This document shows positions 1 to 64,000 of a stretch of 64,000 nt of DNA, in pieces. Source of the stretch: Myxococcales bacterium (lineage in GTDB: Bacteria; Myxococcota; Myxococcia; Myxococcales; Anaeromyxobacteraceae). The notes under the pieces are model-generated. The model saw only the letters and a program-made list of their open reading frames with translations, had not been told where the DNA came from and made no database searches. The stretch is taken from assembly GCA_021806645.1 (NCBI GenBank), contig JAJZQX010000001.1, forward strand, positions 124,001-188,000. Direction: 5' to 3'. Each line of letters begins with the position of its first letter. The stretch's first letter is position 1. A program made the position numbers and the translations under genes.

Positions 1-228
1 ACCGGGATGGTCTTCGTCGAGGCGCTGCGCCGCACCGTGGCCGCCGGCAAGCCGGTCAACGGCGACAACCTGATGGCGGCGCTATCGACCATCAAGGACT
101 GGGACACCGGCGGGATCACCGGGAAGGTGACCTTCGTGAACAACAAGGCGGCGGTCGGGCGCGTCTACCGGGCCAACGTCGCCAAGGGCATCTTCGAGCC
201 GGCCAGCGACTGGATCTACCTCAAGTGA
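1..228 (+). CDS. ABC transporter substrate-binding protein, C-terminal fragment (LivK/amide-urea type)
   Basis: The reading frame is open from base 1 and ends at TGA 226-228, so only the last 75 or so residues are present. The tail has segments such as FVEALRRT, WDTGGITGKVTF and ASDWIYLK. These fit the C-terminal lobe of periplasmic type I binding proteins of the branched-chain amino acid family, which capture the substrate for an ABC importer. The stop overlaps the GTG start of the LivF-type ATPase by 4 bp, so the two are translationally coupled. The substrate cannot be told from this fragment. The acyl-CoA synthetase two genes downstream hints at a carboxylic acid rather than an amino acid (inference). 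Confidence 0.75.
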   Translation, partial: TGMVFVEALRRTVAAGKPVNGDNLMAALSTIKDWDTGGITGKVTFVNNKAAVGRVYRANVAKGIFEPASDWIYLK

Positions 229-1034
229 CCGATCCGGCGCCGCTCCTCACCGTCAACAACCTGGAGGTGGTCTACCACCAGACCGTCCAGGTCCTGAAGG
301 GGCTCTCCCTCCAGGTGCCCGAGGGGCGCATCGTCGCGCTGCTCGGGTCGAACGGCGCCGGCAAGACCACCACCCTGAAGGCCATCTCCGGCCTGCTCCC
401 GCTGGAGGACGGCGCCATCGAGGCGGGCGCCGTCCTCTACCGCGGGCAGAGCCTGGCCGGCCTGCTCCCGCACCAGATCGCCCGCCGCGGCCTCTTCCAG
501 GTGCGGGAGGGGCGCCACGTCTTCGAGGATCTCACGGTGGAGGAGAACCTGGCCTGCGCCACCTACGCCCGGCGCGGGCGCGGCGGCTCCGCCGACGACT
601 TCGAGCGGGTCTACCGCTACTTCCCGCGGCTGCGCGAGCGCCGCAAGCAGCTGGGCGGCTACCTCTCCGGCGGCGAGCAGCAGATGCTCGCCATCGGCCG
701 GGCCCTGGTGGCGAGCCCCGATCTCATGCTCCTCGACGAGCCGTCGCTCGGCCTCTCGCCCCTGCTGGTCGAGGAGATCTTCGGGATCGTGCAGGCCATC
801 AACCGGGAGGAGGGGACCACCATCCTGCTGGTCGAGCAGAACGCCCACATGGCGCTCGAGGTGGCCAGCCACGCCTACATCATGGAGAACGGCAAGGTGG
901 TCCTCGACGGCCCGGTGGAGCAGCTGAAGCGGGACCGCGACGTGCAGGAGTTCTACCTGGGGCGGCGCGGCGGGCAGCGGAAGAGCTACCGGGAGGTGAA
1001 GCACTACAAGCGGAGGAAGCGGTGGCTCTCCTGA
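225..1034 (+). CDS. livF: Branched-chain-type ABC transporter ATP-binding protein (LivF family)
   Basis: Cytoplasmic ATPase that powers a Liv-type importer. The protein has 269 residues. Walker A (GSNGAGKTT) lies near residues 41-49, the Q-loop region follows, the signature LSGGEQQ is at 147-153, and Walker B LMLLDE is at 167-172. The family is usually about 235-240 residues, so the basic tail after YLGRRGGQ (about 25 residues, ending KRRKRWLS) is an extension. The start is GTG at 225, overlapping the binding-protein stop by 4 bp. The end overlaps the acyl-CoA synthetase by 13 bp. LivG and the permeases are not downstream and presumably lie to the left of the window. Confidence 0.9.
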   Translation: MTDPAPLLTVNNLEVVYHQTVQVLKGLSLQVPEGRIVALLGSNGAGKTTTLKAISGLLPLEDGAIEAGAVLYRGQSLAGLLPHQIARRGLFQVREGRHVFEDLTVEENLACATYARRGRGGSADDFERVYRYFPRLRERRKQLGGYLSGGEQQMLAIGRALVASPDLMLLDEPSLGLSPLLVEEIFGIVQAINREEGTTILLVEQNAHMALEVASHAYIMENGKVVLDGPVEQLKRDRDVQEFYLGRRGGQRKSYREVKHYKRRKRWLS

Positions 1035-2842
1035 CCGACACGCTCCCCAAGCTCCTCGCCGAGCGGGGGCGAGCAGCGCCGGGCCGGGTCGCGCTGCGCG
1101 AGAAGGAGTTCGGCGTCTGGCAGCGCGTGGACTGGCGCGGCTACCTGGGCCACGTCCGCAGGGCCTGCCTCGGCCTGGTGGCGCTGGGGATGAAGCCCGG
1201 GGACAAGGTCGCCATCCTGTCGGAGAACCGCCGGGAGTGGGTCTTCGCGGAGCTGGCGGCGATGAGCGGCTCGGCGGTGGGCGTCGGCGTATACCCGACC
1301 AGTCCGGCCAAGGAGGTCGGGTACGTCATCGCCCACTCCGAGGCCCGCTTCGTGGTCTGCGAGGACCAGGAGCAGGTGGACAAGATCCTCGAGGTGTCGG
1401 CGGAACTCCCTCACCTGGAGCGGATCGTCGTCGCCGACGTGCGCGGCCTGCGGCGTTACACCGACCCGCGCATCCTCTCCTTCGAGGCGCTGCAGCGGCT
1501 CGGCGAGGAGCGGGAGGCGGCCGAGCCGGGCCTCTTCGACGCCCTGGTTGCCGCCACCGACCCGGACGGCGTCGCCTTCCTCATCTACACCTCGGGGACC
1601 ACCGGCTTCCCCAAGGGGGCCATGATCACCCACCGGAACATCCTCGGCCAGGCGCGGGCCGCCGCCGAGGCGACCGGGATCCGCGCCGGCGACGAGGTGG
1701 TCTCCTACCTGCCGCTCTGCCACGTCGCCGAGCAGATCCTCTCGGTCTTCCTGCCGCTCCAGCTCGGGATGACGGTCAATTTCGCCGAGAGCGTCCGGAC
1801 CATCCAGGAGGACCTGCGCGAGATCGCCCCGTCGGTCTTCCTCGGCGTGCCGCGGATCTGGGAGAAGCTCCAGTCGTCGATCCTGGTGAAGCTGCAGGAG
1901 GCGCCGCGCTGGCGCCGCTGGCTCTTCGAGCGTGCGCTCCAGCACGGCCGGCGCTGCGCGGAGGAGGAGCTGGCGGGTCGTGGCCTGGGGCCCGGCGCGC
2001 GGGCGCTCCGGTGGCTCTCCTGGGTCCTGGTGATGCGGGCGCTCCAGAACTTCGTCGGGCTGCGGCGGGCGCGGCTCTCCTTCACCGCCGCGGCCGCGAT
2101 CTCGCCCGAGGTGCTCTGGTTCTTCCACGCCCTCGGCATCCCGGTCCGCGAGGGGTACGGGATGACCGAGTGCACCGGCTTCTCCTTCGTGCAGCGGGAA
2201 GGCGGGATCCGGCCCGGCACCGTGGGGGTGGCCATCCCCGAGCTCGAGTGGCGGATCGCGCCGGACGGCGAGCTGCTCATGCGCGGGCCGGGGGTCTTCG
2301 CCGGTTACTTCAAGAACCAGGAGGCGACCGCCGAGACCATCCGGGACGGCTGGCTCCAGAGCGGCGACGTCGCCCAGCTCGACCCCGACGGCCAGCTCCG
2401 CATCGTGGACCGGAAGAAGTCGATCTTCGTGACCGCCGGCGGCAAGAACGTCTCGCCGTAGCTGGTGGAGAACACCCTCAAGGTGTCACCGTACGTGAAG
2501 GAGGCGGTGGTGGTGGGGGACGGGGAGAAGTTCCTCGCCGCCCTGGTCCAGATCGACTTCGAGAACGTCGGCGAGTGGGCCACGCAGCGGCGCATCCCCT
2601 ACACCACCTTCAAGAGCCTGGCGCGGAGCCCGCAGGTGCGCGAGCTGGTCTCCGCCGAGATCGAGCGGGCCAACGACGGGCTGGCGCCGGTGGAGCAGGT
2701 CCGGGCTTTCAGGCTCCTCGACAAGGAGCTCGACCACGACGACAACGAGGTCACCGCGACGATGAAGGTCCGGCGCAAGACCATCGAGGCCAAGTTCGGC
2801 CCGCTCATTCGCGAGATCTACGGGCCGGCCCGCCAGCCCTGA
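1022..2842 (+). pseudogene. Long-chain acyl-CoA synthetase (AMP-forming) interrupted by an in-frame TAG
   Basis: Read through, the frame encodes about 606 residues of a FadD/ACSL-type ligase, which activates fatty or aromatic acids to acyl-CoA via an acyl-AMP. The P-loop-like motif IYTSGTTGFPKGAMITH is at about 188-204, the adenylate motif GYGMTEC is near 378, and the hinge region ends in GGKNVSP. Codon 480 (2459-2461) is TAG and is followed in the same frame by LVENTLKVSPYVKEAVVVG, exactly where the C-terminal lid should continue. Homologues usually have Q after GGKN(V/I)(S/A)P, so a single CAG to TAG change explains the break. Without readthrough the lid domain and its catalytic lysine are lost. 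Residues 482 onward could only be made from an internal GTG at 2465. The break could be a real null allele, an assembly error, or suppressed. Confidence 0.85.
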
Positions 2843-2858
2843 CCCGACCGGAGGCATC

Positions 2859-3329
2859 ATGGAGAAGGCCCTTCAGGATCTGATCCCGGACAACAACTGC
2901 TGGGGGTGCGGGCCCAACCACCCGCGCGGGCTCCGCATCAAGAGCCACGTCGAGGGCGGGGAGACGGTCTGCCGGTTCCAGCCGTCGCCCGACCACATGG
3001 CCGGGCCGACCCACGTCGTCTACGGCGGCATCATCGCGGCCGTCATCGACTGCCACAGCGTCATCACCGCCATCGCCGACCTCTACCGGGCCGCCGGGCG
3101 AGCGGTGGGGACGGGCGCGCCGCTCTGGGCGGTGACGGCGTCGCTCAAGATCGACTACCTGGCCCCGGTGCCCATCGATCGGCCGTTCGAGGTGCGCGCC
3201 CGCATCCGCGAGGCGAGGGGACGCAAGCGCGTGATCGAGTGCTCGCTGCGCTCCGGCGGGCGGGAGTGCGCCCGCGCCGAGGTGGTGGCGGTCGAGGTGC
3301 CGGCCGCCTGGACGACGGCTCCGGCGTAG
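2859..3329 (+). CDS. PaaI-family hotdog thioesterase
   Basis: A protein of 156 residues with the single hotdog-fold pattern of acyl-CoA thioesterases. The N-terminal NCWGCGPNHPRGL motif is typical of the 4HBT/PaaI subgroup. HVVYGGIIAAVIDCHS forms the central helix, and LKIDYLAPVPI is the conserved strand pair. It would hydrolyse acyl-CoA in the cytoplasm. It follows the broken acyl-CoA synthetase by 16 bp, with GGAGG just before the ATG, so the two probably share a transcript and substrate class (inference). The specific substrate cannot be read from the sequence. Confidence 0.85.
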   Translation: MEKALQDLIPDNNCWGCGPNHPRGLRIKSHVEGGETVCRFQPSPDHMAGPTHVVYGGIIAAVIDCHSVITAIADLYRAAGRAVGTGAPLWAVTASLKIDYLAPVPIDRPFEVRARIREARGRKRVIECSLRSGGRECARAEVVAVEVPAAWTTAPA

Positions 3330-3425
3330 GGGAAGGGGCGGATCACCCGTGAACTGCCGCACGGTGGCTCGCCAGGAAGGCGCCCTCGGCGGGCTCCCGT
3401 CAGCCCCCTCCGCTAGTCTCTCCCC

Positions 3426-6400
3426 GTGCCCGCCCTCGTCGTCGTCCCCACCGCGCTCCAGGCGAGCCGAGCGGCTCGCCGGCTCTGCGACGCGGGCGAT
3501 GGGCTCCTCTTCGGCCACGGCGTCACCACGCTCGACGCCCTGGTGGCGCGCCTGCTGGCCACGGCGGGGGAGCGGCGCGCCCTCCTGACCCCGCTGGCGG
3601 AGCGGCTGCTGGCCGTGGAGGCGGGGACGGAGGCCGGCGGCCCGCTGGCCGGGCTCGAGGCCGGGAGCGGTCTGGCCGGGGCCCTGGCGTCGGCCCTCTC
3701 CGAGCTGCGGCGCGGCGAGGTTCCGGTGGGCGCGGCGCGGGCCGCGGCCGCCTCGCTCGAGGGGGCGGCGGCCGAGCGGCTCGGCGCCCTGGCGCGGGCG
3801 CTCGGCGCCTACGAGGCGCGCCTGGCCCGGCTCGACCTGCTCGACCCGGCCGGCGCCGTCCGGGCCGCCGCCGAGGCGGTGGGGCGGGGCGTCCCCATCG
3901 ACGACGGGGGCGAGCTGGAACTGCTGCTGCTCGACGGCTTCACCGGCCTCTCGCCCGGCGAGTGGGCGCTATGCGAGGCGCTGGCGGCCCGGGCCCGGCG
4001 CACCCGCTTCCAGCTGCCCCACTTCTCCGACCTGCCGGCCCTCTCGGGCGCGGCCGAGCCGCTGCTGCGGCGCGTGGAGGCGCTCAACGAGTCGGCCGGC
4101 CATCGCGAGCCGGAGCTCTTCCTGGCCCGCCTCGAGGATCCGGCCCGGGCTGCGGGACCGGCGGCGCTGCTGGCGGCCCTCGGCGGGGTGCGGGCGGGAC
4201 CGGCGCCGCCGGCTGGTGAGCTGCTCGCCCTGGCCGGCGCCGGCGAGGAGGGCGAGGCGACGCTGGCGGCGCGGACCGCGGCCCGCTTCATCGCCGGCGG
4301 CATCCCGCCCTCCGAGGTCGTGGTCTTCGCCCCGTCGCCGCGGCGGGCCGCGTCCCGGCTGGCCGCCGCCTTCGCCGCCGAGGGGGTGCCGTTCGCCGCC
4401 GGTCGCGCCAGCCCGCTCGCCGAGGTGCCGGTGGTGGCCGCCGTCCTGGCCGCGCTCTCGGTGGCGGGGGGCGCGCGCGACCGGCAGACGCTGGAGCGGC
4501 TGGCCGCCTCCAGCTACCTCGTCACCTCGGGGCTGGGGCCGCGGCTCGGGCCGCTGCTCGACGCCGCCGGGGCCATCGACGGGCGGGCCACGCCGGAGGC
4601 CTCGCTGCGGCAGCGGGCCGAGGCGCTCCACGGCCCGCGCGCCGCCCGGGAGCGGGAGGCGCTCCTGCGCGCCGCCGACGGCCTCGCCTCGCTGGCGGCG
4701 CGGCTCCGGCCGCTCTCGGGCGATGCGACCGCGGCGGCCCATGCGTCGCGCCTGACCGCCTTCCTCGACGGGGCCGGGGTGCGGCGGCAGGCCGGGCAGG
4801 GCGAGCCGGCGGTGGCCACGCGCGACCTGGCGGCGCTCTCGTCGCTGGAGGAGACGGCCGACGGGCTGGTCCGCGCGCTCACCATGGTGGGGCGGAGCGG
4901 GGCGCGGCTCGGCGCCGGCGAGTGGCAGGCGCTGCTCCGGCTGGCGGTCGAGCGGGCCTCGCTGCGGGGGGCTCGCGAGCCGGTCGCCGGGGCGGTCGAG
5001 CTGGACGGCTTCGCGGAGGCGCCGGGCCGGTCGGTCCGGGCGGGCATCCTGGTCGGCTGCGCGGCGGGCGCGGTGCCGGCGCCAACGCCGGCCGAGCCGC
5101 TGCTGCGAGAGCCGGAGCGGCAGGCGGTCAACGGGCTGCTCCGGCGGGCCGCGCTGGTCACCGGCGCGGGCCGGCGTGCCGAGGCCTTCCACCAGGTGGC
5201 CTGCGCGGTGGCGGCCGGGCGGGAGCGGCTGGCGGTCCTCTGGCCGGGCCCCGGTCCGGCCGGTGGAGGCGAGCCGTCGCCGCTGCTGGCGCAGGCGCTG
5301 GCCGAGGCCGGGGTGGCGCTGCCGGCCGTGGTCCCGCTCCCTTCGCTCGGCGAGTCACGCACCGCGCGTGAAGCGCTGCTGGCCGGGGCGGCGCTGGCGC
5401 GCGGCGGGGCCTCGGACGCCGCGCTCCAGGCCCTGGCGGCGGCTGGGCTGGGCGAGCGGGCGGCCGAGGCGCTGGCGGTCGGCGCCATCGAGCGGGAGCG
5501 GCGCGAGGCGGTCCTGGCCGCCCGGCCGTCGCCGTACGCCGGGGCCCTGGCCGGGGCCGGGCTGGAGCGGCTCCTCGGCAGGCTCCCGGCCGAGTGGTCG
5601 GCGCACCAGCTCGAGAACCTGGCCCGCTGCCCGTTCCGCTTCCTGCTGACGGCCGGTGCCGGGCTGCGAGACCCGGAGGAGGCCGGGCTCGACATCGACC
5701 TGCGCGACGAGGGGCGGCTGCTCCACGCCGTGCTGGAGCGCTGGGTGCGCGGCCGCATCGAGCGCGGCGCCTGGCCACCGGCCGGGGACCGGGCCGACCT
5801 CGACGAGGCGCGCCAGGTGGCGCTGGCCGCCTTCGCCGAGTTCGAGGGGAACGGCGAGGTGGGCGATGCGGCGGTCTGGGGCTCGCGGCGCGACGCCGTG
5901 CTGGCCCGCCTGTCGAGGGTGGTCGAGGCCGAGGCGAAGCGGCCGGACGGCCTCACGCCGGCGCTGCTCGAGCACCAGTTCGGCGGGCCGTCGGCGGTCC
6001 CGCCGCTGAGGCTGTCGGCGGACGGCGAGACGGTGGTGCTGCAGGGGCGGATCGATCGCGTCGACGCCGGGCCGGGCCGGCTGCTGGTGATCGACTACAA
6101 GAGCGGCTCCAACGGGACCGCCCTGAGGAAGCTGCTCGACCGGGAGGCCTTCGGCGTCACCAGCTTCCAGATCCCCATCTACCTGCTGGCGGCCGAGCGG
6201 GCGCTGCCGGGCCGCGCGCCCGCCGCCACCTACCTGCTGCTCCGGAGCGCCGAGCGGGTCGAGCCGGTGGAGGGGCGGCCAGACGAGGCGGCGCTGGCCC
6301 GGGCGGTGGTCGAGGCCGTCCGGCGGGCCCGCGGCGGGCAGCTGCCGATCCTGAGCCGCGACTGCAAGCGCTGCCAGTTCGGCGCCGTCTGCCGGTTCGA

Positions 6401-6449
6401 GGGGGTCGCCATGCTGGAGGCGGACGCCGACGGGGAGGGGGCGCCGTGA
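3426..6449 (+). CDS. addB: AddB-type subunit of the AddAB helicase-nuclease
   Basis: A protein of 1007 residues that pairs with AddA for double-strand break end processing and RecA loading. The N-terminal part has the general layout of the inactivated UvrD-like helicase of AddB, but no Walker A (GxGKT) is visible where one would be expected. The C-terminal PD-(D/E)XK nuclease is clear: GRIDRVDAG and LLVIDYKSG near residues 880-893. The four cysteines of the AddB iron-sulfur cluster are present: Cys about 736 (LARCPFR) and C980-x2-C983-x5-C989. The start is GTG at 3426. The end overlaps addA by 4 bp (GTGA), so the subunits are coupled. Confidence 0.88.
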   Translation: MPALVVVPTALQASRAARRLCDAGDGLLFGHGVTTLDALVARLLATAGERRALLTPLAERLLAVEAGTEAGGPLAGLEAGSGLAGALASALSELRRGEVPVGAARAAAASLEGAAAERLGALARALGAYEARLARLDLLDPAGAVRAAAEAVGRGVPIDDGGELELLLLDGFTGLSPGEWALCEALAARARRTRFQLPHFSDLPALSGAAEPLLRRVEALNESAGHREPELFLARLEDPARAAGPAALLAALGGVRAGPAPPAGELLALAGAGEEGEATLAARTAARFIAGGIPPSEVVVFAPSPRRAASRLAAAFAAEGVPFAAGRASPLAEVPVVAAVLAALSVAGGARDRQTLERLAASSYLVTSGLGPRLGPLLDAAGAIDGRATPEASLRQRAEALHGPRAAREREALLRAADGLASLAARLRPLSGDATAAAHASRLTAFLDGAGVRRQAGQGEPAVATRDLAALSSLEETADGLVRALTMVGRSGARLGAGEWQALLRLAVERASLRGAREPVAGAVELDGFAEAPGRSVRAGILVGCAAGAVPAPTPAEPLLREPERQAVNGLLRRAALVTGAGRRAEAFHQVACAVAAGRERLAVLWPGPGPAGGGEPSPLLAQALAEAGVALPAVVPLPSLGESRTAREALLAGAALARGGASDAALQALAAAGLGERAAEALAVGAIERERREAVLAARPSPYAGALAGAGLERLLGRLPAEWSAHQLENLARCPFRFLLTAGAGLRDPEEAGLDIDLRDEGRLLHAVLERWVRGRIERGAWPPAGDRADLDEARQVALAAFAEFEGNGEVGDAAVWGSRRDAVLARLSRVVEAEAKRPDGLTPALLEHQFGGPSAVPPLRLSADGETVVLQGRIDRVDAGPGRLLVIDYKSGSNGTALRKLLDREAFGVTSFQIPIYLLAAERALPGRAPAATYLLLRSAERVEPVEGRPDEAALARAVVEAVRRARGGQLPILSRDCKRCQFGAVCRFEGVAMLEADADGEGAP

Positions 6450-9400
6450 GCGTCGAGCCGACCTGGGCCGGGGCGGCGCTGGAGCTCTTCGAGCTGCGTG
6501 GCGCGACGGCGGTGTCGGCCGGCGCCGGCTCCGGCAAGACCACGGCCCTGGTGGAACTCTGCGTCCGGCTGCTCTCGGGCCAGGCGACCGGGACGCCGCT
6601 CGATCCCGGCGAGGTGGCGGCCATCACCTTCACCGAGAAGGCGGCGGCCGAGCTGGTGGAGCGGCTCCGGAAGGCGGTGGCCAGGCGGACCGCCCGGGCG
6701 GCCGGCGGCCCCGAGGCGGCCGCCTGGAGCGAGCGGCTGCGCTGCCTCGACCGGATGGCGGTCGGCACCATCCACAACTTCTGCGGGCGGCTGCTGCGCG
6801 AGCGGGCGCTCGAGGCCGGGCTCGATCCCGAGTTCACCGTGCTGGACGAGGCGAGCGCGCCTCCGCTGCTGGCCGAGGCGGCGCGGGGCGCCGTGGTGGC
6901 GGCGCTCGACGAGGGGCGCCGCGAGGCCCGCGCCCTCTGCGCCGCCTTCAAGGCCGACGAGCTCTCGTCGCTGGTGGCGGCGCTGGTGGCCGAGCGCTCG
7001 GTCCGGGGGCTGCGTGGCGAGCAGCCTGTGGCCGAGGGGCCGGTCGCCGCCGTCGAGGCGGCGCGGGTGGCGCTGCTCGAGGCGGCGGCCAACTTCCTGG
7101 CCGCGCGTGGCGAGGCGCGCACCGCCACGGCCGAGGCGGCGGTGGAGCGGGTGGCCCGGGCCAGCGAGCCGATCGGCGAGGAGGAGCGGCGAGGGCCCCT
7201 CACGCCGGCGGTGGTGGCGCGCCTGGTGGCGCTCGGCGAGGCGGCCCACCCGGCGCCGCGCGGCAAGAACATGGAGCGGCTCCAGGCCGCCAGCTCGGAG
7301 CTGAAGGCGGCGGCCAGGGCGCTCCCGGCGCTGGCCGCCGAGGCCTGGGGCCGGGCGCAGCGGGAGGAGCTGGCGCGGCTCGTGCTGGAGGCCGAGCGGC
7401 GTTACAGGGCCGCCTGCCAGGCCCGGCGGGGGCTCGACTTCGATGGCCTGCTCACGGCGACCCGCGACCTGCTGGCGGGCAACCGGGGCATCCTCGGCGA
7501 GCTGCGCGGACGGCTTCGGGCCCTGCTGGTGGACGAGTACCAGGACGTCAACGGGGTCCAGCAGGCCATCTTCGAGCTGCTGACCGCGCCCCTCGACGGC
7601 CTGGCCCCCGGCCCGATCGGGGTGGCGGTGGGCGATCTCAAGCAGTCGATCTACGGCTTCCGCGGCGCCGACGTGGGGGTCTTCGCCGGCCTGGTGGAGC
7701 GGCTGGGCGCCAATGGCGGCCGGGTGCTGCACCTCACCGACAACCACCGCTCGGCGCCGGCGGTGGTGGCCCTGGTCAACGAGCTCTCGCGCCACGCGCT
7801 CCAGCCGCCGGAGGGGCAGGCGCCACGCCCGTTCGAGATCGCCTTCACGCCGGCCGACCGGCTGGTGGCGAAGCGGCCGGCGGCGCTGGCTCCGGCCGCC
7901 GAGCTGCTCGACGACGGCGGTGGCGGTACCAGCGCCGAGCGGCGCGGGCGCGAGGCCGCGGCGCTGGCGACGCGGATCCTGGCGCTGGTCTCGGGGCGGG
8001 CCGGCGTGCCGGTCCGGGAGCGCGTGGAGCGGGACGGCCAGCTACGGGAACGGCCGCGCCGGCCCCGCTTCGGCGACGTGGCCATCCTCTTCCGGCGCAC
8101 CACCGCGCTCGGCGTCTACGAGCGAGCGCTGCGCGCCGCCGGGATCCCGGTGCGGCTGGCGCGCGGCGCCTTCCACCAGTCGCCCGAGGTGCGCGATCTC
8201 GGCGAGCTGCTGGCCAGCCTGGCCGACCCCGGCGACGAGCTGGCCTGGGCGGCGCTGCTCCGCTCGCCGCTCTGTGCCGTCACCGACTCGACGCTGCTGG
8301 TGCTGGCCGGCCACGGGCTGGCGAAGCTCCACGCCGCCGCCGAGGCCGAGCTGGCCGGCCTCCCCATGACCGGGCCGGAGCGGCTCCGGCTCGGCCGGTT
8401 CCTGGCCGTCTGGCGGGCGCTGCGCCCGCTGCGCGACCGGCTGGCGCCCCACCTCCTGCTCGGGCGGGCCGTCGAGGCGCTCGACCTCGACGTGGCGCTG
8501 GCGGCCGGACCGGACGGCGACCGGCGGCGCCGGAACCTGGAGAAGGCGCTCTCGCTGGCCCGGGCCTTCGGGGAGCGGGGCGGCACCGCCATGGAGCTGG
8601 CGACCCGTCTGCGCTGGCTGGCGGCGCAGCCGCCGCGGGAGCCGGAGGCCGATCTCGACGAGGCCGACGCGGTGACGCTGCTCAGCATCCACCAGGCCAA
8701 GGGGCTGGAGTGGCCCATCGTCCTGCTCCCCGACCTGGGCGCGCCCCCGAGGGGCGACACCGGGCGGGCCCGCCTCGACGCGCGCGGCGCGCTCTGCGCC
8801 GACTGGTTCGACGCCGGCCAGGCCGACTTCGTCCGGACCCCGTCGCTCGAGGCGGCGCGTGAGGACGCCCGGCGGGCGGCCGACGCCGAGTCTCGCCGCC
8901 TGCTCTACGTGGCGCTCACCCGGGCCCGCGACCTGGTGGTCCTCTCCGGCGAGGGGAAGCAGAAGAAGGACGGGACCCGCACCTTCCCGGCCTGGCGCGG
9001 CCTGCTGGAGGAGGCGGTTGGTGGCGATCCCTCGCTGGTGCTCCGGGTGCCCTTCGCCGAGGTGGGCACCGCAGCGCACGGACCGCCCGTCGAGGCGCCG
9101 CCAGAGGCGGGACCGTTGCCCCCGCTGGCCGTGTTGGCACCGCGCCTCGCCCCGCCGGCGCCCGCCTCGCCCATCCGGCTGGCGGTGACCCAGCTGGCCG
9201 AGTTCGCCCGCTGCCCGCGGCGCCACCACCTGACCCGCGTGCTCGGGCTGGTGGAGCCGGCTGGCCTGCACGGTGGGGCCGTCGACGACGACCCGGCCCG
9301 CGCCACCGCGCGCGGCACGCTGGCCCACGCCATGCTGGCCGAGCTCGACCTGGCGGCCACCGGGCCGGCCCGGCAGGCGCAGCTGGCGGCGGTGTCGGTG

Positions 9401-9967
9401 CGGCGCGGCTACGATCCCGGGGGCGAAGGGGTGGTGAGGATCCGCGACGAGGTCTCCCGCTTCCTGGCCTCGCCTCCCGGGCAGGCCCTGGCCGAGGCGG
9501 CCGGCTCAGGGAGGCTGCGGCGGGAGGTCCCGTTCCTGCTTCGGCTCGACGGCGCCGGGGCGGGCGGTCCGCCAGCCTGCTACCTCGACGGCGCCATCGA
9601 CGCCCTGGTGTCCCACGGCGGGGGCGGCCCGCTGCTGGTCCTTGACTACAAGTACGCCTTGCCCCGCGCCGAGGCGGCAGAGCGGTACCGGCTCCAGCTG
9701 GCGGCCTACGCGCTGGCCGCCTCCCGGGCCCACGGCGGCGCGCCGGTGGAGGCGCGGCTCCAGTTCCTGCGCGGCGACCTCGCCAGCCTCGACGTCACGC
9801 CGACGTCGGAGGAGCTCTCGGACCTGGCGCGCGCAGCCCCCGGGCTGGCCTGGGAGGTGGCGACCGGCACCGGGGACCAGGCCCCGTCGGCGCTGGGACG
9901 CGACCGGGCGCGCTGCCTCGGCGAGGGGTGCGGCTTCGTCGAGCGCTGCTTCGCGGCGCCCCATTGA
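6446..9967 (+). CDS. addA: AddA subunit: UvrD-like helicase with C-terminal PD-(D/E)XK nuclease
   Basis: A protein of 1173 residues starting at GTG 6446, which overlaps the addB stop. The motor motifs of superfamily 1A are all visible: AGAGSGKTTA at 25-34, LLVDEYQDVNG near 361-371, LHLTDNHRS, LLSIHQAKGLEWPIVLLP, and RRLLYVALTRARD. The nuclease domain has YLDGAIDALV, LDYKYA (Asp1067, Lys1069) and the QLAAYALA helix. Unusually for AddA, the nuclease also has a four-cysteine arrangement like the AddB Fe-S cluster: Cys923 (FARCPRR) and C1157-x4-C1162-x5-C1168. With AddB this should form a complete recombinational repair nuclease. Confidence 0.9.
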   Translation: MSVEPTWAGAALELFELRGATAVSAGAGSGKTTALVELCVRLLSGQATGTPLDPGEVAAITFTEKAAAELVERLRKAVARRTARAAGGPEAAAWSERLRCLDRMAVGTIHNFCGRLLRERALEAGLDPEFTVLDEASAPPLLAEAARGAVVAALDEGRREARALCAAFKADELSSLVAALVAERSVRGLRGEQPVAEGPVAAVEAARVALLEAAANFLAARGEARTATAEAAVERVARASEPIGEEERRGPLTPAVVARLVALGEAAHPAPRGKNMERLQAASSELKAAARALPALAAEAWGRAQREELARLVLEAERRYRAACQARRGLDFDGLLTATRDLLAGNRGILGELRGRLRALLVDEYQDVNGVQQAIFELLTAPLDGLAPGPIGVAVGDLKQSIYGFRGADVGVFAGLVERLGANGGRVLHLTDNHRSAPAVVALVNELSRHALQPPEGQAPRPFEIAFTPADRLVAKRPAALAPAAELLDDGGGGTSAERRGREAAALATRILALVSGRAGVPVRERVERDGQLRERPRRPRFGDVAILFRRTTALGVYERALRAAGIPVRLARGAFHQSPEVRDLGELLASLADPGDELAWAALLRSPLCAVTDSTLLVLAGHGLAKLHAAAEAELAGLPMTGPERLRLGRFLAVWRALRPLRDRLAPHLLLGRAVEALDLDVALAAGPDGDRRRRNLEKALSLARAFGERGGTAMELATRLRWLAAQPPREPEADLDEADAVTLLSIHQAKGLEWPIVLLPDLGAPPRGDTGRARLDARGALCADWFDAGQADFVRTPSLEAAREDARRAADAESRRLLYVALTRARDLVVLSGEGKQKKDGTRTFPAWRGLLEEAVGGDPSLVLRVPFAEVGTAAHGPPVEAPPEAGPLPPLAVLAPRLAPPAPASPIRLAVTQLAEFARCPRRHHLTRVLGLVEPAGLHGGAVDDDPARATARGTLAHAMLAELDLAATGPARQAQLAAVSVRRGYDPGGEGVVRIRDEVSRFLASPPGQALAEAAGSGRLRREVPFLLRLDGAGAGGPPACYLDGAIDALVSHGGGGPLLVLDYKYALPRAEAAERYRLQLAAYALAASRAHGGAPVEARLQFLRGDLASLDVTPTSEELSDLARAAPGLAWEVATGTGDQAPSALGRDRARCLGEGCGFVERCFAAPH

Positions 9968-10002
9968 TCCAGCTTGATTCCTGCGGCGTTGGGCCGGAAG
10001 AT

Positions 10003-10035
10003 GCCCCCGCTTCGAAGGGGGGGCCTCTCGGCCCC
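10003..10035 (+). promoter_or_regulatory. Two mutually exclusive GC hairpins in the leader before the aldolase gene
   Basis: GCCCCC (10003-10008) can pair with GGGGGC (10019-10024). GGGGCC (10020-10025) can instead pair with GGCCCC (10030-10035) across a TCTC loop. The arms share bases 10020-10024, so only one stem forms at a time. The pair sits between the addA stop and the aldolase ATG at 10071. It may act as a terminator for addAB or as an attenuator for the aldolase. No T-run follows, so the role is uncertain. Confidence 0.35.
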
Positions 10036-10070
10036 GATAGCCGCCCAACCACCACGCTGGAGCAATCACG

Positions 10071-10997
10071 ATGGCGATGACCGAGCGAGTGAAGCAGATC
10101 CTTTCCTGGTACGGCTCCGACAGCCCCGGGACCCTCGCCAACCTCTACCGGCTGCTCAACTCCGGTCGCCTGGCCGGCACCGGCAAGCTGGTGATCCTCC
10201 CCGTCGACCAGGGGTTCGAGCACGGCCCGGCCCGCTCCTTCGCCCCCAACCCGGAGGGCTACGATCCCGAGTACCACGCCCAGCTCGCCATCGACGCCGG
10301 GTGCAACGCCTACGCGGCGCCGCTCGGCTTCATCGAGGCGGTGGCGGCCAGGTACGCCGGCCAGATCCCCCTCATCCTCAAGGCCAACAACTCCGACTCG
10401 CTCTCCAAGCTGGGCGGCGCCCCGTGCTCCGCGGTGACCGCCTCGGTCAAGGAGGCGGTGCGGCTCGGCTGCGCCGCCATCGGCTTCACCATCTACCCGG
10501 GCTCCGACGCCCGGAACACCCAGTTCGAGGAGCTCCGCGAGCTGGCCCAGGAGGCCAAGGCGCACGGCCTGGTGGTGGTGACCTGGAGCTACCCGCGCGG
10601 CTCCGGCGTATCCAAGGAGGGCGAGACGGCGGTCGACGTGGCAGCCTACGCCGCCCAGATCGCCGCCCAGCTCGGCTCGCACATCATCAAGGTGAAGCCG
10701 CCCAAGGACCTGGTCGAACTCCCCGAGGCCAAGAAGGTCTTCGAGAAGTACCAGATCCCGACCAAGACCCTGGCGGACCGGGTGCGCCACGTGGTGCAGT
10801 CGGCCTTCAACGGCAAGCGGATCGTCATCTTCTCCGGCGGCGAGGCCAAGGGGACCGAGGAGGTCCTTGCCGAGATCAAGGGCATCGCCGAGGGCGGCGG
10901 CTTCGGCTCCATCATGGGGCGGAACGCCTTCCAGCGCCCCCGGGCCGAGGCGCTCAAGCTGCTCGCCGAGGTCATGAAGATCCACGGCGCCAAGTAG
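10071..10997 (+). CDS. fbaB: Class I fructose-bisphosphate aldolase (DhnA/FbaB type)
   Basis: Cleaves fructose 1,6-bisphosphate to glyceraldehyde 3-phosphate and dihydroxyacetone phosphate through a lysine Schiff base. The protein has 308 residues. DhnA-family marks are ILPVDQGFEHGPA near the N-terminus, LKANNSDSL, VVTWSYPRG, HIIKVKPP (Schiff-base lysine region), and the phosphate-binding IFSGGEAKG and SIMGRNAFQRP segments. It is a single-domain bacterial/archaeal-type class I enzyme, somewhat shorter than E. coli FbaB. It stands alone: a strong hairpin follows at 11029-11058, and possible leader structures precede it. Confidence 0.93.
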   Translation: MAMTERVKQILSWYGSDSPGTLANLYRLLNSGRLAGTGKLVILPVDQGFEHGPARSFAPNPEGYDPEYHAQLAIDAGCNAYAAPLGFIEAVAARYAGQIPLILKANNSDSLSKLGGAPCSAVTASVKEAVRLGCAAIGFTIYPGSDARNTQFEELRELAQEAKAHGLVVVTWSYPRGSGVSKEGETAVDVAAYAAQIAAQLGSHIIKVKPPKDLVELPEAKKVFEKYQIPTKTLADRVRHVVQSAFNGKRIVIFSGGEAKGTEEVLAEIKGIAEGGGFGSIMGRNAFQRPRAEALKLLAEVMKIHGAK

Positions 10998-11028
10998 TCC
11001 GGGGCGGACAACCCGGAAGGCCGCTCCC

Positions 11029-11058
11029 GGGGCGGCGTCCCCATCGGGGCGCCGCCCC
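11029..11058 (+). terminator. Strong hairpin after the aldolase gene
   Basis: GGGGCGGCG (11029-11037) pairs with CGCCGCCCC (11050-11058). Inside, CCCC (11039-11042) pairs with GGGG (11046-11049) across a three-base loop, with one bulged T. The hairpin lies 31 bp after the aldolase stop. No poly-T tract follows, which is common in such GC-rich genomes. Confidence 0.65.
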
Positions 11059-11123
11059 CGCTATTCCGGGGGGCGGAAACCATTTTCAGGCCACGCGCCG
11101 GGGCGGAAAGAGTTAGTTTTGTC

Positions 11124-11152
11124 TTGCCCGTACGGGCGACGAGGTTTACAAC
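11124..11152 (+). promoter_or_regulatory. Candidate promoter with a 12-bp palindrome, upstream of the DUF507 gene
   Basis: TTGCCC at 11124-11129 and TACAAC at 11147-11152 are separated by 17 bp in an unusually AT-rich stretch for this genome. GCCCGTACGGGC (11126-11137) is a perfect 12-bp palindrome overlapping the -35 element and could be an operator. It lies about 80-110 bp before the ATG at 11234. This is pattern evidence only. Confidence 0.35.
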
Positions 11153-11233
11153 GCTTCACCTTTTACTCGCGGTCCCCGCTCCGGCTCATCGGCCACGGCG
11201 TTGGCCGCGGCCGTCGAGGCGAGGAAACAGGAC

Positions 11234-11752
11234 ATGCGGCTCTACCCCAAGGTCATCCCCACCATCGCTCGCGAGGTCGTCCAGACCCTCATGCAGGATG
11301 GGGACGTCGAGGTCGAGACCCTCCGGATCGTCGACGCCGAGAAGGACATGGAGTCGGTGATGAAGGAGTACCTCTCCTTCGAGGAGCGCGTGAACGCGGC
11401 CACCCGCGAAGCGCTCGAACGGCGCGGCTACGACCACTCCCGCTTCGCGGCGGTGAAGCGCGAGATGGCCGACGTGCGCGGCTTCCGGATGGGTGACGAG
11501 GGGATCGAGCACGTCATCGGCCAGATGATCGAGCAGCTGCTCATCTCCCGGAACGTCGAGGAGGTCTTCACCGAGGACAACCTCCTCCGGAAGAAGGTCT
11601 TCGGCATCTTCCGCAAGCACCTCGACGTCGACGACGAGATCGACCGCGAGGCGAGGGCCCGGCTGAAGCACCTGCAGGAGGGGACGGCCGCCTTCGACAT
11701 CGAGTACCAGAAGACGGTGGAGCTGCTCCGCCGCAGCCGCGGCCTCATCTAG
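11234..11752 (+). CDS. DUF507 family protein
   Basis: A protein of 172 residues from ATG 11234, chosen because GAGG precedes it and because MRLYPKVIPTIAREV is the usual family start; an in-frame GTG at 11201 is less likely. The protein appears to hold two copies of the small helical DUF507 unit: residues 1 to about 85, and about 86-172, which has ISRNVEEVFTEDNLLRKKVF and the AFDIEYQKTVELLRR end. The family is common in Myxococcota and other delta-type lineages and its function is unknown. The gene is monocistronic. Confidence 0.85.
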   Translation: MRLYPKVIPTIAREVVQTLMQDGDVEVETLRIVDAEKDMESVMKEYLSFEERVNAATREALERRGYDHSRFAAVKREMADVRGFRMGDEGIEHVIGQMIEQLLISRNVEEVFTEDNLLRKKVFGIFRKHLDVDDEIDREARARLKHLQEGTAAFDIEYQKTVELLRRSRGLI

Positions 11753-11815
11753 GTCGGCGGAGGGGTCGGCGAACGATCCCGGCCTGCGACGGGCGGACTC
11801 GTCGCTCCGCTGCTC

Positions 11816-11836
11816 GGCGTACGACAGCAGTACGCC
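11816..11836. repeat. Intergenic hairpin, possibly a dispersed repeat
   Basis: GGCGTAC (11816-11822) and GTACGCC (11830-11836) form a 7-bp stem with a 7-base loop. It lies in the 251-bp gap after the DUF507 gene, amid pyrimidine-rich sequence with no coding potential. It may be a terminator or one copy of a dispersed intergenic repeat; only one copy is seen in this window. Confidence 0.35.
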
Positions 11837-12003
11837 TGCGCGGCTCGCTCCTCATGCGCCCGTCTCGGCTGCGGGCTCCTTCGCCTCGTCGCGCGTGACT
11901 TGGCGGGCCAGCCCGTTTTCGGGCAGCGCCGCCAGGAAATTGACGCCCGATATCGCTCGATTACGCTGATCGCCTGGGCCGCTGCGGGGCCGGAGGTGGT
12001 CGG

Positions 12004-12771
12004 GTGGGCAAGGGCGTGGCCTATTACCGGGGGGTCCGCGGCAGCGCCGCGCTTCCGACCGCCAGGCTGGTCGCCGGCGAGGTGGCCGCCGAGGCGCTCG
12101 CTCCCGGCGAGCTGCGCCGCCTCCCGTTCCAGGGGCAGCTGCTGGGCGCGGTGCGCGTCCGCTCCGGCTTCGCCCCCATCCCGCTGGTCGCCTTCGACCG
12201 GGCCGGCGAGCGGCTCGAGGCCGAGGCGCAGGCCGCCTGGTTCCACCTGGTCCGGCTCTCCTGGGGCGACGGGCGCAACTGGGCTCGCGTCGGCAAGAGG
12301 GAGCTGATGGCCCGGCTGCGGCTCTCCGAGCGGCGGCTCCTGCGCGTGCTCGGTGCGCTGGTCGAGGGCGGCTTCGTCACGCCGCTGCACCGTGACAACC
12401 GCGGCACGCTCTGGAAGGTGGCCTGGCCCGGAGAGCCCTTCGGCGAGCCGCCCGGCGACGAGGTGCTGCTGGGACGGGCCGGCCCGGCGCTGGCCAGCGC
12501 GGGACCACCGGACGGCCATGCGCCGGCTCCGGCTCCGGCCGTGCCTCGCGCCAGGCCACCCGCCATCGGCGCGCGGCGCGGCGCGGCGCGTGCGCTGGAG
12601 CTGGCGCGGGCCCTGGTCGAGGCCCGGGGGCTCCACGGGGAGGCGGCCGAGGCGGCGGCCCTCCGCGAGGTGCGAGAGCTGGTGGACGAGGGGCAGGGGT
12701 ACGAACGGATCGCCGCGGCCATCGCCGCGGTGGCGCGGCGAGCTGGGCGCGGCGCGGAGGAGAGGCCATGA
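12004..12771 (+). CDS. Winged-helix DNA-binding protein, function unknown
   Basis: A protein of 255 residues starting at GTG 12004, with GGAGG 7 bp upstream. Residues about 75-140 carry a helix-turn-helix/wing: AWFHLVRLSWGDG, KRELMARLRLSERRLLRVL, GALVEGGFVTPLHRD and GTLWKVAW. The arrangement recalls winged helices of replication initiators or small-genome-element regulators. A Pro/Ala-rich linker follows. The last 60 residues are helical (ELARALVEARGL, REVRELVDEGQGYERIAAAI), a little like DnaD/phage replication C-termini. The next gene overlaps it by 4 bp. The role is not known; a replication or phage origin is only a guess. Confidence 0.7.
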   Translation: MGKGVAYYRGVRGSAALPTARLVAGEVAAEALAPGELRRLPFQGQLLGAVRVRSGFAPIPLVAFDRAGERLEAEAQAAWFHLVRLSWGDGRNWARVGKRELMARLRLSERRLLRVLGALVEGGFVTPLHRDNRGTLWKVAWPGEPFGEPPGDEVLLGRAGPALASAGPPDGHAPAPAPAVPRARPPAIGARRGAARALELARALVEARGLHGEAAEAAALREVRELVDEGQGYERIAAAIAAVARRAGRGAEERP

Positions 12772-13130
12772 AGGTCGCGATCGGGAAGGTGGCGCTGCAC
12801 CAGACCCAGGTGGTGGAGGCGAGGCGGTTGGCGCCGGCGCCCGAGCTCGATCCGGTCGAGGCCCTGCGGCAGCGGCTCTCAGGCCGGTCGGCGCGGGAGC
12901 ACGTGGTCCTCGACTTCCTCGCCGACGACCTGCGCGAGGTCCGGGAGGCGCTCGGCAACGTCCAGCGCTACGTGCGGGGGATCGAGCTGGCCATGGCCGA
13001 TCCGCGCCTCACGCAGCAGCAGCTCCTGTCGCTGGCGCTCGGCGGAGGGCCAGTCGATCAACTCGACCACCTGGGCGAGATGCTGACCAGCACCCGCCGC
13101 CGGCTGGCGCAGGTGGCGGCGCGGATGTGA
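12768..13130 (+). CDS. Hypothetical protein coupled to the winged-helix gene
   Basis: A protein of 120 residues beginning at the ATG of an ATGA overlap, with GGAGAGGCC before it. I do not recognise a family. The N-terminus (IGKVALHQTQVVEARRLAP) is strand-like. Residues 40-120 are predicted to be helical, with heptad-like spacing (DLREVREALGNVQRYVRGIE, LGEMLTSTRRRLAQVAARM), which suggests a helical hairpin or coiled-coil partner of the upstream DNA-binding protein. Tight coupling supports joint function. Confidence 0.65.
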   Translation: MKVAIGKVALHQTQVVEARRLAPAPELDPVEALRQRLSGRSAREHVVLDFLADDLREVREALGNVQRYVRGIELAMADPRLTQQQLLSLALGGGPVDQLDHLGEMLTSTRRRLAQVAARM

Positions 13131-13156
13131 CGGGCCGCTCGCCCGGGCGCTGGGCG

Positions 13157-13903
13157 CTAGCGAAACTCCTCCAGCTTGGCCGAGACCATCCCCAGGTCCA
13201 CCTCGGTGACCACCGCCAGGGGGATGCGCCGCGCGTCGGCCGAGTACCAGATCCAGATGGCGCGCGCCTTGCCGGCTCCGTCGGCGCGCCTGGCCTTCCC
13301 CTCCACCCGCAGCGCCTCGAACCGGCCGGCCGGCACCTCGAACCGCTCCGTCCCGCTGGCCACCGCCCCCTCGAACCGCCAGTACTTTCCGTTGGCGACC
13401 AGGTCGAAGCAGAGCCGGTCGCCGGCCGCCAGCCTGGTGGCCCGCGCGTAGTAGACGGCCGAGAGGGCGTCGAGCGCCTCACCCTGCCGATCGAACACCG
13501 CGGTGCCGCGCCTGCTCCCGTCTCTCGTCTCCAGCGTCACCCTGGGGCCTGGCGGCACGAAGCGCACGTCGATGGAGCGGCGCCGGCCGTCCTCGTCGGC
13601 CTCCTCGCGGTAGCGCTCCGGGCGCAGGGTCCTCGAGTCGACCCAGGAGAGCCCCACCGCCACCAGCCTCTGCAGGGGCCCGAACCGGGCGGTGTTGCGG
13701 GCCTTGGCCACCAGCGGGATGACGGCGCCGTTGGAGAGGGGACGCTCCACCGAGAACTGGAGCTCGCCCACCTTGACCGAGCCGAGCAGCGAGAGCTCCA
13801 TCCTGAGCCGTTCGCCAGGATGCCACGGTGGCCGGCCGGTGAGCGGCGGCAGGGTGCAGGCGGGCGGCGCGGCCAGGAGGAAGGCGAGGATGGGGGCGAG
13901 CAT
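13157..13903 (-). CDS. Exported DUF3108-type protein
   Basis: A protein of 248 residues from ATG 13903. This start places a short signal peptide (MLAPILAFLLAAPPAC) at the N-terminus; longer upstream starts would bury it. The LAAPPAC end could also act as a weak lipobox. The mature part has the DUF3108 pattern of periplasmic, mostly beta proteins: HPGERLRMELSLLGSVKVGE, RTLRPERYREE, VYYARATRLAAGD, FEALRVEGKARR, and IWYSADARRIPLAVV. Function is unknown; members are thought to be outer-membrane-lattice or lipid-associated beta proteins. It is transcribed toward, and converges with, the winged-helix pair. Confidence 0.75.
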   Translation of the reverse strand: MLAPILAFLLAAPPACTLPPLTGRPPWHPGERLRMELSLLGSVKVGELQFSVERPLSNGAVIPLVAKARNTARFGPLQRLVAVGLSWVDSRTLRPERYREEADEDGRRRSIDVRFVPPGPRVTLETRDGSRRGTAVFDRQGEALDALSAVYYARATRLAAGDRLCFDLVANGKYWRFEGAVASGTERFEVPAGRFEALRVEGKARRADGAGKARAIWIWYSADARRIPLAVVTEVDLGMVSAKLEEFR

Positions 13904-14007
13904 CGGGCGGCAGCATCGCCTCGACCGGGGCAAGCCGTCCAGCGGGCAGGGGCACCCGGGTGGACGGCGGCCAGCCAAGGGGCGATCATCCGAGCGCGGA
14001 GGGGACC

Positions 14008-14226
14008 ATGCCGGTCGACCAGGGCTACGACGAAGACGACGATAAGGGAGAATCGAACGAAGGGGCCGACCGTCGCTTCGGCGACTTCGACTGCCCCGAG
14101 TGCGCGGCCAACAATCCCTACGACGACAAGTTCGGCAACGGGGACGAGGTCCGCTGCTACTACTGCGGCGGCGAGTTCCTGGCGACGGTGACCGACTCGG
14201 GCCGCCTGAAGCTGAGGCTGCTCTGA
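14008..14226 (+). CDS. Small acidic zinc-ribbon protein
   Basis: A protein of 72 residues starting at ATG 14008, preceded by GGAGGGG, which decides against an upstream in-frame ATG. The N-terminal 25 residues are very acidic and probably disordered. Two CxxC knuckles, CPEC and CYYC, are about 23 residues apart and form a single zinc ribbon ending GGEFLATVTDSGRLKLRLL. Such ribbons bind nucleic acid or proteins; no specific family is recognised. It is divergent from the DUF3108 gene, sharing a 104-bp promoter gap. Confidence 0.75.
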   Translation: MPVDQGYDEDDDKGESNEGADRRFGDFDCPECAANNPYDDKFGNGDEVRCYYCGGEFLATVTDSGRLKLRLL

Positions 14227-14268
14227 AGGAGGCCCAAGGCGCGACCCACGTCCTGGATTTGACGGGTT

Positions 14269-14288
14269 GCGCGGCCTGAAGGCCGCGC
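14269..14288. terminator. Bidirectional hairpin between the zinc-ribbon gene and yggS
   Basis: GCGCGGCC (14269-14276) and GGCCGCGC (14281-14288) form a perfect 8-bp stem closed by a TGAA loop. It lies between two convergent genes and could end transcription in both directions. Its right arm merges into a 13-bp tandem repeat. Confidence 0.6.
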
Positions 14289-14333
14289 GATTAAGCCGCG
14301 CGATTAAGCCGCGCGATTCAGCCGCGCGATCCG
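14282..14333. repeat. Four tandem copies of a 13-bp unit at the 3' end of yggS
   Basis: GCCGCGCGATTAA (14282-14294) is repeated exactly at 14295-14307, with one change at 14308-14320, and degenerates at 14321-14333. The third unit contains the yggS stop codon. The array looks like slippage of the gene end combined with the adjoining terminator stem. Confidence 0.85.
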
Positions 14334-14989
14334 AAGATGGCGGTGCCGAGCCGGATCAGCGTGGCGCCCTCCTCCACCGCGATCGGCCAGTCGGCGCTCA
14401 TCCCCATCGACAGCTCGCGCAGGCCGAGCTGGTCGCGCAGCGCCCGCAGCCGGGCGAAGTGCGGGCGCGGCGCCTCATCCGGCGGCGGGATGCACATCAG
14501 GCCGGCCACCTCCAGCCCGGGCAGCTGGCGCGCCAGCGCCACCAGCGGTTCGACCCGCTCCGGCGCGCAGCCCGACTTCTGCTGCTCGCCACCGAGGTTC
14601 ACCTCGACCAGCACGCGGACCGTCGCCCCGACCGCCGAGAACCGCTTCGCGAGCTCGCGGGCCAGCTCCTCGCGGTCGAGGGTGTGGACCCAGGCGGCGC
14701 GCGGGGCCAAGTACTTCACCTTGTTGGTCTGGAGGCCGCCGACGAAGTGCCAGGTGAGGTCGGGGAGGTCGGCCAGCGCGTCGGCCTTGGCTCGCCACTC
14801 CTGCGCGTAGTTCTCGCCGAAGTGGCGCTGGCCGGCGGCGTAGGCCTCCCGGATGGCCTCCTGCGGCTGCAGCTTGGAGACGGCCACCAGCGTGACCGAG
14901 GCCGGCAGCCGGGAGCGGACCGCGGCGACGCGGGCGGCGATGGTCAACGGCTCGCCGGAGGCGATCAAGGCGGATCCTCCACGGGCCAC
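14318..14989 (-). CDS. yggS: YggS/PLPBP family pyridoxal-phosphate homeostasis protein
   Basis: A protein of 223 residues with an alanine-racemase-like TIM barrel that binds PLP and buffers cellular vitamin B6. The PLP lysine is in VAVSKLQP (Lys39). Other family marks are FGENYAQE, WHFVGGLQTNK, VLVEVNLGGE, GLMCIPPP and ELSMGMSADW. The given start is GTG 14989. A TTG at 14968 has a better ribosome site (GGAGG, 7 bp upstream) and would remove seven residues, so the true start is uncertain. The last codons lie in a 13-bp tandem repeat. Confidence 0.9.
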   Translation of the reverse strand: MARGGSALIASGEPLTIAARVAAVRSRLPASVTLVAVSKLQPQEAIREAYAAGQRHFGENYAQEWRAKADALADLPDLTWHFVGGLQTNKVKYLAPRAAWVHTLDREELARELAKRFSAVGATVRVLVEVNLGGEQQKSGCAPERVEPLVALARQLPGLEVAGLMCIPPPDEAPRPHFARLRALRDQLGLRELSMGMSADWPIAVEEGATLIRLGTAIFGSRG

Positions 14990-15025
14990 AGTGTACCCCA
15001 GGCGATGAACTCCGCCGAGTCGCCC

Positions 15026-15841
15026 TCACGGCTGGCTGGGGTCCGCGAGGATGTACCTCTCGACGGCCTCGGCGAAACCCTCTTCGGCATTCGAGCTGGT
15101 GACCCTGTGGGCGGCGCGCTGGACCTCCGTGCTGGCATTGCCCATTGCGATGCTGAGGCCGCTTGGCGCGAACATGAGCACGTCGTTCGGCATGTCGCCG
15201 ATCGTCGCGATCAGCTCCGCCGGCACCTTCAGGATCTCGGAGAGCCGCCTGACGACCGCGCCCTTGTTGGCGTCCGGGTGGGTGACGTCGAGATAGTACG
15301 GCTGGGAGCGCGCGGCCGAGGCATGTTCGCCGAACTGCCGCCGGAGGTCCGTCTCGCAGTCCGCGACCGCCCGCGGGTCGTCGCTGACGCCGACGATCTT
15401 GACGATCCCTTCGAGCAGGTCGTCGAAACCCGGCGCCACCGTCGGGGAGAAGAGCACCGTGCGCCGCTCGAGATCGACGTGCGGTGCCTCGAGGGTGCGG
15501 ATGAACCAGTCGGCGCCCCGATACAGCCACACGTCCAGCCTGTGCCGTTCGATCGCCTTCACGATCTGGCCGACGATCGCGGCCGGCAAGGTCAGCTCCT
15601 CGATCGGCGACAGGTCCGGGTTAACCAGCATCCCGCCATTGAAGGCCGCCATCGGCGTCGTCAGCCCGAGCGGAGCGACCAGCATGCGCATGCCGCGCGG
15701 AGGTCGCCCGCTGGTGATGGCGAAGGCGACGCCCCTGGCACGCAGCGCGAGAACCGCTTGCCGGGCATGCTCGGTCAGCTCCTTGTCCGGCGTGAGCAGC
15801 GTGCCGTCGACATCCGCGATCACCAGGCCGATCCTGCTCAC
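15026..15841 (-). CDS. Cof-type HAD-IIB phosphatase
   Basis: A 271-residue cytoplasmic HAD hydrolase. Motif I is IADVDGTLL (Asp10, Asp12), motif II is AITSGRPPR, the motif III lysine is near HPDANKGAVVRRL, and motif IV is TIGDMPNDVLMF. The large type IIB cap lies between motifs II and III. Substrates of this family are sugar phosphates or FMN/PLP-like phosphates. It ends a coupled operon with a sugar kinase, Gnd and RpiA, which suggests a sugar-phosphate substrate (inference). Its ATG overlaps the stop of the 74-residue gene by 4 bp. Confidence 0.88.
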   Translation of the reverse strand: MSRIGLVIADVDGTLLTPDKELTEHARQAVLALRARGVAFAITSGRPPRGMRMLVAPLGLTTPMAAFNGGMLVNPDLSPIEELTLPAAIVGQIVKAIERHRLDVWLYRGADWFIRTLEAPHVDLERRTVLFSPTVAPGFDDLLEGIVKIVGVSDDPRAVADCETDLRRQFGEHASAARSQPYYLDVTHPDANKGAVVRRLSEILKVPAELIATIGDMPNDVLMFAPSGLSIAMGNASTEVQRAAHRVTSSNAEEGFAEAVERYILADPSQP

Positions 15842-16062
15842 GGGAGCGCCTTCGCGATCGTCTTCTCGAAGACGGTCGGAGTCGAGGTCGCGCCGCGTCG
15901 TACGTCCTCCCGGACCCGTCGAGCGAACCCAGCACCCCGAGGGAGGTGGCGCCGGACGCCGGCGGAGAGGAAGCGGAGCGCGTTGACGCGAGGCTGATCG
16001 AGATCCGGTGATTTCACGACGACCTCACCGACGGCGTGGGTTGTTCGAGCGGTCACGGTCAC
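15838..16062 (-). CDS. Unknown 74-residue protein in the pentose-phosphate operon
   Basis: This small frame is held between rpiA (GTGA overlap at its GTG start) and the HAD gene (ATGA overlap at its end), the same spacing as all other junctions in the operon, so it is likely translated. I do not recognise the family. It starts [16 protein letters not shown] and is basic in the middle (RRHLPRGAGFARRVREDVRR). It has no signal peptide or membrane segment. It might be a small regulator or a cut-down remnant of a larger enzyme. Confidence 0.6.
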   Translation of the reverse strand: MTVTARTTHAVGEVVVKSPDLDQPRVNALRFLSAGVRRHLPRGAGFARRVREDVRRGATSTPTVFEKTIAKALP

Positions 16063-16793
16063 CTCGGCACCGGGTCACCGCTTCGCGAGAGGTGGCGCAC
16101 GCCGTCGTCTGTACCGACCAGCACGTCGGTGGCCATGCCGAGGAAGAGCCCATGCGCCACGATGCCCGCCCGCGCGTCGAGCAGCGCGGCCACCTCCCGC
16201 GGATGCGGGATGGGGCCGAACGCGCAGTCGAGGACGAGCTGGCCGTCATCGGTCCGGAAGGGCGCCTTGCCGACCCCGGGTCTCGGTCGCACGCGCGCGC
16301 CCATCGACTCGAGGTAACGGACTTGCGCTTGCCAGCCGAACTCCACGACCTGGACCGGCACCGGCCGGCGCGAGCCGAGGACCGGCGAGGCCTTCGATGC
16401 GTCGATGACGATGATCACCTGGCGGCTGGCCTGCTCGACCATCTTCTCGCGCAGGAAGGCGCCACCGGCGCCCTTGATGAGATTGAACTCCGGATCGACC
16501 TCGTCAGCCCCGTCGATGGTCAGATCGAGCTCCGGGTGGTCGTCCAGCGTTCCGATCCGGATGCCGAGCCGCGCCGCGACCTCGCCCACCTCGCGCGAGC
16601 ACGGCACGGCGGTGATGTCGGACAGGCGTCCCTCCGAGATCCGCTCGGCGAGCCGGGTGATGGCGAACCGGGCGGTGGATCCCGCGCCCAGGCCCACCAC
16701 CATCCCGGGCCGCACCTGATCGACGGCGCCGTCGGCGGCGGCCCGCTTCTGCAGCTCGGCATGGTCCAGCCCGGCGTTGGCCGGCTGGTTCAA
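16059..16793 (-). CDS. rpiA: Ribose-5-phosphate isomerase A
   Basis: Interconverts ribose 5-phosphate and ribulose 5-phosphate. About 244 residues from a TTG start at 16793 that overlaps the gnd stop as TTGA, matching the operon's overlap pattern. Diagnostic motifs are [38 protein letters not shown], and a late GMATDVLVG. The C-terminus has the [21 protein letters not shown] segment. It takes the ribulose 5-phosphate made by the upstream 6-phosphogluconate dehydrogenase. It overlaps the 74-residue gene by 4 bp. Confidence 0.92.
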
Positions 16794-17800
16794 GGCTTCT
16801 CCCGGTGGCCACCGAACGCGCCTCGCATCGCGGAGAGCAGCTTGTCGGCGTAGCCGGACTGGCCGCGCGAGGAGAACCGCTGGTTCAGCGCCGCGCCGAG
16901 GACCGGCGCCGGGACCGACTCGTCGATGGCAGCCTTCAACGTCCAGCGTCCCTCGCCCGAGTCGGACACGCGGCCGGCGAAGCCGGCGAGGTCGGGTCGT
17001 TCGAGCAGCGCGCCGGCGGTCAGGTCCAGGAGCCAGGACGCGATGACGCTGCCACGACGCCAGACCTCGGCGATCTCGCCGACGTCGAATTCGTATTGGT
17101 AGTTCCCGGGCTCGCTGAGCGGCGTGGTCTCGGCATCCTGCTCCCGCCGCTCCACGCCGGCGTTTGCGTGCCGCAGGATGCTCAGACCCTCGGCGTACGA
17201 GGCCATCAGGCCATACTCGATGCCGTTGTGGACCATCTTCACGAAGTGCCCGGCTCCGGCGCCACCGCAGCGCAGGTACCCGCGCTCCGCGGTACCCGCC
17301 TTGGCCTCGCGCCCCGGCGTGCGTGGGGCCGACTCCATGGCCGGGGCGAGCGCCGCGAAGATGGGGTCGAGCTGCTTCACTGGATCGGGCTCTCCGCCAA
17401 TCATCAGGCAGTAGCCACGTTCGAGGCCCCACACGCCACCGCTCGTACCCACGTCGACGTAATGGAGCCCGCGCGCCTCGAGCTGTTTCGCTCGCCGGAT
17501 GTCATCGACGTAGTACGAGTTGCCGCCGTCGAGGACGGTGTCGCCACGGGCAAGACGCGGAGCCAGGTCGTCGATGGTGGCATCCACCACGGCCGCTGGC
17601 ACCATGAGCCAGATGGCCCGGGGCACGGAGAGCTTGGCAACCAGGTCGTCGAGCGAGGCAGCCCCAATCGCGCCTTCCTGCGCCAGCGCGCCGACGGCCT
17701 CGGCCGAGCGGTCGAAGACGACGCACTGATGGCCCGCACGCATCAGCCGCCGCACCATGTTGGCACCCATCCGGCCAAGGCCGATCATCCCGATCTTCAT
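16790..17800 (-). CDS. gnd: 6-phosphogluconate dehydrogenase, decarboxylating, short form
   Basis: Oxidises 6-phosphogluconate to ribulose 5-phosphate and CO2. A protein of 336 residues from ATG 17800, which overlaps the upstream kinase stop (ATGA). The Rossmann motif is [10 protein letters not shown]; then come [26 protein letters not shown], and the catalytic [16 protein letters not shown]. The tail [23 protein letters not shown] is typical of the short, often NAD-preferring GndA/YqeC class rather than the roughly 470-residue enzyme. No zwf or pgl is seen nearby. Confidence 0.92.
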
Positions 17801-18510
17801 GTTGTCCTTCCTTCGCTCACGCGTTCCGGTGTCCGACCCCGCCTGATGGGGTCGACGTTGGCCTCCTGCCAGAGCCGAAAGCCGCCGGCGAACGCGTGGG
17901 CGGTCCTTCCAAGCCGGACGCCCCTGGGCGGTCGACCCAGCCTCTTGGCGTTTCCACCGCCCACGACGACGATGTCCGGCTCCAGCGCCGCGCGCAGCAG
18001 GTCGATCACGGCCCATGCGTGCTTGCGCCACTTCCGTTCGCCGAGGCGCTTCAAGCCGGTGGCACCCACGTAGTCCTCGTAGGTCCGGCCCTTCCGGTAC
18101 GGGAGGTGGGCAAGCTCCATGGGCTCCACTCGGCCGTCCACGATCATCGCCGAGCCGAGCCCGGTGCCCAGACCGAGGAAGAGCATGCGGCCCCCCTGGT
18201 AGCCGCCGAGCGCCTGCATGGCCGCGTCGTTGATGATGCGTACGGGGCGGCCGAACGCCTTGCCGAAGTCGAAGCCGACCCAGCCGTTCCCCAGGTTCCT
18301 GGGCTCCATGGCAATCCTCCCGTGCACCACCAAGCCAGGGTAGCCGATCGAAACAGCGTCATGCGGCCAGTCGGCCGTCAGGCGCTTCACACCCTTCACC
18401 ATCTCGGCCGGTGTCAGCGCTGGCCCGGATTCGAACCGACGCGGCTCGCGTTGGCCCGAGACGAGCACCTTTACGTGCGAGCCACCCACGTCGACGACCA
18501 GCACGTTCAT
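17797..18510 (-). CDS. ppgK: ROK family kinase, polyphosphate-glucokinase-like
   Basis: First clear gene of the sugar operon, 237 residues. The N-terminal phosphate loop is [15 protein letters not shown], the catalytic region is [14 protein letters not shown], and the second phosphate motif is [17 protein letters not shown]. The C-terminal [16 protein letters not shown] and AFAGGFRLW match polyphosphate/ATP glucokinases of the ROK family. The expected role is to make glucose 6-phosphate for the pathway that follows. PpgK identity rather than a generic ROK kinase is moderately supported; the short size and lack of the ROK zinc cysteines fit PpgK. Confidence 0.8.
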
Positions 18511-18857
18511 GGGGAAGATCTTCTTGCAGGCGGGCCCGTGGTGGTGACGACGAGGCGGCGCTCGCGGTTCACGCGGGGTGCACCGTGGACTCGGCCGGCT
18601 CTGCTTCGGAGTGATTCCTGTGGACGCAAACCAACGAGTTCTCGCGCGACATGGCTTCCTCCGGGCTCGGGTTTCGTTCGATTCCAGAACCCTAATGACG
18701 CTGCCTTGAGGCCGCCTTGACGCGGGGCCTTCTTGCTTGGGGCGGCCCTTTTGACGGTTCGCCTTCCAAGGTGGACGCGACCTGGAGGGGAGGCCTGGGC
18801 CGGGGTCGGCGACCTCCAGGGAGGGAGGAAGCGCGGCGCCGGGTTGCTATGGCCGGG
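18511..18857. other. Intergenic region upstream of the sugar operon
   Basis: A 347-bp gap between the ROK kinase start and the end of maf. On the minus strand it contains one well-spaced small reading frame (18569-18652). The rest holds no recognisable gene. A slightly AT-richer stretch near 18670-18700 (around TTCGATTCCAGAACCCTAAT) is the most likely promoter area, but no convincing -35/-10 pair is visible. Confidence 0.5.
18569..18652 (-). CDS. Possible 27-residue leader peptide before the ROK kinase
   Basis: ATG at 18652 is preceded by GGAGGAAGCC, a strong ribosome site for this genome. The frame runs 27 codons (beginning MSRENSLVCVHRNHSE) to TGA 18569-18571, 58 bp before the kinase ATG. 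It could be a regulatory upstream peptide, or the surviving start of a lost gene. Support rests only on the ribosome site and position. Confidence 0.3.
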   Translation of the reverse strand: MSRENSLVCVHRNHSEAEPAESTVHPA

Positions 18858-19430
18858 TCACGTCCGGTCCCAGGGGAGGGGGTGGCCGGCCCGCCGGAGC
18901 AGCGCCAGCGTCTCGTCGAGCGGCAGCCCGATGACGCCGGACACGCTGCCGCGCACGCCGCGGACGAAGGCGCCGAAGAGCCCCTGCACCGCGTAGGCGC
19001 CGGCCTTGTCGAGCGGCTCTCCGCTGGCGACGTACCAGGCGATGACCCGCTCGTCGAGCGGCGCCACCTCCACCGCGGTGGCCACCACCTCGCAGAACTC
19101 CAGCCGCAGCGCCGGGCGCCGGACGCAGACCGCGGTGATCACCTCGTGGGTCCGGCCGGAGAGCAGCCGGAGCATCCGGGCGGCGTCGGCCGGGCCGGCC
19201 GGCTTGCCGAGGATCTGGCCGTCCACCGCCACGGTGGTGTCGGCGGCCAGCACCAGCTCGCCGTCCACCGCCCGCGCCTTGGCCAGCGCCACCCGCCGGA
19301 CGTAGTCGGACGGGGCCTCTCCGTGGTGGACCGACTCGTCGGCGTGGGCGGGGCGGACCTCGAGCGTGAAGCCGAGCCCGCCGAGCAGCTCGCGGCGGCG
19401 CGGGCTCGAGGAGGCGAGCGTCAGGATCAT
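18858..19430 (-). CDS. maf: Maf-family nucleotide pyrophosphatase
   Basis: A protein of 190 residues of the Maf/YhdE house-cleaning family, which hydrolyses non-canonical or canonical NTPs such as dTTP/UTP to the monophosphate. Marks are the N-terminal [29 protein letters not shown] with the catalytic aspartate, and the later [12 protein letters not shown] and [11 protein letters not shown]. It was first described as a septum-formation inhibitor. It lies 24 bp after the PpiD-like foldase on the same strand and is probably cotranscribed with it. Confidence 0.92.
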
Positions 19431-19454
19431 GGCGTCGGCGCGGCCAGTTGCCGA

Positions 19455-21020
19455 CTAGTTGGACTCGGGCTGGACAGGACCCGCGGCCAGCGCCGGGTTG
19501 ACCTCGACCTTGGCCGCCTCGCGCAGCTGCTTCAGCCAGGCGGCCTGCACCTGCGACTCGCGCCGGTTGCGCAGCCGGGTGGCCACGTCGGCCTTCTGGG
19601 CCTCGAACCGCGAGGCTTCCGGCTGCTCGCGCTTCTCGACCACCGCCACCACCGGCCCCTGGGCCGAGGAGAAGATGGTGGGGAGCGGCTTGCCGACCGT
19701 GCCGGCCATGGCCGCGGCGGCCAGCCCGGGGACGTTGCCGAGCTTCGGCAGGTAGGCGGCCTCGGCGCCGAAGAGGCCGGTCGACTCGGCGGCCACCACC
19801 ATGCCGCCCAGCTTGACCACCCTCTTGCCGGGGGCCTCGGCCGGGAAGAGGGAGGTGAGCGACTGGCCGCCCAGCACTGCCGCCAGGGCCAACCGGCTCC
19901 GCTCGGCGACCAGGGCGGCGGCGCGGTCCTCGACCAGCAGCTCGGCGGCGATCTGGAGCCGGGCCGCCTCGAGCGAGACCTGGCGGGCCTCGACCACCTC
20001 GTCCGCCTTGATGAGGTGGAAGCCGGAGCTGGTGCGGACCGGAGCCGAGACCTGGCCGGGCTTGAGCGCCATGGCGGCGTCGGCGAACGGCTTCTCGACC
20101 AGCGCCTCGCTGATGAAGCCGAGGTCGCCGCCGCGCTCCCTGGTGTTCTGGTCCTCGGAGCCCTGCGCGGCCACCTTGGCGAAGTCCTCGCCCTTCCGCA
20201 GGCGGGCCGCCAGCGCCTCGATCCGGGCGCGGGCCGCCGCCTCGTCGCCGCCGGGGGGCACCTTCACGAGGATGTGGCGGGCCTTCACCTTCTTGGGCTG
20301 GTCGAAGCGGGCCGGGTTCTCCTTCCAGAACTTCTCGATGCGCGGCCCATGGCTGGCGGCGAAAGCCGCGACCTCGGCCGTGGACGGCTTCTTCACCTCG
20401 ATGCGGGCGCCGGCCAGCGGGAAGCGGACGAAGGTGAGCGAGGCGCGGTCATGCTCGGCCGACCAGGCCGCCTTGACCTCGGCGTCCGAGACCTTCACCG
20501 TCTCGCGCAGCCCGGCCAGCATCCGCTGGTAGAGCAGGTCCTCGCGCAGCACCGTCTCGAAGCGGGACTCCGAGCCGTAGGCGCTGGCGACCGCGCGCTT
20601 GTACCCCTCGCGGTCGAACTTGCCGTCGGTCTGGAAGCCGGGGATCTCGAGGATGGTGCGAGCCAGCTCCCCGTCGGAGATGGCCAGTCCCTGCTTGCGG
20701 GCCTCGGCCACCACCAGCGCCCGATCGACCACCTGGTCGATGGCGATCTTGGAGAGCCCGAGCTGCTCGGCCAGCTCGCGCGAGAAGCCCTGGCCGGCCT
20801 GCTGCTGGAAGTTGCGCAGCAGGTTGCCGTAGGCTCGCTGGTACTCGGTCACCGAGACCGTCTCGCCGTTCACCCGGGCGGCCCAGGCCGGCGCCTGGCC
20901 GCCGGAGCAGCCCTTGTCGAAGGAACCGGGCCCGAAGCTGACCACGAAGACGATGATGATCGCGAACAGGAAGACATAGGTGATGATGCCGCCCTTGTTC
21001 GCTCTGAGGTTGTCCAGCAT
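19455..21020 (-). CDS. ppiD: PpiD/SurA-type membrane-anchored peptidyl-prolyl isomerase
   Basis: A protein of 521 residues. One N-terminal membrane anchor (IITYVFLFAIIIVFVVSFG) is followed by a SurA_N-like helical chaperone domain (ARVNGETVSVTEYQRAYGNL through about 190). A parvulin domain starts near VKARHILVKVPP (about 245-340), with GGDLGFISEALVEKPF and SGFHLIKADE. A second helical domain ends the protein. It helps outer-membrane and periplasmic proteins fold after translocation. It is divergent from mreC, with a 123-bp shared upstream region. Confidence 0.88.
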   Translation of the reverse strand: MLDNLRANKGGIITYVFLFAIIIVFVVSFGPGSFDKGCSGGQAPAWAARVNGETVSVTEYQRAYGNLLRNFQQQAGQGFSRELAEQLGLSKIAIDQVVDRALVVAEARKQGLAISDGELARTILEIPGFQTDGKFDREGYKRAVASAYGSESRFETVLREDLLYQRMLAGLRETVKVSDAEVKAAWSAEHDRASLTFVRFPLAGARIEVKKPSTAEVAAFAASHGPRIEKFWKENPARFDQPKKVKARHILVKVPPGGDEAAARARIEALAARLRKGEDFAKVAAQGSEDQNTRERGGDLGFISEALVEKPFADAAMALKPGQVSAPVRTSSGFHLIKADEVVEARQVSLEAARLQIAAELLVEDRAAALVAERSRLALAAVLGGQSLTSLFPAEAPGKRVVKLGGMVVAAESTGLFGAEAAYLPKLGNVPGLAAAAMAGTVGKPLPTIFSSAQGPVVAVVEKREQPEASRFEAQKADVATRLRNRRESQVQAAWLKQLREAAKVEVNPALAAGPVQPESN

Positions 21021-21143
21021 GGGCCCTTCGGCTCCTGTGACGGCGTGGCGTGGGAGAATTCGGCGCCCGGGGGCACCGGAAGGTTGATGAACCTAGTCGA
21101 CAGTCGCTAAAATGCAAGGGATTTTGCCCCAGTCGGAGACCTC

Positions 21144-22019
21144 GTGCTGTCCCTCCTTCGCCGGTACCGCGACCTGATCCTCGTCGCGATCCTGCTCCTC
21201 TTCCCGCTGGCCGTCTTCTTCGCGAACGCGAAGAAGCCGAGCCAGCTCTCGCGCGTCGACCGCGCCGTGCTCTCGCTCACCGCGCCGCTCGAGAAGGCGG
21301 TGGGGGCGGTGGTGGTCGGATCTCTCGAGGCGTGGCACGGCTACGTGGCGCTGCGCGGGTCGCGCCGGCTCGCCGCCGGGCTGGTGAAGGCGAACCAGGC
21401 CCTCCAGCTCCAGGTGCAGGAGCTCGAGCACGAGGCCGGCGAGAACGATCGGCTGCGACGCTTGCTGGCGCTGGCGGAGACGGGCCCGCCTCGCAGCTAC
21501 ACGGGCGCGCGGGTCATCGGAGTCCGGGCCGAACCTTCGGGGCTCCAGCTCATCACCCTCGACAAGGGGAGCGACGACGGACTCTCGCGCGGGATGCCCG
21601 TGATCACCGCCGAGGGCGTGCTGGGGCGCGTCCACTCCACCACCGGCGGCAGCGCCGACGTCCTGCTCGCCATCGACCGCAACTCCTCCATCGCGGTCCG
21701 GGTGGAGCGGACGCGGGCGCGCGCCAACGTGCGCGGTCTCGGCCACCCTGGGTTGGCGCGGCTCGACTACGCGGTACGGAGCGAGGACGTCATCGAGGGC
21801 GACCTGCTGGTCACCTCGGGCACGGACGCGGTCTTCCCCGCCGGGCTGCCGGTGGGGCGGGTCACCCGGTTGCAGCGGGCGGCGCACGGCCTGTTCCTCG
21901 AGGGCTCGGTCATTCCCAGCGTGGACCCGACGCGGGCCGAGGACGTGCTGGTGATCACCTCCGGCGCCCGTGACCGCGATCTGCCGCCGGCCTTGCCGGC
22001 GCCGGGGACGGCCAGGTGA
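21144..22019 (+). CDS. mreC: Rod shape-determining protein MreC
   Basis: A protein of 291 residues from GTG 21144. One N-terminal membrane span (LILVAILLLFPLAVFFA), a coiled coil (about 80-115, LVKANQALQLQVQELEHEAGENDRL is the centre), then the double beta-barrel domain with LDKGSDDGLSRGMPVIT, GVLGRVHSTTGGSADV, GDLLVTSGTDAVFPAGLPVG. It scaffolds the elongasome in the periplasm. First gene of an mreC-mreD-mrdA-rodA operon; no mreB is adjacent. It overlaps mreD by 4 bp. Confidence 0.93.
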   Translation: MLSLLRRYRDLILVAILLLFPLAVFFANAKKPSQLSRVDRAVLSLTAPLEKAVGAVVVGSLEAWHGYVALRGSRRLAAGLVKANQALQLQVQELEHEAGENDRLRRLLALAETGPPRSYTGARVIGVRAEPSGLQLITLDKGSDDGLSRGMPVITAEGVLGRVHSTTGGSADVLLAIDRNSSIAVRVERTRARANVRGLGHPGLARLDYAVRSEDVIEGDLLVTSGTDAVFPAGLPVGRVTRLQRAAHGLFLEGSVIPSVDPTRAEDVLVITSGARDRDLPPALPAPGTAR

Positions 22020-22525
22020 AGCCGGCGATCCACGCGGTGCTGGCGCTGGCGCTGGCCAGCTTGCAGGCGGCCCTGCTCAGCCACGTGGGCGGTGGCGCCT
22101 TCACGCTCTGCCTGCCGGTGGTGCTGCTGGTCCACCTGGCGCTCACCGCCGAGCTGGTCGAGGGCAGCGTGGCCGCGGCAGCGGTCGGCTACGTCCTCGA
22201 CGTGGCCGGCGGCGGCACCAAGGGGCTGCTCACCTCGCTGGCGGTCGCCACCTTCCTCGCCGTCCGGGTCATCCGCATGGCCGTCGAGGTGCGCGGCTGG
22301 GCGCCCTTCGCCGCGCTCAGCGGGCTGGCCGCCTTCGGCCTCACCACCGGGTCGCTGGCCATCTCCCGCTCCGTCTCGCCGGTCCAGCTGCGGCCGTCCT
22401 GGGAGCTGCTGCCCCGGGTCGCGCTGGCGGCGCTGCTCACCGCGCTGGTGGCGCCGCTCCTGCTCTGGGGGCTGCGCCGGCTCGACGCCGCCCTGGGCGA
22501 GCAGGCGTCGGAGTTCGCCCCGTAG
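22016..22525 (+). CDS. mreD: Rod shape-determining protein MreD
   Basis: A small inner-membrane protein of 169 residues with about five hydrophobic helices (for example HAVLALALASLQAALLSH, LCLPVVLLVHLALTAEL, VALAALLTALVAPLLLWGL), as expected for MreD. Starts at the GTG that overlaps the mreC stop. It links the MreC scaffold to PBP2/RodA, both of which are encoded next. Confidence 0.85.
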   Translation: MKPAIHAVLALALASLQAALLSHVGGGAFTLCLPVVLLVHLALTAELVEGSVAAAAVGYVLDVAGGGTKGLLTSLAVATFLAVRVIRMAVEVRGWAPFAALSGLAAFGLTTGSLAISRSVSPVQLRPSWELLPRVALAALLTALVAPLLLWGLRRLDAALGEQASEFAP

Positions 22526-22531
22526 GGCGCC

Positions 22532-24556
22532 ATGTCGATCCTCCCCACCACGACGGGCGGCGCGGTGCAGCGCGAGTTCAGGCCGAGGCTGGCCTGGGCC
22601 ACCATCGTCGTCGTCGCCGTCTTCCTGACGCTGCTGGCCCGGCTCTTCCAGCTGCAGATCATCCGCGGCGACGAGCTGAAGGGGAAGGCGGACGAGAACT
22701 ACGTCAAGGAGCTGCGCGTCCCGGCCGACCGCGGCCAGATCCTCGATCGCAACCACCAGGTGCTGGTCGACTCACGTCCCAGCTTCAACGTCACGTTGAC
22801 CCCGTTCTACTGCGGCAAGCAGTGCGGGGAGATCGTCGCCCGGCTGGCGTCCCTGCTCTCGCTGGCGCCCGAGGAGGTGGAGCGGGCCACCTCGCAGCTG
22901 ACCGGGGCGCGCAAGCTGGAGCGGTTCCGCCCGTTCACGGTGAAGGTGGACGTGAAGCGGGAGGAGCTCGACGTGCTGGAGGCCAACGCCATGGACTTGC
23001 CGGGCGTCGACGTCCAGCCCATGCCCCACCGCAGCTACCGCTACGGCGCGATGGGCGGCCACCTCATCGGCTACACCAACGAGGTCGGCCCCGACGAGCT
23101 GCGCCGGCTCAACGACGAGCTGGCGCATGGCGGCAGGCCGCAGGGGCCCTACCTCCTCGGCGACTACACCGGGCGGAGCGGGCTGGAGAAGCGCTTCGAG
23201 CGCGAGCTTCGCGGCGTGGACGGCAAGCGGCGCATCGCCGTGGACGCCAAGGGGCGGGAGAAGGAGGGCGAATTCATCGCCGATGAGAACCGGTTCGTCC
23301 CGGCCAGGCCAGGGCGCAACCTCGTGCTCTCGCTCGACTGGCGGCTGCAGACGCTGGCCGAGAAGTCATTCCCGGCCGTCGCCGGCGTGGTGCTGGCCAT
23401 GGACGCCAAGACCGGCTTCCTGCTGGCGCTGGTCGATCGCCCGGCGCCCGACCCCAACAAGATGTCGGGGCGCATCAGCGCCGCCGAGCTGGCCAAGATC
23501 CACGACGACCCGCTCCAGCCCGAGCTCTTCCGCGCCATCCAGCAGCACTACCACCCCGGCTCCACCTTCAAGGCCGTCACCTCCATCGCGGCGCTGGAGG
23601 AGGGGTTCTACCGGCCCGACACGGTGGTCAACTGCCCGGGCCACTTCAACATGGGCTCGGCGCGCTGGCGCTGCGACAAGGAGGCCGGGCACGGCGCCGT
23701 CGACTTCACCCACGCGCTCGGGGCCAGCTGCGACGTCTTCTACTACCAGGCCGGGGCGCAGATGGGGGCCGACCTGATCGCCAAGTGGGGGCGCAAGCTC
23801 GGGCTCGGCGCGCCGACCGGCTTCGACGTCGGCGGCGAGGTGCCGGGCGTCATCCCCGACGTGGCCTGGCACGACGCGCGGATCCCGGGCGGCTACCAGA
23901 AGGGCATGGCGGTCAACCTGGCCATCGGCCAGGGGGACGTGAACGTGACGCCGATGCAGCAACTGGTCCTCTACGGCGCGCTGGCCACTGGCATCATCTG
24001 GAAGCCGCAGGTGGTGCGCCGCGTCGAGGACGTCGACGGCAAGGTGCTGCAGGAGTTCGCGCCGCAGGAGCGGGGGCGGCTGGACTTGAAGCCGTCCACT
24101 CGTGAGACCGTGCTGAAGGGGCTGCTGGCGGCGGTGAACCAGCCCTATGGCACCGCCTACTACCTGCGGCTCCCCGACTTGCAGATGGCCGGCAAGACCG
24201 GCACGGCCCAGGTGGTGAAGATGGGAGCGCGGCGCCTGCGCGCCGACCAGGTCGCCTACTTCGAGCGCGACCACGCCTGGTTCGCCGTCTTCGCTCCCGC
24301 CGAGGACCCGCAGATCGTCGTGGTGGTGCTCAACGAGCACTCCGGTTTCGGCTCCACCAACGCCGCCCCCACCGCCGTGGAGCTGGTCAAGGCGTACTTC
24401 AGGTTGAAGGCGAAGGACGAGGCTGAGCGGGCCGCGCCGGCTGGCGAGGCGCCCGTCGCCCCGCCACGGGCCTCTCCGCCCCCGGCCACGCCCGGGCGCG
24501 GCGAAAGGCCCAGGCTCGGGGCGCTGGCGCCTCGCCGAGTAGAAGACCGTGGCTGA
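22532..24556 (+). CDS. mrdA: Penicillin-binding protein 2 (elongasome transpeptidase)
   Basis: A protein of 674 residues that cross-links peptidoglycan during side-wall growth. One N-terminal membrane span (about 22-42) is followed by the dimerisation domain with PADRGQILDRN near 64-74. The transpeptidase motifs are HPGSTFK (Ser344), the SxN-position triad SCD (399-401), and AGKTGTAQ (Lys555). The C-terminal 45 residues are a Pro/Ala-rich tail beyond the usual family end. It sits 6 bp after mreD; its end overlaps rodA by 8 bp. Confidence 0.94.
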   Translation: MSILPTTTGGAVQREFRPRLAWATIVVVAVFLTLLARLFQLQIIRGDELKGKADENYVKELRVPADRGQILDRNHQVLVDSRPSFNVTLTPFYCGKQCGEIVARLASLLSLAPEEVERATSQLTGARKLERFRPFTVKVDVKREELDVLEANAMDLPGVDVQPMPHRSYRYGAMGGHLIGYTNEVGPDELRRLNDELAHGGRPQGPYLLGDYTGRSGLEKRFERELRGVDGKRRIAVDAKGREKEGEFIADENRFVPARPGRNLVLSLDWRLQTLAEKSFPAVAGVVLAMDAKTGFLLALVDRPAPDPNKMSGRISAAELAKIHDDPLQPELFRAIQQHYHPGSTFKAVTSIAALEEGFYRPDTVVNCPGHFNMGSARWRCDKEAGHGAVDFTHALGASCDVFYYQAGAQMGADLIAKWGRKLGLGAPTGFDVGGEVPGVIPDVAWHDARIPGGYQKGMAVNLAIGQGDVNVTPMQQLVLYGALATGIIWKPQVVRRVEDVDGKVLQEFAPQERGRLDLKPSTRETVLKGLLAAVNQPYGTAYYLRLPDLQMAGKTGTAQVVKMGARRLRADQVAYFERDHAWFAVFAPAEDPQIVVVVLNEHSGFGSTNAAPTAVELVKAYFRLKAKDEAERAAPAGEAPVAPPRASPPPATPGRGERPRLGALAPRRVEDRG

Positions 24557-25667
24557 CGTCTCGCTCACCGCCGCCACCGAGCGGCGCCGGCTCGACCTGT
24601 TCCCCTGGCACGTGGCGGTGGCGGTGGTCCTCATCTGCCTGCTCGGGGTCTGGAACCTGGCCTCGGCGTCCCGCTCCGCCCACTCGCCGGTCTGGATGGC
24701 GCAGGCCTGGTTCATGGCGGCCGGGGCCGTGCTGGCCCTGCTGGTCACGCTCTTCGACCACCGCAACTACCAGCGGCTGGCCTGGGTCTTCTACGCGCTG
24801 GTGCTGCTGCTGCTCGTGCTGGTGCTCGTGAAGGGGCGGGTGGTGATGGGGGCGCGCCGCTGGATCGGCGTCGGCTCGCTCAACTTGCAGCCCTCCGAGC
24901 TGGCCAAGATCGCGGTGATCATGGCGCTGGCCAGCTGGTTCAACTTCGACGAGGAGCGGCGCAAGACGCCGCGCGGCCTGATGGGCATGGTGATCCCGCT
25001 CGGCATCACCTTCCTGCCGGCCGCGCTCATCCTCCGCCAGCCCGACCTCGGCACCGCGCTGGTGGTGGTGGCCATCGGCGGGACCATGCTGCTCTTCTCG
25101 CGGATCCGCTGGCGGACCCTCGGCCTGATCGCCGCCTTCGCCGCGGCCGGTGCCATGTTCGCCTACCCCCACCTGAAGCCGTACCAGAAGAAGCGGGTGG
25201 AGTCGTTCCTCGACCCGGAAGGCGACGCGCTGGGCGCCGGCTACCACGCCATGCAGTCGAAGATCGCGGTCGGTTCGGGGCAGGGGCTCGGCAAGGGCTG
25301 GGGGCAGGGGACGCAGACCATGCTGTCGTTCCTGCCCGAGCAGCACACCGATTTCATCTTCTCGGTCTGGGCCGAGGAGCACGGCTTCGTCGGCAGCCTG
25401 CTGCTCCTGGCGCTCTACTTCTGGCTGGTCGCCGCCGCGGTGGACATCGCCGGCAACGCGCGAGATCGCTTCGGCCACTTCCTGGCGGTGGGGGTCACCG
25501 CGTTGCTCTTCTGGCAGATGACCATCAACATCGGGATGGTCACCGGCGTGCTGCCGGTGGTGGGCGTGACGCTCCCGCTCATGAGCTACGGCGGCTCCTC
25601 GGTGATCTCGGTCTTCCTCGGGCTCGGCCTCCTGCTCAACGTGGCCATGAGACGATTCGTGAACTAG
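24549..25667 (+). CDS. rodA: RodA peptidoglycan glycosyltransferase (SEDS family)
   Basis: A polytopic SEDS protein of 372 residues that polymerises lipid II together with PBP2. Marks are ASWFNFDEE, LRQPDLGTALVVV (containing the essential aspartate region), ESFLDPEGDALGAGYHAMQS, SFLPEQHTDFIFSVWAEE and the terminal LPLMSYGGSSV. About ten membrane helices can be counted. Starts at GTG 24549 inside the last codons of mrdA, consistent with a fixed stoichiometry. Confidence 0.94.
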   Translation: MADVSLTAATERRRLDLFPWHVAVAVVLICLLGVWNLASASRSAHSPVWMAQAWFMAAGAVLALLVTLFDHRNYQRLAWVFYALVLLLLVLVLVKGRVVMGARRWIGVGSLNLQPSELAKIAVIMALASWFNFDEERRKTPRGLMGMVIPLGITFLPAALILRQPDLGTALVVVAIGGTMLLFSRIRWRTLGLIAAFAAAGAMFAYPHLKPYQKKRVESFLDPEGDALGAGYHAMQSKIAVGSGQGLGKGWGQGTQTMLSFLPEQHTDFIFSVWAEEHGFVGSLLLLALYFWLVAAAVDIAGNARDRFGHFLAVGVTALLFWQMTINIGMVTGVLPVVGVTLPLMSYGGSSVISVFLGLGLLLNVAMRRFVN

Positions 25668-25701
25668 TGCCCCGCACCATCGACGTCCACCGGAGACCGG
25701 C

Positions 25702-26856
25702 ATGACCGTCATCACCACCGTCGAAGACCTGCGCCTGCTGGCCAAGCGGCGCTTGCCGAGGATGTTCTACGACTACGCCGACAGCGGCTCGTGGACCGAA
25801 GGCACCTACCGCGCCAATGAGGCCGACTTCCAGGAGATCCTGCTGCGCCAGCGGGTCGCCATCGACCTGTCGAAGCGCAGCACCCGGACCCGCATGGCCG
25901 GCGTCGAGGTGGCCATGCCGGTGGCCATCGCGCCCACCGGCCTCACCGGCATGTACCGCGCCGACGGCGAGATCCTGGCCGCCCGCGCCGCCGAGAAGTT
26001 CGGCGTCCCGTTCACGCTCTCGACCATGAGCATCTGCTCGATCGAGGACGTGGCGGCCCACACCACCGCGCCGTTCTGGTTCCAGCTCTACGTGATGAGG
26101 GATCGCGACTTCATCGGACGGCTCATCGACCGCGCCAGGGCGGCTCGCTGCGGCGCGCTGATGGTCACGCTCGACGTGGCCATCCTCGGTCAGCGCCACA
26201 AGGACATCCGGAACGGCCTCTCGGCGCCGCCCAGGCCGACCCTGGCCAACATCCTCGACATGATGACCAAGCCGCGCTGGGGGCTGGGCATGCTGGGAAC
26301 CAGGCGGCGCGGCTTCGGCAACGTCCTCGGCCACGTCAAGGGCGTCACCGACATGGGCTCGCTGAGCGCCTGGACCTCGCAGCAGTTCGACCCGTCGCTG
26401 ACCTGGGCCGACGTCGACTGGATCAAGAAGCGCTGGGGCGGCAAGCTCATCCTCAAGGGCATCATGGACGCCGAGGACGCCCGCATCGCCGCCGACCGCG
26501 GCGCCGACGCCCTGGTGGTCTCCAACCACGGCGGGCGACAGCTCGACGGCGCCCCCTCTTCGATCTCCGCGCTGCCCGCCATCGCCGACGCGGTCGGCTC
26601 GCGGACCGAGGTCTGGATGGACGGCGGGATCCGCTCGGGACAGGACGTCCTCAAGGCGATCGCGCTGGGCGCCCAGGGGACGATGATCGGGCGCCCCTAC
26701 CTGTACGGGCTGGGGGCGCTGGGCGAGGCCGGCGTCACCAGGTGCCTCGAGATCATCCACCGGGAGCTCGACCTGACCATGGCCTTCTGCGGGCGGACCG
26801 ACATCCGCGACGTGGATCGTGGGATCCTGTTGCCGCCGCCGGAGCGGGGGGCCTGA
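25702..26856 (+). CDS. lldD: FMN-dependent L-lactate dehydrogenase (2-hydroxyacid oxidase family)
   Basis: Oxidises L-lactate (or a related 2-hydroxyacid) to the 2-oxoacid, passing electrons to quinone. A protein of 384 residues forming one TIM barrel. PVAIAPTGLTGMYRADGE and TLSTMSICSIEDVA are early FMN contacts. The FMN-binding lysine is in LILKGIMDAEDA, and the catalytic base is in VSNHGGRQLDGAPSS. EVWMDGGIRSGQDVLKAIALG and IGRPYLYGLGALGE bind the phosphate. The substrate could also be glycolate or mandelate. Stands alone, 34 bp after rodA and convergent with the metallophosphatase gene. Confidence 0.88.
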   Translation: MTVITTVEDLRLLAKRRLPRMFYDYADSGSWTEGTYRANEADFQEILLRQRVAIDLSKRSTRTRMAGVEVAMPVAIAPTGLTGMYRADGEILAARAAEKFGVPFTLSTMSICSIEDVAAHTTAPFWFQLYVMRDRDFIGRLIDRARAARCGALMVTLDVAILGQRHKDIRNGLSAPPRPTLANILDMMTKPRWGLGMLGTRRRGFGNVLGHVKGVTDMGSLSAWTSQQFDPSLTWADVDWIKKRWGGKLILKGIMDAEDARIAADRGADALVVSNHGGRQLDGAPSSISALPAIADAVGSRTEVWMDGGIRSGQDVLKAIALGAQGTMIGRPYLYGLGALGEAGVTRCLEIIHRELDLTMAFCGRTDIRDVDRGILLPPPERGA

Positions 26857-26875
26857 TCGAGAAGCGGGTCGCCGC

Positions 26876-28222
26876 CTACGGCTTCAGCTTGATGACGACG
26901 TCGGCGTCACCTGGTGGCGGGTCGGTCCAGAGCCCGAGGATCGCGTCACCCAGCGCCTTGGTGGTCGGATCGGTGCTGGCCCGCAGGTAGGCGAGCAGCG
27001 ACTTGGTGTTCCCCCGCAGCGGCTCGGCCAGGCTCTCGATGTCCTCGTCACCGGCGTAGTGGGCCACCATCGCCTCGACGACGAGCGGCGTGAGCAGGGC
27101 GATGGTGGCGTCGTCGAGCCCGTAGCCGTGCTTCAGCGTGTAGTCGGAGATGCCGGTTAGGCCGATGCGCAGGAACTCGTCCGACCAGGCCTCGAAGTCG
27201 GTCGGGTGCGACGGGATGGCCGTCACCACGCTGGTGGAGATGGTGAGCGTGCTGGTGGGGACGTCCACCGAGACGGTGCGGTACGGGCTCGGCGCGGTGA
27301 CCAGGGAACCGGTCTCCACGTCGTGGAGCGCCGCGGCGGTGAAGTCCTTCCTGGCCACGTCGTTGGCGTGGAAGTGGCCGGTGAACACCACGTTCATGCC
27401 GTTGTCGGTGAAGGCCTTGCCGAGGAGGTCGCGGTCCTCCACCAGGTACTCGGGAAACTGGGACGACTGGCCCGCGAAGTGCTCGACGACGCCGTGATGC
27501 ATCATGCCGATCACGGTCTTCCCCTTGGCCCTGGCCTCCTGGAGCCGCTCGACGATCCAGGCCTGGGTGGCCGCGCCGACCTTCCCGCTGGTGATCGGAA
27601 AGGTGTCGTTCTCGGCCCACCGGCAGGAGTCGATGGCGACTATCCAGACGCCGGCGACCGGCTCGGCCACGTAGCTGAGCGAGCTGGCGTCGGTGTAGAG
27701 GGCCGCCCCGTAGCCGTAGTCGGCGTAGATGGCCTTGAAGTCGGCTGCGGAGGCCGACGTCGCCTTGACCGCGGGCGTCACCGTGTAGTCCCGGGCGTAG
27801 GGGTTGTTCACGTCGTGGTTGCCGGGGATGACGAAGACCTTCTTCCCGGCGGCCTTGAGCTGGGCCAGCTTGGTGGCCATCAGCTGGTGGTTGACGAGCT
27901 CGCCGTCCTTGGTGAGATCGCCGGTCACCAGCACGAAGTCGATGGGCTTCGTCTTCAGGTCCGCGATCGCCGCGTCGATGAGCTCGGAACTCTCCGCCCA
28001 CATCTTCCGGTCCGCGGCCAGGTCGGCGTCCCAGTCCGGCCCGCTGGCGCCGAGCGCGGTCACGTCGTGGACGTGGGTGTCGCTCAGGACGGCGAAGGAG
28101 GTGTGGGCGACCGGCGATTCGGTGGGCGTCGAGCTGCCGCAGGCCACGAGGCCGAGGGTGGCCAGGAGGGCCATCGTCGAGAGGATGAGCGCGCGAGCTG
28201 GGGAGAGGTGGTGTCGGGACAT
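26876..28222 (-). CDS. Metallophosphoesterase lipoprotein
   Basis: A protein of 448 residues from ATG 28222, with GGAAGGAG upstream. The signal peptide ends in LGLVACGSS, a good lipobox, so the protein should be anchored to a membrane facing the periplasm. The calcineurin-like dimetal site is complete: LSDTHVHD, VTGDLTKDGE, IPGNHDVN, MMHHGVVEH and FTGHFHAND. A C-terminal helical region of about 110 residues follows the phosphatase domain. Substrate unknown; a periplasmic phosphomonoesterase or phosphodiesterase is likely. Confidence 0.88.
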   Translation of the reverse strand: MSRHHLSPARALILSTMALLATLGLVACGSSTPTESPVAHTSFAVLSDTHVHDVTALGASGPDWDADLAADRKMWAESSELIDAAIADLKTKPIDFVLVTGDLTKDGELVNHQLMATKLAQLKAAGKKVFVIPGNHDVNNPYARDYTVTPAVKATSASAADFKAIYADYGYGAALYTDASSLSYVAEPVAGVWIVAIDSCRWAENDTFPITSGKVGAATQAWIVERLQEARAKGKTVIGMMHHGVVEHFAGQSSQFPEYLVEDRDLLGKAFTDNGMNVVFTGHFHANDVARKDFTAAALHDVETGSLVTAPSPYRTVSVDVPTSTLTISTSVVTAIPSHPTDFEAWSDEFLRIGLTGISDYTLKHGYGLDDATIALLTPLVVEAMVAHYAGDEDIESLAEPLRGNTKSLLAYLRASTDPTTKALGDAILGLWTDPPPGDADVVIKLKP

Positions 28223-28358
28223 TCGAGGCTCCTTCCGGGGTTCCTGCAAGCGAAGCCGGGCCGCGGGCCGTGGCGCAGGTTCACGCTGCGGCCGTCCGTG
28301 GACAGCCTCCAACTTTGCCCGTTCGCCGTCAACCGAGCGAGACCGGGAAGCGAGCGCT

Positions 28359-28460
28359 CTAACCGACCTCCACCCGATTCCTCCCGCCTTCCTTGGCGCG
28401 GTAGAGGGCCGCGTCGGCGCGGGCCATGCTCCGCTCGGTCTCCGCTTCGACGTCCGGGTG
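28359..28460 (-). pseudogene. C-terminal remnant of a GGDEF diguanylate cyclase gene
   Basis: Reading the minus strand to the TAG at 28359-28361 gives ADAALYRAKEGGRNRVEVG, the highly characteristic last helix of GGDEF domains, preceded by about 12 more plausible residues (HPDVEAETERSM). Upstream of about 28460 the frame no longer resembles a cyclase, and the GGDEF motif, I-site and phosphate motifs are absent. This is the 3' stub of a deleted cyclic-di-GMP synthase gene, left in the gap between the metallophosphatase and M14 peptidase genes. The rest of the 428-bp gap shows no other gene. Confidence 0.75.
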
Positions 28461-28650
28461 CGGCCCGGGATGGGGGGGCATTCGCGCCATGCGTGTGACG
28501 GGTCTCCCCCGAAAACTCGGCTTCCAGCCGGGCCGCGGTTATCCTGACGGCAGGCCCACGGGATGGCAAGCGACGGGCCACCTTGGGCCGTCGCGTGGAG
28601 CCAAGACCTCCACTCGCTCCTGGCGAGGTGGTGCCGTCGAAGAAGAGGGC

Positions 28651-29322
28651 ATGACCGACCCATTCGCAGACGTCGACCGGGGCGCGCTCGAGTGGCCGGG
28701 CGACTCCTATGGGACGAGCCGCGAGGGAGTCGCGCTCCGCGCCTGGCTGCCCGCGGGCCACCGTCCCGCGCCGCTCGTCCTGGCCGCGATCCACGGCAAC
28801 GAACCGGAGACCACGGTGGCGCTCTCGGCGGCGCTCCGCGCCGTCCCGCCGGAGAAGCGCCGCTGCGCCGTGGTCCCGTGCGCCAACCCCGACGGCGCGC
28901 TCCTCGGCACTCGCGGCAACAGGCACGGCGTCGACCTGAACCGCAACTTCGCGACGCGGAGCTGGGCGCCGCAGCTCCCCGGGGAGCTGCCGACGGGGAC
29001 GGCGCCAGGCTCGGAGCCGGAGACGCGGGCGCTGGTGGGCCTGATCGAGCGGCTCGCTCCCCCGATCATCCTCTCGATCCACGCCGACCTGGCCTGCGTG
29101 GACGACCCGGGGCCGACCGCGCTGGGCCGGTGGCTGGCGGCCCGGTCGGGCCTGCCGCTCGTCGCCGGCGTGGGCTATCCGACCCCGGGATCGCTTGGCA
29201 CGTGGTGCGCGGAGCGCGGACTCCCCATCGTCACGCTCGAGCTCGAGCGGCTCGGCGCCCAGGACCTGCGCCGGAGGTGGGGCCCGATCCTGGCCGAGGT
29301 GATCCGCGGCGCGGCGCCGTGA
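28651..29322 (+). CDS. M14 zinc carboxypeptidase, murein peptide amidase A-like
   Basis: A protein of 223 residues from ATG 28651 with AGAAGAGGG upstream; the open frame extends further 5' but the extra residues look non-coding. Zinc ligands are IHGNEPE (H-x2-E) and the His of LSIHADLA. Substrate-binding GNRHGVDLNRNF is present, and the catalytic glutamate is in VTLELERLG. MpaA-type enzymes cleave the gamma-D-Glu-diaminopimelate bond of recycled cell-wall peptides in the cytoplasm; no signal peptide is seen here, which fits. Convergent with trxA. Confidence 0.8.
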   Translation: MTDPFADVDRGALEWPGDSYGTSREGVALRAWLPAGHRPAPLVLAAIHGNEPETTVALSAALRAVPPEKRRCAVVPCANPDGALLGTRGNRHGVDLNRNFATRSWAPQLPGELPTGTAPGSEPETRALVGLIERLAPPIILSIHADLACVDDPGPTALGRWLAARSGLPLVAGVGYPTPGSLGTWCAERGLPIVTLELERLGAQDLRRRWGPILAEVIRGAAP

Positions 29323-29368
29323 CGCCGCCACCGGGACAAGCCGGGCATCCCGTGCCCGACGGCGTGGC

Positions 29369-29698
29369 CTACCCCGTCACCTTCTTCACCGCCTCCTCGA
29401 GCTTCCCCTTGTCGGCGCCGATGACGGTGCCGACCACCTGGCCGCCCTTGAAGATGAGCAGGGTGGGGATGGAGCGGATGCCGAAGTTCTGCGGGACCTG
29501 CTGGTGCTCGTCGACGTCCATCTTGCCGACCTTGAGCTTCCCCTTGTAACGGCGGGCGATGTCCTCCACCGCCGGCGCGATGGCCTTGCAGGGGCCGCAC
29601 CAGACCGCCCAGAAGTCCACCAGGACCGGAACGTCGCTCTTCAAGACCTCCTTGTCGAAGGTGGTGTCCTGCAAGGTGACGACGTCGGACGAGGCCAT
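29369..29698 (-). CDS. trxA: Thioredoxin
   Basis: A 109-residue cytoplasmic thioredoxin with the classical active site WCGPC (Cys34, Cys37) after VPVLVDFWAV, the KMDVDEHQQVPQNFGIRSIPTL segment containing the cis-proline, and a GG turn (FKGGQVVG). ATG 29698 is chosen because GGGAG lies just upstream and the product then has the standard length. Monocistronic; divergent from the FrzS-like-length hypothetical gene at 29829. Confidence 0.95.
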   Translation of the reverse strand: MASSDVVTLQDTTFDKEVLKSDVPVLVDFWAVWCGPCKAIAPAVEDIARRYKGKLKVGKMDVDEHQQVPQNFGIRSIPTLLIFKGGQVVGTVIGADKGKLEEAVKKVTG

Positions 29699-29828
29699 GT
29701 GGACTCCCTGACAAGCGCGGTGGTAGGCCCTTTCTATTCGCCCCCGGCGGCGCTGGCAAGCCACGCCGCGAGCATGGTAATTTCCCTCACCCGACGCGGA
29801 GTTGCGCGCCGCGGTGGGAGGATTTCGG

Positions 29829-30395
29829 ATGGCCGGGTTGCTCTTCGTCTCGCAAGCCACGATCGACTCCTGGGCCGACCAGGGGCGGATCGACTTCGTC
29901 GGCAACGTCATGACGTTGCTCTCCGGCGAGGGGCGGGACCGCAGCTACGCGCTCGAGCCGGCGGTCCGCTTCCTGGCGCTGCTGGGCGCCGACGCCGACC
30001 CCCACCACCTGCTCAAGAAGGTGAAGTCGATCGTCCAGCTCCGGGAGCTGGGCGCCGAGGTCATCGACGCCTCGGTGGTGCTGGGTGACGTGGCCTACGA
30101 GGTGGAGCCGGGCTACCTCGCCGAGGTGAGCGCGCTGCAGGCGGCCGCCTCGGCCAAGGCCGATCCGGCCCGCGTGAGCGCCGTGCCGGCCAGGCCTGCT
30201 CCCGCCCCGCCGTCGAGGCCGGCTGCGGCGCCACCGTCCGACATCCCGGTCGCGCCGAGGGTCGCCCCGGCGGCCCCACCGGCGCCGACCCCGGGCGCGG
30301 CCAGGCCCCCGGCCGGCCCGCTGCCGGCCAGCCTCGAGGCCCGCCGCAAGGAGGCCGAGGAGCTGGCCCGCTTCCTCCTCGACAAGCTCTCCTGA
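29829..30395 (+). CDS. Conserved hypothetical protein with Pro/Ala-rich linker
   Basis: A protein of 188 residues from ATG 29829, chosen for GGGAGG upstream. Residues 1-105 form a compact domain ([70 protein letters not shown]). I believe this is a myxobacterial family without known function. A 60-residue Pro/Ala/Arg linker is followed by a short terminal helix ([19 protein letters not shown]). No signal or membrane segment. It precedes the heme/cytochrome operon by 62 bp on the same strand. Confidence 0.75.
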
Positions 30396-30457
30396 TTCCC
30401 ATGCTAGGAAGCGGCACCGCCGCCCGGTAGGGTCGGCGGCCCCGCAGACACGGACCC

Positions 30458-31309
30458 ATGAGCCTCGAACTCCTCCGCCTCGCCGCCGCACTCTACGCGG
30501 TCGCCGCCGCCGGCTACCTGCTCTACTTCGCCCGCCCGCGCCACACGCTGGCGGCACGGTTCGGCGGCTGGTTCCTCTCCGGGGCGGTGGTGGTCCACCT
30601 CGCCGCCATCGGCCTGGCCTGCAAGGAGTTCGGCGGGCTGGAGTGGTTCACGCTGCGCGGCGGCTTCGTGCTCACCGCGGTGCTGCTGGCCGGCACCTAC
30701 CTGCTGGTGCAGCGCTTCTACCACCTGCCCTCGGTGGGGGCGTTCGTCACGCCGCTCACCCTCATCATCCTGCTCCCCACGCTCTTCGGCGAGGGGGGGG
30801 CGCCCGGCGAGGCCCCCGCCGCGCTCAAGCACCCGGCCATCACCCTCCACATCATGACCGCCTCGCTGGGCGTGGCGCTCTTCGGTCTGGCCTTCGGCGT
30901 GGCGGTCATGTACCTGCTGCAGGAGCGCGAGGTGAAGGGAAAGCGGTTCGGCGCCCTCTTCTCCCGCCTGCCGCCGCTCGACTCGCTCGACAAGCTCACC
31001 GACCGGTTGGTCCGGCTCGGCTTCCTCTCCTTCACCGTGGCCGCCATCCTGGGCGCGGTGATCGCCCGCTCGGTCTGGAAGAGCGCCTGGTCGTGGGACC
31101 CGCAGCAGGTCTCCACGCTGCTCATCTGGCTCCTCTACGGCGGCATGGTGCAGGCGCGACACCTCGGCTGGCACGGGCGGCGCTACGCGCTGCTCACGCT
31201 GGTCGGCTTCGCCCTGCTGATGGGCTCCATCGTGACGCTGCGCACCGTGCCGGGGATCACCATGCACGCCGGCGAGTACAAGGGTCCTCGCGCGGAGGTG
31301 GTGAGGTGA
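30458..31309 (+). CDS. hemX: CcsA/HemX-type cytochrome c biogenesis membrane protein
   Basis: An integral membrane protein of 283 residues with about eight helices. The tryptophan-rich heme-handling signature is present late ([19 protein letters not shown]), with conserved histidines in [11 protein letters not shown] and [10 protein letters not shown]. CcsA/CcmC-like proteins present heme for cytochrome c assembly. The position right before hemA matches hemX of Bacillus, which limits HemA amount, so either role is possible. GTGA overlap with hemA makes a coupled heme operon. Confidence 0.85.
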
Positions 31310-32637
31310 ACGAGCCCCAGCTCTTCCTGGTCGGGCTCTCGCACAAGAGCGCGCCCATCGAGGTCCGGGAGCGGGTCGCCCTGAACGGCGCCGACCTCAA
31401 GGCCGCGCTGCTGCAGCTGCGCGCCAGCCAGGGCGTGGAGGAGGCCTTCGTGGTCTCCACCTGCAACCGCGTCGAGGTCTTCGTGCAGGCCGAGGCCGAG
31501 GAGGCGGCGCGCCGCTTCTTCACCAGCCGCGCCGAGCAGGCCAGCGATCACCTCTACGTGAAGGTCGGGGCCGACGCCGTCCGCCACCTCTTCCGCGTCG
31601 CCGCCAGCCTCGACTCGATGGTGGTGGGCGAGCAGCAGATCCTCGGGCAGGTGAAGGAGGCCTACGGCCTGGCCAGCGGGGTCCAGGCCGCCGGCGGCTA
31701 CATGTCGCGCCTCTGCAACCGCGCCTTCGCCACCGCCAAGCGGGTCCGGACCGAGACCGGCATCGGGCGCGGCGCCACCTCGATGTCGCAGGTGGCGGTC
31801 GACCTGGTCGAGAAGATCTTCGGCGATCTCAAGGGCCGCTCCATCCTGCTGGTGGGCGCCGGCAAGATGGGCACGCTCTCCGCCAAGGCGCTGCGGGTGC
31901 TGAACGTCGAGCGCGTGCTGGTGACCAACCGCTCGCCGGAGCGCGGCCGGCAGCTGGCCGACCAGGTGGGAGGCGTCTTCCACCCGTGGGCCGAGCTGGA
32001 GCCGCTGCTGGTGGAGGCCGACGTGGTGATCGTCTCCACCGGCGCCCCCACCTTCGTCCTCACCGCCGACATGGTCCGCGTCGCCAAGAAGAAGCGGCGC
32101 CACCGCAACCTCTGCCTCATCGACCTGGCCGTGCCGCGCAACGTGGATCCGGCCTGCGCCCAGCTCGACGACGTCTTCGGCTACGACGTCGATGACATGC
32201 AGAAGGTGATGAGCGCCAACCACCAGGCCCGGCAGGGCGAGGCCGTGAGCGCCGAGGCCATCGTCGAGGCCGAGGTGATCGCCTTCACCCGCGAGCGCGA
32301 GACTCGCGCCGCGCTGCCGGTGCTGGTGACCCTGCGGCAGCGGGCCGAGGCCATCGCCCGGGCCGAGGCGGAGCGGACGCTGGCCAAGGCCGGTGACGTG
32401 CTCGACGAGCGCGTCCGGGCCTCGATCGAGGCCATGGCGCAGGCCATCGTCAACAAGCTGCTCCACCTTCCCACCGTCAAGCTCAAGGCCGCCGCGGCCA
32501 CCGGGGAGAGCGCGCTGGCAGGAGCCGCCGCCGAGCTGTTCGGCCTGGACCAGCCGTCCGGGTCCGGGCGCCGCGACACCCCGCCGAACGGCGCGGCCGC
32601 CCCGGCCGCCCCACCACCCACCGAGGAAGACGAGTGA
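31306..32637 (+). CDS. hemA: Glutamyl-tRNA reductase
   Basis: First committed step of C5 heme synthesis: glutamyl-tRNA to glutamate-1-semialdehyde. A protein of 443 residues from the GTG that overlaps the hemX stop. The catalytic cysteine is in [12 protein letters not shown] (Cys53); [33 protein letters not shown] and the NADPH site [17 protein letters not shown] follow. A helical dimerisation domain and a Pro/Ala-rich tail (about 30 residues) end it. GTGA overlap with hemC. Confidence 0.95.
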
Positions 32638-33581
32638 CCATCCGAATCGCCACCCGCAAGAGCCCCCTGGCCAGGTGGCAGGCCCACCACGTCGCCGACC
32701 TGCTGCGCGCGCTCGAACCCGGGCTCCAGGTCGAGCTGCACGAGCTGATGACCCGCGGGGACAAGATCCTCGAGGTGCCGCTGGCGCAGGTCGGCGGCAA
32801 GGGGTTGTTCGTCAAGGAGATCGAGGACGCGCTGCTGGCCGGCCAGGCCCAGATCGCCGTCCACTCCATGAAGGACCTCCCCGCGCTCCTGGCCCCCGGC
32901 CTGGTGGTCGCCGCCATCCCGGTGCGCGAGGACCCGCGCGACGCGCTCTGCTCCCCGAAGTGGAAGACGCTCGACAAGCTGCCCCACGGGGCGCGCGTCG
33001 GCACCTCGTCGCTGCGCCGCTCGGCCCAGCTCAAGGCCATCCGGCCCGACCTGCGCATGGAGGTGGTGCGCGGCAACGTCCAGACGCGGCTCAACAAGGC
33101 CTCGGACGGGCTGGACGCGGTGGTGCTGGCCCATGCCGGGCTGCGCCGGCTCGGACTGGCGCAGCACGCCACCCAGGTCTTCTCGCCGGAGGAGATGCTG
33201 CCGGCGGTGGCGCAGGGGGCGCTGGCGCTCGAGGCCCGCGCCGACGACCAGGCCACGCTGGCCCGCCTGGCCAGGCTCGACGACCCGGAGACCCGCTACC
33301 GGATCGAGGCCGAGCGGGGCTTCCTGGCCCGCATCGAGGGCGGCTGCCAGGTCCCCATCGCCGGTTACGCCACGGTCGCCAGCGGCCAGGTCCACCTGCG
33401 GGCGCTGGTCGCCTCGGTGGACGGCACGCGGGTGATCCGCGGCGAGCGGCGCGGGCCGGTGGCCGAGGCGCGGGCCCTGGGCGATGCGCTGGCGGTGGAG
33501 CTGCTCGGCCACGGCGCCGGCGAGATCCTCAAGGAGGCCGAGGGGCACGTGGTCGGCCTCGGCGCCCCGGTCCGGAAGTGA
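32634..33581 (+). CDS. hemC: Hydroxymethylbilane synthase (porphobilinogen deaminase)
   Basis: Joins four porphobilinogens into hydroxymethylbilane. A protein of 315 residues. [32 protein letters not shown] (catalytic Asp81), [18 protein letters not shown] and [10 protein letters not shown] bind the cofactor chain; the dipyrromethane-carrying cysteine is in [14 protein letters not shown] (Cys238). Starts at GTG 32634 within the hemA stop and overlaps hemD by 4 bp. Confidence 0.96.
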
Positions 33582-34348
33582 AGCCGCTGGCCGGCCGGAC
33601 GGTGGTGGTCACCCGCGGCGCCGGGGGCGACGACGCGCTCGGCGAGCGGCTGCGCCAGCTCGGAGCCGAGGTGCTGGAGTACCCGGCCATCGCGCTGGCC
33701 GACCCCGAGGACTTCGGCCCCCTCGACGCCGCGCTCCGCGGGCTCGGCCGGTTCGCCTGGGTGGCCTTCGCCAGCGCCAACGCGGTGGAGCAGGCCGTGG
33801 CGCGGCTCGACGCGCTCGGCCTCCCGCGCGGGGCGCTGGCCGACCCGAAGCTCGCCTGCGTGGGGCCGGCCACCGGCGCCCGGCTGGAGGCGCTGGTGCG
33901 CGCGCCGGACCTGATGCCGGCCGAGGCGACCGGCGCCGCGCTGGCCGCCTCGCTGGCTCCTCACGTCCGCGGCCGGGCGGTGCTTGTGCCGCGGGCCGCC
34001 GAAAGCCGGCCCGAGCTCTGCGACGGGCTGCGCGCCGCCGGGGCCGAGGTGGTGGCGCCCATCGCCTACCGGACCGTCACCGCCTTGCCCGGCTCGCTGG
34101 CGCCGCTCGGGGCGCTGCTGGCCGCGGGGAGGGTGGACGCCGTCACCTTCGCCTCGCCATCGGCGGTGCAGGGGGTGGTGGCGGGGCTGGGCCAGGACGC
34201 GCCGCGGCTCTCGGGCGTGCTGCTCGGCGCCATCGGGCCGACCACCGCCGAGGCGCTGCGCGAGGCCGGGTTCGAGGCGTGGGTGGTGCCGGAGCGGCAC
34301 ACCGCGCCGGACCTGGCCGACGCGCTGGCGGCGCGGTTGGGCGGGTAG
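33578..34348 (+). CDS. hemD: Uroporphyrinogen-III synthase
   Basis: Closes hydroxymethylbilane to uroporphyrinogen III with inversion of ring D. A protein of 256 residues beginning [19 protein letters not shown]. The fold is poorly conserved, but FAWVAFASANAVEQ, ACVGPATGARLE, GRAVLVPRAAESRPEL, YRTVTALPG, AVTFASPSAVQGV and GAIGPTTAEALREAG are the usual landmarks of the two HemD lobes. Last gene of the hemX-hemA-hemC-hemD operon. Confidence 0.92.
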   Translation: MKPLAGRTVVVTRGAGGDDALGERLRQLGAEVLEYPAIALADPEDFGPLDAALRGLGRFAWVAFASANAVEQAVARLDALGLPRGALADPKLACVGPATGARLEALVRAPDLMPAEATGAALAASLAPHVRGRAVLVPRAAESRPELCDGLRAAGAEVVAPIAYRTVTALPGSLAPLGALLAAGRVDAVTFASPSAVQGVVAGLGQDAPRLSGVLLGAIGPTTAEALREAGFEAWVVPERHTAPDLADALAARLGG

Positions 34349-34845
34349 GGCGAGGGCGGCGAAGGACCAGACCGAGCCGCGACCGGGGTCGGGCGCCGCC
34401 GTGAGGGCGACGAACGGCGTTGCGAGGGGTGCGCGCGGTGAGCGGATGCGCGCGGTTCGGGCGACCGCGCCGGGGAGTGGTCATGGCCGGGTGGCGACGG
34501 ACGGTGCCCCGGGGATGTCACGCACTCTGGATGCGTTCTGACGCCAGATCTCGCTCGAGCGTCGAAGAAACGCCGGCGCTGGCCATCGCGAGGCGGGACC
34601 GCTGCTGCGGGGCGGGGGCAAGGGCGGACACGTACCCAGGGTCACTTCGGGCGCCCGAAGTGACCCTGGGTACGTATAGTCAACTTCCGCTGGACTTCTG
34701 AGGGCTTGCAGAGTGGCACCGAGAGTACGTCACCCACGTCGCGTGCCACCGACCGAACCGCCCGTCCTTCGGCGGGGTCGGCCCGCCACGCACCTCACGA
34801 TACGCCGCGCGGAACCGCCAGCTTAGCTCGGTCCGTCCGCCGGCG
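34349..34845. other. Non-coding region at the left edge of the accessory patch
   Basis: About 500 bp after hemD with no credible gene. It holds the 46-bp palindrome at 34630-34675. The stretch just right of it (CGTATAGTCAACTTCC) is AT-richer than the surroundings. A 93-codon frame at 34420-34701 runs through the palindrome and has Arg/Ser-rich, unconserved-looking sequence; I do not regard it as a gene. Confidence 0.5.
34630..34675. repeat. Perfect 46-bp palindrome
   Basis: The left half runs ACGTACCCAGGGTCACTTCG then GGC; the right half is its exact reverse complement, with no spacer (centre between 34652 and 34653). The central 18 bp, ACTTCGGGCGCCCGAAGT, match at 16 of 18 positions a shorter palindrome inside the HNH gene at 36044-36061. 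It could be a protein-binding site, a REP-like mobile palindrome, or a very strong terminator for the heme operon, but it lies 280 bp past hemD. Confidence 0.9.
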
Positions 34846-34926
34846 TTACCGCCTTCTCGCCTTGCCCCTCGACATCGACTGGGCAGCCGACTGGCGTTCC
34901 GCCTGGGGCGTGAAGAAGAGCTTCAC
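34846..34926 (-). pseudogene. Truncated RelE/ParE-type toxin remnant
   Basis: The frame starts at a GTG overlapping the antitoxin-like frame's TGA (GTGA at 34923-34926), a typical toxin-antitoxin junction. It gives VKLFFTPQAERQ, the usual beginning of RelE/ParE toxins, but stops after 26 codons at TAA 34846-34848. No convincing toxin core is found downstream in any frame. This is a dead toxin gene. Confidence 0.55.
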
Positions 34927-35126
34927 CCCCGGGGGAGCAGCTCCTGGATGACTGCATCGCCGTCGACGAGCTGCCCGGCGCTGGCCTGCGCCGCGCTCAG
35001 CTACAACGAGGCGTCCGGGCGAGCGCGCTCTCCGGGCTCGAAGTCGTCGTCCTCAACGACCGTGAACTCGACCTCGGTCCCATCGGGTAGCTCGGTGGGC
35101 TCATCGAGCACCACCCGTCCACCCAC
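34923..35126 (-). pseudogene. Antitoxin-like gene with an in-frame TAG
   Basis: From GTG 35126 the frame reads GRVVLDEPTELPDGTEVEF, the AbrB-like/DUF104-style start of many antitoxins next to RelE, then VVEDDDFEPGERARPDASL, a TAG at 35001-35003, and in the same frame LSAAQASAGQLVDGDAVIQ followed by ELLPRG and TGA. The part after the TAG matches the expected helical end of such antitoxins (AQAxAGQxVxxxxVIxEL). A single nonsense codon therefore splits an otherwise intact antitoxin. Confidence 0.6.
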
Positions 35127-35218
35127 AGTGCCCCTCTGGCGCAGATCGCGTAGACCGTGGCTGTGCAGATCCCGAGCTGTCCCGCTACCTGCCGGGAGGC
35201 GTTGCGAAGGGCTGCGCG
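35126..35218 (-). pseudogene. Orphan helix-turn-helix fragment (excisionase/MerR-like)
   Basis: The minus strand encodes SRQVAGQLGICTATVYAICA followed by RGAL. This is the recognition-helix pattern of excisionase-type helix-turn-helix domains, normally followed by a wing with HVRVSNxIR. Here the frame breaks into the antitoxin-like sequence right after the helix, and the flanking residues look non-coding. It appears to be a gene fragment joined to the toxin-antitoxin remnant. The remaining 35219-35402 interval holds nothing recognisable. Confidence 0.45.
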
Positions 35219-35402
35219 GTCGGGCGGAGCCGCGGGCGCGGCCGACACCGGGCGTGAGCGCGCTGGCGGTGGCGACGGTGGCGGACGTCGTTTCCGCCTG
35301 GCGTGATCGCAGGCGGTCGAAATCGCGGAATGGCCGTCCCTGTTGGGGTTCCTGCATGCCGGACACCCCGGAAATGTCAGACCCTCATGAGACGGTAGGT
35401 GA

Positions 35403-36707
35403 ATGATCGCCACCGCCCATCCGACCACTCCCTCGGCCGCGGCTTCCGCTCACGCTCCGGCCAGCCGTCCTCTCGAACTCCTGGAAGCCCGGCAGCAGCG
35501 CGATGCGCTCAAGGCCCTCTTGCGGAAGGAGCAGTCGGCGATGGCCGACTTCCTGGTCGCGCTGGCCGACTTCGACCTCTGCCGCGGCTGGGAGGCGCTG
35601 GGTCATGCCAACCTCTTCGCCTTCATCCGCTCCGAGCTGGGACTCTCGCCGGCCCCGACCTACTGGCGCCAGGAGGCAGCTCGCCTGCTCCAGCGGTTCC
35701 CGGACCTGGAGGGACCGCTGCGCCATGGCAAGCTCTGCCTGACCACGATGGCCGAGCTGGCCAAGGTGCTCACGGCGGAGAACAGGGAGGCGGTCCTGCC
35801 GCGCTTCCTCGGCATCTCCACCCGCGAGGCGAAGGAGATCGTCGCCGAGCTGCAGCCTCGCGAGGCTCCGGCCACGCGAACGATGGTGACGCGAGTGCCT
35901 GGGGTGGCGCTGGTCTCGACCGCTGCCGCCGCTTGTGGTTCGGTCGCGGCCACGCTCGAGGCCTCACCGAGGCACCCGCCGCAGACTGACATCTCCCAGC
36001 CGGCCCTCTCGCCGCCCGCCCCGACCGGAGCCCCTCCTTCGCAACTTTGGGCGCCCAAAGTGGATTTCGGGGGAGTCGTCGCGCCGGTCGCAAGGCGCGA
36101 TGAGATCGAGCCCCTCTCCGCCGATCGGAGCCGGATCCACGTCAACGTCAGCCGCCACTTCACGAGGAAGCTCGAAGCCGCGCGCTAGGGGCTCGGCCAC
36201 TCCATCCCGAATGCCACGATGGAGCAGGCGCTGGAGGCGGCGCTCGACCTGCTGCTCGAGAAGCAGGCGAAGGCGCGGGGACTGGTGAAGAAGCCGCGGA
36301 CCACGCTCGCAGCGGCCGCAGCTACCGAGGAGAGGCAAGGTGTCGACACGAGCCAGCAGGGGAGCACCCTGAGCTTGGCGCCTCAGGAATCCGAGCCACC
36401 GCTCGCACTCGTCCCGACGGAGCCGCCTTCACCTCGCCGCACCGGTCCTCGCGAAACGATCCCGGCCGCCGTCCGCCGCGCGGTCTGGGAGCGAGATGGC
36501 GGCTGCTGCAGTTGGCCTCTCGACTCGGGCGGCGTGTGCGGCTCGACGCACCGGCTGGAACTCGACCACATCCATCCCTGGGCCCGCGACGGCGAGCCCA
36601 CGGTCGCCAACATCCGCGTCGTCTGCCATGTCCACAACGCCCTGGCGGCGCGGCGCGAGTTCGGGGCGCAGTGCGCGGAGCGCTATCGACATGTTCGACG
36701 GGCCTGA
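35403..36707 (+). pseudogene. DUF222/13E12-like HNH endonuclease, interrupted by an in-frame TAG
   Basis: Read through, about 434 codons form one HNH protein. The N-terminal part (to about 160) is helical, with LGHANLFAFIRSELGLSPAP and GKLCLTTMAELAKVLTAENR. A Pro-rich linker contains an 18-bp palindrome. Then comes RIHVNVSRHFTRKLEAAR, TAG at 36186-36188, and in the same frame GLGHSIPNATMEQALEAALD and the C-terminal HNH nuclease: RRAVWERDGGCCSW, CGSTHRLELDHIHPWARDGE and NIRVVCHVHNALAARREFG. The nuclease core (LDHIHP) is intact. The 3' half could be translated from ATG 36219 as a 162-residue protein. Such proteins are often multi-copy and mobile-like. Confidence 0.75.
36044..36061. repeat. 18-bp palindrome within the HNH gene linker
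   Basis: ACTTTGGGCGCCCAAAGT is a perfect palindrome in the part of the HNH gene encoding the Pro-rich linker (LWAPKVD). It matches the core of the 46-bp palindrome at 34630-34675 except for one symmetric base pair change on each side. Confidence 0.8.
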
Positions 36708-36741
36708 TGGCGCCACCCGCCTTCGGCCGCCCCGGGGCGGG

Positions 36742-38121
36742 TCAGCGCTTCTTCGCCTTCGCCTTCGGCCTCGAGCGCACCGCCGCCGCCGCGACATCGC
36801 GCGCCGCCTGCTTGGCCGCCTTGGCGGCCTTCTTGCGGGCCAGGAAGCCGGTCTCCTTGCGCTCGGTGTGCATCTGCTGCGCCGTCTTCTTCGGACGCGG
36901 GATGGCGGCCAGGGCCTTCTCGGCGGCCTCCTCCTTCTTGCGGGCCCCCGGCTCCAGCGTCCACCAGAAGAGCCGCTTCACCACCAGCGTGGCGTAGGCT
37001 CCCGGTGGCAGGGTGAAGGCGACGTTGACCTTGAAGCGGCCGTCGTTCAGGTCGTCGGGGCGCACGTCGCCCACGGTGAGCCGCCCGGGCTGGACCATCA
37101 GCGGCCGCTCCTCGTGGTCGAAGTGGATCTCCGGCGTCCTGGGGACCGCCAGCGACTTGAGCGTCATCTCCTCCCGCCCCAGCGGCGCCATGGCGGCCTT
37201 CTCGACCTGCGGGTCGGTGAAGGTCGAGTCGGGGCCGAGCAGCGGGAAGCTCATCCGGCCGAGCCGGCGCGCCGTCTCGCCGTCCAGCTCGCGCGGGAAG
37301 ACCAGCGAGCCGGCCTGGTAGCGGATGGCCACCATGTGCTGGATGCCCACCACGTCGCGCAGGAACTGGCGCACCCCCTCGTTCCAGAGCCAGGACTGGT
37401 AGGTGAAGACCTGCAGCGCCCGCCAGCGCGGCTCGGTCCGCAGCAGCGCGCCGCGGAAGTCGGTCGGGTTCTTCTTGAGCCACTTGACGACCGCCTCGTA
37501 CTTCTCCGCGCCCGGGTTCGGGTTGCGCCTCGTCCACTCCCCCCAGTTCTCCTTCCAGAACTGCTTGACCCGGGCGTCGCCGCTGGCGTCGAGCTCGCTG
37601 GGGTGGGCGATGACGTTGCGGAGCGCGGTCTCGAAGTCGCCGCGCATCAGCTCCTTCACGATGAAGCCCTGGCCGTGCTTGAGCGGCCCGAACCGCTGCG
37701 AGTCGAAGTAGTTCACCACCCCGAGCCGGTGCACCTCGGCGACCGCGGCCGGCAGCCGGCCCACGTCCTCCTGGGAGAGGTCGCGCACCGTCACCGCGAA
37801 GCGGTTGGAGGTGGTGTTGCGCGCCGAGAGCGCCTGGCGGGTGCGCCCCATGGCCTTGAGGCGCAGGTCGGCGTCCTGCAGCTCGATGTCGCGCCCCTTC
37901 ACCGCCACCAGCTGCGTGGTCCGGCCCTGCTTGTCCTTCAGGCCGCAGTAGCTGACGTCGGCGCGCGGCACCTTGAAGCGCGAGCAGATCCGCTCCACCG
38001 CCTCGAAGGTGGTGAGCTTCTGCTTGTCCATCAGGTAGACACGCCACGCGCCCTGGGGGTCGTCGTCGAACCTCCAGGACTCGGTGACGGCGAAGTCTTC
38101 GGGGCGTTGCTTGAGCCGCAT
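36742..38121 (-). CDS. truD: tRNA pseudouridine(13) synthase TruD
   Basis: Isomerises U13 in tRNA-Glu and similar tRNAs. A protein of 459 residues. The catalytic aspartate is in SYCGLKDKQGRTTQ (Asp63); then NRFAVTVRDLS, GVVNYFDSQRFGPLKHGQGF (TruD signature), the inserted TRUD domain, and AYATLVVKRLFWW near the end. It has a Lys/Arg/Ala-rich tail of about 60 residues (KKAAKAAKQAARDVAAAAV and on) beyond the usual TruD end, probably disordered and RNA-binding. Convergent with the HNH gene. Confidence 0.92.
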   Translation of the reverse strand: MRLKQRPEDFAVTESWRFDDDPQGAWRVYLMDKQKLTTFEAVERICSRFKVPRADVSYCGLKDKQGRTTQLVAVKGRDIELQDADLRLKAMGRTRQALSARNTTSNRFAVTVRDLSQEDVGRLPAAVAEVHRLGVVNYFDSQRFGPLKHGQGFIVKELMRGDFETALRNVIAHPSELDASGDARVKQFWKENWGEWTRRNPNPGAEKYEAVVKWLKKNPTDFRGALLRTEPRWRALQVFTYQSWLWNEGVRQFLRDVVGIQHMVAIRYQAGSLVFPRELDGETARRLGRMSFPLLGPDSTFTDPQVEKAAMAPLGREEMTLKSLAVPRTPEIHFDHEERPLMVQPGRLTVGDVRPDDLNDGRFKVNVAFTLPPGAYATLVVKRLFWWTLEPGARKKEEAAEKALAAIPRPKKTAQQMHTERKETGFLARKKAAKAAKQAARDVAAAAVRSRPKAKAKKR

Positions 38122-38156
38122 GAATCACTCCGGGCGCTGGCCCGGGCGCGGAGCGC

Positions 38157-38345
38157 TCAGGCCTTCTGCCGGTAGAAGAAGACGATGGAGAGACAGTGGA
38201 ACTCGTCGTCGGACGACTGAGATACCACCTTGTCGACCACCTCGAGATCCGCGTTGGCGCGGAGCCACCGGGTGATGGTCTCGCCCAGTTCCTCGCGATC
38301 CCTGGCCTTGGTGGCGGAGAAGACCTTGACGCCGGTGAAGGTCAC
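38157..38345 (-). CDS. Small conserved-looking protein of unknown function
   Basis: A 62-residue protein starting MTFTGVKVFSATKARDREEL and ending LSIVFFYRQKA. It has an alternating strand-helix-strand composition and no signal peptide, membrane segment or Cys motif. I do not recognise the family. It lies 35 bp upstream of truD on the same strand, so it may share its transcript. It is divergent from the PHP gene, with start codons only 47 bp apart. Confidence 0.65.
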   Translation of the reverse strand: MTFTGVKVFSATKARDREELGETITRWLRANADLEVVDKVVSQSSDDEFHCLSIVFFYRQKA

Positions 38346-38392
38346 GGGGCGAGTATCACCATCGGGTGGGGGTGTGTCAAAATACGCACACC

Positions 38393-39124
38393 ATGCTCAT
38401 CGATCTGCACGTCCAGACCCGCCGCACGCCAGGTGGCGTGCTCCGGCCGTTAGAGGTGCTGGCTCGCGCCCGGGCGCTCGGCCTCGACGGCGTCGCCTTC
38501 ACCGATCTCGACACGCTGGAGGCGCTTCCGGAGGTGCGGGCCGCCGCCGGTCAGACCGGCGTGCTGGCGCTGGTCGGCCTCATGCTGGCCACCGATCACG
38601 GCCGCTACCTCTGCTTCTTCGCCGCCCCGGAGCGGCTGGCTCCCGTGGCGGAACTCTTCGGCGCCGCGCCGCGGGCGGCCCAGGCCACCTTGGCCCGGGT
38701 GGCCACCCTGGGCGGGGTCGCCGTGGCGGCCCATCCCTACGACAAGACGCTGGCGCCGGCCTCCGCCGACGCCCTCTTCACGCTCGACGGTCTGGCCGCC
38801 GTCGAGGGGCTGCACGGGCGGAGCCGGAGCGGCGCCAACGACCTCGCGGTGGAGGCGGCCGATCACCTCGGGCTGCCGTGCGTGGGCGGCTCCGGGGCCC
38901 TCGGTTCGCTCGAGGAGCTGGGGACGGCGGCCACGCTCTTCCGCGAGCCGGTGGCCGACGAGGCGGGACTGGTGGCGCAGCTCAAGGCCGGCACCTGCTG
39001 GGCCGCGGCGCTGGGGGTGGGGCCTAGCGCTCCCAGCGAAGCAGCTTCTCGTCCTGGAACCAGGCGCGACGCTTCCCGGCCGGCCAGGTCCACTCCGCGG
39101 TCGCGGCCGGCCGGTCCATCCTGA
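38393..39124 (+). CDS. PHP-like protein with degenerate metal site
   Basis: A protein of 243 residues from ATG 38393 (MLIDLHVQTRRTPGG). The fold signature of a PHP phosphoesterase is clear (LARARALGLDGVAFTDLDTL, VAVAAHPYDK, SLEELGTAATLFREP). However, several metal ligands are replaced: the usual DLHxH is DLHVQ, the usual TDH is TDL, and the late SDAH is SGAL. It is therefore probably an inactive or altered PHP protein. Its last 33 codons overlap the end of the convergent lipoprotein gene by 101 bp and encode a Ser/Arg-rich tail, so the stop may be a fortuitous extension. Confidence 0.7.
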   Translation: MLIDLHVQTRRTPGGVLRPLEVLARARALGLDGVAFTDLDTLEALPEVRAAAGQTGVLALVGLMLATDHGRYLCFFAAPERLAPVAELFGAAPRAAQATLARVATLGGVAVAAHPYDKTLAPASADALFTLDGLAAVEGLHGRSRSGANDLAVEAADHLGLPCVGGSGALGSLEELGTAATLFREPVADEAGLVAQLKAGTCWAAALGVGPSAPSEAASRPGTRRDASRPARSTPRSRPAGPS

Positions 39125-39737
39125 TCTTCTCGGGGAGGCCCCAGGCCATCTCCACCGCCCGCTCGCCCATCCCCTCGACCAGCTCCCGGCGGCCGATGGC
39201 GTCGCGCTGCTCCCGCGGCAGGGCGGCGAGGGCGCGCGACGGGTCATCGCGAGTCAACATCCGGTCCAGCTCGGCCAGGAGGGCGTCGGCGCTGGCGCTC
39301 GCGTGCGAGAGCACGATGACGTAGGGGCGCTCCTCGCCGGCGGCCTTCAGGTAGACCCACGGGAGGTAGCGCGGCGACATCACCGCGCGCGTGGCGATGA
39401 TCAGGCCGGTGGGAAACTCCACCCGCTCGATCCGGACCGGCGTGCCCGGCGGCAGGATCCGCTCGGCGGCCGGCGGTGGGATGATCTTGTCGTCGGGGCC
39501 GCGCAGCAGGTCCACCTCGGCGGCGGGGGCGTCGAGCAGCAACAGCTTGCCACGGTCGCCGAAGAGCGGGGAGACCGAGAGCGCCACGCGAGTCCAGCGG
39601 GCCTGGCCCTCGAGCGCGGCCTGGGTCCGCTCCCGCTCGGCGTCCGGCACCACGGTGAGCGGGGCGCAGCCGCCAGCGGTGAGCGCGACGGCGACGACGG
39701 CGACCAGCGAGGCGAGGCGGAGTCCGCGCATGTTCAC
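39024..39737 (-). CDS. Hypothetical lipoprotein
   Basis: A protein of 237 residues with signal peptide RLASLVAVVAVALTAGGC, a lipobox-like end. The start is GTG 39737 (overlapping the proC stop) or ATG 39731. The mature part has ILPPGTPVRIERVEFPTG, MSPRYLPWVYLKA and ERPYVIVLSHASASADALL; I recognise no family. It is coupled behind proC and overlaps the convergent PHP-like gene at its 3' end. Confidence 0.7.
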   Translation of the reverse strand: MNMRGLRLASLVAVVAVALTAGGCAPLTVVPDAERERTQAALEGQARWTRVALSVSPLFGDRGKLLLLDAPAAEVDLLRGPDDKIIPPPAAERILPPGTPVRIERVEFPTGLIIATRAVMSPRYLPWVYLKAAGEERPYVIVLSHASASADALLAELDRMLTRDDPSRALAALPREQRDAIGRRELVEGMGERAVEMAWGLPEKIRMDRPAATAEWTWPAGKRRAWFQDEKLLRWER

Positions 39738-40564
39738 TCCTGCTCCAGGAACTTCTTGCCCAGCTCGCGCGAGCGGTTGGTGGCCGCCTCGACCGCGTTC
39801 ATCAGCGTGGTGCGCAGCCCACCGGCCTCGAGCGTGTGGAGCCCGGCGATGGCGGTGCCGCCCGGGCTGGTCACCTGGTCCTTGAGCCGACCCGGGTGCT
39901 CACCGGTCTCGATGAGCAGCTTGGCCGAGCCGAGCACGGTCTGGGCCGCCAGCTCCTGCGCCTGGTCGCGCGCCAGCCCGGCCTTGACGCCGCCGTCGGC
40001 CAGCGCCTCGATGATCAGGAAGATGTAGGCCGGCCCCGAGCCCGAGAGGCCGGTGACGGCGTCGAGCAGCGGCTCGTCCACCACCACCGCCATGCCGACG
40101 GCCTCGAAGAGGGCGCGGGCCTGCGCCAGGTCGGCCTCGGTGGCGTGCTCGCCGGCCGAGAGCGCGGTGGCGCCGGCCCCGACCAGCGCCGGCGTGTTGG
40201 GCATGGTGCGGATGATCCGGACCCCGTGGCCCACCTGGCGCTCGATGGCCTCGATGGGCACGCCGGCGGCGATGGAGATGACCAGCTTCGACTGGTCGAG
40301 CGCCGGCTTGATCTCCTGCAGCAGCTTGTTCATCGCCTGGGGCTTGACCGAGAGGACCACGATGGCGGCCTCGCGCGCGGCGGCCAGGTTGTCCCTGGTG
40401 AAGCGGACGCCGTACTTGTGCGTCAGCTCCGGCCCGCGCTCGGCGCGCCGGTCGGCGCAGATGATCTCGTCGGGGGTGGCGACGTGGGCGCGGAGCAGCC
40501 CCTTGAGGAGGGCCTCGGCCATGTTGCCGGCGCCGAGGAAGGCGATGGTCTTTCCCAGTGGCAT
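39734..40564 (-). CDS. proC: Pyrroline-5-carboxylate reductase
   Basis: Last step of proline synthesis, reducing pyrroline-5-carboxylate with NAD(P)H. A protein of 276 residues. The Rossmann motif is IAFLGAGNMAEALLKGLL; later IVVLSVKPQAM, SIAAGVPIEAIE, RIIRTMPNTPALVGAG, and the C-terminal signature DAVTGLSGSGPAYIFLIIEAL with LKDQVTSPGGTAIAGL. It lies 9 bp downstream of a two-gene FAD/iron-sulfur amine or proline-type dehydrogenase, which suggests linked proline metabolism (inference). Confidence 0.95.
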   Translation of the reverse strand: MPLGKTIAFLGAGNMAEALLKGLLRAHVATPDEIICADRRAERGPELTHKYGVRFTRDNLAAAREAAIVVLSVKPQAMNKLLQEIKPALDQSKLVISIAAGVPIEAIERQVGHGVRIIRTMPNTPALVGAGATALSAGEHATEADLAQARALFEAVGMAVVVDEPLLDAVTGLSGSGPAYIFLIIEALADGGVKAGLARDQAQELAAQTVLGSAKLLIETGEHPGRLKDQVTSPGGTAIAGLHTLEAGGLRTTLMNAVEAATNRSRELGKKFLEQE

Positions 40565-40573
40565 GCCGCCACT

Positions 40574-42058
40574 CTAGCCGATGATGAAGTCCTCGCCCAC
40601 CGCGGCCCCCGGCCGGGCGAAGCGGGCCAGCGAGAAGCGGTCGAAGAGCTCGTGCTTGCCGCGGCCGGTGAGCCAGTCGGCGTAGAGCTCGGCCATGGCG
40701 GGGGCCATCATGAAGCCGTGGCCGACGAAGCCGTGGAGCTGGTGGAAGTTGGCGTAGCCGGCAGGCCCGAGGATGGGGTTGTTGTCGGGAGTGACGTCGT
40801 AGCAGCCGGCCCACTGGCGCACCACCTTGACGCCGCCCAGCCGGGGCATGAGCCGGGTCGAGGCGCGGGCGAAGCGGGCCAGGAAGCGGAGCGAGGAGCC
40901 GAGCACGATCCCCTCCGGCTCGTCGGGATCACCCATGCCGCCCACCAGCTCGCCGCGCTGCGACTGCGAGAAGTAGAGGCCGGTGCCGAGCAGCGAGACC
41001 AGCGGGTCGAGGAACGGCTCGAGCGGCTCGCCCACCAGGATCTCGTGCCGGGTGGGCCGGTTGGGCGTGGCCACGCCGGCCAGCGCCGCCACCTGCTTCG
41101 ACCAGGCGCCGGCGGCGTTGACCACCAGCTGGCAGGCCACCGCGCCGCGGTCGGTTTCCACGTGGGTGAGCCGGTCGCCCGAGCGGCGCAGCCCGGTGAC
41201 GCGCGAGAAGGTGCGGACCTTCACTCCCATGGCCTCGGCCTGGGTGGCGTAGCCCCATAGGAAGGGCCAGGGGAAGACCACGCCGTCGTCCGGGTTCCAC
41301 GAGGCGGCCACGAACCGCGACGGGTCGAGGTGGGGCACCACCTCGAGCGCCTGCTCCGGCGAGAGCAGCCTGGTGCGCATGCCGTGGCGCGCGTGGAGCT
41401 CGGCGTTCCGCTCCAGCCGGGCCACCTGGGCGCCGTCCGGCGCCAGGAACAGGTAGCCGCCCGGCCGGAACCAGACGTTGATGCCGAGGTCGACGGCGAA
41501 GCGGCGGCAGAGCGCCAGCGAGCGGAGCGCCAGCGTCACCATGTCCGACGTGGACCACTGGGCGCGCACGCCGCCGCCGTTGCGCCCCGACGCGCCGGCG
41601 TTCAGGTAGGCCTGGTCCAGCACCAGCACGTCGCGCCGCCCGCGCCGGGCCAGCTCGTACGCCAGCGAGAGCCCGAGGATGCCGCCGCCGATGATCACCA
41701 CGTCGGCCCGCTCCGGGAGCGGCGGCAGGGCGCCGGGGCCCGGCCGGCGCGGCGGCGCCTCGGGCGGGACACCCTGGTGGCCGGCGGGGAGCGTGGCCGG
41801 ATCGAGCGCGGCCAGGGCGGCCAGCGGGGTCGGCTGGCCTGGCGGCCGGGAGGTGAACGGCGCGATCTCGCCGGGGGTGGCGCCCAGCCGGAGCAGCTCG
41901 CGCGCCACCAGCGCGAGGCAGCTCTTCCCCTGGCACGGGCCGGTGCCGAAGCCGGTGTAGCGCTTCACCGATTCCAGGTCGCGGTGGCCGGCGGCGAAGG
42001 CCCGGCGCACCTCCTCGAGCGAGACGTCCTCGCAGGCGCAGAGCAGCGTCTTACCCAC
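40574..42058 (-). CDS. FAD-dependent oxidoreductase fused to an N-terminal BFD-like [2Fe-2S] domain
   Basis: A protein of 494 residues. Residues 1-60 form a bacterioferritin-ferredoxin-like [2Fe-2S] domain with [11 protein letters not shown] and [18 protein letters not shown]. After a Pro-rich linker comes a D-amino-acid/sarcosine-oxidase fold: [21 protein letters not shown] (FAD), [17 protein letters not shown], and the late [10 protein letters not shown]. It resembles the beta subunits of hydroxyproline, proline and glycine-type dehydrogenases, here with the Fe-S domain at the front instead of on a separate gamma subunit. It overlaps the gene before it by 8 bp. The substrate is not proven; proC downstream favours an imino acid. 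Confidence 0.85.
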
Positions 42059-43340
42059 GGGCGGCCTCCCCGGCGCGGCGCCCCGCCTCGGCGGCCTGGG
42101 CGGCGTCCATGGCGCCGGTCACCTCGCCCGCCGCGAAGAGCCCCGGCACCGCGGTGCGGCCGTGGCGGTCGGCGGTGACCGCGAAGGCGGCGGCCATGGC
42201 GTCGAAGGCCACCGGCGCGCCGAGCAGGCGGGCCAGCTCCGTGGCCGGGGCGGGCGGCTGGACCACCGCCACCGTGTCGCAGCCGAGCTCGCCGCCGCTC
42301 CCGTCGGCCAGCCCTCGGACCCGCCCCCGCCCCAGCACGCGGCGAGCCGCCGGGACCAGCGTCACCACCATCCCGGCCTCGTCGAGCCTGGCCGCGAGCT
42401 CGCTGGCCTCGTCACCGGCTCCCAGCACCGCCGCCCGCCGCCCCGGCACGGTGCCGTGCTCGGCCAGCGCCACCGCCAGGCCGCGTCCCCAGAAGACGCC
42501 CGGCCGATCCCCGTCCTCGATCCCGGCCGGCACCGCAGTGCCGCCGGCGCAGAGGACCACCCGCGCCGGCCGGACCAGCCGGAGCCCGCCCGGCTCGGCG
42601 CGCTGGTGGAGGAGCGCCAGCACCGAGCCTCCATCGAGCCAGAGCCCGAGCACCGGGGCGTCGATCGCCACCTCGCCGCCCGCCGACCGGACCCGGGCCT
42701 CGACCTGGCCGGCCAGCGAGGGCGGCGGCTCGCCGGGGAGCCGGTACCGGCAGCGGAGCCGACCGCCGGCGCGCGGCTCCGAGTCGGCCAGCAGCACCCG
42801 CCGCCCGGCCTCGGCCAGCGCCTCGGCGGCGCCGAGGCCGGCGGGGCCGGCGCCGATCACCAGCACGTCGAACGGCTCCTCGCGTGGGGTCGCCGGCGGG
42901 AGAAGCGGATCGTCGGGGAGCTTCCCGATCCCGGTCAGCCGCCGCGAGAAGGCGACCATGGCCCGGTTGAGCGGCACGCTTGAGGTGCCGAGGTGGTGGT
43001 GGTCCAGCCCGCCCGGCGTGACCCGATCGATGACGCCCAGCAGGTCGTGGGTGGCGGTGGGGAGGGCGTGCTGGGTCCGCACCACTAGCCCGCCTCGGCA
43101 CGGGGTCCGGCAGGCGCGCACGTTGGGCTGGCCATCGACGCGGACCAGGCAGGAGTGGCAGCTGCCGGCCAGGCAGAACGGGCCGCGGGGCCGGTGGTAC
43201 TTGGCGCTGCGGGCCACCAGCGGCCGGCCGGCGGCGAGGAGGGCGGCGGCGATCGGCTCGCCGGCGCGGGCCGGGATCTCTTGGCCGTCGAACACGATGG
43301 TGCAGTCGGCGTCGAAGCGGGGGTCGGGGAGGCGGGGCAT
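42051..43340 (-). CDS. 2Fe-2S ferredoxin domain fused to FAD/NAD(P) oxidoreductase (alpha subunit of amine/imino-acid dehydrogenase)
   Basis: A protein of 429 residues. Residues about 12-100 are a SoxA/HcnA-like plant-type [2Fe-2S] domain with [15 protein letters not shown]. From about 155 a two-dinucleotide-binding flavoprotein domain follows: [21 protein letters not shown] (FAD) and [20 protein letters not shown] (second site), ending [19 protein letters not shown]. Alpha subunits of hydroxyproline and dye-linked proline dehydrogenases have this architecture. It precedes and overlaps the beta-type subunit, so the pair should form an alpha-beta complex passing electrons from an amine or imino acid to a membrane acceptor. 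Confidence 0.82.
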
Positions 43341-43455
43341 CGTGGCTCTGGGGCGGCGCGGTCGAACGGCGGCGGGAGGATAGCCCCGTCCGGCCCCGGC
43401 CGCGACGGAAACCCCGGGGGGCGGCGGCGCGCCGCTGGTCCGCTAGTATTCCCGG

Positions 43456-44391
43456 GTGTCGCTCCTCTTCGTCTTCGTGGACGGCGTCGGCGCGGGACGG
43501 CCCGACCCGGCCGTGAACCCGCTCGCCCACCAGCCGTTCCTGCTCTCGCGCTTCGCGGACGGAAGCGGCGCGCCGCTCCCGGCGGGCGGACGCGCCGGGC
43601 TGGCCGACGCGCAGCTCGGCGTGGCGGGGCGCCCGCAGTCGGCCACCGGGCAGGCCACCATCCTCACCGGGCAGAACGCGCCGGCGCTCCTCGGCAAGCA
43701 CCTGCTCGGCTTCCCCAACCCGCGCCTCCGCGCGCTGCTGGAGGTCCACTCCATCTTCCGGCGGCTGGCCGAGGCCGGGCGACGCGCCGTCTTCGCCAAC
43801 GCCTACCCGGTGGCCTACCTCCGCGCCCTCGGCCTTCCCGCCGAGGGTGAGCCGGAGTTCACCATCCACCGCCGCGTCCGCGCCTCGGCCACCACCATCG
43901 CCTTCGCGGCCGGCGGGGGGACCTTCCGCACCTTCGACGACGCCCGCGCCGGGCGCTGCCTCACCCACGACCTGACCGCCCGGCGGGCCGAGGAGCTGGG
44001 GCTGCGGCTGCCGCGCCGGACGCCCGAGGAGGCGGCCGGGATCTTCCTGGGCGTCGCCCGCGGGGCCGACCTGGCCGCCTTCGAGTTCTTCGAGACCGAC
44101 CAGGCCGGTCACGCCCGCTCCATGCCGCGCGCCCTCGACGCGCTCGACCGGCTCGACCGGTTCCTGCGCGCGCTGGTGGCGGGGCTGGGGCCGGAGGACT
44201 CACTGGTGGTGACGAGCGATCACGGCAACCTCGAGGACCTGTCCACGCGCAACCACACGCTGGCCAGGGTCCCGGTCCTCGGCTTCGGCCGCGCCGCCGG
44301 GCGGGTCGAGGCGGTGCGCGACCTCACCGGGGTGGCGCCGCTCCTGCTGGAGCTGGCGGGCGCCCCGGCGCCGCCGGCCGCTCCCCGCTGA
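43456..44391 (+). CDS. Alkaline-phosphatase-superfamily metalloenzyme (phosphomutase-like)
   Basis: A protein of 311 residues from GTG 43456. It has the metal and nucleophile motifs of the phosphopentomutase/iPGM group: FVDGVGAGRPD (metal Asp), QSATGQATILTGQN (Ser/Thr nucleophile), FETDQAGHAR (Asp, His), TSDHGNLED (Asp, His), and a last His in RNHTLARVP. It is shorter than cofactor-independent phosphoglycerate mutase and lacks its inserted domain. The reaction is unknown; a phosphatase or phosphotransferase acting on a small phosphate ester is likely. Divergent from the dehydrogenase genes. Confidence 0.75.
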   Translation: MSLLFVFVDGVGAGRPDPAVNPLAHQPFLLSRFADGSGAPLPAGGRAGLADAQLGVAGRPQSATGQATILTGQNAPALLGKHLLGFPNPRLRALLEVHSIFRRLAEAGRRAVFANAYPVAYLRALGLPAEGEPEFTIHRRVRASATTIAFAAGGGTFRTFDDARAGRCLTHDLTARRAEELGLRLPRRTPEEAAGIFLGVARGADLAAFEFFETDQAGHARSMPRALDALDRLDRFLRALVAGLGPEDSLVVTSDHGNLEDLSTRNHTLARVPVLGFGRAAGRVEAVRDLTGVAPLLLELAGAPAPPAAPR

Positions 44392-44452
44392 GCCACCGGG
44401 CCTCGACCGGACCGCGCTTGCCGGGGAGCCCCCTGGGGGGTAGGACCACTCC

Positions 44453-45337
44453 GTGCGCCCCACGTCGCTCCTCCTCGTCCTCGCGCTGGGCGCCGGCTGC
44501 GCGCCGCACCTCTCCGGCGAGGCCACGCCCCGGCGCGACGTCATCCACGTCGGCGAGGCCCGTGTCGAGCTGGTCTCCTGGCCCGAGGACGCGCGCTCGG
44601 CCCGGCAGGTCGCCCGGGCGCTCGCCGTGGCGCTTCCTCGCACCACGCGTTGGGGGCGGCTCGACACCCCGGTCGTCATCACCATCCATCCCACCCACGC
44701 CGCCCTCGAGTCGGCGGCCCGCCGCTCCGGCTACGACTGGCTCCGGGCCTGGGCCCGCTTCAGCTCCATCGAGCTCCAGTCGCCCGCCACGTGGGGGTTA
44801 TTCGGCGCCAGCGACACCCAGGTGATCGACCTGCTCACGCACGAGCTCACCCACTGTGTCATGTACCAGCGCGCCGCCGAGGAGTGGACCTGGTCGATGA
44901 AGGGGATCCCACTCTGGTTCCGGGAGGGGATGGCCAGCGTCACCGCCGGGCAGGGGGCGCGGCGCGGAACGCTGGACGATCTCTGGCGCTTCTACGAGCA
45001 GGGACTGGCGGCCGACGGAGCCGGCGATGGCGAGGCCGGCCGGGGCGCGGCGCGTGGCCGGGCCGCGCGTGGCCTGCGCTCCGACGGCGATCCCCTCGCC
45101 GACCCGGAGCCGCTCTACCAGGATCGCTCCGAGGTGGTCTACGGCGCCGCGCACCACGCCTTCCTCTTCCTCCTCGACCGCTACGGCGAGGCCCGGGTGC
45201 GCGAGGCGTTGGCGCGGATGCACGGTGGCGCGGTCTTCGCTCGCGCCTTCCAGGACAGCTTCGGGATCAGCGAGGCCGAGTTCGACGCCGACTTCAGGCG
45301 TTACGTGCTCTGGCGTGGCTGGCCGCGCCAGGAGTAG
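44453..45337 (+). CDS. Peptidase MA-like metalloprotease lipoprotein
   Basis: A protein of 294 residues. Signal peptide MRPTSLLLVLALGAGC ends in a lipobox (LGAGC). The gluzincin motif is LTHELTHCVMYQ (HExxH) near residue 127, with the third-ligand glutamate plausibly in LWFREGMASV about 28 residues later, as in peptidase MA-like families. An Ala/Gly/Arg-rich insert (about 190-205) precedes the C-terminal helices (AHHAFLFLLDRYGEARVREAL). It probably sits in the cell envelope. It converges with the hypothetical gene at 45339; stop codons are adjacent. Confidence 0.8.
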   Translation: MRPTSLLLVLALGAGCAPHLSGEATPRRDVIHVGEARVELVSWPEDARSARQVARALAVALPRTTRWGRLDTPVVITIHPTHAALESAARRSGYDWLRAWARFSSIELQSPATWGLFGASDTQVIDLLTHELTHCVMYQRAAEEWTWSMKGIPLWFREGMASVTAGQGARRGTLDDLWRFYEQGLAADGAGDGEAGRGAARGRAARGLRSDGDPLADPEPLYQDRSEVVYGAAHHAFLFLLDRYGEARVREALARMHGGAVFARAFQDSFGISEAEFDADFRRYVLWRGWPRQE

Positions 45338-45338
45338 A

Positions 45339-45833
45339 TCAGTCCTGGTCCGGATCGCTCGGGCGCCGGACCACCGAGGCGGTCATCCAGAGCCGATCGC
45401 CGTAGGCCTGCTCGGCACAGATCCAGAGCCGGACCGGCTCGCCGCGGACCGTGGCCGTCGATCCCGACTCGGGCCCCCAGACCCACTCGCGCGCCGCCGC
45501 GTCACCGCCGGTGCGGGGCTCGCCGGGCGCCACGGTGAGGAGCTCCGCCGCCACCTGCGAGGGCCGGGCCGGTTCGGCCGCCACCAGCTCGACCAGGGTC
45601 ACCAGCCCTTCCAGGTCGGCCTCGACGCGGGCCACCGCCAGCACCGAGTCACCCATGGTGAAGGCCACGTCCGGTTCGGAGAGGTCGACGTTGAGCAGCC
45701 GGCGCCGCTCGGCGTCGAGCGAGACCGGGTCGGACCAGGCGCGCCAGCCGCGGGCGGAGAAGGCGGCCAGCGCCTCGCGGCGGGGGCGCAGCAGCAGGTC
45801 GGCCAGCGACGGCAGCTTGACCGCGCCACTCAC
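45339..45833 (-). CDS. Hypothetical protein
   Basis: A protein of 164 residues from a GTG that overlaps the previous stop by 4 bp. No family is recognised. It appears to be a soluble alpha/beta domain (LADLLLRPRREALAAF, LEGLVTLVELVAAE, TVRGEPVRLWICAEQAYGDR, LWMTASVVRR). There is no signal peptide or catalytic motif. It is coupled to the 66-residue gene, and the pair is divergent from the Ser/Thr kinase gene. Confidence 0.6.
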   Translation of the reverse strand: MSGAVKLPSLADLLLRPRREALAAFSARGWRAWSDPVSLDAERRRLLNVDLSEPDVAFTMGDSVLAVARVEADLEGLVTLVELVAAEPARPSQVAAELLTVAPGEPRTGGDAAAREWVWGPESGSTATVRGEPVRLWICAEQAYGDRLWMTASVVRRPSDPDQD

Positions 45834-46030
45834 TGGCGCACCTCCGGCGACGGGTGGACCCGGCCGCGCTCCAGCGCCCTGGCCACCCGCTGCAGCTCCA
45901 GCTCACCGACCAGCACCAACGGGGCCACGGTGGAGGTCCGATCCAGCTCCTGCCCCATGGCATCGAGGACGGCGAGGCGGGGATTGGCGGCGGCGAGCGC
46001 GAGGCTGGGGGCGGGCAGGGCGGCGGTCAC
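45830..46030 (-). CDS. Hypothetical 66-residue protein
   Basis: Starts at GTG 46030 and ends in a GTGA overlap with the next gene, which supports translation. It is Ala/Leu-rich with a central RLAVLDAMGQELDRTS and a helical end (ELELQRVARALERGRVH). No family is recognised. Its start lies 59 bp from the divergent kinase start. Confidence 0.5.
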   Translation of the reverse strand: MTAALPAPSLALAAANPRLAVLDAMGQELDRTSTVAPLVLVGELELQRVARALERGRVHPSPEVRQ

Positions 46031-46088
46031 GGCCTCTAGTTAACACGACAGCCCACGCCGCGCCCGGGAGAGGTACACTCCACTCGCC

Positions 46089-47528
46089 GTGGAGAGCTTC
46101 GGCAGATACCGGCTCATAAGGCCGCTCGCCTCGGGCGGGATGGCCGAGGTCTGGCGCGCCGAGGTGGACGGGCCGGCCGGGGTGCGCATGGAGGTGGCCC
46201 TCAAGCTGGTGCGCGGCGGGCCGAGCGCCGGCGGTGAGTTCGCCCGGATGCTGGTTGAGGAGGCGCGGCTGGTGGCGCGGCTCCACCACGCCAACGTGGT
46301 CCAGCTGTTCGAGCTGGTGGAGGCGGGTGGCCGGTTCGGGCTGGTGATGGAGCTGGTGCGCGGACGGGACCTCGTGCGGGTGATGGAGCGCTGCCGCGAG
46401 CTGGGCGTCCGGCCCGGCCTGGCTCGCGCCGTCCAGATCGGGGTGGAGGTGGCCAAGGCCCTGGCCTACGCCCACCGGCTCACCGTCGACGGCCGGCCGG
46501 TCGGCCTGGTCCACCGCGACGTCTCGCCCCACAACATCCTCCTCTCCTACGAGGGCGAGGTGAAGCTGGCCGACTTCGGCATCGCCCGGGCCACCAGCCG
46601 GCTCGACCTGACCGATCCCGGCACCGTCAAGGGGAAGCTGGCCTACATGGCGCCGGAGCAGGCGCGCGGTGAGCCGCTCGACGGCCGCGCCGACGTCTTC
46701 GCGCTGGGCGTGGTGCTCTGGGAACTCTGCGCCGGCCGGCGCCTCTTCGCGCGAGAGACCGAGGCGGCCACGCTGGCGGCGGTGCTCGACGGCGCGCCGG
46801 TGGGGCCGCCCTCGGCGTGGAACGAGGCGGTGCCGCGCGCGCTGGACGAGGTGATCCTGGCGGCGCTGGCGCGCGACCCGGCGCGCCGGACCGGATCGGC
46901 GGAGATGCTGCGGGCGGCGCTGGCCGCGCAGTGGATCGAGCTGGCGCGTGACCAGGAGGAGCAGGACCTGCGCGGCCTGATGCAGCGGCTCTGGCCCGAT
47001 GGCGAGCTCCCCACCATGGCCGGCGAGCCGACCGCGCTGCGGCCGACGCCGTCGCCGGCGAGTCGGGCCGGTCGGTCGGAGGATTCGGCGAGCGCCACCG
47101 TGTTGGCGCCGGCCGCTCGCCGGCGGAGGCTGGCGGGCGGGGCGGTGCTGGTCATCGCGGTGCTGTTGGCGGGGTGGGGCTGGCATCGGCTCGCGCAGCG
47201 CCAGGCCGGCGAGGTCACGACCGCGGTGGCCGCCGTCCCGGTGGCCGTGCCTGGGGAGCCGCCCGGCCTGGGCCACGGGCTCTGGTCGCTCGGCGGGACC
47301 GACGCGGCGGCGGCCGGGCAGGGCGAAGGGGTGGTGCGGGTCCACGTCGTCCCATGGGCGGTGGTGAAGGTCGACGGCGTCACCGTCGGCGAGACGCCGC
47401 GGGAGCTGCGGCTGCGCGCCGGGACCCACCGGGTCCGCGTCGAGCACCCGGCGCTCGGCGCCGCCGACCTGGAGCTGGTGGTCGAACCGGGGAGCCGCCA
47501 GCTCTGGCGCCCGGCGCTGAAGCGGTAG
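46089..47528 (+). CDS. Hanks-type Ser/Thr protein kinase with a C-terminal PEGA-like domain
   Basis: A protein of 479 residues from GTG 46089. The kinase domain (about 6-275) is complete: RPLASGGMAEVWRAE glycine loop, VALKLV lysine, catalytic loop HRDVSPHNILL, LADFGIARA, and YMAPEQARGE. HRDVSPHN is typical of myxobacterial kinases. A linker and one membrane span (LAGGAVLVIAVLLAGWGW, about 343-362) follow, then a PEGA-like beta domain (VVPWAVVKVDGVTVGETPRE) outside the membrane. It probably senses an envelope signal. Divergent from two small hypothetical genes. Confidence 0.9.
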   Translation: MESFGRYRLIRPLASGGMAEVWRAEVDGPAGVRMEVALKLVRGGPSAGGEFARMLVEEARLVARLHHANVVQLFELVEAGGRFGLVMELVRGRDLVRVMERCRELGVRPGLARAVQIGVEVAKALAYAHRLTVDGRPVGLVHRDVSPHNILLSYEGEVKLADFGIARATSRLDLTDPGTVKGKLAYMAPEQARGEPLDGRADVFALGVVLWELCAGRRLFARETEAATLAAVLDGAPVGPPSAWNEAVPRALDEVILAALARDPARRTGSAEMLRAALAAQWIELARDQEEQDLRGLMQRLWPDGELPTMAGEPTALRPTPSPASRAGRSEDSASATVLAPAARRRRLAGGAVLVIAVLLAGWGWHRLAQRQAGEVTTAVAAVPVAVPGEPPGLGHGLWSLGGTDAAAAGQGEGVVRVHVVPWAVVKVDGVTVGETPRELRLRAGTHRVRVEHPALGAADLELVVEPGSRQLWRPALKR

Positions 47529-47685
47529 GCCTTCCCTTCACCCCGCCGTCCCCCGGCACCTGACACCGCGACGGCGCGGTCGGTCATCGGCGCGGCGCGC
47601 CCCCGGCCGCGCGCCGGTTCGCCTCCACCTCCACCTACCAAACGCACGCACGCGACCCTGACGGGCCGTGAGGTCCCGTGGCACG

Positions 47686-47732
47686 TTGACGAACTCCACT
47701 GGATCTACTACCTTGGAAATCAAGTTTTCCAA
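47686..47732 (+). promoter_or_regulatory. Candidate promoter and operator of the MerR-like gene
   Basis: TTGACG at 47686-47691 and a weak TACCTT at 47709-47714 are 17 bp apart. Immediately after lies the inverted repeat TTGGAAA (47713-47719) and TTTCCAA (47726-47732) with a 6-bp spacer, in the only clearly AT-rich stretch of the neighbourhood. The spacing suits autoregulation by the DNA-binding protein encoded just downstream. The rest of the 220-bp gap after the kinase gene (47529-47685) shows no gene. Confidence 0.45.
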
Positions 47733-47748
47733 CTTCTATTCTAGATCG

Positions 47749-48297
47749 ATGGATCGAATGGATTTACTGAGCGACGACGAGGTGGCACGACTGGAGCGGG
47801 ACCGCTCGGGCGGGATCACCGCCGGCGAGGTGGTCCGGCTCTTCGAGGCGCGCGGCGCGCGGCTCTCGGCCTCGACGTTCCGCAAGTACGTCCAGCTCGG
47901 GCTCTTGCCGCGCAGCCGGCGGGTGGGACGCAAGGGCAAGCACTCCGGCTCGACCGGGCTCTACCCGGTGGCGGTGGTGCGCCGCATCGCGCTCATCAAG
48001 CGGATGATGGCCGAGGGCTACACGCTCGACGACATCGGCGGCAGCTTCGTTACGGTGCGCAACCGGCTGGAGGACGTGGAGCAGGGGCTGGCCGAACTGG
48101 TGGCGTCCATCGCCGTCAAGGCGCGGTCGCACCCGCGCAAGCGGCAGTTCGAGGCGGAGCTGGGCCGCGCCGAGCGCGAGGCGCGCGCGGTGTTCCGGAG
48201 GCTGGAGAGGGTGGGCGGTGCGGTCGCGACGATCGGGGCGGTGGAGGCCGCCGGATCACGCGGCCCGGGCGCGGGGGCCGCGCTCGTCGGCAGGTGA
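47749..48297 (+). CDS. MerR-type transcriptional regulator
   Basis: About 182 residues from ATG 47749 (ATG 47758 is equally possible; neither has a clear ribosome site). The DNA-binding part is SGGITAGEVVRLFEARG, LSASTFRKYVQLGLLPRSRR, then a wing (KGKHSGSTGLYPVAVVRRI) and ALIKRMMAEGYTLDDI. This is a MerR winged helix placed after a short N-terminal extension. The remaining 90 residues are a helical dimerisation region (LEDVEQGLAELVASIAVKAR). No effector-binding cysteines. Followed after 48 bp by a sigma-4-like protein gene. Confidence 0.8.
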   Translation: MDRMDLLSDDEVARLERDRSGGITAGEVVRLFEARGARLSASTFRKYVQLGLLPRSRRVGRKGKHSGSTGLYPVAVVRRIALIKRMMAEGYTLDDIGGSFVTVRNRLEDVEQGLAELVASIAVKARSHPRKRQFEAELGRAEREARAVFRRLERVGGAVATIGAVEAAGSRGPGAGAALVGR

Positions 48298-48345
48298 CAG
48301 GGGGCGCCGCTGGTGGCGCCACGTTGGTGGACGGAGGGGACGGGG

Positions 48346-48861
48346 ATGAGCGAGGCCAAGCGGAGCCAGGAGTCGGAGGCGGAGGTCGGACCGGAGCGCG
48401 GTGAGGGCGAGGCGCGCCACCGGTCAAAGACCATGTCGCGCAAGGAGATCGCGCGCGACCTGCGTCGGCAGCGCCAGTCCGGGGTGCTGGACCCTGGGCT
48501 GGACGGGGTGATGCGGGAGATCGAGGCCAACCGGCCTCACGCCAGGGCCCAGTGCGCCACCGGGCCGCGCCCGTGCATGTTCATCTCCTGCAAGCACCAC
48601 CTCTACCTGGACGTGAACCCTTCGACCGGGTCGATCAAGCTCAACTTCCCGGACAAGGAGGTCTGGGAGATGGGCGAGACCTGCGCGCTGGACGTCGCCG
48701 ACCGCGGCGGCATCACGCTGGAGGAGGTCGGGGCCATCATGAACCTGACCCGGGAGCGGATCCGCCAGGTCGAGACCCGCGGCTTGCTCAAGCTCAGGGC
48801 CATCTGCGAGGACGAACCTCGCGCCAACGACCCGGTCCTCGGTGGCCGCGACGGGCACTGA
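48346..48861 (+). CDS. Sigma-70 region 4-like DNA-binding protein with a Cys cluster
   Basis: A protein of 171 residues from ATG 48346, with GGAGGGG upstream. The C-terminal part [20 protein letters not shown] followed by ETRGLLKLR is a near-perfect sigma region 4.2 helix-turn-helix, but no regions 2 or 3 are present. Before it lie four cysteines and two histidines ([25 protein letters not shown]) that could bind zinc or an Fe-S cluster. The N-terminus is charged and disordered. It is not a full sigma factor; it may act as an RNA-polymerase-associated regulator. The pair with the upstream MerR-like regulator suggests a shared circuit (inference). Confidence 0.72.
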
Positions 48862-48956
48862 GCGGGGCCGTCCCCCCTAAGGCGGCGCGCCCGCCCGCCG
48901 TCCTTGAATCCCCCGCACGCGGCTGGTAAACGGGGCCTCCTTCCCGGGAGGAATCC

Positions 48957-50531
48957 ATGGTCCGCCGCGCGCTGCTCTCGGTCTCCGACAAGACCGGTCT
49001 CGTCCCCTTCGCGAAGCGCCTCGCCGCCCTCGGCGTCGAGCTGCTCTCCACCGGCGGCACGCAGAGGGCGCTGGCCGACGCCGGCGTGCCGGTCACCTCG
49101 GTGGCCGAATTCACCATGGCCCCGGAGATCCTCGGCGGCCGGGTCAAGACGCTCCACCCTCGGGTTCACGGTGGCATCCTCTACCGGCGCGGGCTGGCCT
49201 CCGACGAGGCCGACGTCACGGCGCGCGACATCCCGCCCATCGACCTGGTGGTGGTGAACCTCTACCCGTTCCGCGAGGCGGTGGCGGCCGGCAAGGCCTT
49301 CGACGAGTGCGTCGAGGAGATCGACATCGGCGGCCCGGCCATGGTCCGCAGCGCCGCCAAGAACTCGGCCCACGTGGGGGTGGTGGTCGACCCGGCCGAC
49401 TACCAGCGCGTGGCCGCCGAGCTGGAGACCGGCCGCGCTCTCACCGGCGCCACCCGCTTCGAGCTGATGAAGAAGGCCTTCGCGCACACCGCCGCCTACG
49501 ACGCCGCCATCAGCGAGTACCTGACCTCGCGCGGCGCCGACGCCGCCGCGCCGCTCCACTTCCCGGGCACGCTGGGCGCGCTCTTCACCAAGGTGCAGGA
49601 CCTCCGCTACGGCGAGAACCCGCACCAGGCCGGCGCCTTCTACCGGGCCGGGCGCGAGCCGGAGGAGCCGACGGTGGCCTGGGCCTCGGTCCTCCAGGGC
49701 AAGGAGCTCAGCTACAACAACCTGCTCGACCTCGAGGCGGCGCTGGCCAACCTGAAGGAGTTCGACGAGACCGCCGTGGTCATCGTCAAGCACAACACCC
49801 CCTGCGGCGTGTCGCTGGGCCAGACCCTGGCCGATGCCTTCGCCCGGGCTCGCGCCTGCGACCCGGTGAGCGCCTTCGGCGGCATCGTGGCGCTCAACCG
49901 CCCGGTGGACGAGGCGGCGGCCCGGCAGCTCACCGACCTCTTCCTCGAGTGCGTCATCGCCCCCGGGTACGACGCCGCGGCGCGGGCGCTGCTCGCCGCC
50001 AAGAAGAACCTGCGGCTGCTCGAGGCGCCGCGGCTCGGCCAGCCACGCGCGTCGTGGCGCCGCCGCCCCGAGGAGCACCGCGAGCTCCGCTCCATCACCG
50101 GCGGCCTGCTGGTGATGGACCGCGACCTCGGCGCGGTCCGGCGCGAGGACTGCATGGTGATGACGAAGCGCGCCCCCACCGAGGCGGAGTGGAAGGACCT
50201 GCTATTCGCCTGGAAGGTGGTGAAGCACGTCAAGTCGAACGCCATCGTCTTCGCCAGCGAGGACCGGACGGTGGCCATCGGCGGCGGCCAGACCAGCCGC
50301 GTCGAGTCGGTCAAGACCGCGGTGATGAAGGCGCAGTTGCCGGTGCGCGGCTCCAGCGTCGGCTCCGACGCCTTCTTCCCGTTCGCCGACGGCGTCGAGG
50401 AGATCGTCAGGGCCGGCGCCACCGCCATCATCCAGCCGGGCGGCTCGATGCGCGACGCCGAGGTGGTGACCGCCGCCGACGCGGCCGGGATCGCCATGGT
50501 GGCGACCGGGATGCGCCACTTCCGGCACTGA
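48957..50531 (+). CDS. purH: Bifunctional AICAR transformylase / IMP cyclohydrolase
   Basis: Last two steps of IMP synthesis. A protein of 524 residues. The N-terminal cyclohydrolase (MGS-like) domain has [30 protein letters not shown] and [17 protein letters not shown]. The transformylase domain has [40 protein letters not shown] (catalytic Lys-His), SNAIVFA, and the terminal [14 protein letters not shown] with [10 protein letters not shown] strong ribosome site (GGGAGGAATCC) precedes the ATG. Other pur genes, purD-purE, lie 6 kb downstream on the same strand. Confidence 0.96.
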
Positions 50532-50602
50532 CGTCCGGCACCACGGGCCGGTGAGGGCCGCCGGCTACGGCTCCAGCTCCATCCGGCCCGCCCCGGGCTC
50601 GC

Positions 50603-51355
50603 TCAGGCATGCGCCGAGGTCGCGCACGGGTCGCCGCTGGAACCCGGCGGGCCGCCAACGGTGGCGAGTCGTGCCCCGGCCGCGGTCGCCGAGTCCTTCG
50701 AGACCTTGCCGTGGCTCAGGGAGATGATTCGCTCGCCGGCACACCCGATCTCCGGGTCATGGGTGACGACCACCAGGGTCTTCCCCTCTCCGTGCAGCGC
50801 GCGGAACAGCTCGAGCACCCGCGCCTCGTTCTCCTCGTCCAGGTTGCCCGTCGGCTCGTCCGCGAGCACGATCTTGGGATCGTTGATGAGCGCCCTCGCG
50901 ATGCAGACCCGCTGCTGCTCCCCGCCCGAGAGCTGGGACGGGAGGTGGTGACCTCGGCCGGCGAGCTGGACGCGCTCCAGCGCCGCCAGCGCCTGCTCGC
51001 GCACCGGCATCGAGTGGTAGTACTGCGCGAGCATCACGTTCTCGACGGCGGTCAGGTACGGGATGAGGTGGAACTGCTGGAACACCAGCCCGATGTTCTC
51101 CCGGCGGAACACCGCCCAGTCGTCGGGGCCGAACCCGTGCGTGTCGGTCCCGAGCACCTGGATCCGTCCACTGGTTGGCTTGTCGAGCCCGTTCAGGATG
51201 CTCAGGAGCGTCGTCTTGCCCGACCCGGAGGGTCCCATGATCGCCACCCATTCGCCCGGCCGGACGTCGATGCTCACGCCGTCGAGCGCGTGCACCCCTC
51301 CAGGATAGATCTTGCTGACACCCTGGACCGATATCGCGTGAGCCGTCACGTTCAC
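50603..51355 (-). CDS. ABC transporter ATPase of the iron locus (LolD/MacB type)
   Basis: A protein of 250 residues. Walker A is GPSGSGKTTLLS, the Q-loop FQQFHLIPYLTAVENV, the signature LSGGEQQRVCIARAL, Walker B IVLADEPTGNLD, and the switch histidine in VVVTHDPEIG. LolD/MacB-type ATPases drive mechanotransmitting FtsX-like permeases, two of which are encoded directly upstream; the ATG overlaps the permease stop by 4 bp. Its C-terminal 25 residues are a Ser/Gly-rich extension. Last gene of the Fur-linked operon. Confidence 0.9.
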   Translation of the reverse strand: MNVTAHAISVQGVSKIYPGGVHALDGVSIDVRPGEWVAIMGPSGSGKTTLLSILNGLDKPTSGRIQVLGTDTHGFGPDDWAVFRRENIGLVFQQFHLIPYLTAVENVMLAQYYHSMPVREQALAALERVQLAGRGHHLPSQLSGGEQQRVCIARALINDPKIVLADEPTGNLDEENEARVLELFRALHGEGKTLVVVTHDPEIGCAGERIISLSHGKVSKDSATAAGARLATVGGPPGSSGDPCATSAHA

Positions 51356-52467
51356 TCTCCCTTCAGGAGCATCGCGGTTTCCATCCGAAGCGCCCGCCGG
51401 GCGCCGATGCTCGCGGCCAGCACGGCGATCACCACGCTCACCACGACCGCAGCGAGGAAGGGCGCGAGGTGGGGAGTCACGGAGACGCCGAACGCCTGGC
51501 GCACGATCACCTGTGACAGGACGGTCCCCGCCGCGTAGCCGAGCAGCGCTCCAGCGACACCGATGGCGGCACCCTCGGACAGCAGCAAGGCGACGACCGA
51601 ATGCCGCTTGGCCCCGAGCGCCTGAAGGAGCGCGAGTTCCTTGCGCCGCTCGATCACGCGGGACAGGACGGCCGCGGTGACGCCGACCGAGCTCAGCAGG
51701 AGGACCGCGAGGAGCGCGACACCGGTCAGGAGGTTGATCTTCCCGATGATGGCCCGCTCCCCGTGCAGGACCTGGCGGAGCGGCGTGAGTTCGATCCCGG
51801 CCCCGGCGGCCGCCAGCGAGGTGTTGAAGGCGGCGATGTCCGGTTCACCGCCCGGGACCGAGACCAGCGCGTAGGTGAAACGCGCCTCTTCGGGCCGCGG
51901 CTTCCGTGACACGAACATCCGGCCCTCGTCCTCGTCGCCCGATTCGAAGATCCCGGTGACTCGGTAGCGCTCGTGGTGCGCCGCGCCATCGAGGCGAACC
52001 TCGACGGTGGCCCCGATCGACGTCCCGAGCACCTGCGCAAGCTTCCGTCCCATGACGCACTCGTCCTGCCCGGCGGCACGCCTGCCGTTGACTCCCCAGT
52101 AAGGTGTCATTCGCGCGAGTCCGGCGGCGTCCGCGGTGACGATCGCCACCGGCGCACCCTGCAGCGTGCCGACCCGGAGGTGGAACTCGACCAGGTCCGC
52201 TCGCTTCGCCTCAGCGAGCCCGTGGGCTCTCTCCCAGGCGGCGGAGTCGGCCGTGACCGGTGCCCCCACGCCGTCGCGCCGCTGCCCGGCGTGAGCGACG
52301 GCGTTGGCGCCGAGGCTCCTCAGGCTGCTGGTCATCTTCTGGCCGACGTCGATGGACATGGCGACGAAGATCGTCGCCAGCGCGGCGGAGGCGGTGAGCG
52401 TCGCCAGCGACCACGCGGTGACCCCGGCGCTCCTCACCAGCGAGTGTCGAATCATGTGGGCGAGCAT
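51352..52467 (-). CDS. FtsX-like ABC permease (second of the pair)
   Basis: A protein of 371 residues from ATG 52467, which has GGAG upstream. One N-terminal span (SLATLTASAALATIFVAMS), a periplasmic domain (about 45-245; MGRKLAQVLGTSIG, YRVTGIFESGDEDEGRMFV), then three C-terminal spans with the FtsX signature VIERRKELALLQALGAKRH. In the Campylobacter p19 locus, homologous permeases are part of an iron uptake system. It overlaps the ATPase gene by 4 bp. Confidence 0.87.
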   Translation of the reverse strand: MLAHMIRHSLVRSAGVTAWSLATLTASAALATIFVAMSIDVGQKMTSSLRSLGANAVAHAGQRRDGVGAPVTADSAAWERAHGLAEAKRADLVEFHLRVGTLQGAPVAIVTADAAGLARMTPYWGVNGRRAAGQDECVMGRKLAQVLGTSIGATVEVRLDGAAHHERYRVTGIFESGDEDEGRMFVSRKPRPEEARFTYALVSVPGGEPDIAAFNTSLAAAGAGIELTPLRQVLHGERAIIGKINLLTGVALLAVLLLSSVGVTAAVLSRVIERRKELALLQALGAKRHSVVALLLSEGAAIGVAGALLGYAAGTVLSQVIVRQAFGVSVTPHLAPFLAAVVVSVVIAVLAASIGARRALRMETAMLLKGE

Positions 52468-52513
52468 CGGTTCTCCAGGTGGGGCGGTTTCGCCGGGCGT
52501 GCCATCGGGTCCA

Positions 52514-53788
52514 CTAGCCTCCGTGCAGGACCTGGGCGGCGTCCTGGTTGACCGCCTTCCACACCGGCCAGAACCCACCTGCCCAGGCCAGGCCGAGCCC
52601 CAGGAAGGGAGCGATCAGGACCACGGCGAGATGAACGTCCGCCGTGCTCCCGAAGACGACCGACACCAGCCAGCGCCCGAGCAGCGGCCCGGTGAAGGCG
52701 GCCAGGACGCCGCCGGCCACCCCGAGGATCGCCATCTCGGCCAGGAACAGCACCAGCACGTCCGCCCGGCGCGCGCCGATGGCCTGCAGCAGGGCCATCT
52801 CCGGCCGGCGCTCCAGGACGGCGGCCGCCAGGATTCCCGTCACGCTGAGGCCGCACACGACGAGGGTCACCGCGGCCAGGAGCGCCATCAGCCCCTTGGT
52901 CCGCGAGAAGACCATGCCTTGAGTCTCGGAGACCCTGCGGACGACCCGGGCCGCGGAGCCTGGGATCAGGTCCTGAACCTGCTTCGCCACCGCGCCGGGG
53001 TACGGCGTGCAGTACCAGCGATCGTATTCGTCGGGCGTGAGCGACCTGGGGTCCTGGCGGTACTTCTCGGCGAGCTTGTTCTCCGGCGTGGTGAGCGCGC
53101 TCACGTCGGCGCTCGACACCTTCCCCGGGGCGCCGACCAGGCCCTGCACGGTCGAGAGCGGCGCGATGACGGCGCCGTCGTCCCCGTCGCCGGAGGTGAC
53201 CACCCCGGCCACCGAGAGCGCGACCTCCCCGCGCCCGGCCACCAGGGTGAGCGTGTCACCGGGCGAGAGCGCGAGCTTCCGCGCCACCGCGCTCCCGACC
53301 AGGCACTGATCGGCACGGGTCGGCCACGCGCCCTGGACGGACCAGTGCGAGTAGACCTGCCGGGCGCCCGTGACCAGCGGCTCGCTCCCCGTCGTGATCG
53401 GCACGTCGAACCAGACCCCGACGAGGGGCACGACCTGGCCCTTGACGAGCCCACTGGCCCGGAGCCGGGGCGCGACGCCGAGGATGTTGTTCCGCCAGAA
53501 GAAGGTGATCGCCTTCAGCTTGGGGAGCTCGGCCTCGTCGAAGTACGAAGGGACGGTCTGGGGCGCCAGCCGGTGGCCGCCCACCTGGACCGGGATGGCC
53601 GACGCGAGCGGTTCGACCGTGATGTTGGCGCCGAAGGAGCGGAGTTCGAGGTTCATCTTGTCGCCGACGTCGACGCTGAGCGAGAGCAGCGCGAGGACCA
53701 GGGTGAGCCCGATCCAGACGGCCAGGACCGAGAGCGCCTTGCGGGAGAGGCGGCGGCCGAGAGAGTCGAGCAGCATTCGGGACAGCAT
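52514..53788 (-). CDS. FtsX-like ABC permease (first of the pair)
   Basis: A protein of 424 residues from ATG 53788, preceded by GGGGAGG. It has the same build as the next gene: one N-terminal span (LSVLAVWIGLTLVLALLSL), a larger periplasmic domain (about 45-290), and three C-terminal spans with VLERRPEMALLQAIGARRAD. The start DVGDKMNLELRSFGANI resembles DVGQKMTSSLRSLGANA in the next permease, so the two are ancient duplicates and likely a heterodimer. It lies 20 bp after the FTR1 fusion gene. Confidence 0.87.
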   Translation of the reverse strand: MLSRMLLDSLGRRLSRKALSVLAVWIGLTLVLALLSLSVDVGDKMNLELRSFGANITVEPLASAIPVQVGGHRLAPQTVPSYFDEAELPKLKAITFFWRNNILGVAPRLRASGLVKGQVVPLVGVWFDVPITTGSEPLVTGARQVYSHWSVQGAWPTRADQCLVGSAVARKLALSPGDTLTLVAGRGEVALSVAGVVTSGDGDDGAVIAPLSTVQGLVGAPGKVSSADVSALTTPENKLAEKYRQDPRSLTPDEYDRWYCTPYPGAVAKQVQDLIPGSAARVVRRVSETQGMVFSRTKGLMALLAAVTLVVCGLSVTGILAAAVLERRPEMALLQAIGARRADVLVLFLAEMAILGVAGGVLAAFTGPLLGRWLVSVVFGSTADVHLAVVLIAPFLGLGLAWAGGFWPVWKAVNQDAAQVLHGG

Positions 53789-53808
53789 CGGCAGGTCCTC
53801 CCCGGTTG

Positions 53809-55248
53809 CTATTTCGCGAACCTGGCCGGGTCCTGCTTGAACAGCTCGTGACACCTGCTGCCCGGCATCTTGCAGAAGTAGAAGGTCTTCCCCTGGTACG
53901 TCTCGAAGGCGCTGGCCTCGGCCATGGGAACCCTCATCCCGCACACGGGATCGACGGCGACCATTTCCTGCTCGTTGCCCGCGAACCGATGCGCCTCCTT
54001 CTCCAGGTCGCTGGCGGCGACCCGGACGGCCGAGCCCTGGACGGACGAGTGCAGCGGGATCGGGTTGCAGCCGCCCTTGTGACCCAGGGTCAGGGGGTTG
54101 ATCTCGGCTCCGCAGTTCAGGCACACCAGGTTTCCGCTCCGCTCGTCCTGGACGTAGCCGAACGCGCCGCACATCTCGCAGGCGTCCACCGCCGTCCGGT
54201 ACTTCCCGTCCGCGGTCTTCATGGCCAGGAACCGGACCGTGTGGCCTTCCATGACGACGCCGAAGCGCTTGAGCTTCCCGGTGTCCAGGTCGTGCAGGGG
54301 GACCACCAGGTCGCCACCTTCTCTCGCGACCGGCTCGGGCGCGGGGACCTCCTTGGGGATGGCTTCCATCGCGTACACGATGCCGACCGGGACGAGCACC
54401 AGCAGCGAGCTCACGACCGCACCGCGACGGTAGAGCCTCTCGCGCTTCGCCCGTGCCATGGCGAGCCGCGCCTCCACCTCCGACGCGGCCGCCGCCGGTA
54501 CGCCCGGGTCACGCCTCCTGGTGAGCCAGACGAGGAGGGGGATGGCGACCAGCGCGATGACGAACAGCGTGTTGTTCCGGACGATCGGTCCGACCAGGGC
54601 CATCGAGCGCGGCGTCGCCGGCAGTAGCCCGATCTCGGAGAACTCGTGGTAGCCGTTCACCAGGAGTTGCACCACGAAGATGGCTAGCACCGCCTCCGTC
54701 ACCGCGAAGAAGCGGCGCAGGTCCACCCTGACGCTTCCCTTCACGAACATGATCCCGAAGGCGATCGAGGCGGCGAGACCGAGCACGGTCCCGATGAAGG
54801 CGAGCATCGCCTCGGTGGTCAGGTTGACCGCGGCGAGGAACATCACGGCCTCGGCGCCCTCGCGGAACAGCATCAGGAAGGCGAAGGCCCCGAGGCCCCA
54901 GGCTTCCTTCCGGCTCCCGCCGGGCAAGGTGGCCTCGGCGGCGCTCGAGACCCGGTCCTCGATCGAGCCCCGGAGCGTCCTCGAGTTCCGGTGCATCCAC
55001 CAGAGCATCGAGACGACGAACGCGGCCGAGACGAAGTAGAGGACGCCCTCGTAGATCTCCTCCTGCACCGGGACCAGGCTCAGGGCCACGGCCGCGGCGA
55101 TGCTGGCGAGGACCGCCAGGGCCAGCCCGATCCAGACGGGACGGACCAGGTCCTTCCGGTGGGTCCGCTCGAGCGCGACCAGGATGATTCCGATGACGAG
55201 CGCGGCCTCCACGCCCTCACGCAGCATGATCACGAATGACTGGAACAT
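53809..55248 (-). CDS. FTR1-type iron permease fused to DUF2318 and YHS domains
   Basis: A 479-residue inner-membrane protein from ATG 55248 (GAGGAG upstream). Residues 1 to about 240 are an FTR1 permease with seven or so spans and both REXXE iron motifs: MLREGVEAAL and LFREGAEAVM. After a further span (VVSSLLVLVPVGIVYAM) the periplasmic part is a DUF2318 Fe-S-like domain: VDACEMCGAFGY, LVCLNCGAEINP, HKGGCNPIPL. The last 50 residues are a YHS domain: VDPVCGMRVPM and FYFCKMPGSRCHELF. FTR1 permeases import iron, usually after oxidation or chelation. The DUF2318 and YHS parts probably handle metal at the periplasmic face. Confidence 0.9.
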   Translation of the reverse strand: MFQSFVIMLREGVEAALVIGIILVALERTHRKDLVRPVWIGLALAVLASIAAAVALSLVPVQEEIYEGVLYFVSAAFVVSMLWWMHRNSRTLRGSIEDRVSSAAEATLPGGSRKEAWGLGAFAFLMLFREGAEAVMFLAAVNLTTEAMLAFIGTVLGLAASIAFGIMFVKGSVRVDLRRFFAVTEAVLAIFVVQLLVNGYHEFSEIGLLPATPRSMALVGPIVRNNTLFVIALVAIPLLVWLTRRRDPGVPAAAASEVEARLAMARAKRERLYRRGAVVSSLLVLVPVGIVYAMEAIPKEVPAPEPVAREGGDLVVPLHDLDTGKLKRFGVVMEGHTVRFLAMKTADGKYRTAVDACEMCGAFGYVQDERSGNLVCLNCGAEINPLTLGHKGGCNPIPLHSSVQGSAVRVAASDLEKEAHRFAGNEQEMVAVDPVCGMRVPMAEASAFETYQGKTFYFCKMPGSRCHELFKQDPARFAK

Positions 55249-55326
55249 GGCATCTCCTCGAGCTCTCGCTTCGTGCACCGTGGTAGGGGGTTGCTGAGAC
55301 CTGGGCTCAACACGGAGCCCGCTTCC

Positions 55327-56193
55327 TCACAGGTTGGACAGGGCGGGCTCCCCCTCGATGGTCGTCCGCCGCTGCTCCGTCGGGCCGGCCATGCGGAACG
55401 GATGCTCGAAGCTCAGGTAGAGGAAGATGGCCTTCTCGCCACGGCTCGGCCCGACCCCGAGCGGCACGCTCAGGCCCGGCACGATCTGGAGGCCGCTGGC
55501 GAGGTTGATGGCGCCGCGTACGCCGGGGTTGACCGTGAGCGTCTCCGACCGCCGAGCTCCGCCCGGAAGCGCCAGGTCGGTCCGCGTGTAAAGCCACTCG
55601 ACCAGGAGGTTGAAGTTCGAGTGCGCGAGGAACATGAGGCTGTCACCGGCGGCGAACGTGGTCGAGGTCCCGCTCACGCCGCTGACGTCCCGCGCCGAGG
55701 GGACGTAGGTGACGCCGGCGTTCACGTGGGTCACGAGCCAGCTCGTGAGCTCGAGGCTGAGGGGCAGGTTCACCTGCACGCCGGCACCGCCGGCGCCCAG
55801 CCCGCGGTAGGCGTCCCCGGTCGGGAGGAGGACCGTCAGGCGCGGCGCGAAGGCGACGCGGTCCTCGCCGCTCCCGATCGCCTGCAGGCGGTAGTTGAGG
55901 GCGAGGTCGCCGAGGCCCGCCTCGCCCCTCGCGGCCCCGCTGGCCGTGAACGTGACGCTGGCCTGGTTCCGCTGGCCGAGCACCGGCCACTCCTCGGTGA
56001 AGGAGCTGCCCCATGCCCCGCTGCGCGTCCGGGCCAAGGTCCCGATGTGCTGGATGACCCCCGCCTCCTGGTTGTAGGCCTCCTCGATGAGGAAGCTGTT
56101 GTCCTGGATCGGACCGTAGCCGGCACGGGCGACGGCGGGTGATCCGGCGAGGGCGGCGGCGAGGAGGGCGGCGAGGCGAAGCGATCGGGACAT
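55327..56193 (-). CDS. Exported beta-barrel-like protein, first gene of the iron operon
   Basis: A protein of 288 residues from ATG 56193 (GGAG 8 bp upstream); longer in-frame starts upstream run through the promoter. Signal peptide RLAALLAAALAGSPAVARA. The mature part alternates amphipathic strands (EAGLGDLALNYRLQAI, RVAFAPRLTVLLPTGD, VQVNLPLSLELTSWLV, LNVNPGVRG-type turns), as in the MetA-pathway phenol-degradation family of outer-membrane proteins. It may be the outer-membrane or periplasmic partner of the FTR1 system; its exact role is unknown. It lies 78 bp before the FTR1 fusion. Confidence 0.75.
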   Translation of the reverse strand: MSRSLRLAALLAAALAGSPAVARAGYGPIQDNSFLIEEAYNQEAGVIQHIGTLARTRSGAWGSSFTEEWPVLGQRNQASVTFTASGAARGEAGLGDLALNYRLQAIGSGEDRVAFAPRLTVLLPTGDAYRGLGAGGAGVQVNLPLSLELTSWLVTHVNAGVTYVPSARDVSGVSGTSTTFAAGDSLMFLAHSNFNLLVEWLYTRTDLALPGGARRSETLTVNPGVRGAINLASGLQIVPGLSVPLGVGPSRGEKAIFLYLSFEHPFRMAGPTEQRRTTIEGEPALSNL

Positions 56194-56316
56194 GGAGTTG
56201 ACTCCGGCGGGCGGGAGTTCGGCCGAGGGGCTCGAGGTCGGCCCGTGGCGTGTTGGCGAGGTCGAATCCGACGGGCTGGAGCGAGATGGCTCAGGGCTCG
56301 AGGACCGCGGTTCCGT

Positions 56317-56336
56317 GAAGGTGCGAATCATTATCA
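56317..56336 (-). promoter_or_regulatory. Candidate Fur box
   Basis: On the minus strand TGATAATGATTCGCA (56336-56322) matches the 7-1-7 Fur consensus TGATAAT-G-ATTATCA at 13 of 15 positions. It lies just downstream of a good promoter and about 125 bp before the first iron-operon start. This is the expected position for iron-dependent repression. Confidence 0.75.
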
Positions 56337-56348
56337 ACATGGCGCCAG

Positions 56349-56377
56349 AAGATACTGGGTCTCAGTGAGCCGGTCAA
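56349..56377 (-). promoter_or_regulatory. Sigma-70-type promoter of the iron operon
   Basis: On the minus strand TTGACC (56377-56372) and TATCTT (56354-56349) are separated by 17 bp. The predicted start (about 56342) lies immediately before the Fur box. The rest of the 365-bp gap between the iron operon and purD (56378-56558) shows no gene or clear purD promoter. Confidence 0.6.
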
Positions 56378-56558
56378 CGGACCATGAGTGCCAGTTGCTT
56401 GAGTTGGGGCAAGACAGCAACACCCGGCATGACGTGGATCAAGCCAAGCTGCCCTGCCAGCGGTGGGAGCGCCTTAGCTTGCGCGGTGCGACGACCTGGA
56501 GTTCTCGTGGTTTGTGGTGGCGCTCCGCCGCCCGCGAATGGGGTAAGTTGCGGCCCGC

Positions 56559-57821
56559 ATGCGCGTCCTCGTCGTGGGATCTGGCGGCCGTGAGCACGCC
56601 CTCGCCTGGAAGATTGCCCAGTCCCCGCTGGTCCGCGCCCTCTTCGCGGCGCCCGGCAACCCCGGCCTCGGCCGGCTCGCCACCCTGGTCCCGCTCAAGG
56701 CCGGCGACGTCGAGGGGCTGACCGCCTTCGCGGTCCGCGAGCGGATCGACTTCGTGGTGATCGGTCCCGAGGCCCCCCTGGTGGCCGGCCTGGTGGACCG
56801 GCTCGCCGCCGCCGGCATCCTCGCCTTCGGCCCCACCGCCGGCGCCGCCCGCATCGAGGGTTCCAAGGCCTTCGCCAAGGAGGTGATGATCGCGGCCGGA
56901 ATTCCGACCGCCGCCTTCGCCACCTTCACCGAGCCGAAGGGCGCGCTGGCCTGGGCGGCTTCGCGGGGCGGGCAGGTGGTGGTCAAGGCCGACGGCCTCG
57001 CCGCCGGCAAGGGGGTGGTGGTCTGTGGCGGGATCGAGGAGGCCAAGGTGGCCATCCGCGAGATCCTGGTGGAGCGGGTCCACGGCGCGGCCGGCGCCAC
57101 CCTGCTGCTCGAGGAGAAGCTGGCCGGCCCGGAGGCCAGTTGCATCGCCTTCACCGACGGCGTCCGGGTGCGGATGCTGCCCGCGGCGCAGGACCACAAG
57201 CGGATCTTCGACGGTGACCGCGGCCCCAACACCGGCGGCATGGGGGCCTTCTGCCCCACGCCCAAGGTTCAGGCGGCGCTGCTCGCCGAGATCGAGCGGA
57301 CCGTGCTGCTGCCGGCGGTGAGGGAGCTGGCGCGGCGCGGCCACCCCTTCCGCGGCGCCCTCTACGCAGGGCTGATGCTGACGCCCGACGGCCCGCGCGT
57401 GCTCGAGTTCAACGCCCGCCTCGGCGATCCGGAGACGCAGCCCATCCTGATGCGGCTGCGCGGCGATCTCGTCCCGGCGTTGCTGGCCGTGGCCCGCGGC
57501 GACCTCACCGCGGTCACGCTCGACGTCGACTCGCGCGCCTCGGTCGGCGTGGTGCTGGCTGCCGAGGGCTACCCGGGCAAGGTCACCACCGGCGACGTCA
57601 TCGCCGGCCTCGACGCCACGCTCGGTGCCGACCAGCAGCTCTTCCAGGCCGGCACGGCCAGCGGCCCGGGCGGCCAGGTGGTCACCGCCGGCGGCCGCGT
57701 GCTCACCGTCTGCGCGCTCGGCGCCACGCACGCCGAGGCCATGGAGCGGGCCTACGACGCGGTGGGGAAGGTCTCGTTCCGCGGCATGCAGTACCGCACC
57801 GACATAGGGGGCAGCGCATGA
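56559..57821 (+). CDS. purD: Phosphoribosylamine-glycine ligase (GAR synthetase)
   Basis: Second step of purine synthesis, joining glycine to phosphoribosylamine with ATP. A protein of 420 residues. VLVVGSGGREHALAWKI, FVVIGPEAPLVAGLVD, GSKAFAKEVM, VVVKADGLAAGKGVVV (ATP-grasp), LPAAQDHKRIFDGDRGPNTG, LEFNARLGDPETQ are the family motifs. It overlaps purE by 4 bp. Confidence 0.96.
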   Translation: MRVLVVGSGGREHALAWKIAQSPLVRALFAAPGNPGLGRLATLVPLKAGDVEGLTAFAVRERIDFVVIGPEAPLVAGLVDRLAAAGILAFGPTAGAARIEGSKAFAKEVMIAAGIPTAAFATFTEPKGALAWAASRGGQVVVKADGLAAGKGVVVCGGIEEAKVAIREILVERVHGAAGATLLLEEKLAGPEASCIAFTDGVRVRMLPAAQDHKRIFDGDRGPNTGGMGAFCPTPKVQAALLAEIERTVLLPAVRELARRGHPFRGALYAGLMLTPDGPRVLEFNARLGDPETQPILMRLRGDLVPALLAVARGDLTAVTLDVDSRASVGVVLAAEGYPGKVTTGDVIAGLDATLGADQQLFQAGTASGPGGQVVTAGGRVLTVCALGATHAEAMERAYDAVGKVSFRGMQYRTDIGGSA

Positions 57822-58315
57822 AGGCCAGGGTGCTCATCCTCATGGGTTCCGACTCCGACTGGGAGGTGATGTCGGAGGCCAGGGCGGCGCTGGAGGAGCT
57901 GGGGATCGCCAGTGAGGTGCACGTCTCCAGCGCCCACCGCACGCCGGCCCGGACCGGAGGGCTGGCCCGGGAGGCGGCCGGGCGCGGCATCCAGGTGATC
58001 ATCTGCGGTGCCGGCGCGGCGGCGCATCTCGCCGGCGTGGTGGCGGCGGAGAGCGAGCTGCCGGTGCTGGGGGTGCCGCTGGCGTCGAGCGACCTCAAGG
58101 GGATCGACGCGCTGCTGGCCACCGTCCAGATGCCGGCCGGGGTCCCGGTGGGGACCCTGGCCATCGGCAAGGCCGGGGCGCGCAACGCCGGGCTGCTGGC
58201 GGCCCGCATCATCGCCCGCTGCGACGTCACGGTGGCCGGCAAGGTCCGCGCCGCGCGCGAGCAGATGGGCCTCGACGTCGAGGCCAGGGACGCCGCGCTG
58301 CAGGCGAAGCTGTGA
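57818..58315 (+). CDS. purE: N5-carboxyaminoimidazole ribonucleotide mutase
   Basis: A protein of 165 residues of the class I PurE type: ILMGSDSDWEVMSEA, VSSAHRTPARTGGL, ICGAGAAAHLAGVVAAE, VPLASSDLKGID and TLAIGKAGARNAGLLAARI. It moves the carboxyl of N5-CAIR to C4. Its partner purK is not in the window. Coupled to purD by ATGA. Confidence 0.94.
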   Translation: MKARVLILMGSDSDWEVMSEARAALEELGIASEVHVSSAHRTPARTGGLAREAAGRGIQVIICGAGAAAHLAGVVAAESELPVLGVPLASSDLKGIDALLATVQMPAGVPVGTLAIGKAGARNAGLLAARIIARCDVTVAGKVRAAREQMGLDVEARDAALQAKL

Positions 58316-58334
58316 AGGCCCCCTGAGCACCGAC

Positions 58335-59447
58335 GTGGGTCTGCTGGAGCGCTACCTCGCCAAGGAGATCATGCTGCCCTTCCTGGCGGCGCTGCTCTTC
58401 CTGACCCAGCTGCTCCTCATGACGCAGATCCTGGCGCGGGCCGACATCCTGTTCGGCGCCGGGGTCACCGCGCTCGACATCGCCGGCGTGGCCGCCATGC
58501 TGCTGCCGCACCTGCTCGGCTTCGTCATGCCGGTCTCCTTCCTGCTCGGCGCCATCGTCGGCGTGGGGAGGCTGGCCGAGGACCGGGAGGTGATGGCCAT
58601 CGGAGCCGCGGGCCTGTCACCGGTCCGGCTGGTGCGCGTGCCGCTGGCCATCGCCGTGGTGGTGGCGGCGCTGGGGCTCTGGTTCTCGGTGTCGGTGGAG
58701 CCGGCCGGGCTGCGCGAGGCCCGGCTCCGCTTCAACGAGATCATCAAGCGCAACCTCACCGCCAACGTCCGCCCCGGCACCTTCTTCGACGAGATCCCGG
58801 GCTACACCGTCTTCGCCGGGCGGGTCGGCCCCGACGGCTGGGGTGACGTTCTCATCAGCGACCGCTCGGATCCGTCCGCGCCGGTGCTGGCGCTGGCCAG
58901 GCGGGGCCGGCTGGAGCCGGTCGGCTCCGAGGAGGAGATGCGGCTGGTGCTGGAGCAAGGGGAGGTCCACCGCGAGGACCCGGGTGGCGAGGACTACGTG
59001 CGCGCCACCTTCCGGAGCGCCGGGCTCACGCTCGGTGTCGGCACCGCCCTCAGCGACCGGAACGCCCTCTCCGGCTCCACCAAGGAGCTGACGCAGGCGG
59101 AGCTGGCCACCTTCTCGGTGCCGGCCGAGGGGCGACCGCCGGAGCAGGCGCGGAGCTTCGCGGCGGCCTACCAGCGGCGGCTGGCGGCGCCACTGGCGGT
59201 GCTGGCCTTCGCGCTCATGGCGGTGCCGCTGGCCGCCATGCGCCGGGGCGGGCGGGCCGCGGCCATCGGCGCCAGCATCGGGGCGGTGCTGGCGCAGTAC
59301 CTGCTCCTGCGAGCCGGCGAGGTGCTGGCGCAGCGCGGGGTGCTCCCGGCGGCGCTGGCGCTGCAGCTCTCCAACCTGGTGCTCATCGCGGTCGGACTGG
59401 CGCTCTGCTGGGTGCTGGAGCGGCGCGGCCCCGGGGTGATCCGGTGA
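58335..59447 (+). CDS. lptF: LPS export permease LptF
   Basis: A protein of 370 residues. The start is GTG 58335 (GLLERYLAKEIMLPF follows), the first plausible in-frame start after purE; no good ribosome site is visible. YjgP/YjgQ layout: three N-terminal spans, a periplasmic jellyroll domain (about 130-265; RPGTFFDEIPGYTVFAGRVG), and three C-terminal spans (AAPLAVLAFALMAVPLAAM). With LptG it forms the membrane part of the lipopolysaccharide transporter; lptB, lptC and lptA are elsewhere. Overlaps lptG by 4 bp. Confidence 0.9.
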   Translation: MGLLERYLAKEIMLPFLAALLFLTQLLLMTQILARADILFGAGVTALDIAGVAAMLLPHLLGFVMPVSFLLGAIVGVGRLAEDREVMAIGAAGLSPVRLVRVPLAIAVVVAALGLWFSVSVEPAGLREARLRFNEIIKRNLTANVRPGTFFDEIPGYTVFAGRVGPDGWGDVLISDRSDPSAPVLALARRGRLEPVGSEEEMRLVLEQGEVHREDPGGEDYVRATFRSAGLTLGVGTALSDRNALSGSTKELTQAELATFSVPAEGRPPEQARSFAAAYQRRLAAPLAVLAFALMAVPLAAMRRGGRAAAIGASIGAVLAQYLLLRAGEVLAQRGVLPAALALQLSNLVLIAVGLALCWVLERRGPGVIR

Positions 59448-60526
59448 TCCTGCCGCGCTACCTGGCGTTGAAGACCTTGCTCGCCTCGCTGGCCGCGTTC
59501 GCCGGTGTCCTCGCCATCTTCCTGGCCGTAGACATCGTGGACAATGCCGGCGTCTTCTCCGGGCCGGGTTGGGTGCTCCCGGCGCTCGAGCTGTACGCCA
59601 ACAAGGCGGCCGTGGTGGCCCACCAGGTCGCCCCGGCGGCGCTGCTGCTCGGCTCGGCCATCGCGGTGAGCGGCCTGCGCCAGACGCGCGAGTGGACCGC
59701 CATGCGCTCGGTCGGGCTCGGGCCGTGGCGCGTGGCCTTGCCGGTGGTGGCGGCGGTCGGGCTGGTGGCGCTGGCGCTGGTGCTGCTCCACGAGGCCTGG
59801 GGCGTGAAGGCGGCGCAGCGGGCCGAGGAGATCCAGGTGACGCGCTTCTCGCGCGGCGGGGCCTACCGGCGCTGGCAGGCGACGCAGCAGCCGAAGCGCT
59901 GGTTCCGGGGCGCCGACGGCCGCCACGTCTACCACCTGCGCGGCGTGCTGCCGGGCGGAGGCTTCGAGCGGGTGACGGTGCTGGAGCTGAGCGACGACTT
60001 CCGGCTGGTCCGGCGCATCGACGCGGGGAAGATGGAGCCGGCCCCGGGCGGTGCCTGGCGGCTTGCCAACGTGGAGGAGCGGAGCTTCACTCCGGAGGGG
60101 GATGGCTTCGAAACGGCCACCTCGCGCGAGTACCGCTTCGACGAGCCGCCCGGCTCGTTCGACCTGCGGCCGGGCCGACCGTCGCAGATGACGCTGGCGG
60201 TGCTGGACCAGCAGATCGCGGTGCGGGAGCGGCTCGGCCAGCCGTCCGTCGATTTCGCCATCGAGAAGGCCAACCGCGTGGCCTACCCGTTCGCCGCCGT
60301 CTCCGGCGCGCTGGTGGCGGTGGCGCTGGCGCTGCGCCGAAACCGGCATGGCCACCTCTCGACGGCCATGCTCGAGGCGGTGGGGCTCTCGCTGGCGCTC
60401 TGGGCGGCGCAGGGGATCTGCCTCGGCCTCGGCCTCTCGGGGCGGTTGCCGGCGCTCCTGGCGGCGTGGCTGCCAAACCTGGTCTTCCTCGCCGTGGGGG
60501 CGCTGGCGGTGCGCCGGGTCTCATGA
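59444..60526 (+). CDS. lptG: LPS export permease LptG
   Basis: A protein of 360 residues with the same six-span plus jellyroll build as LptF. First span SLAAFAGVLAIFLAVDIVDN; TREWTAMRSVGLGPWRVALP is the conserved coupling segment that meets LptB. The periplasmic part contains RWFRGADGRHVYHLRGVLPG. GTGA overlap with lptF and ATGA overlap with the tsaC gene put all three in one operon behind purDE. Confidence 0.92.
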   Translation: MILPRYLALKTLLASLAAFAGVLAIFLAVDIVDNAGVFSGPGWVLPALELYANKAAVVAHQVAPAALLLGSAIAVSGLRQTREWTAMRSVGLGPWRVALPVVAAVGLVALALVLLHEAWGVKAAQRAEEIQVTRFSRGGAYRRWQATQQPKRWFRGADGRHVYHLRGVLPGGGFERVTVLELSDDFRLVRRIDAGKMEPAPGGAWRLANVEERSFTPEGDGFETATSREYRFDEPPGSFDLRPGRPSQMTLAVLDQQIAVRERLGQPSVDFAIEKANRVAYPFAAVSGALVAVALALRRNRHGHLSTAMLEAVGLSLALWAAQGICLGLGLSGRLPALLAAWLPNLVFLAVGALAVRRVS

Positions 60527-61161
60527 ACGGAGGGCGCGGCGCCGGCGCGGCGCTGGCCGGGCGTATCGCCCAGGCGGCCGCGACGCTGCGGCGGGGTGGG
60601 GTGATCGCCTATCCCACCGAGACCTTCTACGGCCTCGGCGCGCTGGCCTCCGACGGCGCCGCGGTGGCGCGGCTGGTGCGCGCCAAGGGCCGGCCGGACG
60701 ACAAGCCCCTGCCGCTGCTCGGTGCCGACCTGGCGCAGCTGACGCGGGTGGCCGAGTTCTCGCCCCTGGCGCGCCGGCTGGCGGCCGCCTTCTGGCCCGG
60801 ACCGCTCACCCTGGTGCTGCCCGCCCGCCCCGGGCTCCACGCGGCCATCACCGGTGGCGGTGCGACCGTCGGCGTGCGCGTCACCAGCAGCGGCGTGGCG
60901 GCGGCGCTGGCGGCCGCGGCCGGCGGCGCCCTGGTGGCGACCAGCGCCAACCCGTCCGGCGGGCCGCCCCCGACCACGGCGGCGGGACTCGATCCGGTCC
61001 TCAGGGCGCACCTCGACCTGGTGCTCGACGGCGGGGCCACGCCGGGAGGAGCGCCCAGCACGGTCGTCGCCGTCGACGACGGGCGGCTCACGCTGCTTCG
61101 CCCCGGGGCGGTGCCGATCGAGGCGCTGCTGGCGACCGCGGTCGAGGTCGGACCGGAGTAG
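60523..61161 (+). CDS. tsaC: L-threonylcarbamoyladenylate synthase (YrdC/Sua5 type)
   Basis: Makes threonylcarbamoyl-AMP from threonine, bicarbonate and ATP, the first step of t6A37 tRNA modification. A protein of 212 residues, a YrdC domain without the Sua5 extension. Motifs: RRGGVIAYPTETFYGLGALA, VRAKGRPDDKPLPLL, FWPGPLTLVLPAR, VGVRVTSSGVA, LVATSANPSGGPPP and the final LLRPGAVPIEAL. ATG overlaps the lptG stop. Confidence 0.93.
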   Translation: MNGGRGAGAALAGRIAQAAATLRRGGVIAYPTETFYGLGALASDGAAVARLVRAKGRPDDKPLPLLGADLAQLTRVAEFSPLARRLAAAFWPGPLTLVLPARPGLHAAITGGGATVGVRVTSSGVAAALAAAAGGALVATSANPSGGPPPTTAAGLDPVLRAHLDLVLDGGATPGGAPSTVVAVDDGRLTLLRPGAVPIEALLATAVEVGPE

Positions 61162-61226
61162 CGCGATGGCGTGCGGTCCAGGAAGCCTTGCGCCGTCGGC
61201 AGGCGTGATCTAGCGTCCCCCGCCCC

Positions 61227-62570
61227 ATGGCCGAGATCGTCCCGTTCCGCGGCATCCGTTACACCGCCACGCGCGGGCGGCCGCTCGGCCAGCTGCTGGC
61301 CCCACCGTACGACCAGATCTCGCCGGCGCTGCGCGAAGAGCTGATGCGCCGCAGCCCGAACAACGTGGTCCACATCACGCTCGGCGACGACCGCCCCGGT
61401 GACACGCCGGCTTTCAACAAGTACACGCGGGCCGCCGAGGCCTGGAAGGCGTGGCAGGCGACCGGCGTGCTGGCCACAGATCCCGGACCGGGCATCTACC
61501 CGCTCGAGCAGAGCTTCTGGGCCCCCGATGGCCGGCAGCTCACGCGGCGCGGCTTCATGGCGGCGGTCCGGCTCCAAGAGTTCTCCGAGGGGATCATCGT
61601 CCCCCACGAGAAGACCCTGGTCGGCCCCAAGGCCGACCGGCTCGCCAACCTGCAGACGGTGAAGGCCAACGTCTCGCCGCTGCTAGGCCTCTACGCCGAC
61701 GACTCGGGAGCCACAGCCGCGGCGCTCGAGAAGGCCACGCTGGCCGAGCCGGTGGCCGAGACCGACTCCGACGACGGCGTCCACCAGCGGGTCTGGCGCA
61801 CCGTGGACCCGGCGCTCGTCGAGGGGCTGCAGGCGCTGGTGCGCGACAAGCGGATCATCATCGCCGACGGCCATCACCGCTACGAGACGGCGCTCCTCTA
61901 CCGCCGGCTGCTCCAGGCGCAGGCCCCCTCGCTGCCGGACGACGGCGGCCACCACTACATCCTGATGTTCCTCTGCCCCATGAGCGATCCGGGGCTGGTC
62001 ATCTACCCGACCCACCGGCTGCTCTTCGGGTTGAAGGACCCGTCGCTGGCCGCGCTCCTGCCGCGGCTGGAGCACTACTTCAAGGTCCAGCTGGTGGAGG
62101 AGAGCCTCCGCAAGCCGGTCGGGCGCGCCTGGGCGGTGGCCCGGCTCGGCGAGCACGCCGGCAAGGCAACCGCCTTCCTCATGGTGACCGCCGAGGACCA
62201 GCGCGCCCGCATCCTCACCCTGCGCGACGACGTCGATCTCTCCGACACCGAGCTGCCGGCCAACCGGACGCTCCGGGCGCTCGACGTCACGGTGCTCCAC
62301 GCGGTCCTCTTCCAGCACCTGCTCGGCCTCTCTCCACGCTCGCAGGAGAACGAGGAGAACCTCACCTACGTCCGCGACGCCGGCGAGGCGGTCAACCGTG
62401 TCCTCTCCGGCGAGCACCAGGTGGGGTTCCTGCTCAACCCGACGCCCATGTGGCAGGTGGAGGCGGTGGGCGACGCCGGCGAGACCATGCCGCAGAAGAG
62501 CACGCTCTTCGCGCCACGGCTGCCGAGCGGCCTGGTGATGCGGGCCATCGACCCGCACCAGCGGCCATAA
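61227..62570 (+). CDS. DUF1015 family protein
   Basis: A protein of 447 residues. The DUF1015 landmarks are near the N-terminus (PFRGIRYTATRGRPLGQLLA, APPYDQISPALREEL, NVVHITLG), in the middle (IVPHEKTLVGPKADRLANLQ, IIADGHHRYETALLYR), and late (VGFLLNPTPMWQVEAVGDAG, MPQKSTLFAPRLPSGLVM). It is a soluble family without an established reaction, often annotated near one-carbon or serine metabolism. A hairpin follows at 62577-62600. Confidence 0.88.
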   Translation: MAEIVPFRGIRYTATRGRPLGQLLAPPYDQISPALREELMRRSPNNVVHITLGDDRPGDTPAFNKYTRAAEAWKAWQATGVLATDPGPGIYPLEQSFWAPDGRQLTRRGFMAAVRLQEFSEGIIVPHEKTLVGPKADRLANLQTVKANVSPLLGLYADDSGATAAALEKATLAEPVAETDSDDGVHQRVWRTVDPALVEGLQALVRDKRIIIADGHHRYETALLYRRLLQAQAPSLPDDGGHHYILMFLCPMSDPGLVIYPTHRLLFGLKDPSLAALLPRLEHYFKVQLVEESLRKPVGRAWAVARLGEHAGKATAFLMVTAEDQRARILTLRDDVDLSDTELPANRTLRALDVTVLHAVLFQHLLGLSPRSQENEENLTYVRDAGEAVNRVLSGEHQVGFLLNPTPMWQVEAVGDAGETMPQKSTLFAPRLPSGLVMRAIDPHQRP

Positions 62571-62576
62571 TCGCGA

Positions 62577-62600
62577 CGGCGCCGGCTTCTGGTGGCGCCG
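62577..62600 (+). terminator. Hairpin after the DUF1015 gene
   Basis: CGGCGCC (62577-62583) pairs with GGCGCCG (62594-62600) across a 10-base loop, 6 bp after the stop. A second small hairpin (GACGGG, AGT, CCCGTC at 62647-62661) lies further into the 208-bp gap before hemB. No T-run. Confidence 0.5.
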
Positions 62601-62778
62601 CCGCAAGCTCTGTGCACTGCTCCTCACCTGGACCACTCCCCGTGGGGACGGGAGTCCCGTCGGCCAGGTCCCGACCCCCCAAGGCCCCAACCGGTGCCGT
62701 CACGGGTGGGCCGCGGCCGGCCGGTCGAATGGCCGCTCGCGACTTTCCCGCCGCCCGCGGTTGGGCTAGAGATCGCCC

Positions 62779-63804
62779 ATGCCCTTTCCGCAGGAACGCC
62801 CACGCAGGATGCGCCGCACCGAGGCGCTGCGTCGCCTCGTCCGCGAGACGGTGCTGTCCCCCGACGACCTGGTCTGGCCGCTCTTCGCGGTCCCGGGGCA
62901 AAAGGTCCGCCACGCCGTGAAGAGCATGCCGGGCGTCTTCCAGCTCTCGGTCGACGAGCTGGTGGCCGAGGCGCAGGCCGGGTGGGAGGCCGGCGTCCGC
63001 TCCGTAATCCTCTTCGGCATCCCGGAGCGGAAGGACGCCGCCGGCTCCGGCGCCTACGCCGAGGACGGCATCATCCCGCGCGCGGTCCGGGCGCTGAAGC
63101 AGGCGCTCCCCGGGCTGGTCGTCATGACCGACGTCTGCATGTGCGAGTACACCGACCACGGTCACTGCGGCATCCTCAAGGCCCCGGTGGCCGGCGGTCC
63201 CGGGCAGGACCTGGTGGTCGACAACGACCTGACCCTGCCGCTGCTGGCGCGCGAGGCGGTGGCCCACGCCAGGGCCGGCGCCGACGTGGTGGCGCCGTCC
63301 GACATGATGGACGGCCGGGTCGCCGCCATCCGCCAGGGGCTCGACGCGGCCGGCTTCACCGACGTCCCCATCCTATCCTACGCCGCCAAGTTCGCCGGCG
63401 CCTTCTACGGCCCGTTCCGCGACGCGGCCGAGAGCGCGCCGGTGGAGGGGCCGGGCGTGCCGAAGGACCGCAAGGGCTACCAGATGGATCCGGCCAACGG
63501 GCGCGAGGCGCTCCGCGAAGTGGCGCTCGACATCGCCGAGGGCGCCGACATGGTGATGGTGAAGCCGGCCGTACCCTACCTCGACATCGTCCGGCAGGTC
63601 CGCGACCGCTTCGACGTGCCGGTGAGCGCCTACCACGTGAGCGGTGAGTACGCGATGATCAAGGCCGCCGCCGAGCGCGGCTGGATCGACGGCGAGCGCG
63701 TCATGCTGGAGACGCTGCTCTGCTGCCGGCGCGCCGGCGCCGACTTCATCCTCACCTACGCGGCCAGGGACGTGGCCGCCACTCTGACCGGGGCCACGCG
63801 GTGA
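62779..63804 (+). CDS. hemB: Delta-aminolevulinic acid dehydratase (porphobilinogen synthase)
   Basis: Condenses two 5-aminolevulinates to porphobilinogen, supplying HemC encoded 30 kb upstream. A protein of 341 residues. The zinc site [14 protein letters not shown] (Cys120, Cys122, Cys130) is intact, so this is a zinc-dependent type. Schiff-base lysines are in [17 protein letters not shown] (Lys204) and [11 protein letters not shown] (Lys262). [11 protein letters not shown] and [18 protein letters not shown] are further signatures. It overlaps the next gene by 4 bp. Confidence 0.96.
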
Positions 63805-64000
63805 GCGGCGGCGGCGACGGCTCCTACCGGGTGGTGGAGGTGTCGCCCGTCGCCGAGGAGACCCTCGAGCAGGCGCTCAACGGCCGCGCCGCCGAGGGCT
63901 GGAGCTTCGAGTCGATCCATTTCGTGACCCGCGAGGCCTCGCACCGCCCCGCCATGGCCTACCTCTTCTTCGTGCGCCAGGCGCCGGCGCGGAAGGGGAA
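63801..64000 (+). CDS. DUF4177-like small protein, 5' part
   Basis: Starts at the GTG that overlaps the hemB stop and runs past the window edge (about 66 codons seen). Segments [36 protein letters not shown] and AYLFFVRQ fit the short beta-alpha-beta DUF4177 family (a strand, a helix with EGW, and an FVR-type last strand). Function unknown. Coupling to hemB may be fortuitous. Confidence 0.7.

Follow-up and report, generated by a model that had tools for sequence, protein, structure and literature searches.

HNH nucleases of Anaeromyxobacter relatives seem to carry, within their own genes, a palindrome read by their DUF222 domain

The 64-kb stretch of a Myxococcales genome analysed here (hereafter the window) contains an HNH gene that is broken by an in-frame TAG (36186–36188), so that its N-terminal and linker part and its HNH part are now separate open reading frames (ORFs) on the forward strand. 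The first (35403–36188, 261 aa) ends at that TAG and comprises an N-terminal DUF222-type domain (35478–35898, forward strand, limits approximate), a disordered linker and the start of a segment termed C1; the second (36219–36707, 162 aa) holds the rest of C1, which looks ribbon-helix-helix-like, and the HNH nuclease domain (36534–36626, forward strand; Pfam PF01844, 7.9e-5, above cut-off). An intergenic, perfect 46-bp palindrome lies at 34630–34675 (left half ACGTACCCAGGGTCACTTCGGGC, right half GCCCGAAGTGACCCTGGGTACGT), in which symmetric extended arms, ACGTACCCAGGGTC, surround a core of TTCGGGC and GCCCGAA; its central 18 bp (34644–34661) read ACTTCGGGCGCCCGAAGT. A perfect 18-bp palindrome, ACTTTGGGCGCCCAAAGT, with halves ACTTTGGGC and GCCCAAAGT, occupies 36044–36061 in the linker code of the first ORF. 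Both palindromes, the difference of their cores by a single symmetric pair (C/G vs T/A) and the placement of the shorter one in the linker-coding part had been proposed beforehand, and all were borne out by sequence checks. The palindrome and the codons LSPAPTYWR, which start the predicted recognition helix (35643–35669, forward strand), are still intact in the broken gene.

The gene belongs to a multiplied family. The window's genome gave 27 matches, including ~13 near-full-length HNH paralogues as well as fragments, and matches were found in 22/24 genomes of the family, with up to 51 per genome. Residues D352, H353, C333, C343 and C372 of the HNH motif are invariant in 32 sequences, and with its D-H pair and metal-binding cysteines the protein is a predicted HNH endonuclease (PF01844); PADLOC returned weak HNH/nuclease matches and nothing more. 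In the window's genus, distances between N-terminal (N) domains are nearly uncorrelated with those between C1 segments (0.13–0.17), compared with 0.72 for C1 against HNH, which shows that gene halves have changed partners close to the linker. No such exchange is seen in genomes G006, G019 and G017 (Anaeromyxobacter sp. PSR-1), where the correlation of N with C1 is 0.95. Separately, genes L024 (G000) and L079 (G002, the congeneric MAG GL140_5) share one chromosomal place (flanks 88–89% identical) but differ in their palindromes, suggesting that one gene has replaced the other there.

Allowing ≤3 mismatches, ACTTNGGGCGCCCNAAGT occurs three times in the window against 0.26 expected, a number reached in 0/100 shuffles. 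Across the genome, the core search that had been called for recovered ACTTYGGGYRCCCRAAGT exactly in 11 copies and its reversed control in none (genome copy counts rest on searches); a pattern scan of the contigs with a 26-mer including flanks gave no match. These copies are associated with HNH genes and their flanks are conserved, being of two kinds in the window's genome, and the objection foreseen in the original prediction, that neither would be found, falls away. Among congeners, a single copy is present in G002, and 56 genomes from other genera of the family and order contained none.

The original prediction had placed the palindrome at two sites, which we correct here: nearly all full-length HNH paralogues of the window's genome, including each one aligned across this region, have a palindrome at one shared position, usually of another sequence. 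Versions in this genome include ACTTCTGACGTCAGAAGT, GCGTTTCGGACGTCCGAAACGC, AGTCCAAACGTTTGGACT, GATTCCCGACGTCGGGAATC and GTTCGTGCGCACGAAC, with two more that carry a central mismatch; other genera have TTCGGGCGCCCGAA, TTCATGCGCATGAA, GGTTCAACtGTTGAACC, CGGACTTCGCCGGCGAAGTCCG, AAAGTTCACCCGGGTGAACTTT and GAGTTTCGTCCGGACGAAACTC. A palindrome at this shared position is found in the paralogues of most lineages examined and in orthologous HNH copies of two species, which sets these sites apart from in-frame palindromic insertions of the Rickettsia type, recent arrivals in genes otherwise free of the site. In a model of the L017 protein the site encodes a disordered linker (aa 154–211, pLDDT < 50), where an extra constraint at the DNA level costs the protein little. 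HNH copies of A. oryzae Red232 (G022), A. oryzisoli SG63 (G021) and A. soli SG29 (G015) showed no clear linker palindrome and the four actinobacterial DUF222-HNH genes checked had none; for the family as a whole the site is therefore dispensable. Tandem pairs of palindromes occur in the single linkers of L067, L128 and L209 (GTTCACCCGG.., GTTCATCCGG..), distant HNH relatives from another family (L379, L397 and L398, genome G051) have a linker palindrome of the ACTTGTTCCGGAACAAGT type, and L073, L083, L146 and L154 carry a palindrome near the gene end, TTATGCCGCG..CGCGGCATAA, of up to 32 bp perfect.

The consensus of the linker site is TTC-NNN-C followed across the axis by G-NNN-GAA, with NNN varying by clade and both arms changing in step. 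Palindrome scores of at least 8 were found in 40/110 linkers, whereas 100 codon shuffles averaged 3.9, with a maximum of 10, and other parts of the HNH genes showed no excess (6 to 11). Across 42 distinct sites, TTC at −7 to −5 and C at −1 are nearly fixed and −4 to −2 are variable; these NNN positions are paired in 97%, vs 36% with right arms permuted among genes, a level that is partly circular as the sites had been chosen as palindromes. That choice affects neither the constancy of the TTC/C frame and of the position nor the protein link described below. Palindrome columns were invariant in three paralogue sets (14/14, 14/14 and 16/16) against 49%, 36% and 53% of flanking columns, and in G007 as well (22/22), but there 77% of the flanking columns are invariant too.

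Two explanations of this symmetry do without a DNA-binding protein. The 46-bp copy is predicted to fold very strongly as RNA (−48.1 kcal/mol, z −8.9), as an mRNA hairpin serving as terminator, translational control or stability element would. Symmetry and paired changes, however, continue through the central bases, of which a hairpin must loop 3–4, a pattern that suits double-stranded dimer binding; no T-run follows the 46-bp copy, and a hairpin leaves covariation with the helix-turn-helix unexplained, making this explanation very unlikely. A consensus scan at that copy found neither a sigma-70 promoter nor an intrinsic terminator. Template-switch correction of near-palindromes is an established mutation process that keeps arms matched, and could in principle make them change jointly by copying, with neither selection nor binding. 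We give it slightly less credence still, since it cannot mend the central bases, which are nevertheless paired, and gives no reason why TTC/GAA should be conserved, why the position should be constant or why the core should go with recognition residues.

Several copies are intergenic, the 46-bp palindrome among them; its extended form recurs in two others (L010 and L011, at C2:146902 and C5:127503). Five further intergenic copies in the window's genome (L001–L004 and L012) are palindrome-centred linker pieces of 42–67 bp: a ~58-bp segment of the window's gene centred on its palindrome (36018–36075, forward strand) stands elsewhere in intergenic DNA without the rest of the gene, matching L003 at 100% over 58 bp, L002 at 94% and L012 at 92%, and also L004 and L001. 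L005 and L013 are decayed HNH genes, and L010, L011, L014 and L016 each combine at least two such sites, with arms and cores recombined among copies. Some palindrome copies are also intergenic in G006, G019 and G023 and in G016 and G013. Matches to GTTCAHCCGGDTGAAC outside HNH genes were discarded in many cases as chance occurrences in coding sequence (e.g. sigma-54 activators coding FIRVNCAA), and a few are true intergenic palindromes.

Such scattered pieces, one of them identical over its 58 bp, and the recombined arms and cores (as in L016) would be expected of a mobile REP-like element lodged in the linker and elsewhere, tied to HNH genes by descent or mobilised by the HNH protein. As a general account we find this improbable: almost every full-length paralogue in the window's genus has the site at this one position, all nine genome-wide copies of the G007 palindrome in its genome (9/9) lie inside HNH genes, and simple insertion does not predict that the core covaries with recognition residues. 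The idea of an inserted REP-like element, as originally raised, holds for the loose copies, which are linker pieces dispersed between genes, and not for the in-gene site, which is long-standing across paralogues and species. REP/RAYT systems are similar in that short palindromes relate to one protein-coding gene and, in the window's genome though not in G007, are dispersed between genes, but here there is no RAYT (tyrosine) domain and the main copies sit at a fixed place inside genes; unlike the case of homing endonuclease genes, the proposed recognition site is not interrupted but intact within the coding region.

What might read the palindrome is suggested by the N-terminal domain. Pfam DUF222 (PF02720) matched 17/20 N domains (best 2.6e-6; L066 scored 25.9 bits vs a cut-off of 24.4), and the full-length L017 protein scanned alone gave HNH as its sole Pfam match, indicating that the DUF222 match is weak but real. 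In a structure search with the N-domain model (mean pLDDT 89), the top 12 rows were all DNA-binding domains of ParB, Noc, Spo0J and KorB (Z 8.7–6.3; next 3.5). Foldseek E-values were weak, near 1, and neither a single protein nor an N-domain profile found any sequence match in the PDB, so the ParB likeness is a fold resemblance: as modelled, the N domain has the ParB-superfamily helix-turn-helix DNA-binding fold, without sequence support. For the DUF222-type domain in the window this fold is predicted through homology to L017 and L066. The N-terminal CTPase domain of ParB (ParBc) was not detected, with HNH alone in the Pfam scan and the model starting at the DNA-binding helices, and we class the protein on its predicted structure as a ParB-like DNA reader, not a ParB. 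The ribbon-helix-helix-like segment after the linker weakly matches plasmid ParB (3no7) and could dimerise. In the literature naming DUF222, we found no assigned function for the domain.

The halves of parS are TGTTTCAC and GTGAAACA, and those of the Noc site, NBS, are TATTTCCC and GGGAAATA; both have a TTTC half-site in common with linker sites, and parS also has C and G flanking its axis. This parS sequence agrees with the consensus in PMC7022226. The L306 site (GGTTTCCG and CGGAAACC) has the spacing of parS, and most linker sites are 2 bp longer per half. ParB contacts parS via residues including Q162, G170–R173, N178, G201 and R204, and its specificity is switched to that of Noc by residues 173, 179, 184 and 201 (PMC7383237). 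In our own alignment, which adds 121 to L066 numbering and takes as its anchor the proline that follows the recognition helix, these ParB residues map to L066 positions 41, 49–52, 57, 80 and 83, within or next to the covarying segments described below, and L066 47–57 and 76–87 correspond to the parS-contacting ParB segments 170–178 and 201–204. The resemblance to ParB, Noc, Spo0J and KorB therefore covers the predicted fold, short palindromic sites (parS, NBS and OB in the known proteins) with TTTC/TTC half-sites and, as in ParB/Noc (PMC7383237), a few residues at corresponding segments that would change specificity; unlike ParB, these proteins have an HNH nuclease in place of a detectable CTPase domain, and their in-gene site has diversified among tens of paralogues.

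Judged by sequence comparison, the palindrome follows the N-terminal domain rather than the nearer C-terminal part. Within the gene C1 is the nearer part and the helix-turn-helix codons are farther off; even so, in G006, G019, G017 and G023 the nearest neighbour had the same core in 23/24 cases by N domain, against 14/24 by C1 and 15/24 by HNH. For the window's genus, the N domain gave a Mantel correlation with the core of 0.37 (p 0.012); the other two parts gave −0.03 and 0.09, C1 being close to zero, and nearest-neighbour core sharing showed no clear difference (15/24 for N vs 14/24 for C1). When genes with GGG palindromes (11 genes) were compared with those with ATG (4 genes), the sole fixed changes in the N domain were R41H, G45K, A50S and Y53L (L066 numbering), all within a 13-residue stretch of one helix-turn-helix (FLRRELGLSAGAAQYRK vs FLHRELKLSAGSAQLRK), a segment noticed before being tested. 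Genes L127 and L233, which have ATG palindromes and stood outside the class comparison, have the ATG-class helix, and L072 (G023) combines a GGG palindrome with the GGG helix, residue 45 excepted. The helix LSPAPT[YF]WR is found in L025 and L087, from two species, which are the sole genes with TTT replacing TTC; the LSPAPTFWR form, matching the LSPAPTYWR of the window, occurs only in L087, from the congener G002, with a palindrome that likewise reads TTT for TTC. In a later check, the protein L263/L356, from another family of the order, shared both the SKGAAHYR helix and the site GTTCAACCGGTTGAAC with L064, to which it is 55% identical. In a protein-wide scan the segments best linked to the core were L066 aa 76–87 and 47–57 (partial correlations ~0.3 vs a median of 0.05); outside these segments the N domain is likewise correlated with the core (partial r 0.37), and as the paralogues are related, part of the N-domain link is inheritance. 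That the whole link reflects physical linkage and shared ancestry is a natural suspicion for a palindrome and a domain in one gene whose paralogues form clades, but we think it has little chance of being right: the N domain is tracked better than the closer C1 in G006, G019, G017 and G023, all four fixed changes fall in one 13-residue stretch, and helix and site recur together in a 55%-identical protein from another family.

We therefore favour two of the original suggestions, that the palindrome is the protein's own target or a dimeric regulator's site, because it covaries with the helix-turn-helix of the protein encoded around it and the domain's predicted fold is that of the palindrome-binding ParB, Noc and KorB. 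The palindromes are probably bound by the very HNH proteins in whose genes they lie, many of the genes carrying the cognate site, as their position, symmetry and covariation and the predicted fold suggest; binding as a dimer is a step further, and what the binding does is less sure again. The N-terminal DUF222 domain would read its own gene's palindrome as a dimer, in a protein laid out as DUF222 reader, disordered linker, ribbon-helix-helix-like segment that could hold the dimer together and C-terminal HNH nuclease, and changes in the recognition helix would be matched by changes in both palindrome arms. For the window, 36044–36061 would be the site of the DUF222 domain encoded there, and the 46-bp palindrome an additional site of the TTCGGGC class lying between genes, with the L017 and L027 proteins as its putative partners in the genome.

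As to what binding would achieve, control of the protein's own gene, by blocking transcription through it or from nearby copies, is the leading candidate, which we put forward tentatively. I-TevI is a repressor of its own transcription, with its operator inside or next to the gene. LacI (PMC3711431) offers a roadblock precedent, repressing its own gene at its own operator O3. In both, as may be the case here, a DNA-binding protein has its site in or beside its own gene; unlike in either, the site here covaries with the protein across many paralogues of one genome and a nuclease domain is present, and repression would be by analogy. A matching second site lies upstream in L061 (−265, identical), L083 (−273, imperfect) and the window (the 46-bp copy, −786); an upstream cognate site as a general rule was rejected, being found in 2/24 genes (plus the imperfect L083), a scarcity that weakens simple promoter autoregulation. 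Second in likelihood, and somewhat more doubtful, the nuclease might nick or cut its own and sibling genes, after which repair would copy sequence from one paralogue to another, in keeping with the shuffled halves of the window's genus and with the invariance of the catalytic residues. A rather unlikely extension is that these are self-addressed selfish nucleases, whose ParB-type reader finds the own-gene palindrome, whose HNH domain cuts and whose genes are spread and shuffled by repair from siblings.

The pairing of DUF222 with HNH was already known, e.g. in the mycobacterial REP13E12 repeats, which resemble our genes in their Pfam content and in being multi-copy and dispersed (REP13E12, HNH and DUF222 are mentioned in PMC10589994); the four actinobacterial DUF222-HNH members checked differ in having no palindrome of their own. 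What is new is that a DUF222-HNH protein appears to read a palindrome in its own gene via a ParB-like domain, and dozens of related HNH enzymes of Anaeromyxobacter-type soil bacteria seem, from sequence, to carry their own reader's site in this way. Own-gene palindromes thus suggest what the large, uncharacterised DUF222 family reads. If this is true, DUF222 domains are ParB/Noc-type readers of DNA, and these genomes constitute a natural recognition code, with each protein's preferred site written in its own gene; specificity would be directly testable, the multiplication of such nucleases in genomes might be explained, and a natural library would be at hand on the joint change of DNA-binding specificity and site.

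Some HNH genes of the family have other features around them. In A. oryzae and A. soli (L179–L182, L074, L287, L311, L319, L321 and others) they lie in units of 1.8–2.1 kb with ATTCRTCACA-like terminal inverted repeats (TIRs) and 9–11-bp direct repeats outside, and no other gene was noticed in them. A direct repeat of at least 7 bp was found in 15/25 units listed, a few of which are the same unit entered twice, vs 14% in mismatched flanks; 19/20 TIR sites found adjoin an HNH gene or remnant, and several units sit within GGGGCGCAGCCCC-type sequence. As part of the rather unlikely selfish-nuclease reading, the HNH protein might even move its own transposon-like unit, with its TIRs and direct repeats, in these sister lineages. 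A common TTC had suggested that the ATTCRTCACA-like ends (A. oryzae, A. oryzisoli, A. soli and G007) are half-sites of the same reader; this was rejected because the ends are alike across proteins with different recognition helices. Subterminal inverted repeats of ~30–40 bp (GATCGGC..AAGAAGCC) lie near both unit ends in L180, L172, L173 and L067 and are similar in three species. Upstream of L198–L205, at −230 to −180, a block is kept in the divergent G016 and G013 copies (GTCCG..CGCGGAC..CAGATGGGGCGT..TTGACA), and L073 and L159 instead carry GGTCCGCGcCGCGGACC, which lies in their linkers.

Follow-up and report, generated by a model that had tools for sequence, protein, structure and literature searches.

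How is the iron-transporter-like gene group that sits between purH and purD controlled, and what does its promoter owe to the genes behind it? We examined this question in a bacterial genome stretch of 64,000 nucleotides, hereafter the window, in which the segment 56317-56377 is very probably a Fur-repressed promoter of a minus-strand OMP-FTR1/FtrD/YHS-FtsX-FtsX-ATPase group, a reading that rests on sequence comparison. The promoter is ordinary in kind, with a conserved architecture, and represents a known type of iron switch; the more interesting point is that one promoter block appears to serve feo in another genus and fet here.

The first gene of the group (55327..56193, minus strand), whose homologues occur near feoB in relatives, encodes a putative outer-membrane protein (OMP), named by our own reading, with a start that looks by eye like a signal peptide; it has no match in Pfam or NCBIfam, and its single-sequence structure model (pLDDT 32) was useless. 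The gene is followed on the same strand by one for a FetA-like protein of 479 aa (53809..55248), in which Pfam places an FTR1 permease (REGVE, REGAE), an FtrD-like/DUF2318 domain with two CxxC motifs and a YHS domain, by two FtsX/MacB-type permeases, FetB-like (52514..53788) and FetC-like (51352..52467, both Pfam FtsX), and by a FetD-like ABC ATPase (50603..51355, Pfam ABC_tran). The set of FetA (DUF2318 and YHS), FetB, FetC and FetD is present by these Pfam domains, while none of the operon's genes encodes a FetE/FetF thioredoxin and P19 (PF10634) has no match in the genome, which is 98.99% complete. We infer that the group is transcribed as a single operon and that its cargo is iron. Both neighbours, purH on the left (48957..50531, plus strand, an ORF reading) and the divergent purD on the right (56559..57821, plus strand), lie outside the operon, and Rfam models gave no match across 46500-57000.

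The promoter elements can be read directly from the minus strand: a -35 hexamer TTGACC (56377-56372) and a -10 hexamer TATCTT (56354-56349) are separated by a spacer of 17 nt. This is the arrangement proposed in an earlier sequence-only reading, and it is the sole sigma70-type match in 50400-57800, where shuffles average 0.2. From the usual spacing, transcription is predicted to start at about 56342. The same reading had described a rare AT-rich island here, which was confirmed as rare and is not unique in the window: GC content is 0.53 over 100 bp from 56317 compared with 0.73 overall, two islands of such low GC exist at the 100-bp scale (the other at 47646), and at the 61-bp scale the promoter island is one of six that are comparably low. 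The lowest-GC island of the window, at 47690-47755, holds an inverted repeat (TTGGAAA...TTTTCCAA) directly before a putative MerR-type regulator gene (ORF reading), and is perhaps an autoregulatory site.

The main Fur box, TGATAATGATTCGCA (56322..56336, minus strand), lies at about +7 to +21 if the start is near 56342, in keeping with its proposed position directly downstream of the predicted start. The claimed match to the 7-1-7 Fur consensus TGATAATNATTATCA also stands, with agreement at 12 of 14 fixed positions (13/15 counting N). In the whole genome (4,140,991 bases, 33 contigs) five places have three or fewer mismatches to TGATAATNATTATCA, compared with none in the reversed control, and 56336-56322 alone has two, making it the best 7-1-7 match of the genome. 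A relaxed 15-bp Fur pattern was unfit as a test, as it gave 43 matches versus 21 in the reversed control.

When 200 bases around the module were searched with blastn against 984 kb of loci, a conserved promoter block (56322..56402, minus strand) was found; its 81 nt are 81.5% identical to the promoter before a feo/OMP group in G020, a genome of a different genus within the bacterial family. The best core of the block, 56322-56383, extends over 62 ungapped nt at 87.1% identity (E 1.6e-10). The block holds the -35, the spacer, the -10 and the box, and it ends at the box's last base; ungapped identity drops to 55% in the 60 nt upstream of 56383 and to 46% past the downstream end of the box. Retained in G020 are TTGAyC (TTGATC there), CACTGAGACC, TATCkT (TATCGT there) and an identical TGATAATGATTCGCA. 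The block of a second genome of that genus (G015) was not among the blastn matches; its conservation rests on a MAFFT alignment, which shows a changed -35 (TGGATC), TATCGT and, with one change in the box, TGAGAATGATTCGCA, and on 35 matching positions in the right-hand 46 nt, where G020 has 39. Conservation of the operator was thus found in two genomes, G020 and G015. In both, the block is followed on one strand by genes for a barrel-like protein (260-266 aa, by eye), FeoA, FeoB (these two confirmed by Pfam in G020) and an OMP homologue, the last being 68% identical to the window's first gene. Since the block there precedes feo, its link to ferrous-iron genes does not depend on the FTR1 cluster, and we regard this cross-genus footprint as the decisive evidence for the predicted Fur promoter. 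Apart from the block, the window's OMP gene and the first gene of the G020 group match over 37 nt (84%, E 2.3e-5) in their signal-peptide-like coding parts, which may reflect similar composition or a common signal sequence.

A Fur motif of the bacterial family provided a second line of evidence. The genome has two Fur-family genes (PF01475 matches, on contigs C29 and C18), of which the C29 fur gene is followed by feoB and has its own Fur box. Matches to the C29 Fur at E<=1e-20 occur in 21 of the 24 genomes of the family, this one included, and the best locus of each carries a 21-bp Fur-like box that agrees with the classical box at 15 to 19 of 21 positions and ends 2 nt before an ATG in 20 of the 21 loci, overlapping it by one base in the remaining one. 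At 20 of these 21 loci, TTGC (TTGT in four) precedes the GATAnT of the box by about 21 nt; the conserved fur-locus promoter must have a very short leader. The fur promoters of 20 relatives, with the genome under study left out, supplied 15 distinct boxes, from which we built a matrix. The 21-bp site 56316-56336 scores 20.4, the top score of the window, followed within the 64 kb by an overlapping register (9.1) and the next independent sites (5.5), and the maximum in a 400-kb sample of the genome is 13.1. The right-hand extension that lifts the site to 20.4 is not conserved, the corresponding sites scoring 16.8 in G020 and 12.5 in G015, and the 15-bp box is therefore the safer unit. The present site shares the half-site TGATAATGA or close forms with the fur promoters of the family, which have a 21-bp box near the ATG, whereas the promoter here combines a 15-bp box with a weaker element across the -10, and its leader is long. 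Taken with the conservation of the block before feo elsewhere, the choice of this site by the relatives' matrix supports the earlier proposal that the FTR1/FtsX cluster is linked to iron control.

Of the other iron genes in this genome, fur-feoB (29.8), feoB2 (35.6) and a second copy of fet (36.9) carry strong boxes. The feoB2 locus (L010 1849-4336, G000:C8:184315-184335) encodes a small Cys-containing protein and then a second FeoB, and its 21-bp Fur box ends directly at the ATG. The second fetABCD copy, on contig C8, is complete (L010 13359-13379 and 13875-18451; G000:C8:193358 onward), its four genes being 80, 86, 78 and 90% identical to those of the first, and is preceded by a 21-bp Fur box (18/21 versus classical) and, in place of the OMP, a gene for a small Cys-containing secreted-type protein that resembles the one at the feoB2 locus. 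A search of the genome with the fused FTR1 protein at E<=1e-20 returned only these two fused copies. The likeness between the promoters of the two copies was equalled in 15 of 2000 shuffles and is suggestive only; comparison of the copy-1 promoter with those of feoB2 (129/2000) and fur (500/2000) gave no signal.

Could a different regulator act at this site? Another Fur-family protein, such as the C18 paralogue, or another metal or peroxide signal might control the operon, which would then not be iron-repressed. The genome has two Fur-family genes, and the C18 product might be the one that binds. Homologues of the first gene bear on the question from both sides. OMP homologues occupy 18 loci in 15 of 195 genomes of the phylum, and wider stretches were examined for 15 of the 16 that lie in other genomes (G001 was left out). 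In favour of the iron reading, FeoB is found on seven of these (G021, G012, G020, G015, G165, one of two in G192, and G166), and three of the stretches lacking it are contigs under 5 kb. Fur-matrix matches of at least 19 within 400 bp upstream occur at five of the 18 loci, namely the present one, G021, G009, G014 and G166 (41.8), those in G009 and G014 lying 368 bp from the OMP gene, where they may serve a divergent gene; the other 13 have no such match in 400 bp upstream (for one, the sequence available was 142 bp). The G021 genes run OMP-FeoA-FeoA-FeoB and are accompanied by a divergent Fur-family gene, and an additional Fur-family gene adjoins the OMP/feo locus both there (L127 6895-8659) and in G012 (L128 5963-7620). 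Moreover, an OMP paralogue in the same genome (L124, C8:283201), 54-55% identical, heads an apparent RND metal-efflux operon, and for this reason the OMP alone is no proof of iron. Against control by another protein or signal, the matrix that fits the site comes from promoters of C29-type fur genes, in G020 and G015 it is feo genes that follow the conserved module, and the strongest boxes of the genome stand before fur-feoB, feoB2 and the second fet copy. We consider such control improbable, and iron-dependent repression by Fur is retained as the preferred reading.

Another putative outer-membrane protein (C25) also heads an apparent RND metal-efflux operon; the operons of the paralogue and of this protein lie at L085 4024-12001 and L087 4106-10001. 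The relaxed pattern matched near both efflux operons, at C8:283126 (matrix score -2.9) and on C25, where the matches are weak and one lies inside an open frame; none is claimed as a Fur site, and these weak Fur-like sites are probably due to chance.

A promoter that is real by itself, with Fur-like letters arising by chance in an AT-rich promoter of a GC-rich genome, is less probable still. The site does lie inside one of the two 100-bp islands of the lowest GC class, and the right half of the main box is poor and degenerate (ATTCGCA). However, a score of 20.4 was reached at none of 39.8 million Markov positions; in the first 60 shuffles (3.84 million positions) one site reached 22.6, and the chance of 20.4 in a 131-bp stretch of local composition is 4.75e-5. 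In addition, another genus has the very same 15-mer, which lies downstream of the -10, but differs in the bases immediately after it. Least probable of all is translation from the ATG at 56340-56338, which would put the box inside the opening codons of a longer OMP and make its conservation a matter of coding constraint, for although the OMP frame is open to 56340, this ATG is AAG in G020, the signal-peptide-like sequence begins by eye at 56193, and the gene behind the block in G020 is a different one.

A second Fur-like element, TGAGACCCAGTATCT (56350..56364, minus strand), overlaps the spacer and the -10. It keeps TGAGACCnnGTATC in G020 and G015, with TGAGACC..GTATC retained in both. By the matrix it is weak, as a score of 5.5 by itself should turn up some 33 times in a genome and is reached in 2% of local shuffles. 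Close forms of the element form the core of the feoB2 and second-fet boxes, and a pattern whose three exact matches all lie upstream of iron-transport genes was derived from those very sites, so that such a count is circular. The element could be another point of contact for Fur, or no more than a part of the promoter. Both it and the cross-genus conservation of the block are points that the sequence-only reading missed.

We propose that, with enough ferrous iron, Fe-Fur would bind TGATAATGATTCGCA just past the start, possibly together with the weaker element that overlaps the -10, and block transcription; as iron falls, Fur would be released and the importer made.

The setting of the locus suggests how the importer may have arrived. 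Among relatives whose purD has at least 1.3 kb of sequence before it, 15 of 19 have purH no more than 1.5 kb upstream (three further purD loci are too short to judge); in the present genome the iron operon sits between the two genes. In the nearest relative (G002, purD 88%) similarity starts at 56532, with a different gene upstream. The FTR1 model at E<=1e-30 matches in one of 195 genomes of the phylum, the present one, and together with the insertion between the pur genes this makes it likely that the fet cassette was acquired. The FtrD domain at E<=0.001 is found in three of the 195, in two of them over the cut-off, and none of the other 194 genomes holds a close relative of the cassette, the only related group being a divergent FtrD/FtsX/ABC cluster in G021 (L084 2664-7619; part of FetA 31%, FetB 39%, FetD 49%), whose 14-kb stretch has no matrix match over 5.5. 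Two scans of genome contigs returned no relatives of the FTR1 protein, and tblastn against plasmids returned one record, EfeU, with 34% identity over 44% of the query; no donor was found in these searches. The importer behind the promoter is Feo in one genus and Fet in the other, whereas the promoter itself seems to have been retained. Tentatively, and with more doubt than confidence, we suggest that the Fur promoter and the outer-membrane partner form a unit in this bacterial family, behind which the inner-membrane Feo system was here replaced by fetABCD, with FTR1 and FetA fused and P19 absent. An importer acquired behind such a fixed switch would have come under iron control at once, and the second element and the main box would together make a two-operator switch. 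If true, this would be a clear case of an acquired transporter entering an existing regulon via its promoter.

Overall, these data would place an otherwise putative FTR1/FtrD/FtsX cluster in the Fur regulon with support beyond a consensus match, yield a Fur motif specific to the family that can serve in annotation, and suggest that a putative outer-membrane protein, so far uncharacterised, is a partner in iron import by both Feo and Fet. Among the matches listed in literature searches on Anaeromyxobacter and Myxococcus Fur boxes, on FetM, FTR1, FtsX and P19, on DUF2318 with FTR1 or YHS, and on FeoB with porins, no title or abstract opening describes this promoter.

Previous work on metal-reducing delta-proteobacteria proposed Fur-controlled putative porins in Geobacter and Desulfuromonas, one of them followed by feoAB (PMC545781). 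The Fur regulons described there resemble the present case in combining a Fur box, feo and a putative porin, and tandem or overlapping boxes occur among them; the consensus given there is WTGAAAATNATTTTCAW and the porins named are psp and OprB-like (PMC545781), while the consensus here is TGATAMTGAGAATCGTTATCA-like. The closest counterpart of the gene group is fetMP-fetABCDEF of Campylobacter jejuni, which lies downstream of a Fur box and is reported to rise on iron restriction and on fur deletion, its FetA being predicted to have 8 TM together with DUF2318 and YHS (PMC6083913, PMC10783030). Compared by domain content and gene order, both groups contain a DUF2318 and YHS membrane protein, two ABC permeases and an ATPase in the same order, and both have a Fur box between the transcript start (putative there, predicted here) and the start codon. 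Unlike the C. jejuni system, the present group has no P19 and no separate FetM was seen in the search with the fused protein, a strong FTR1 match with two REGxE motifs lying instead inside the FetA-like protein; a putative outer-membrane protein comes first, and the leader is about 150 nt long here compared with 54 there.
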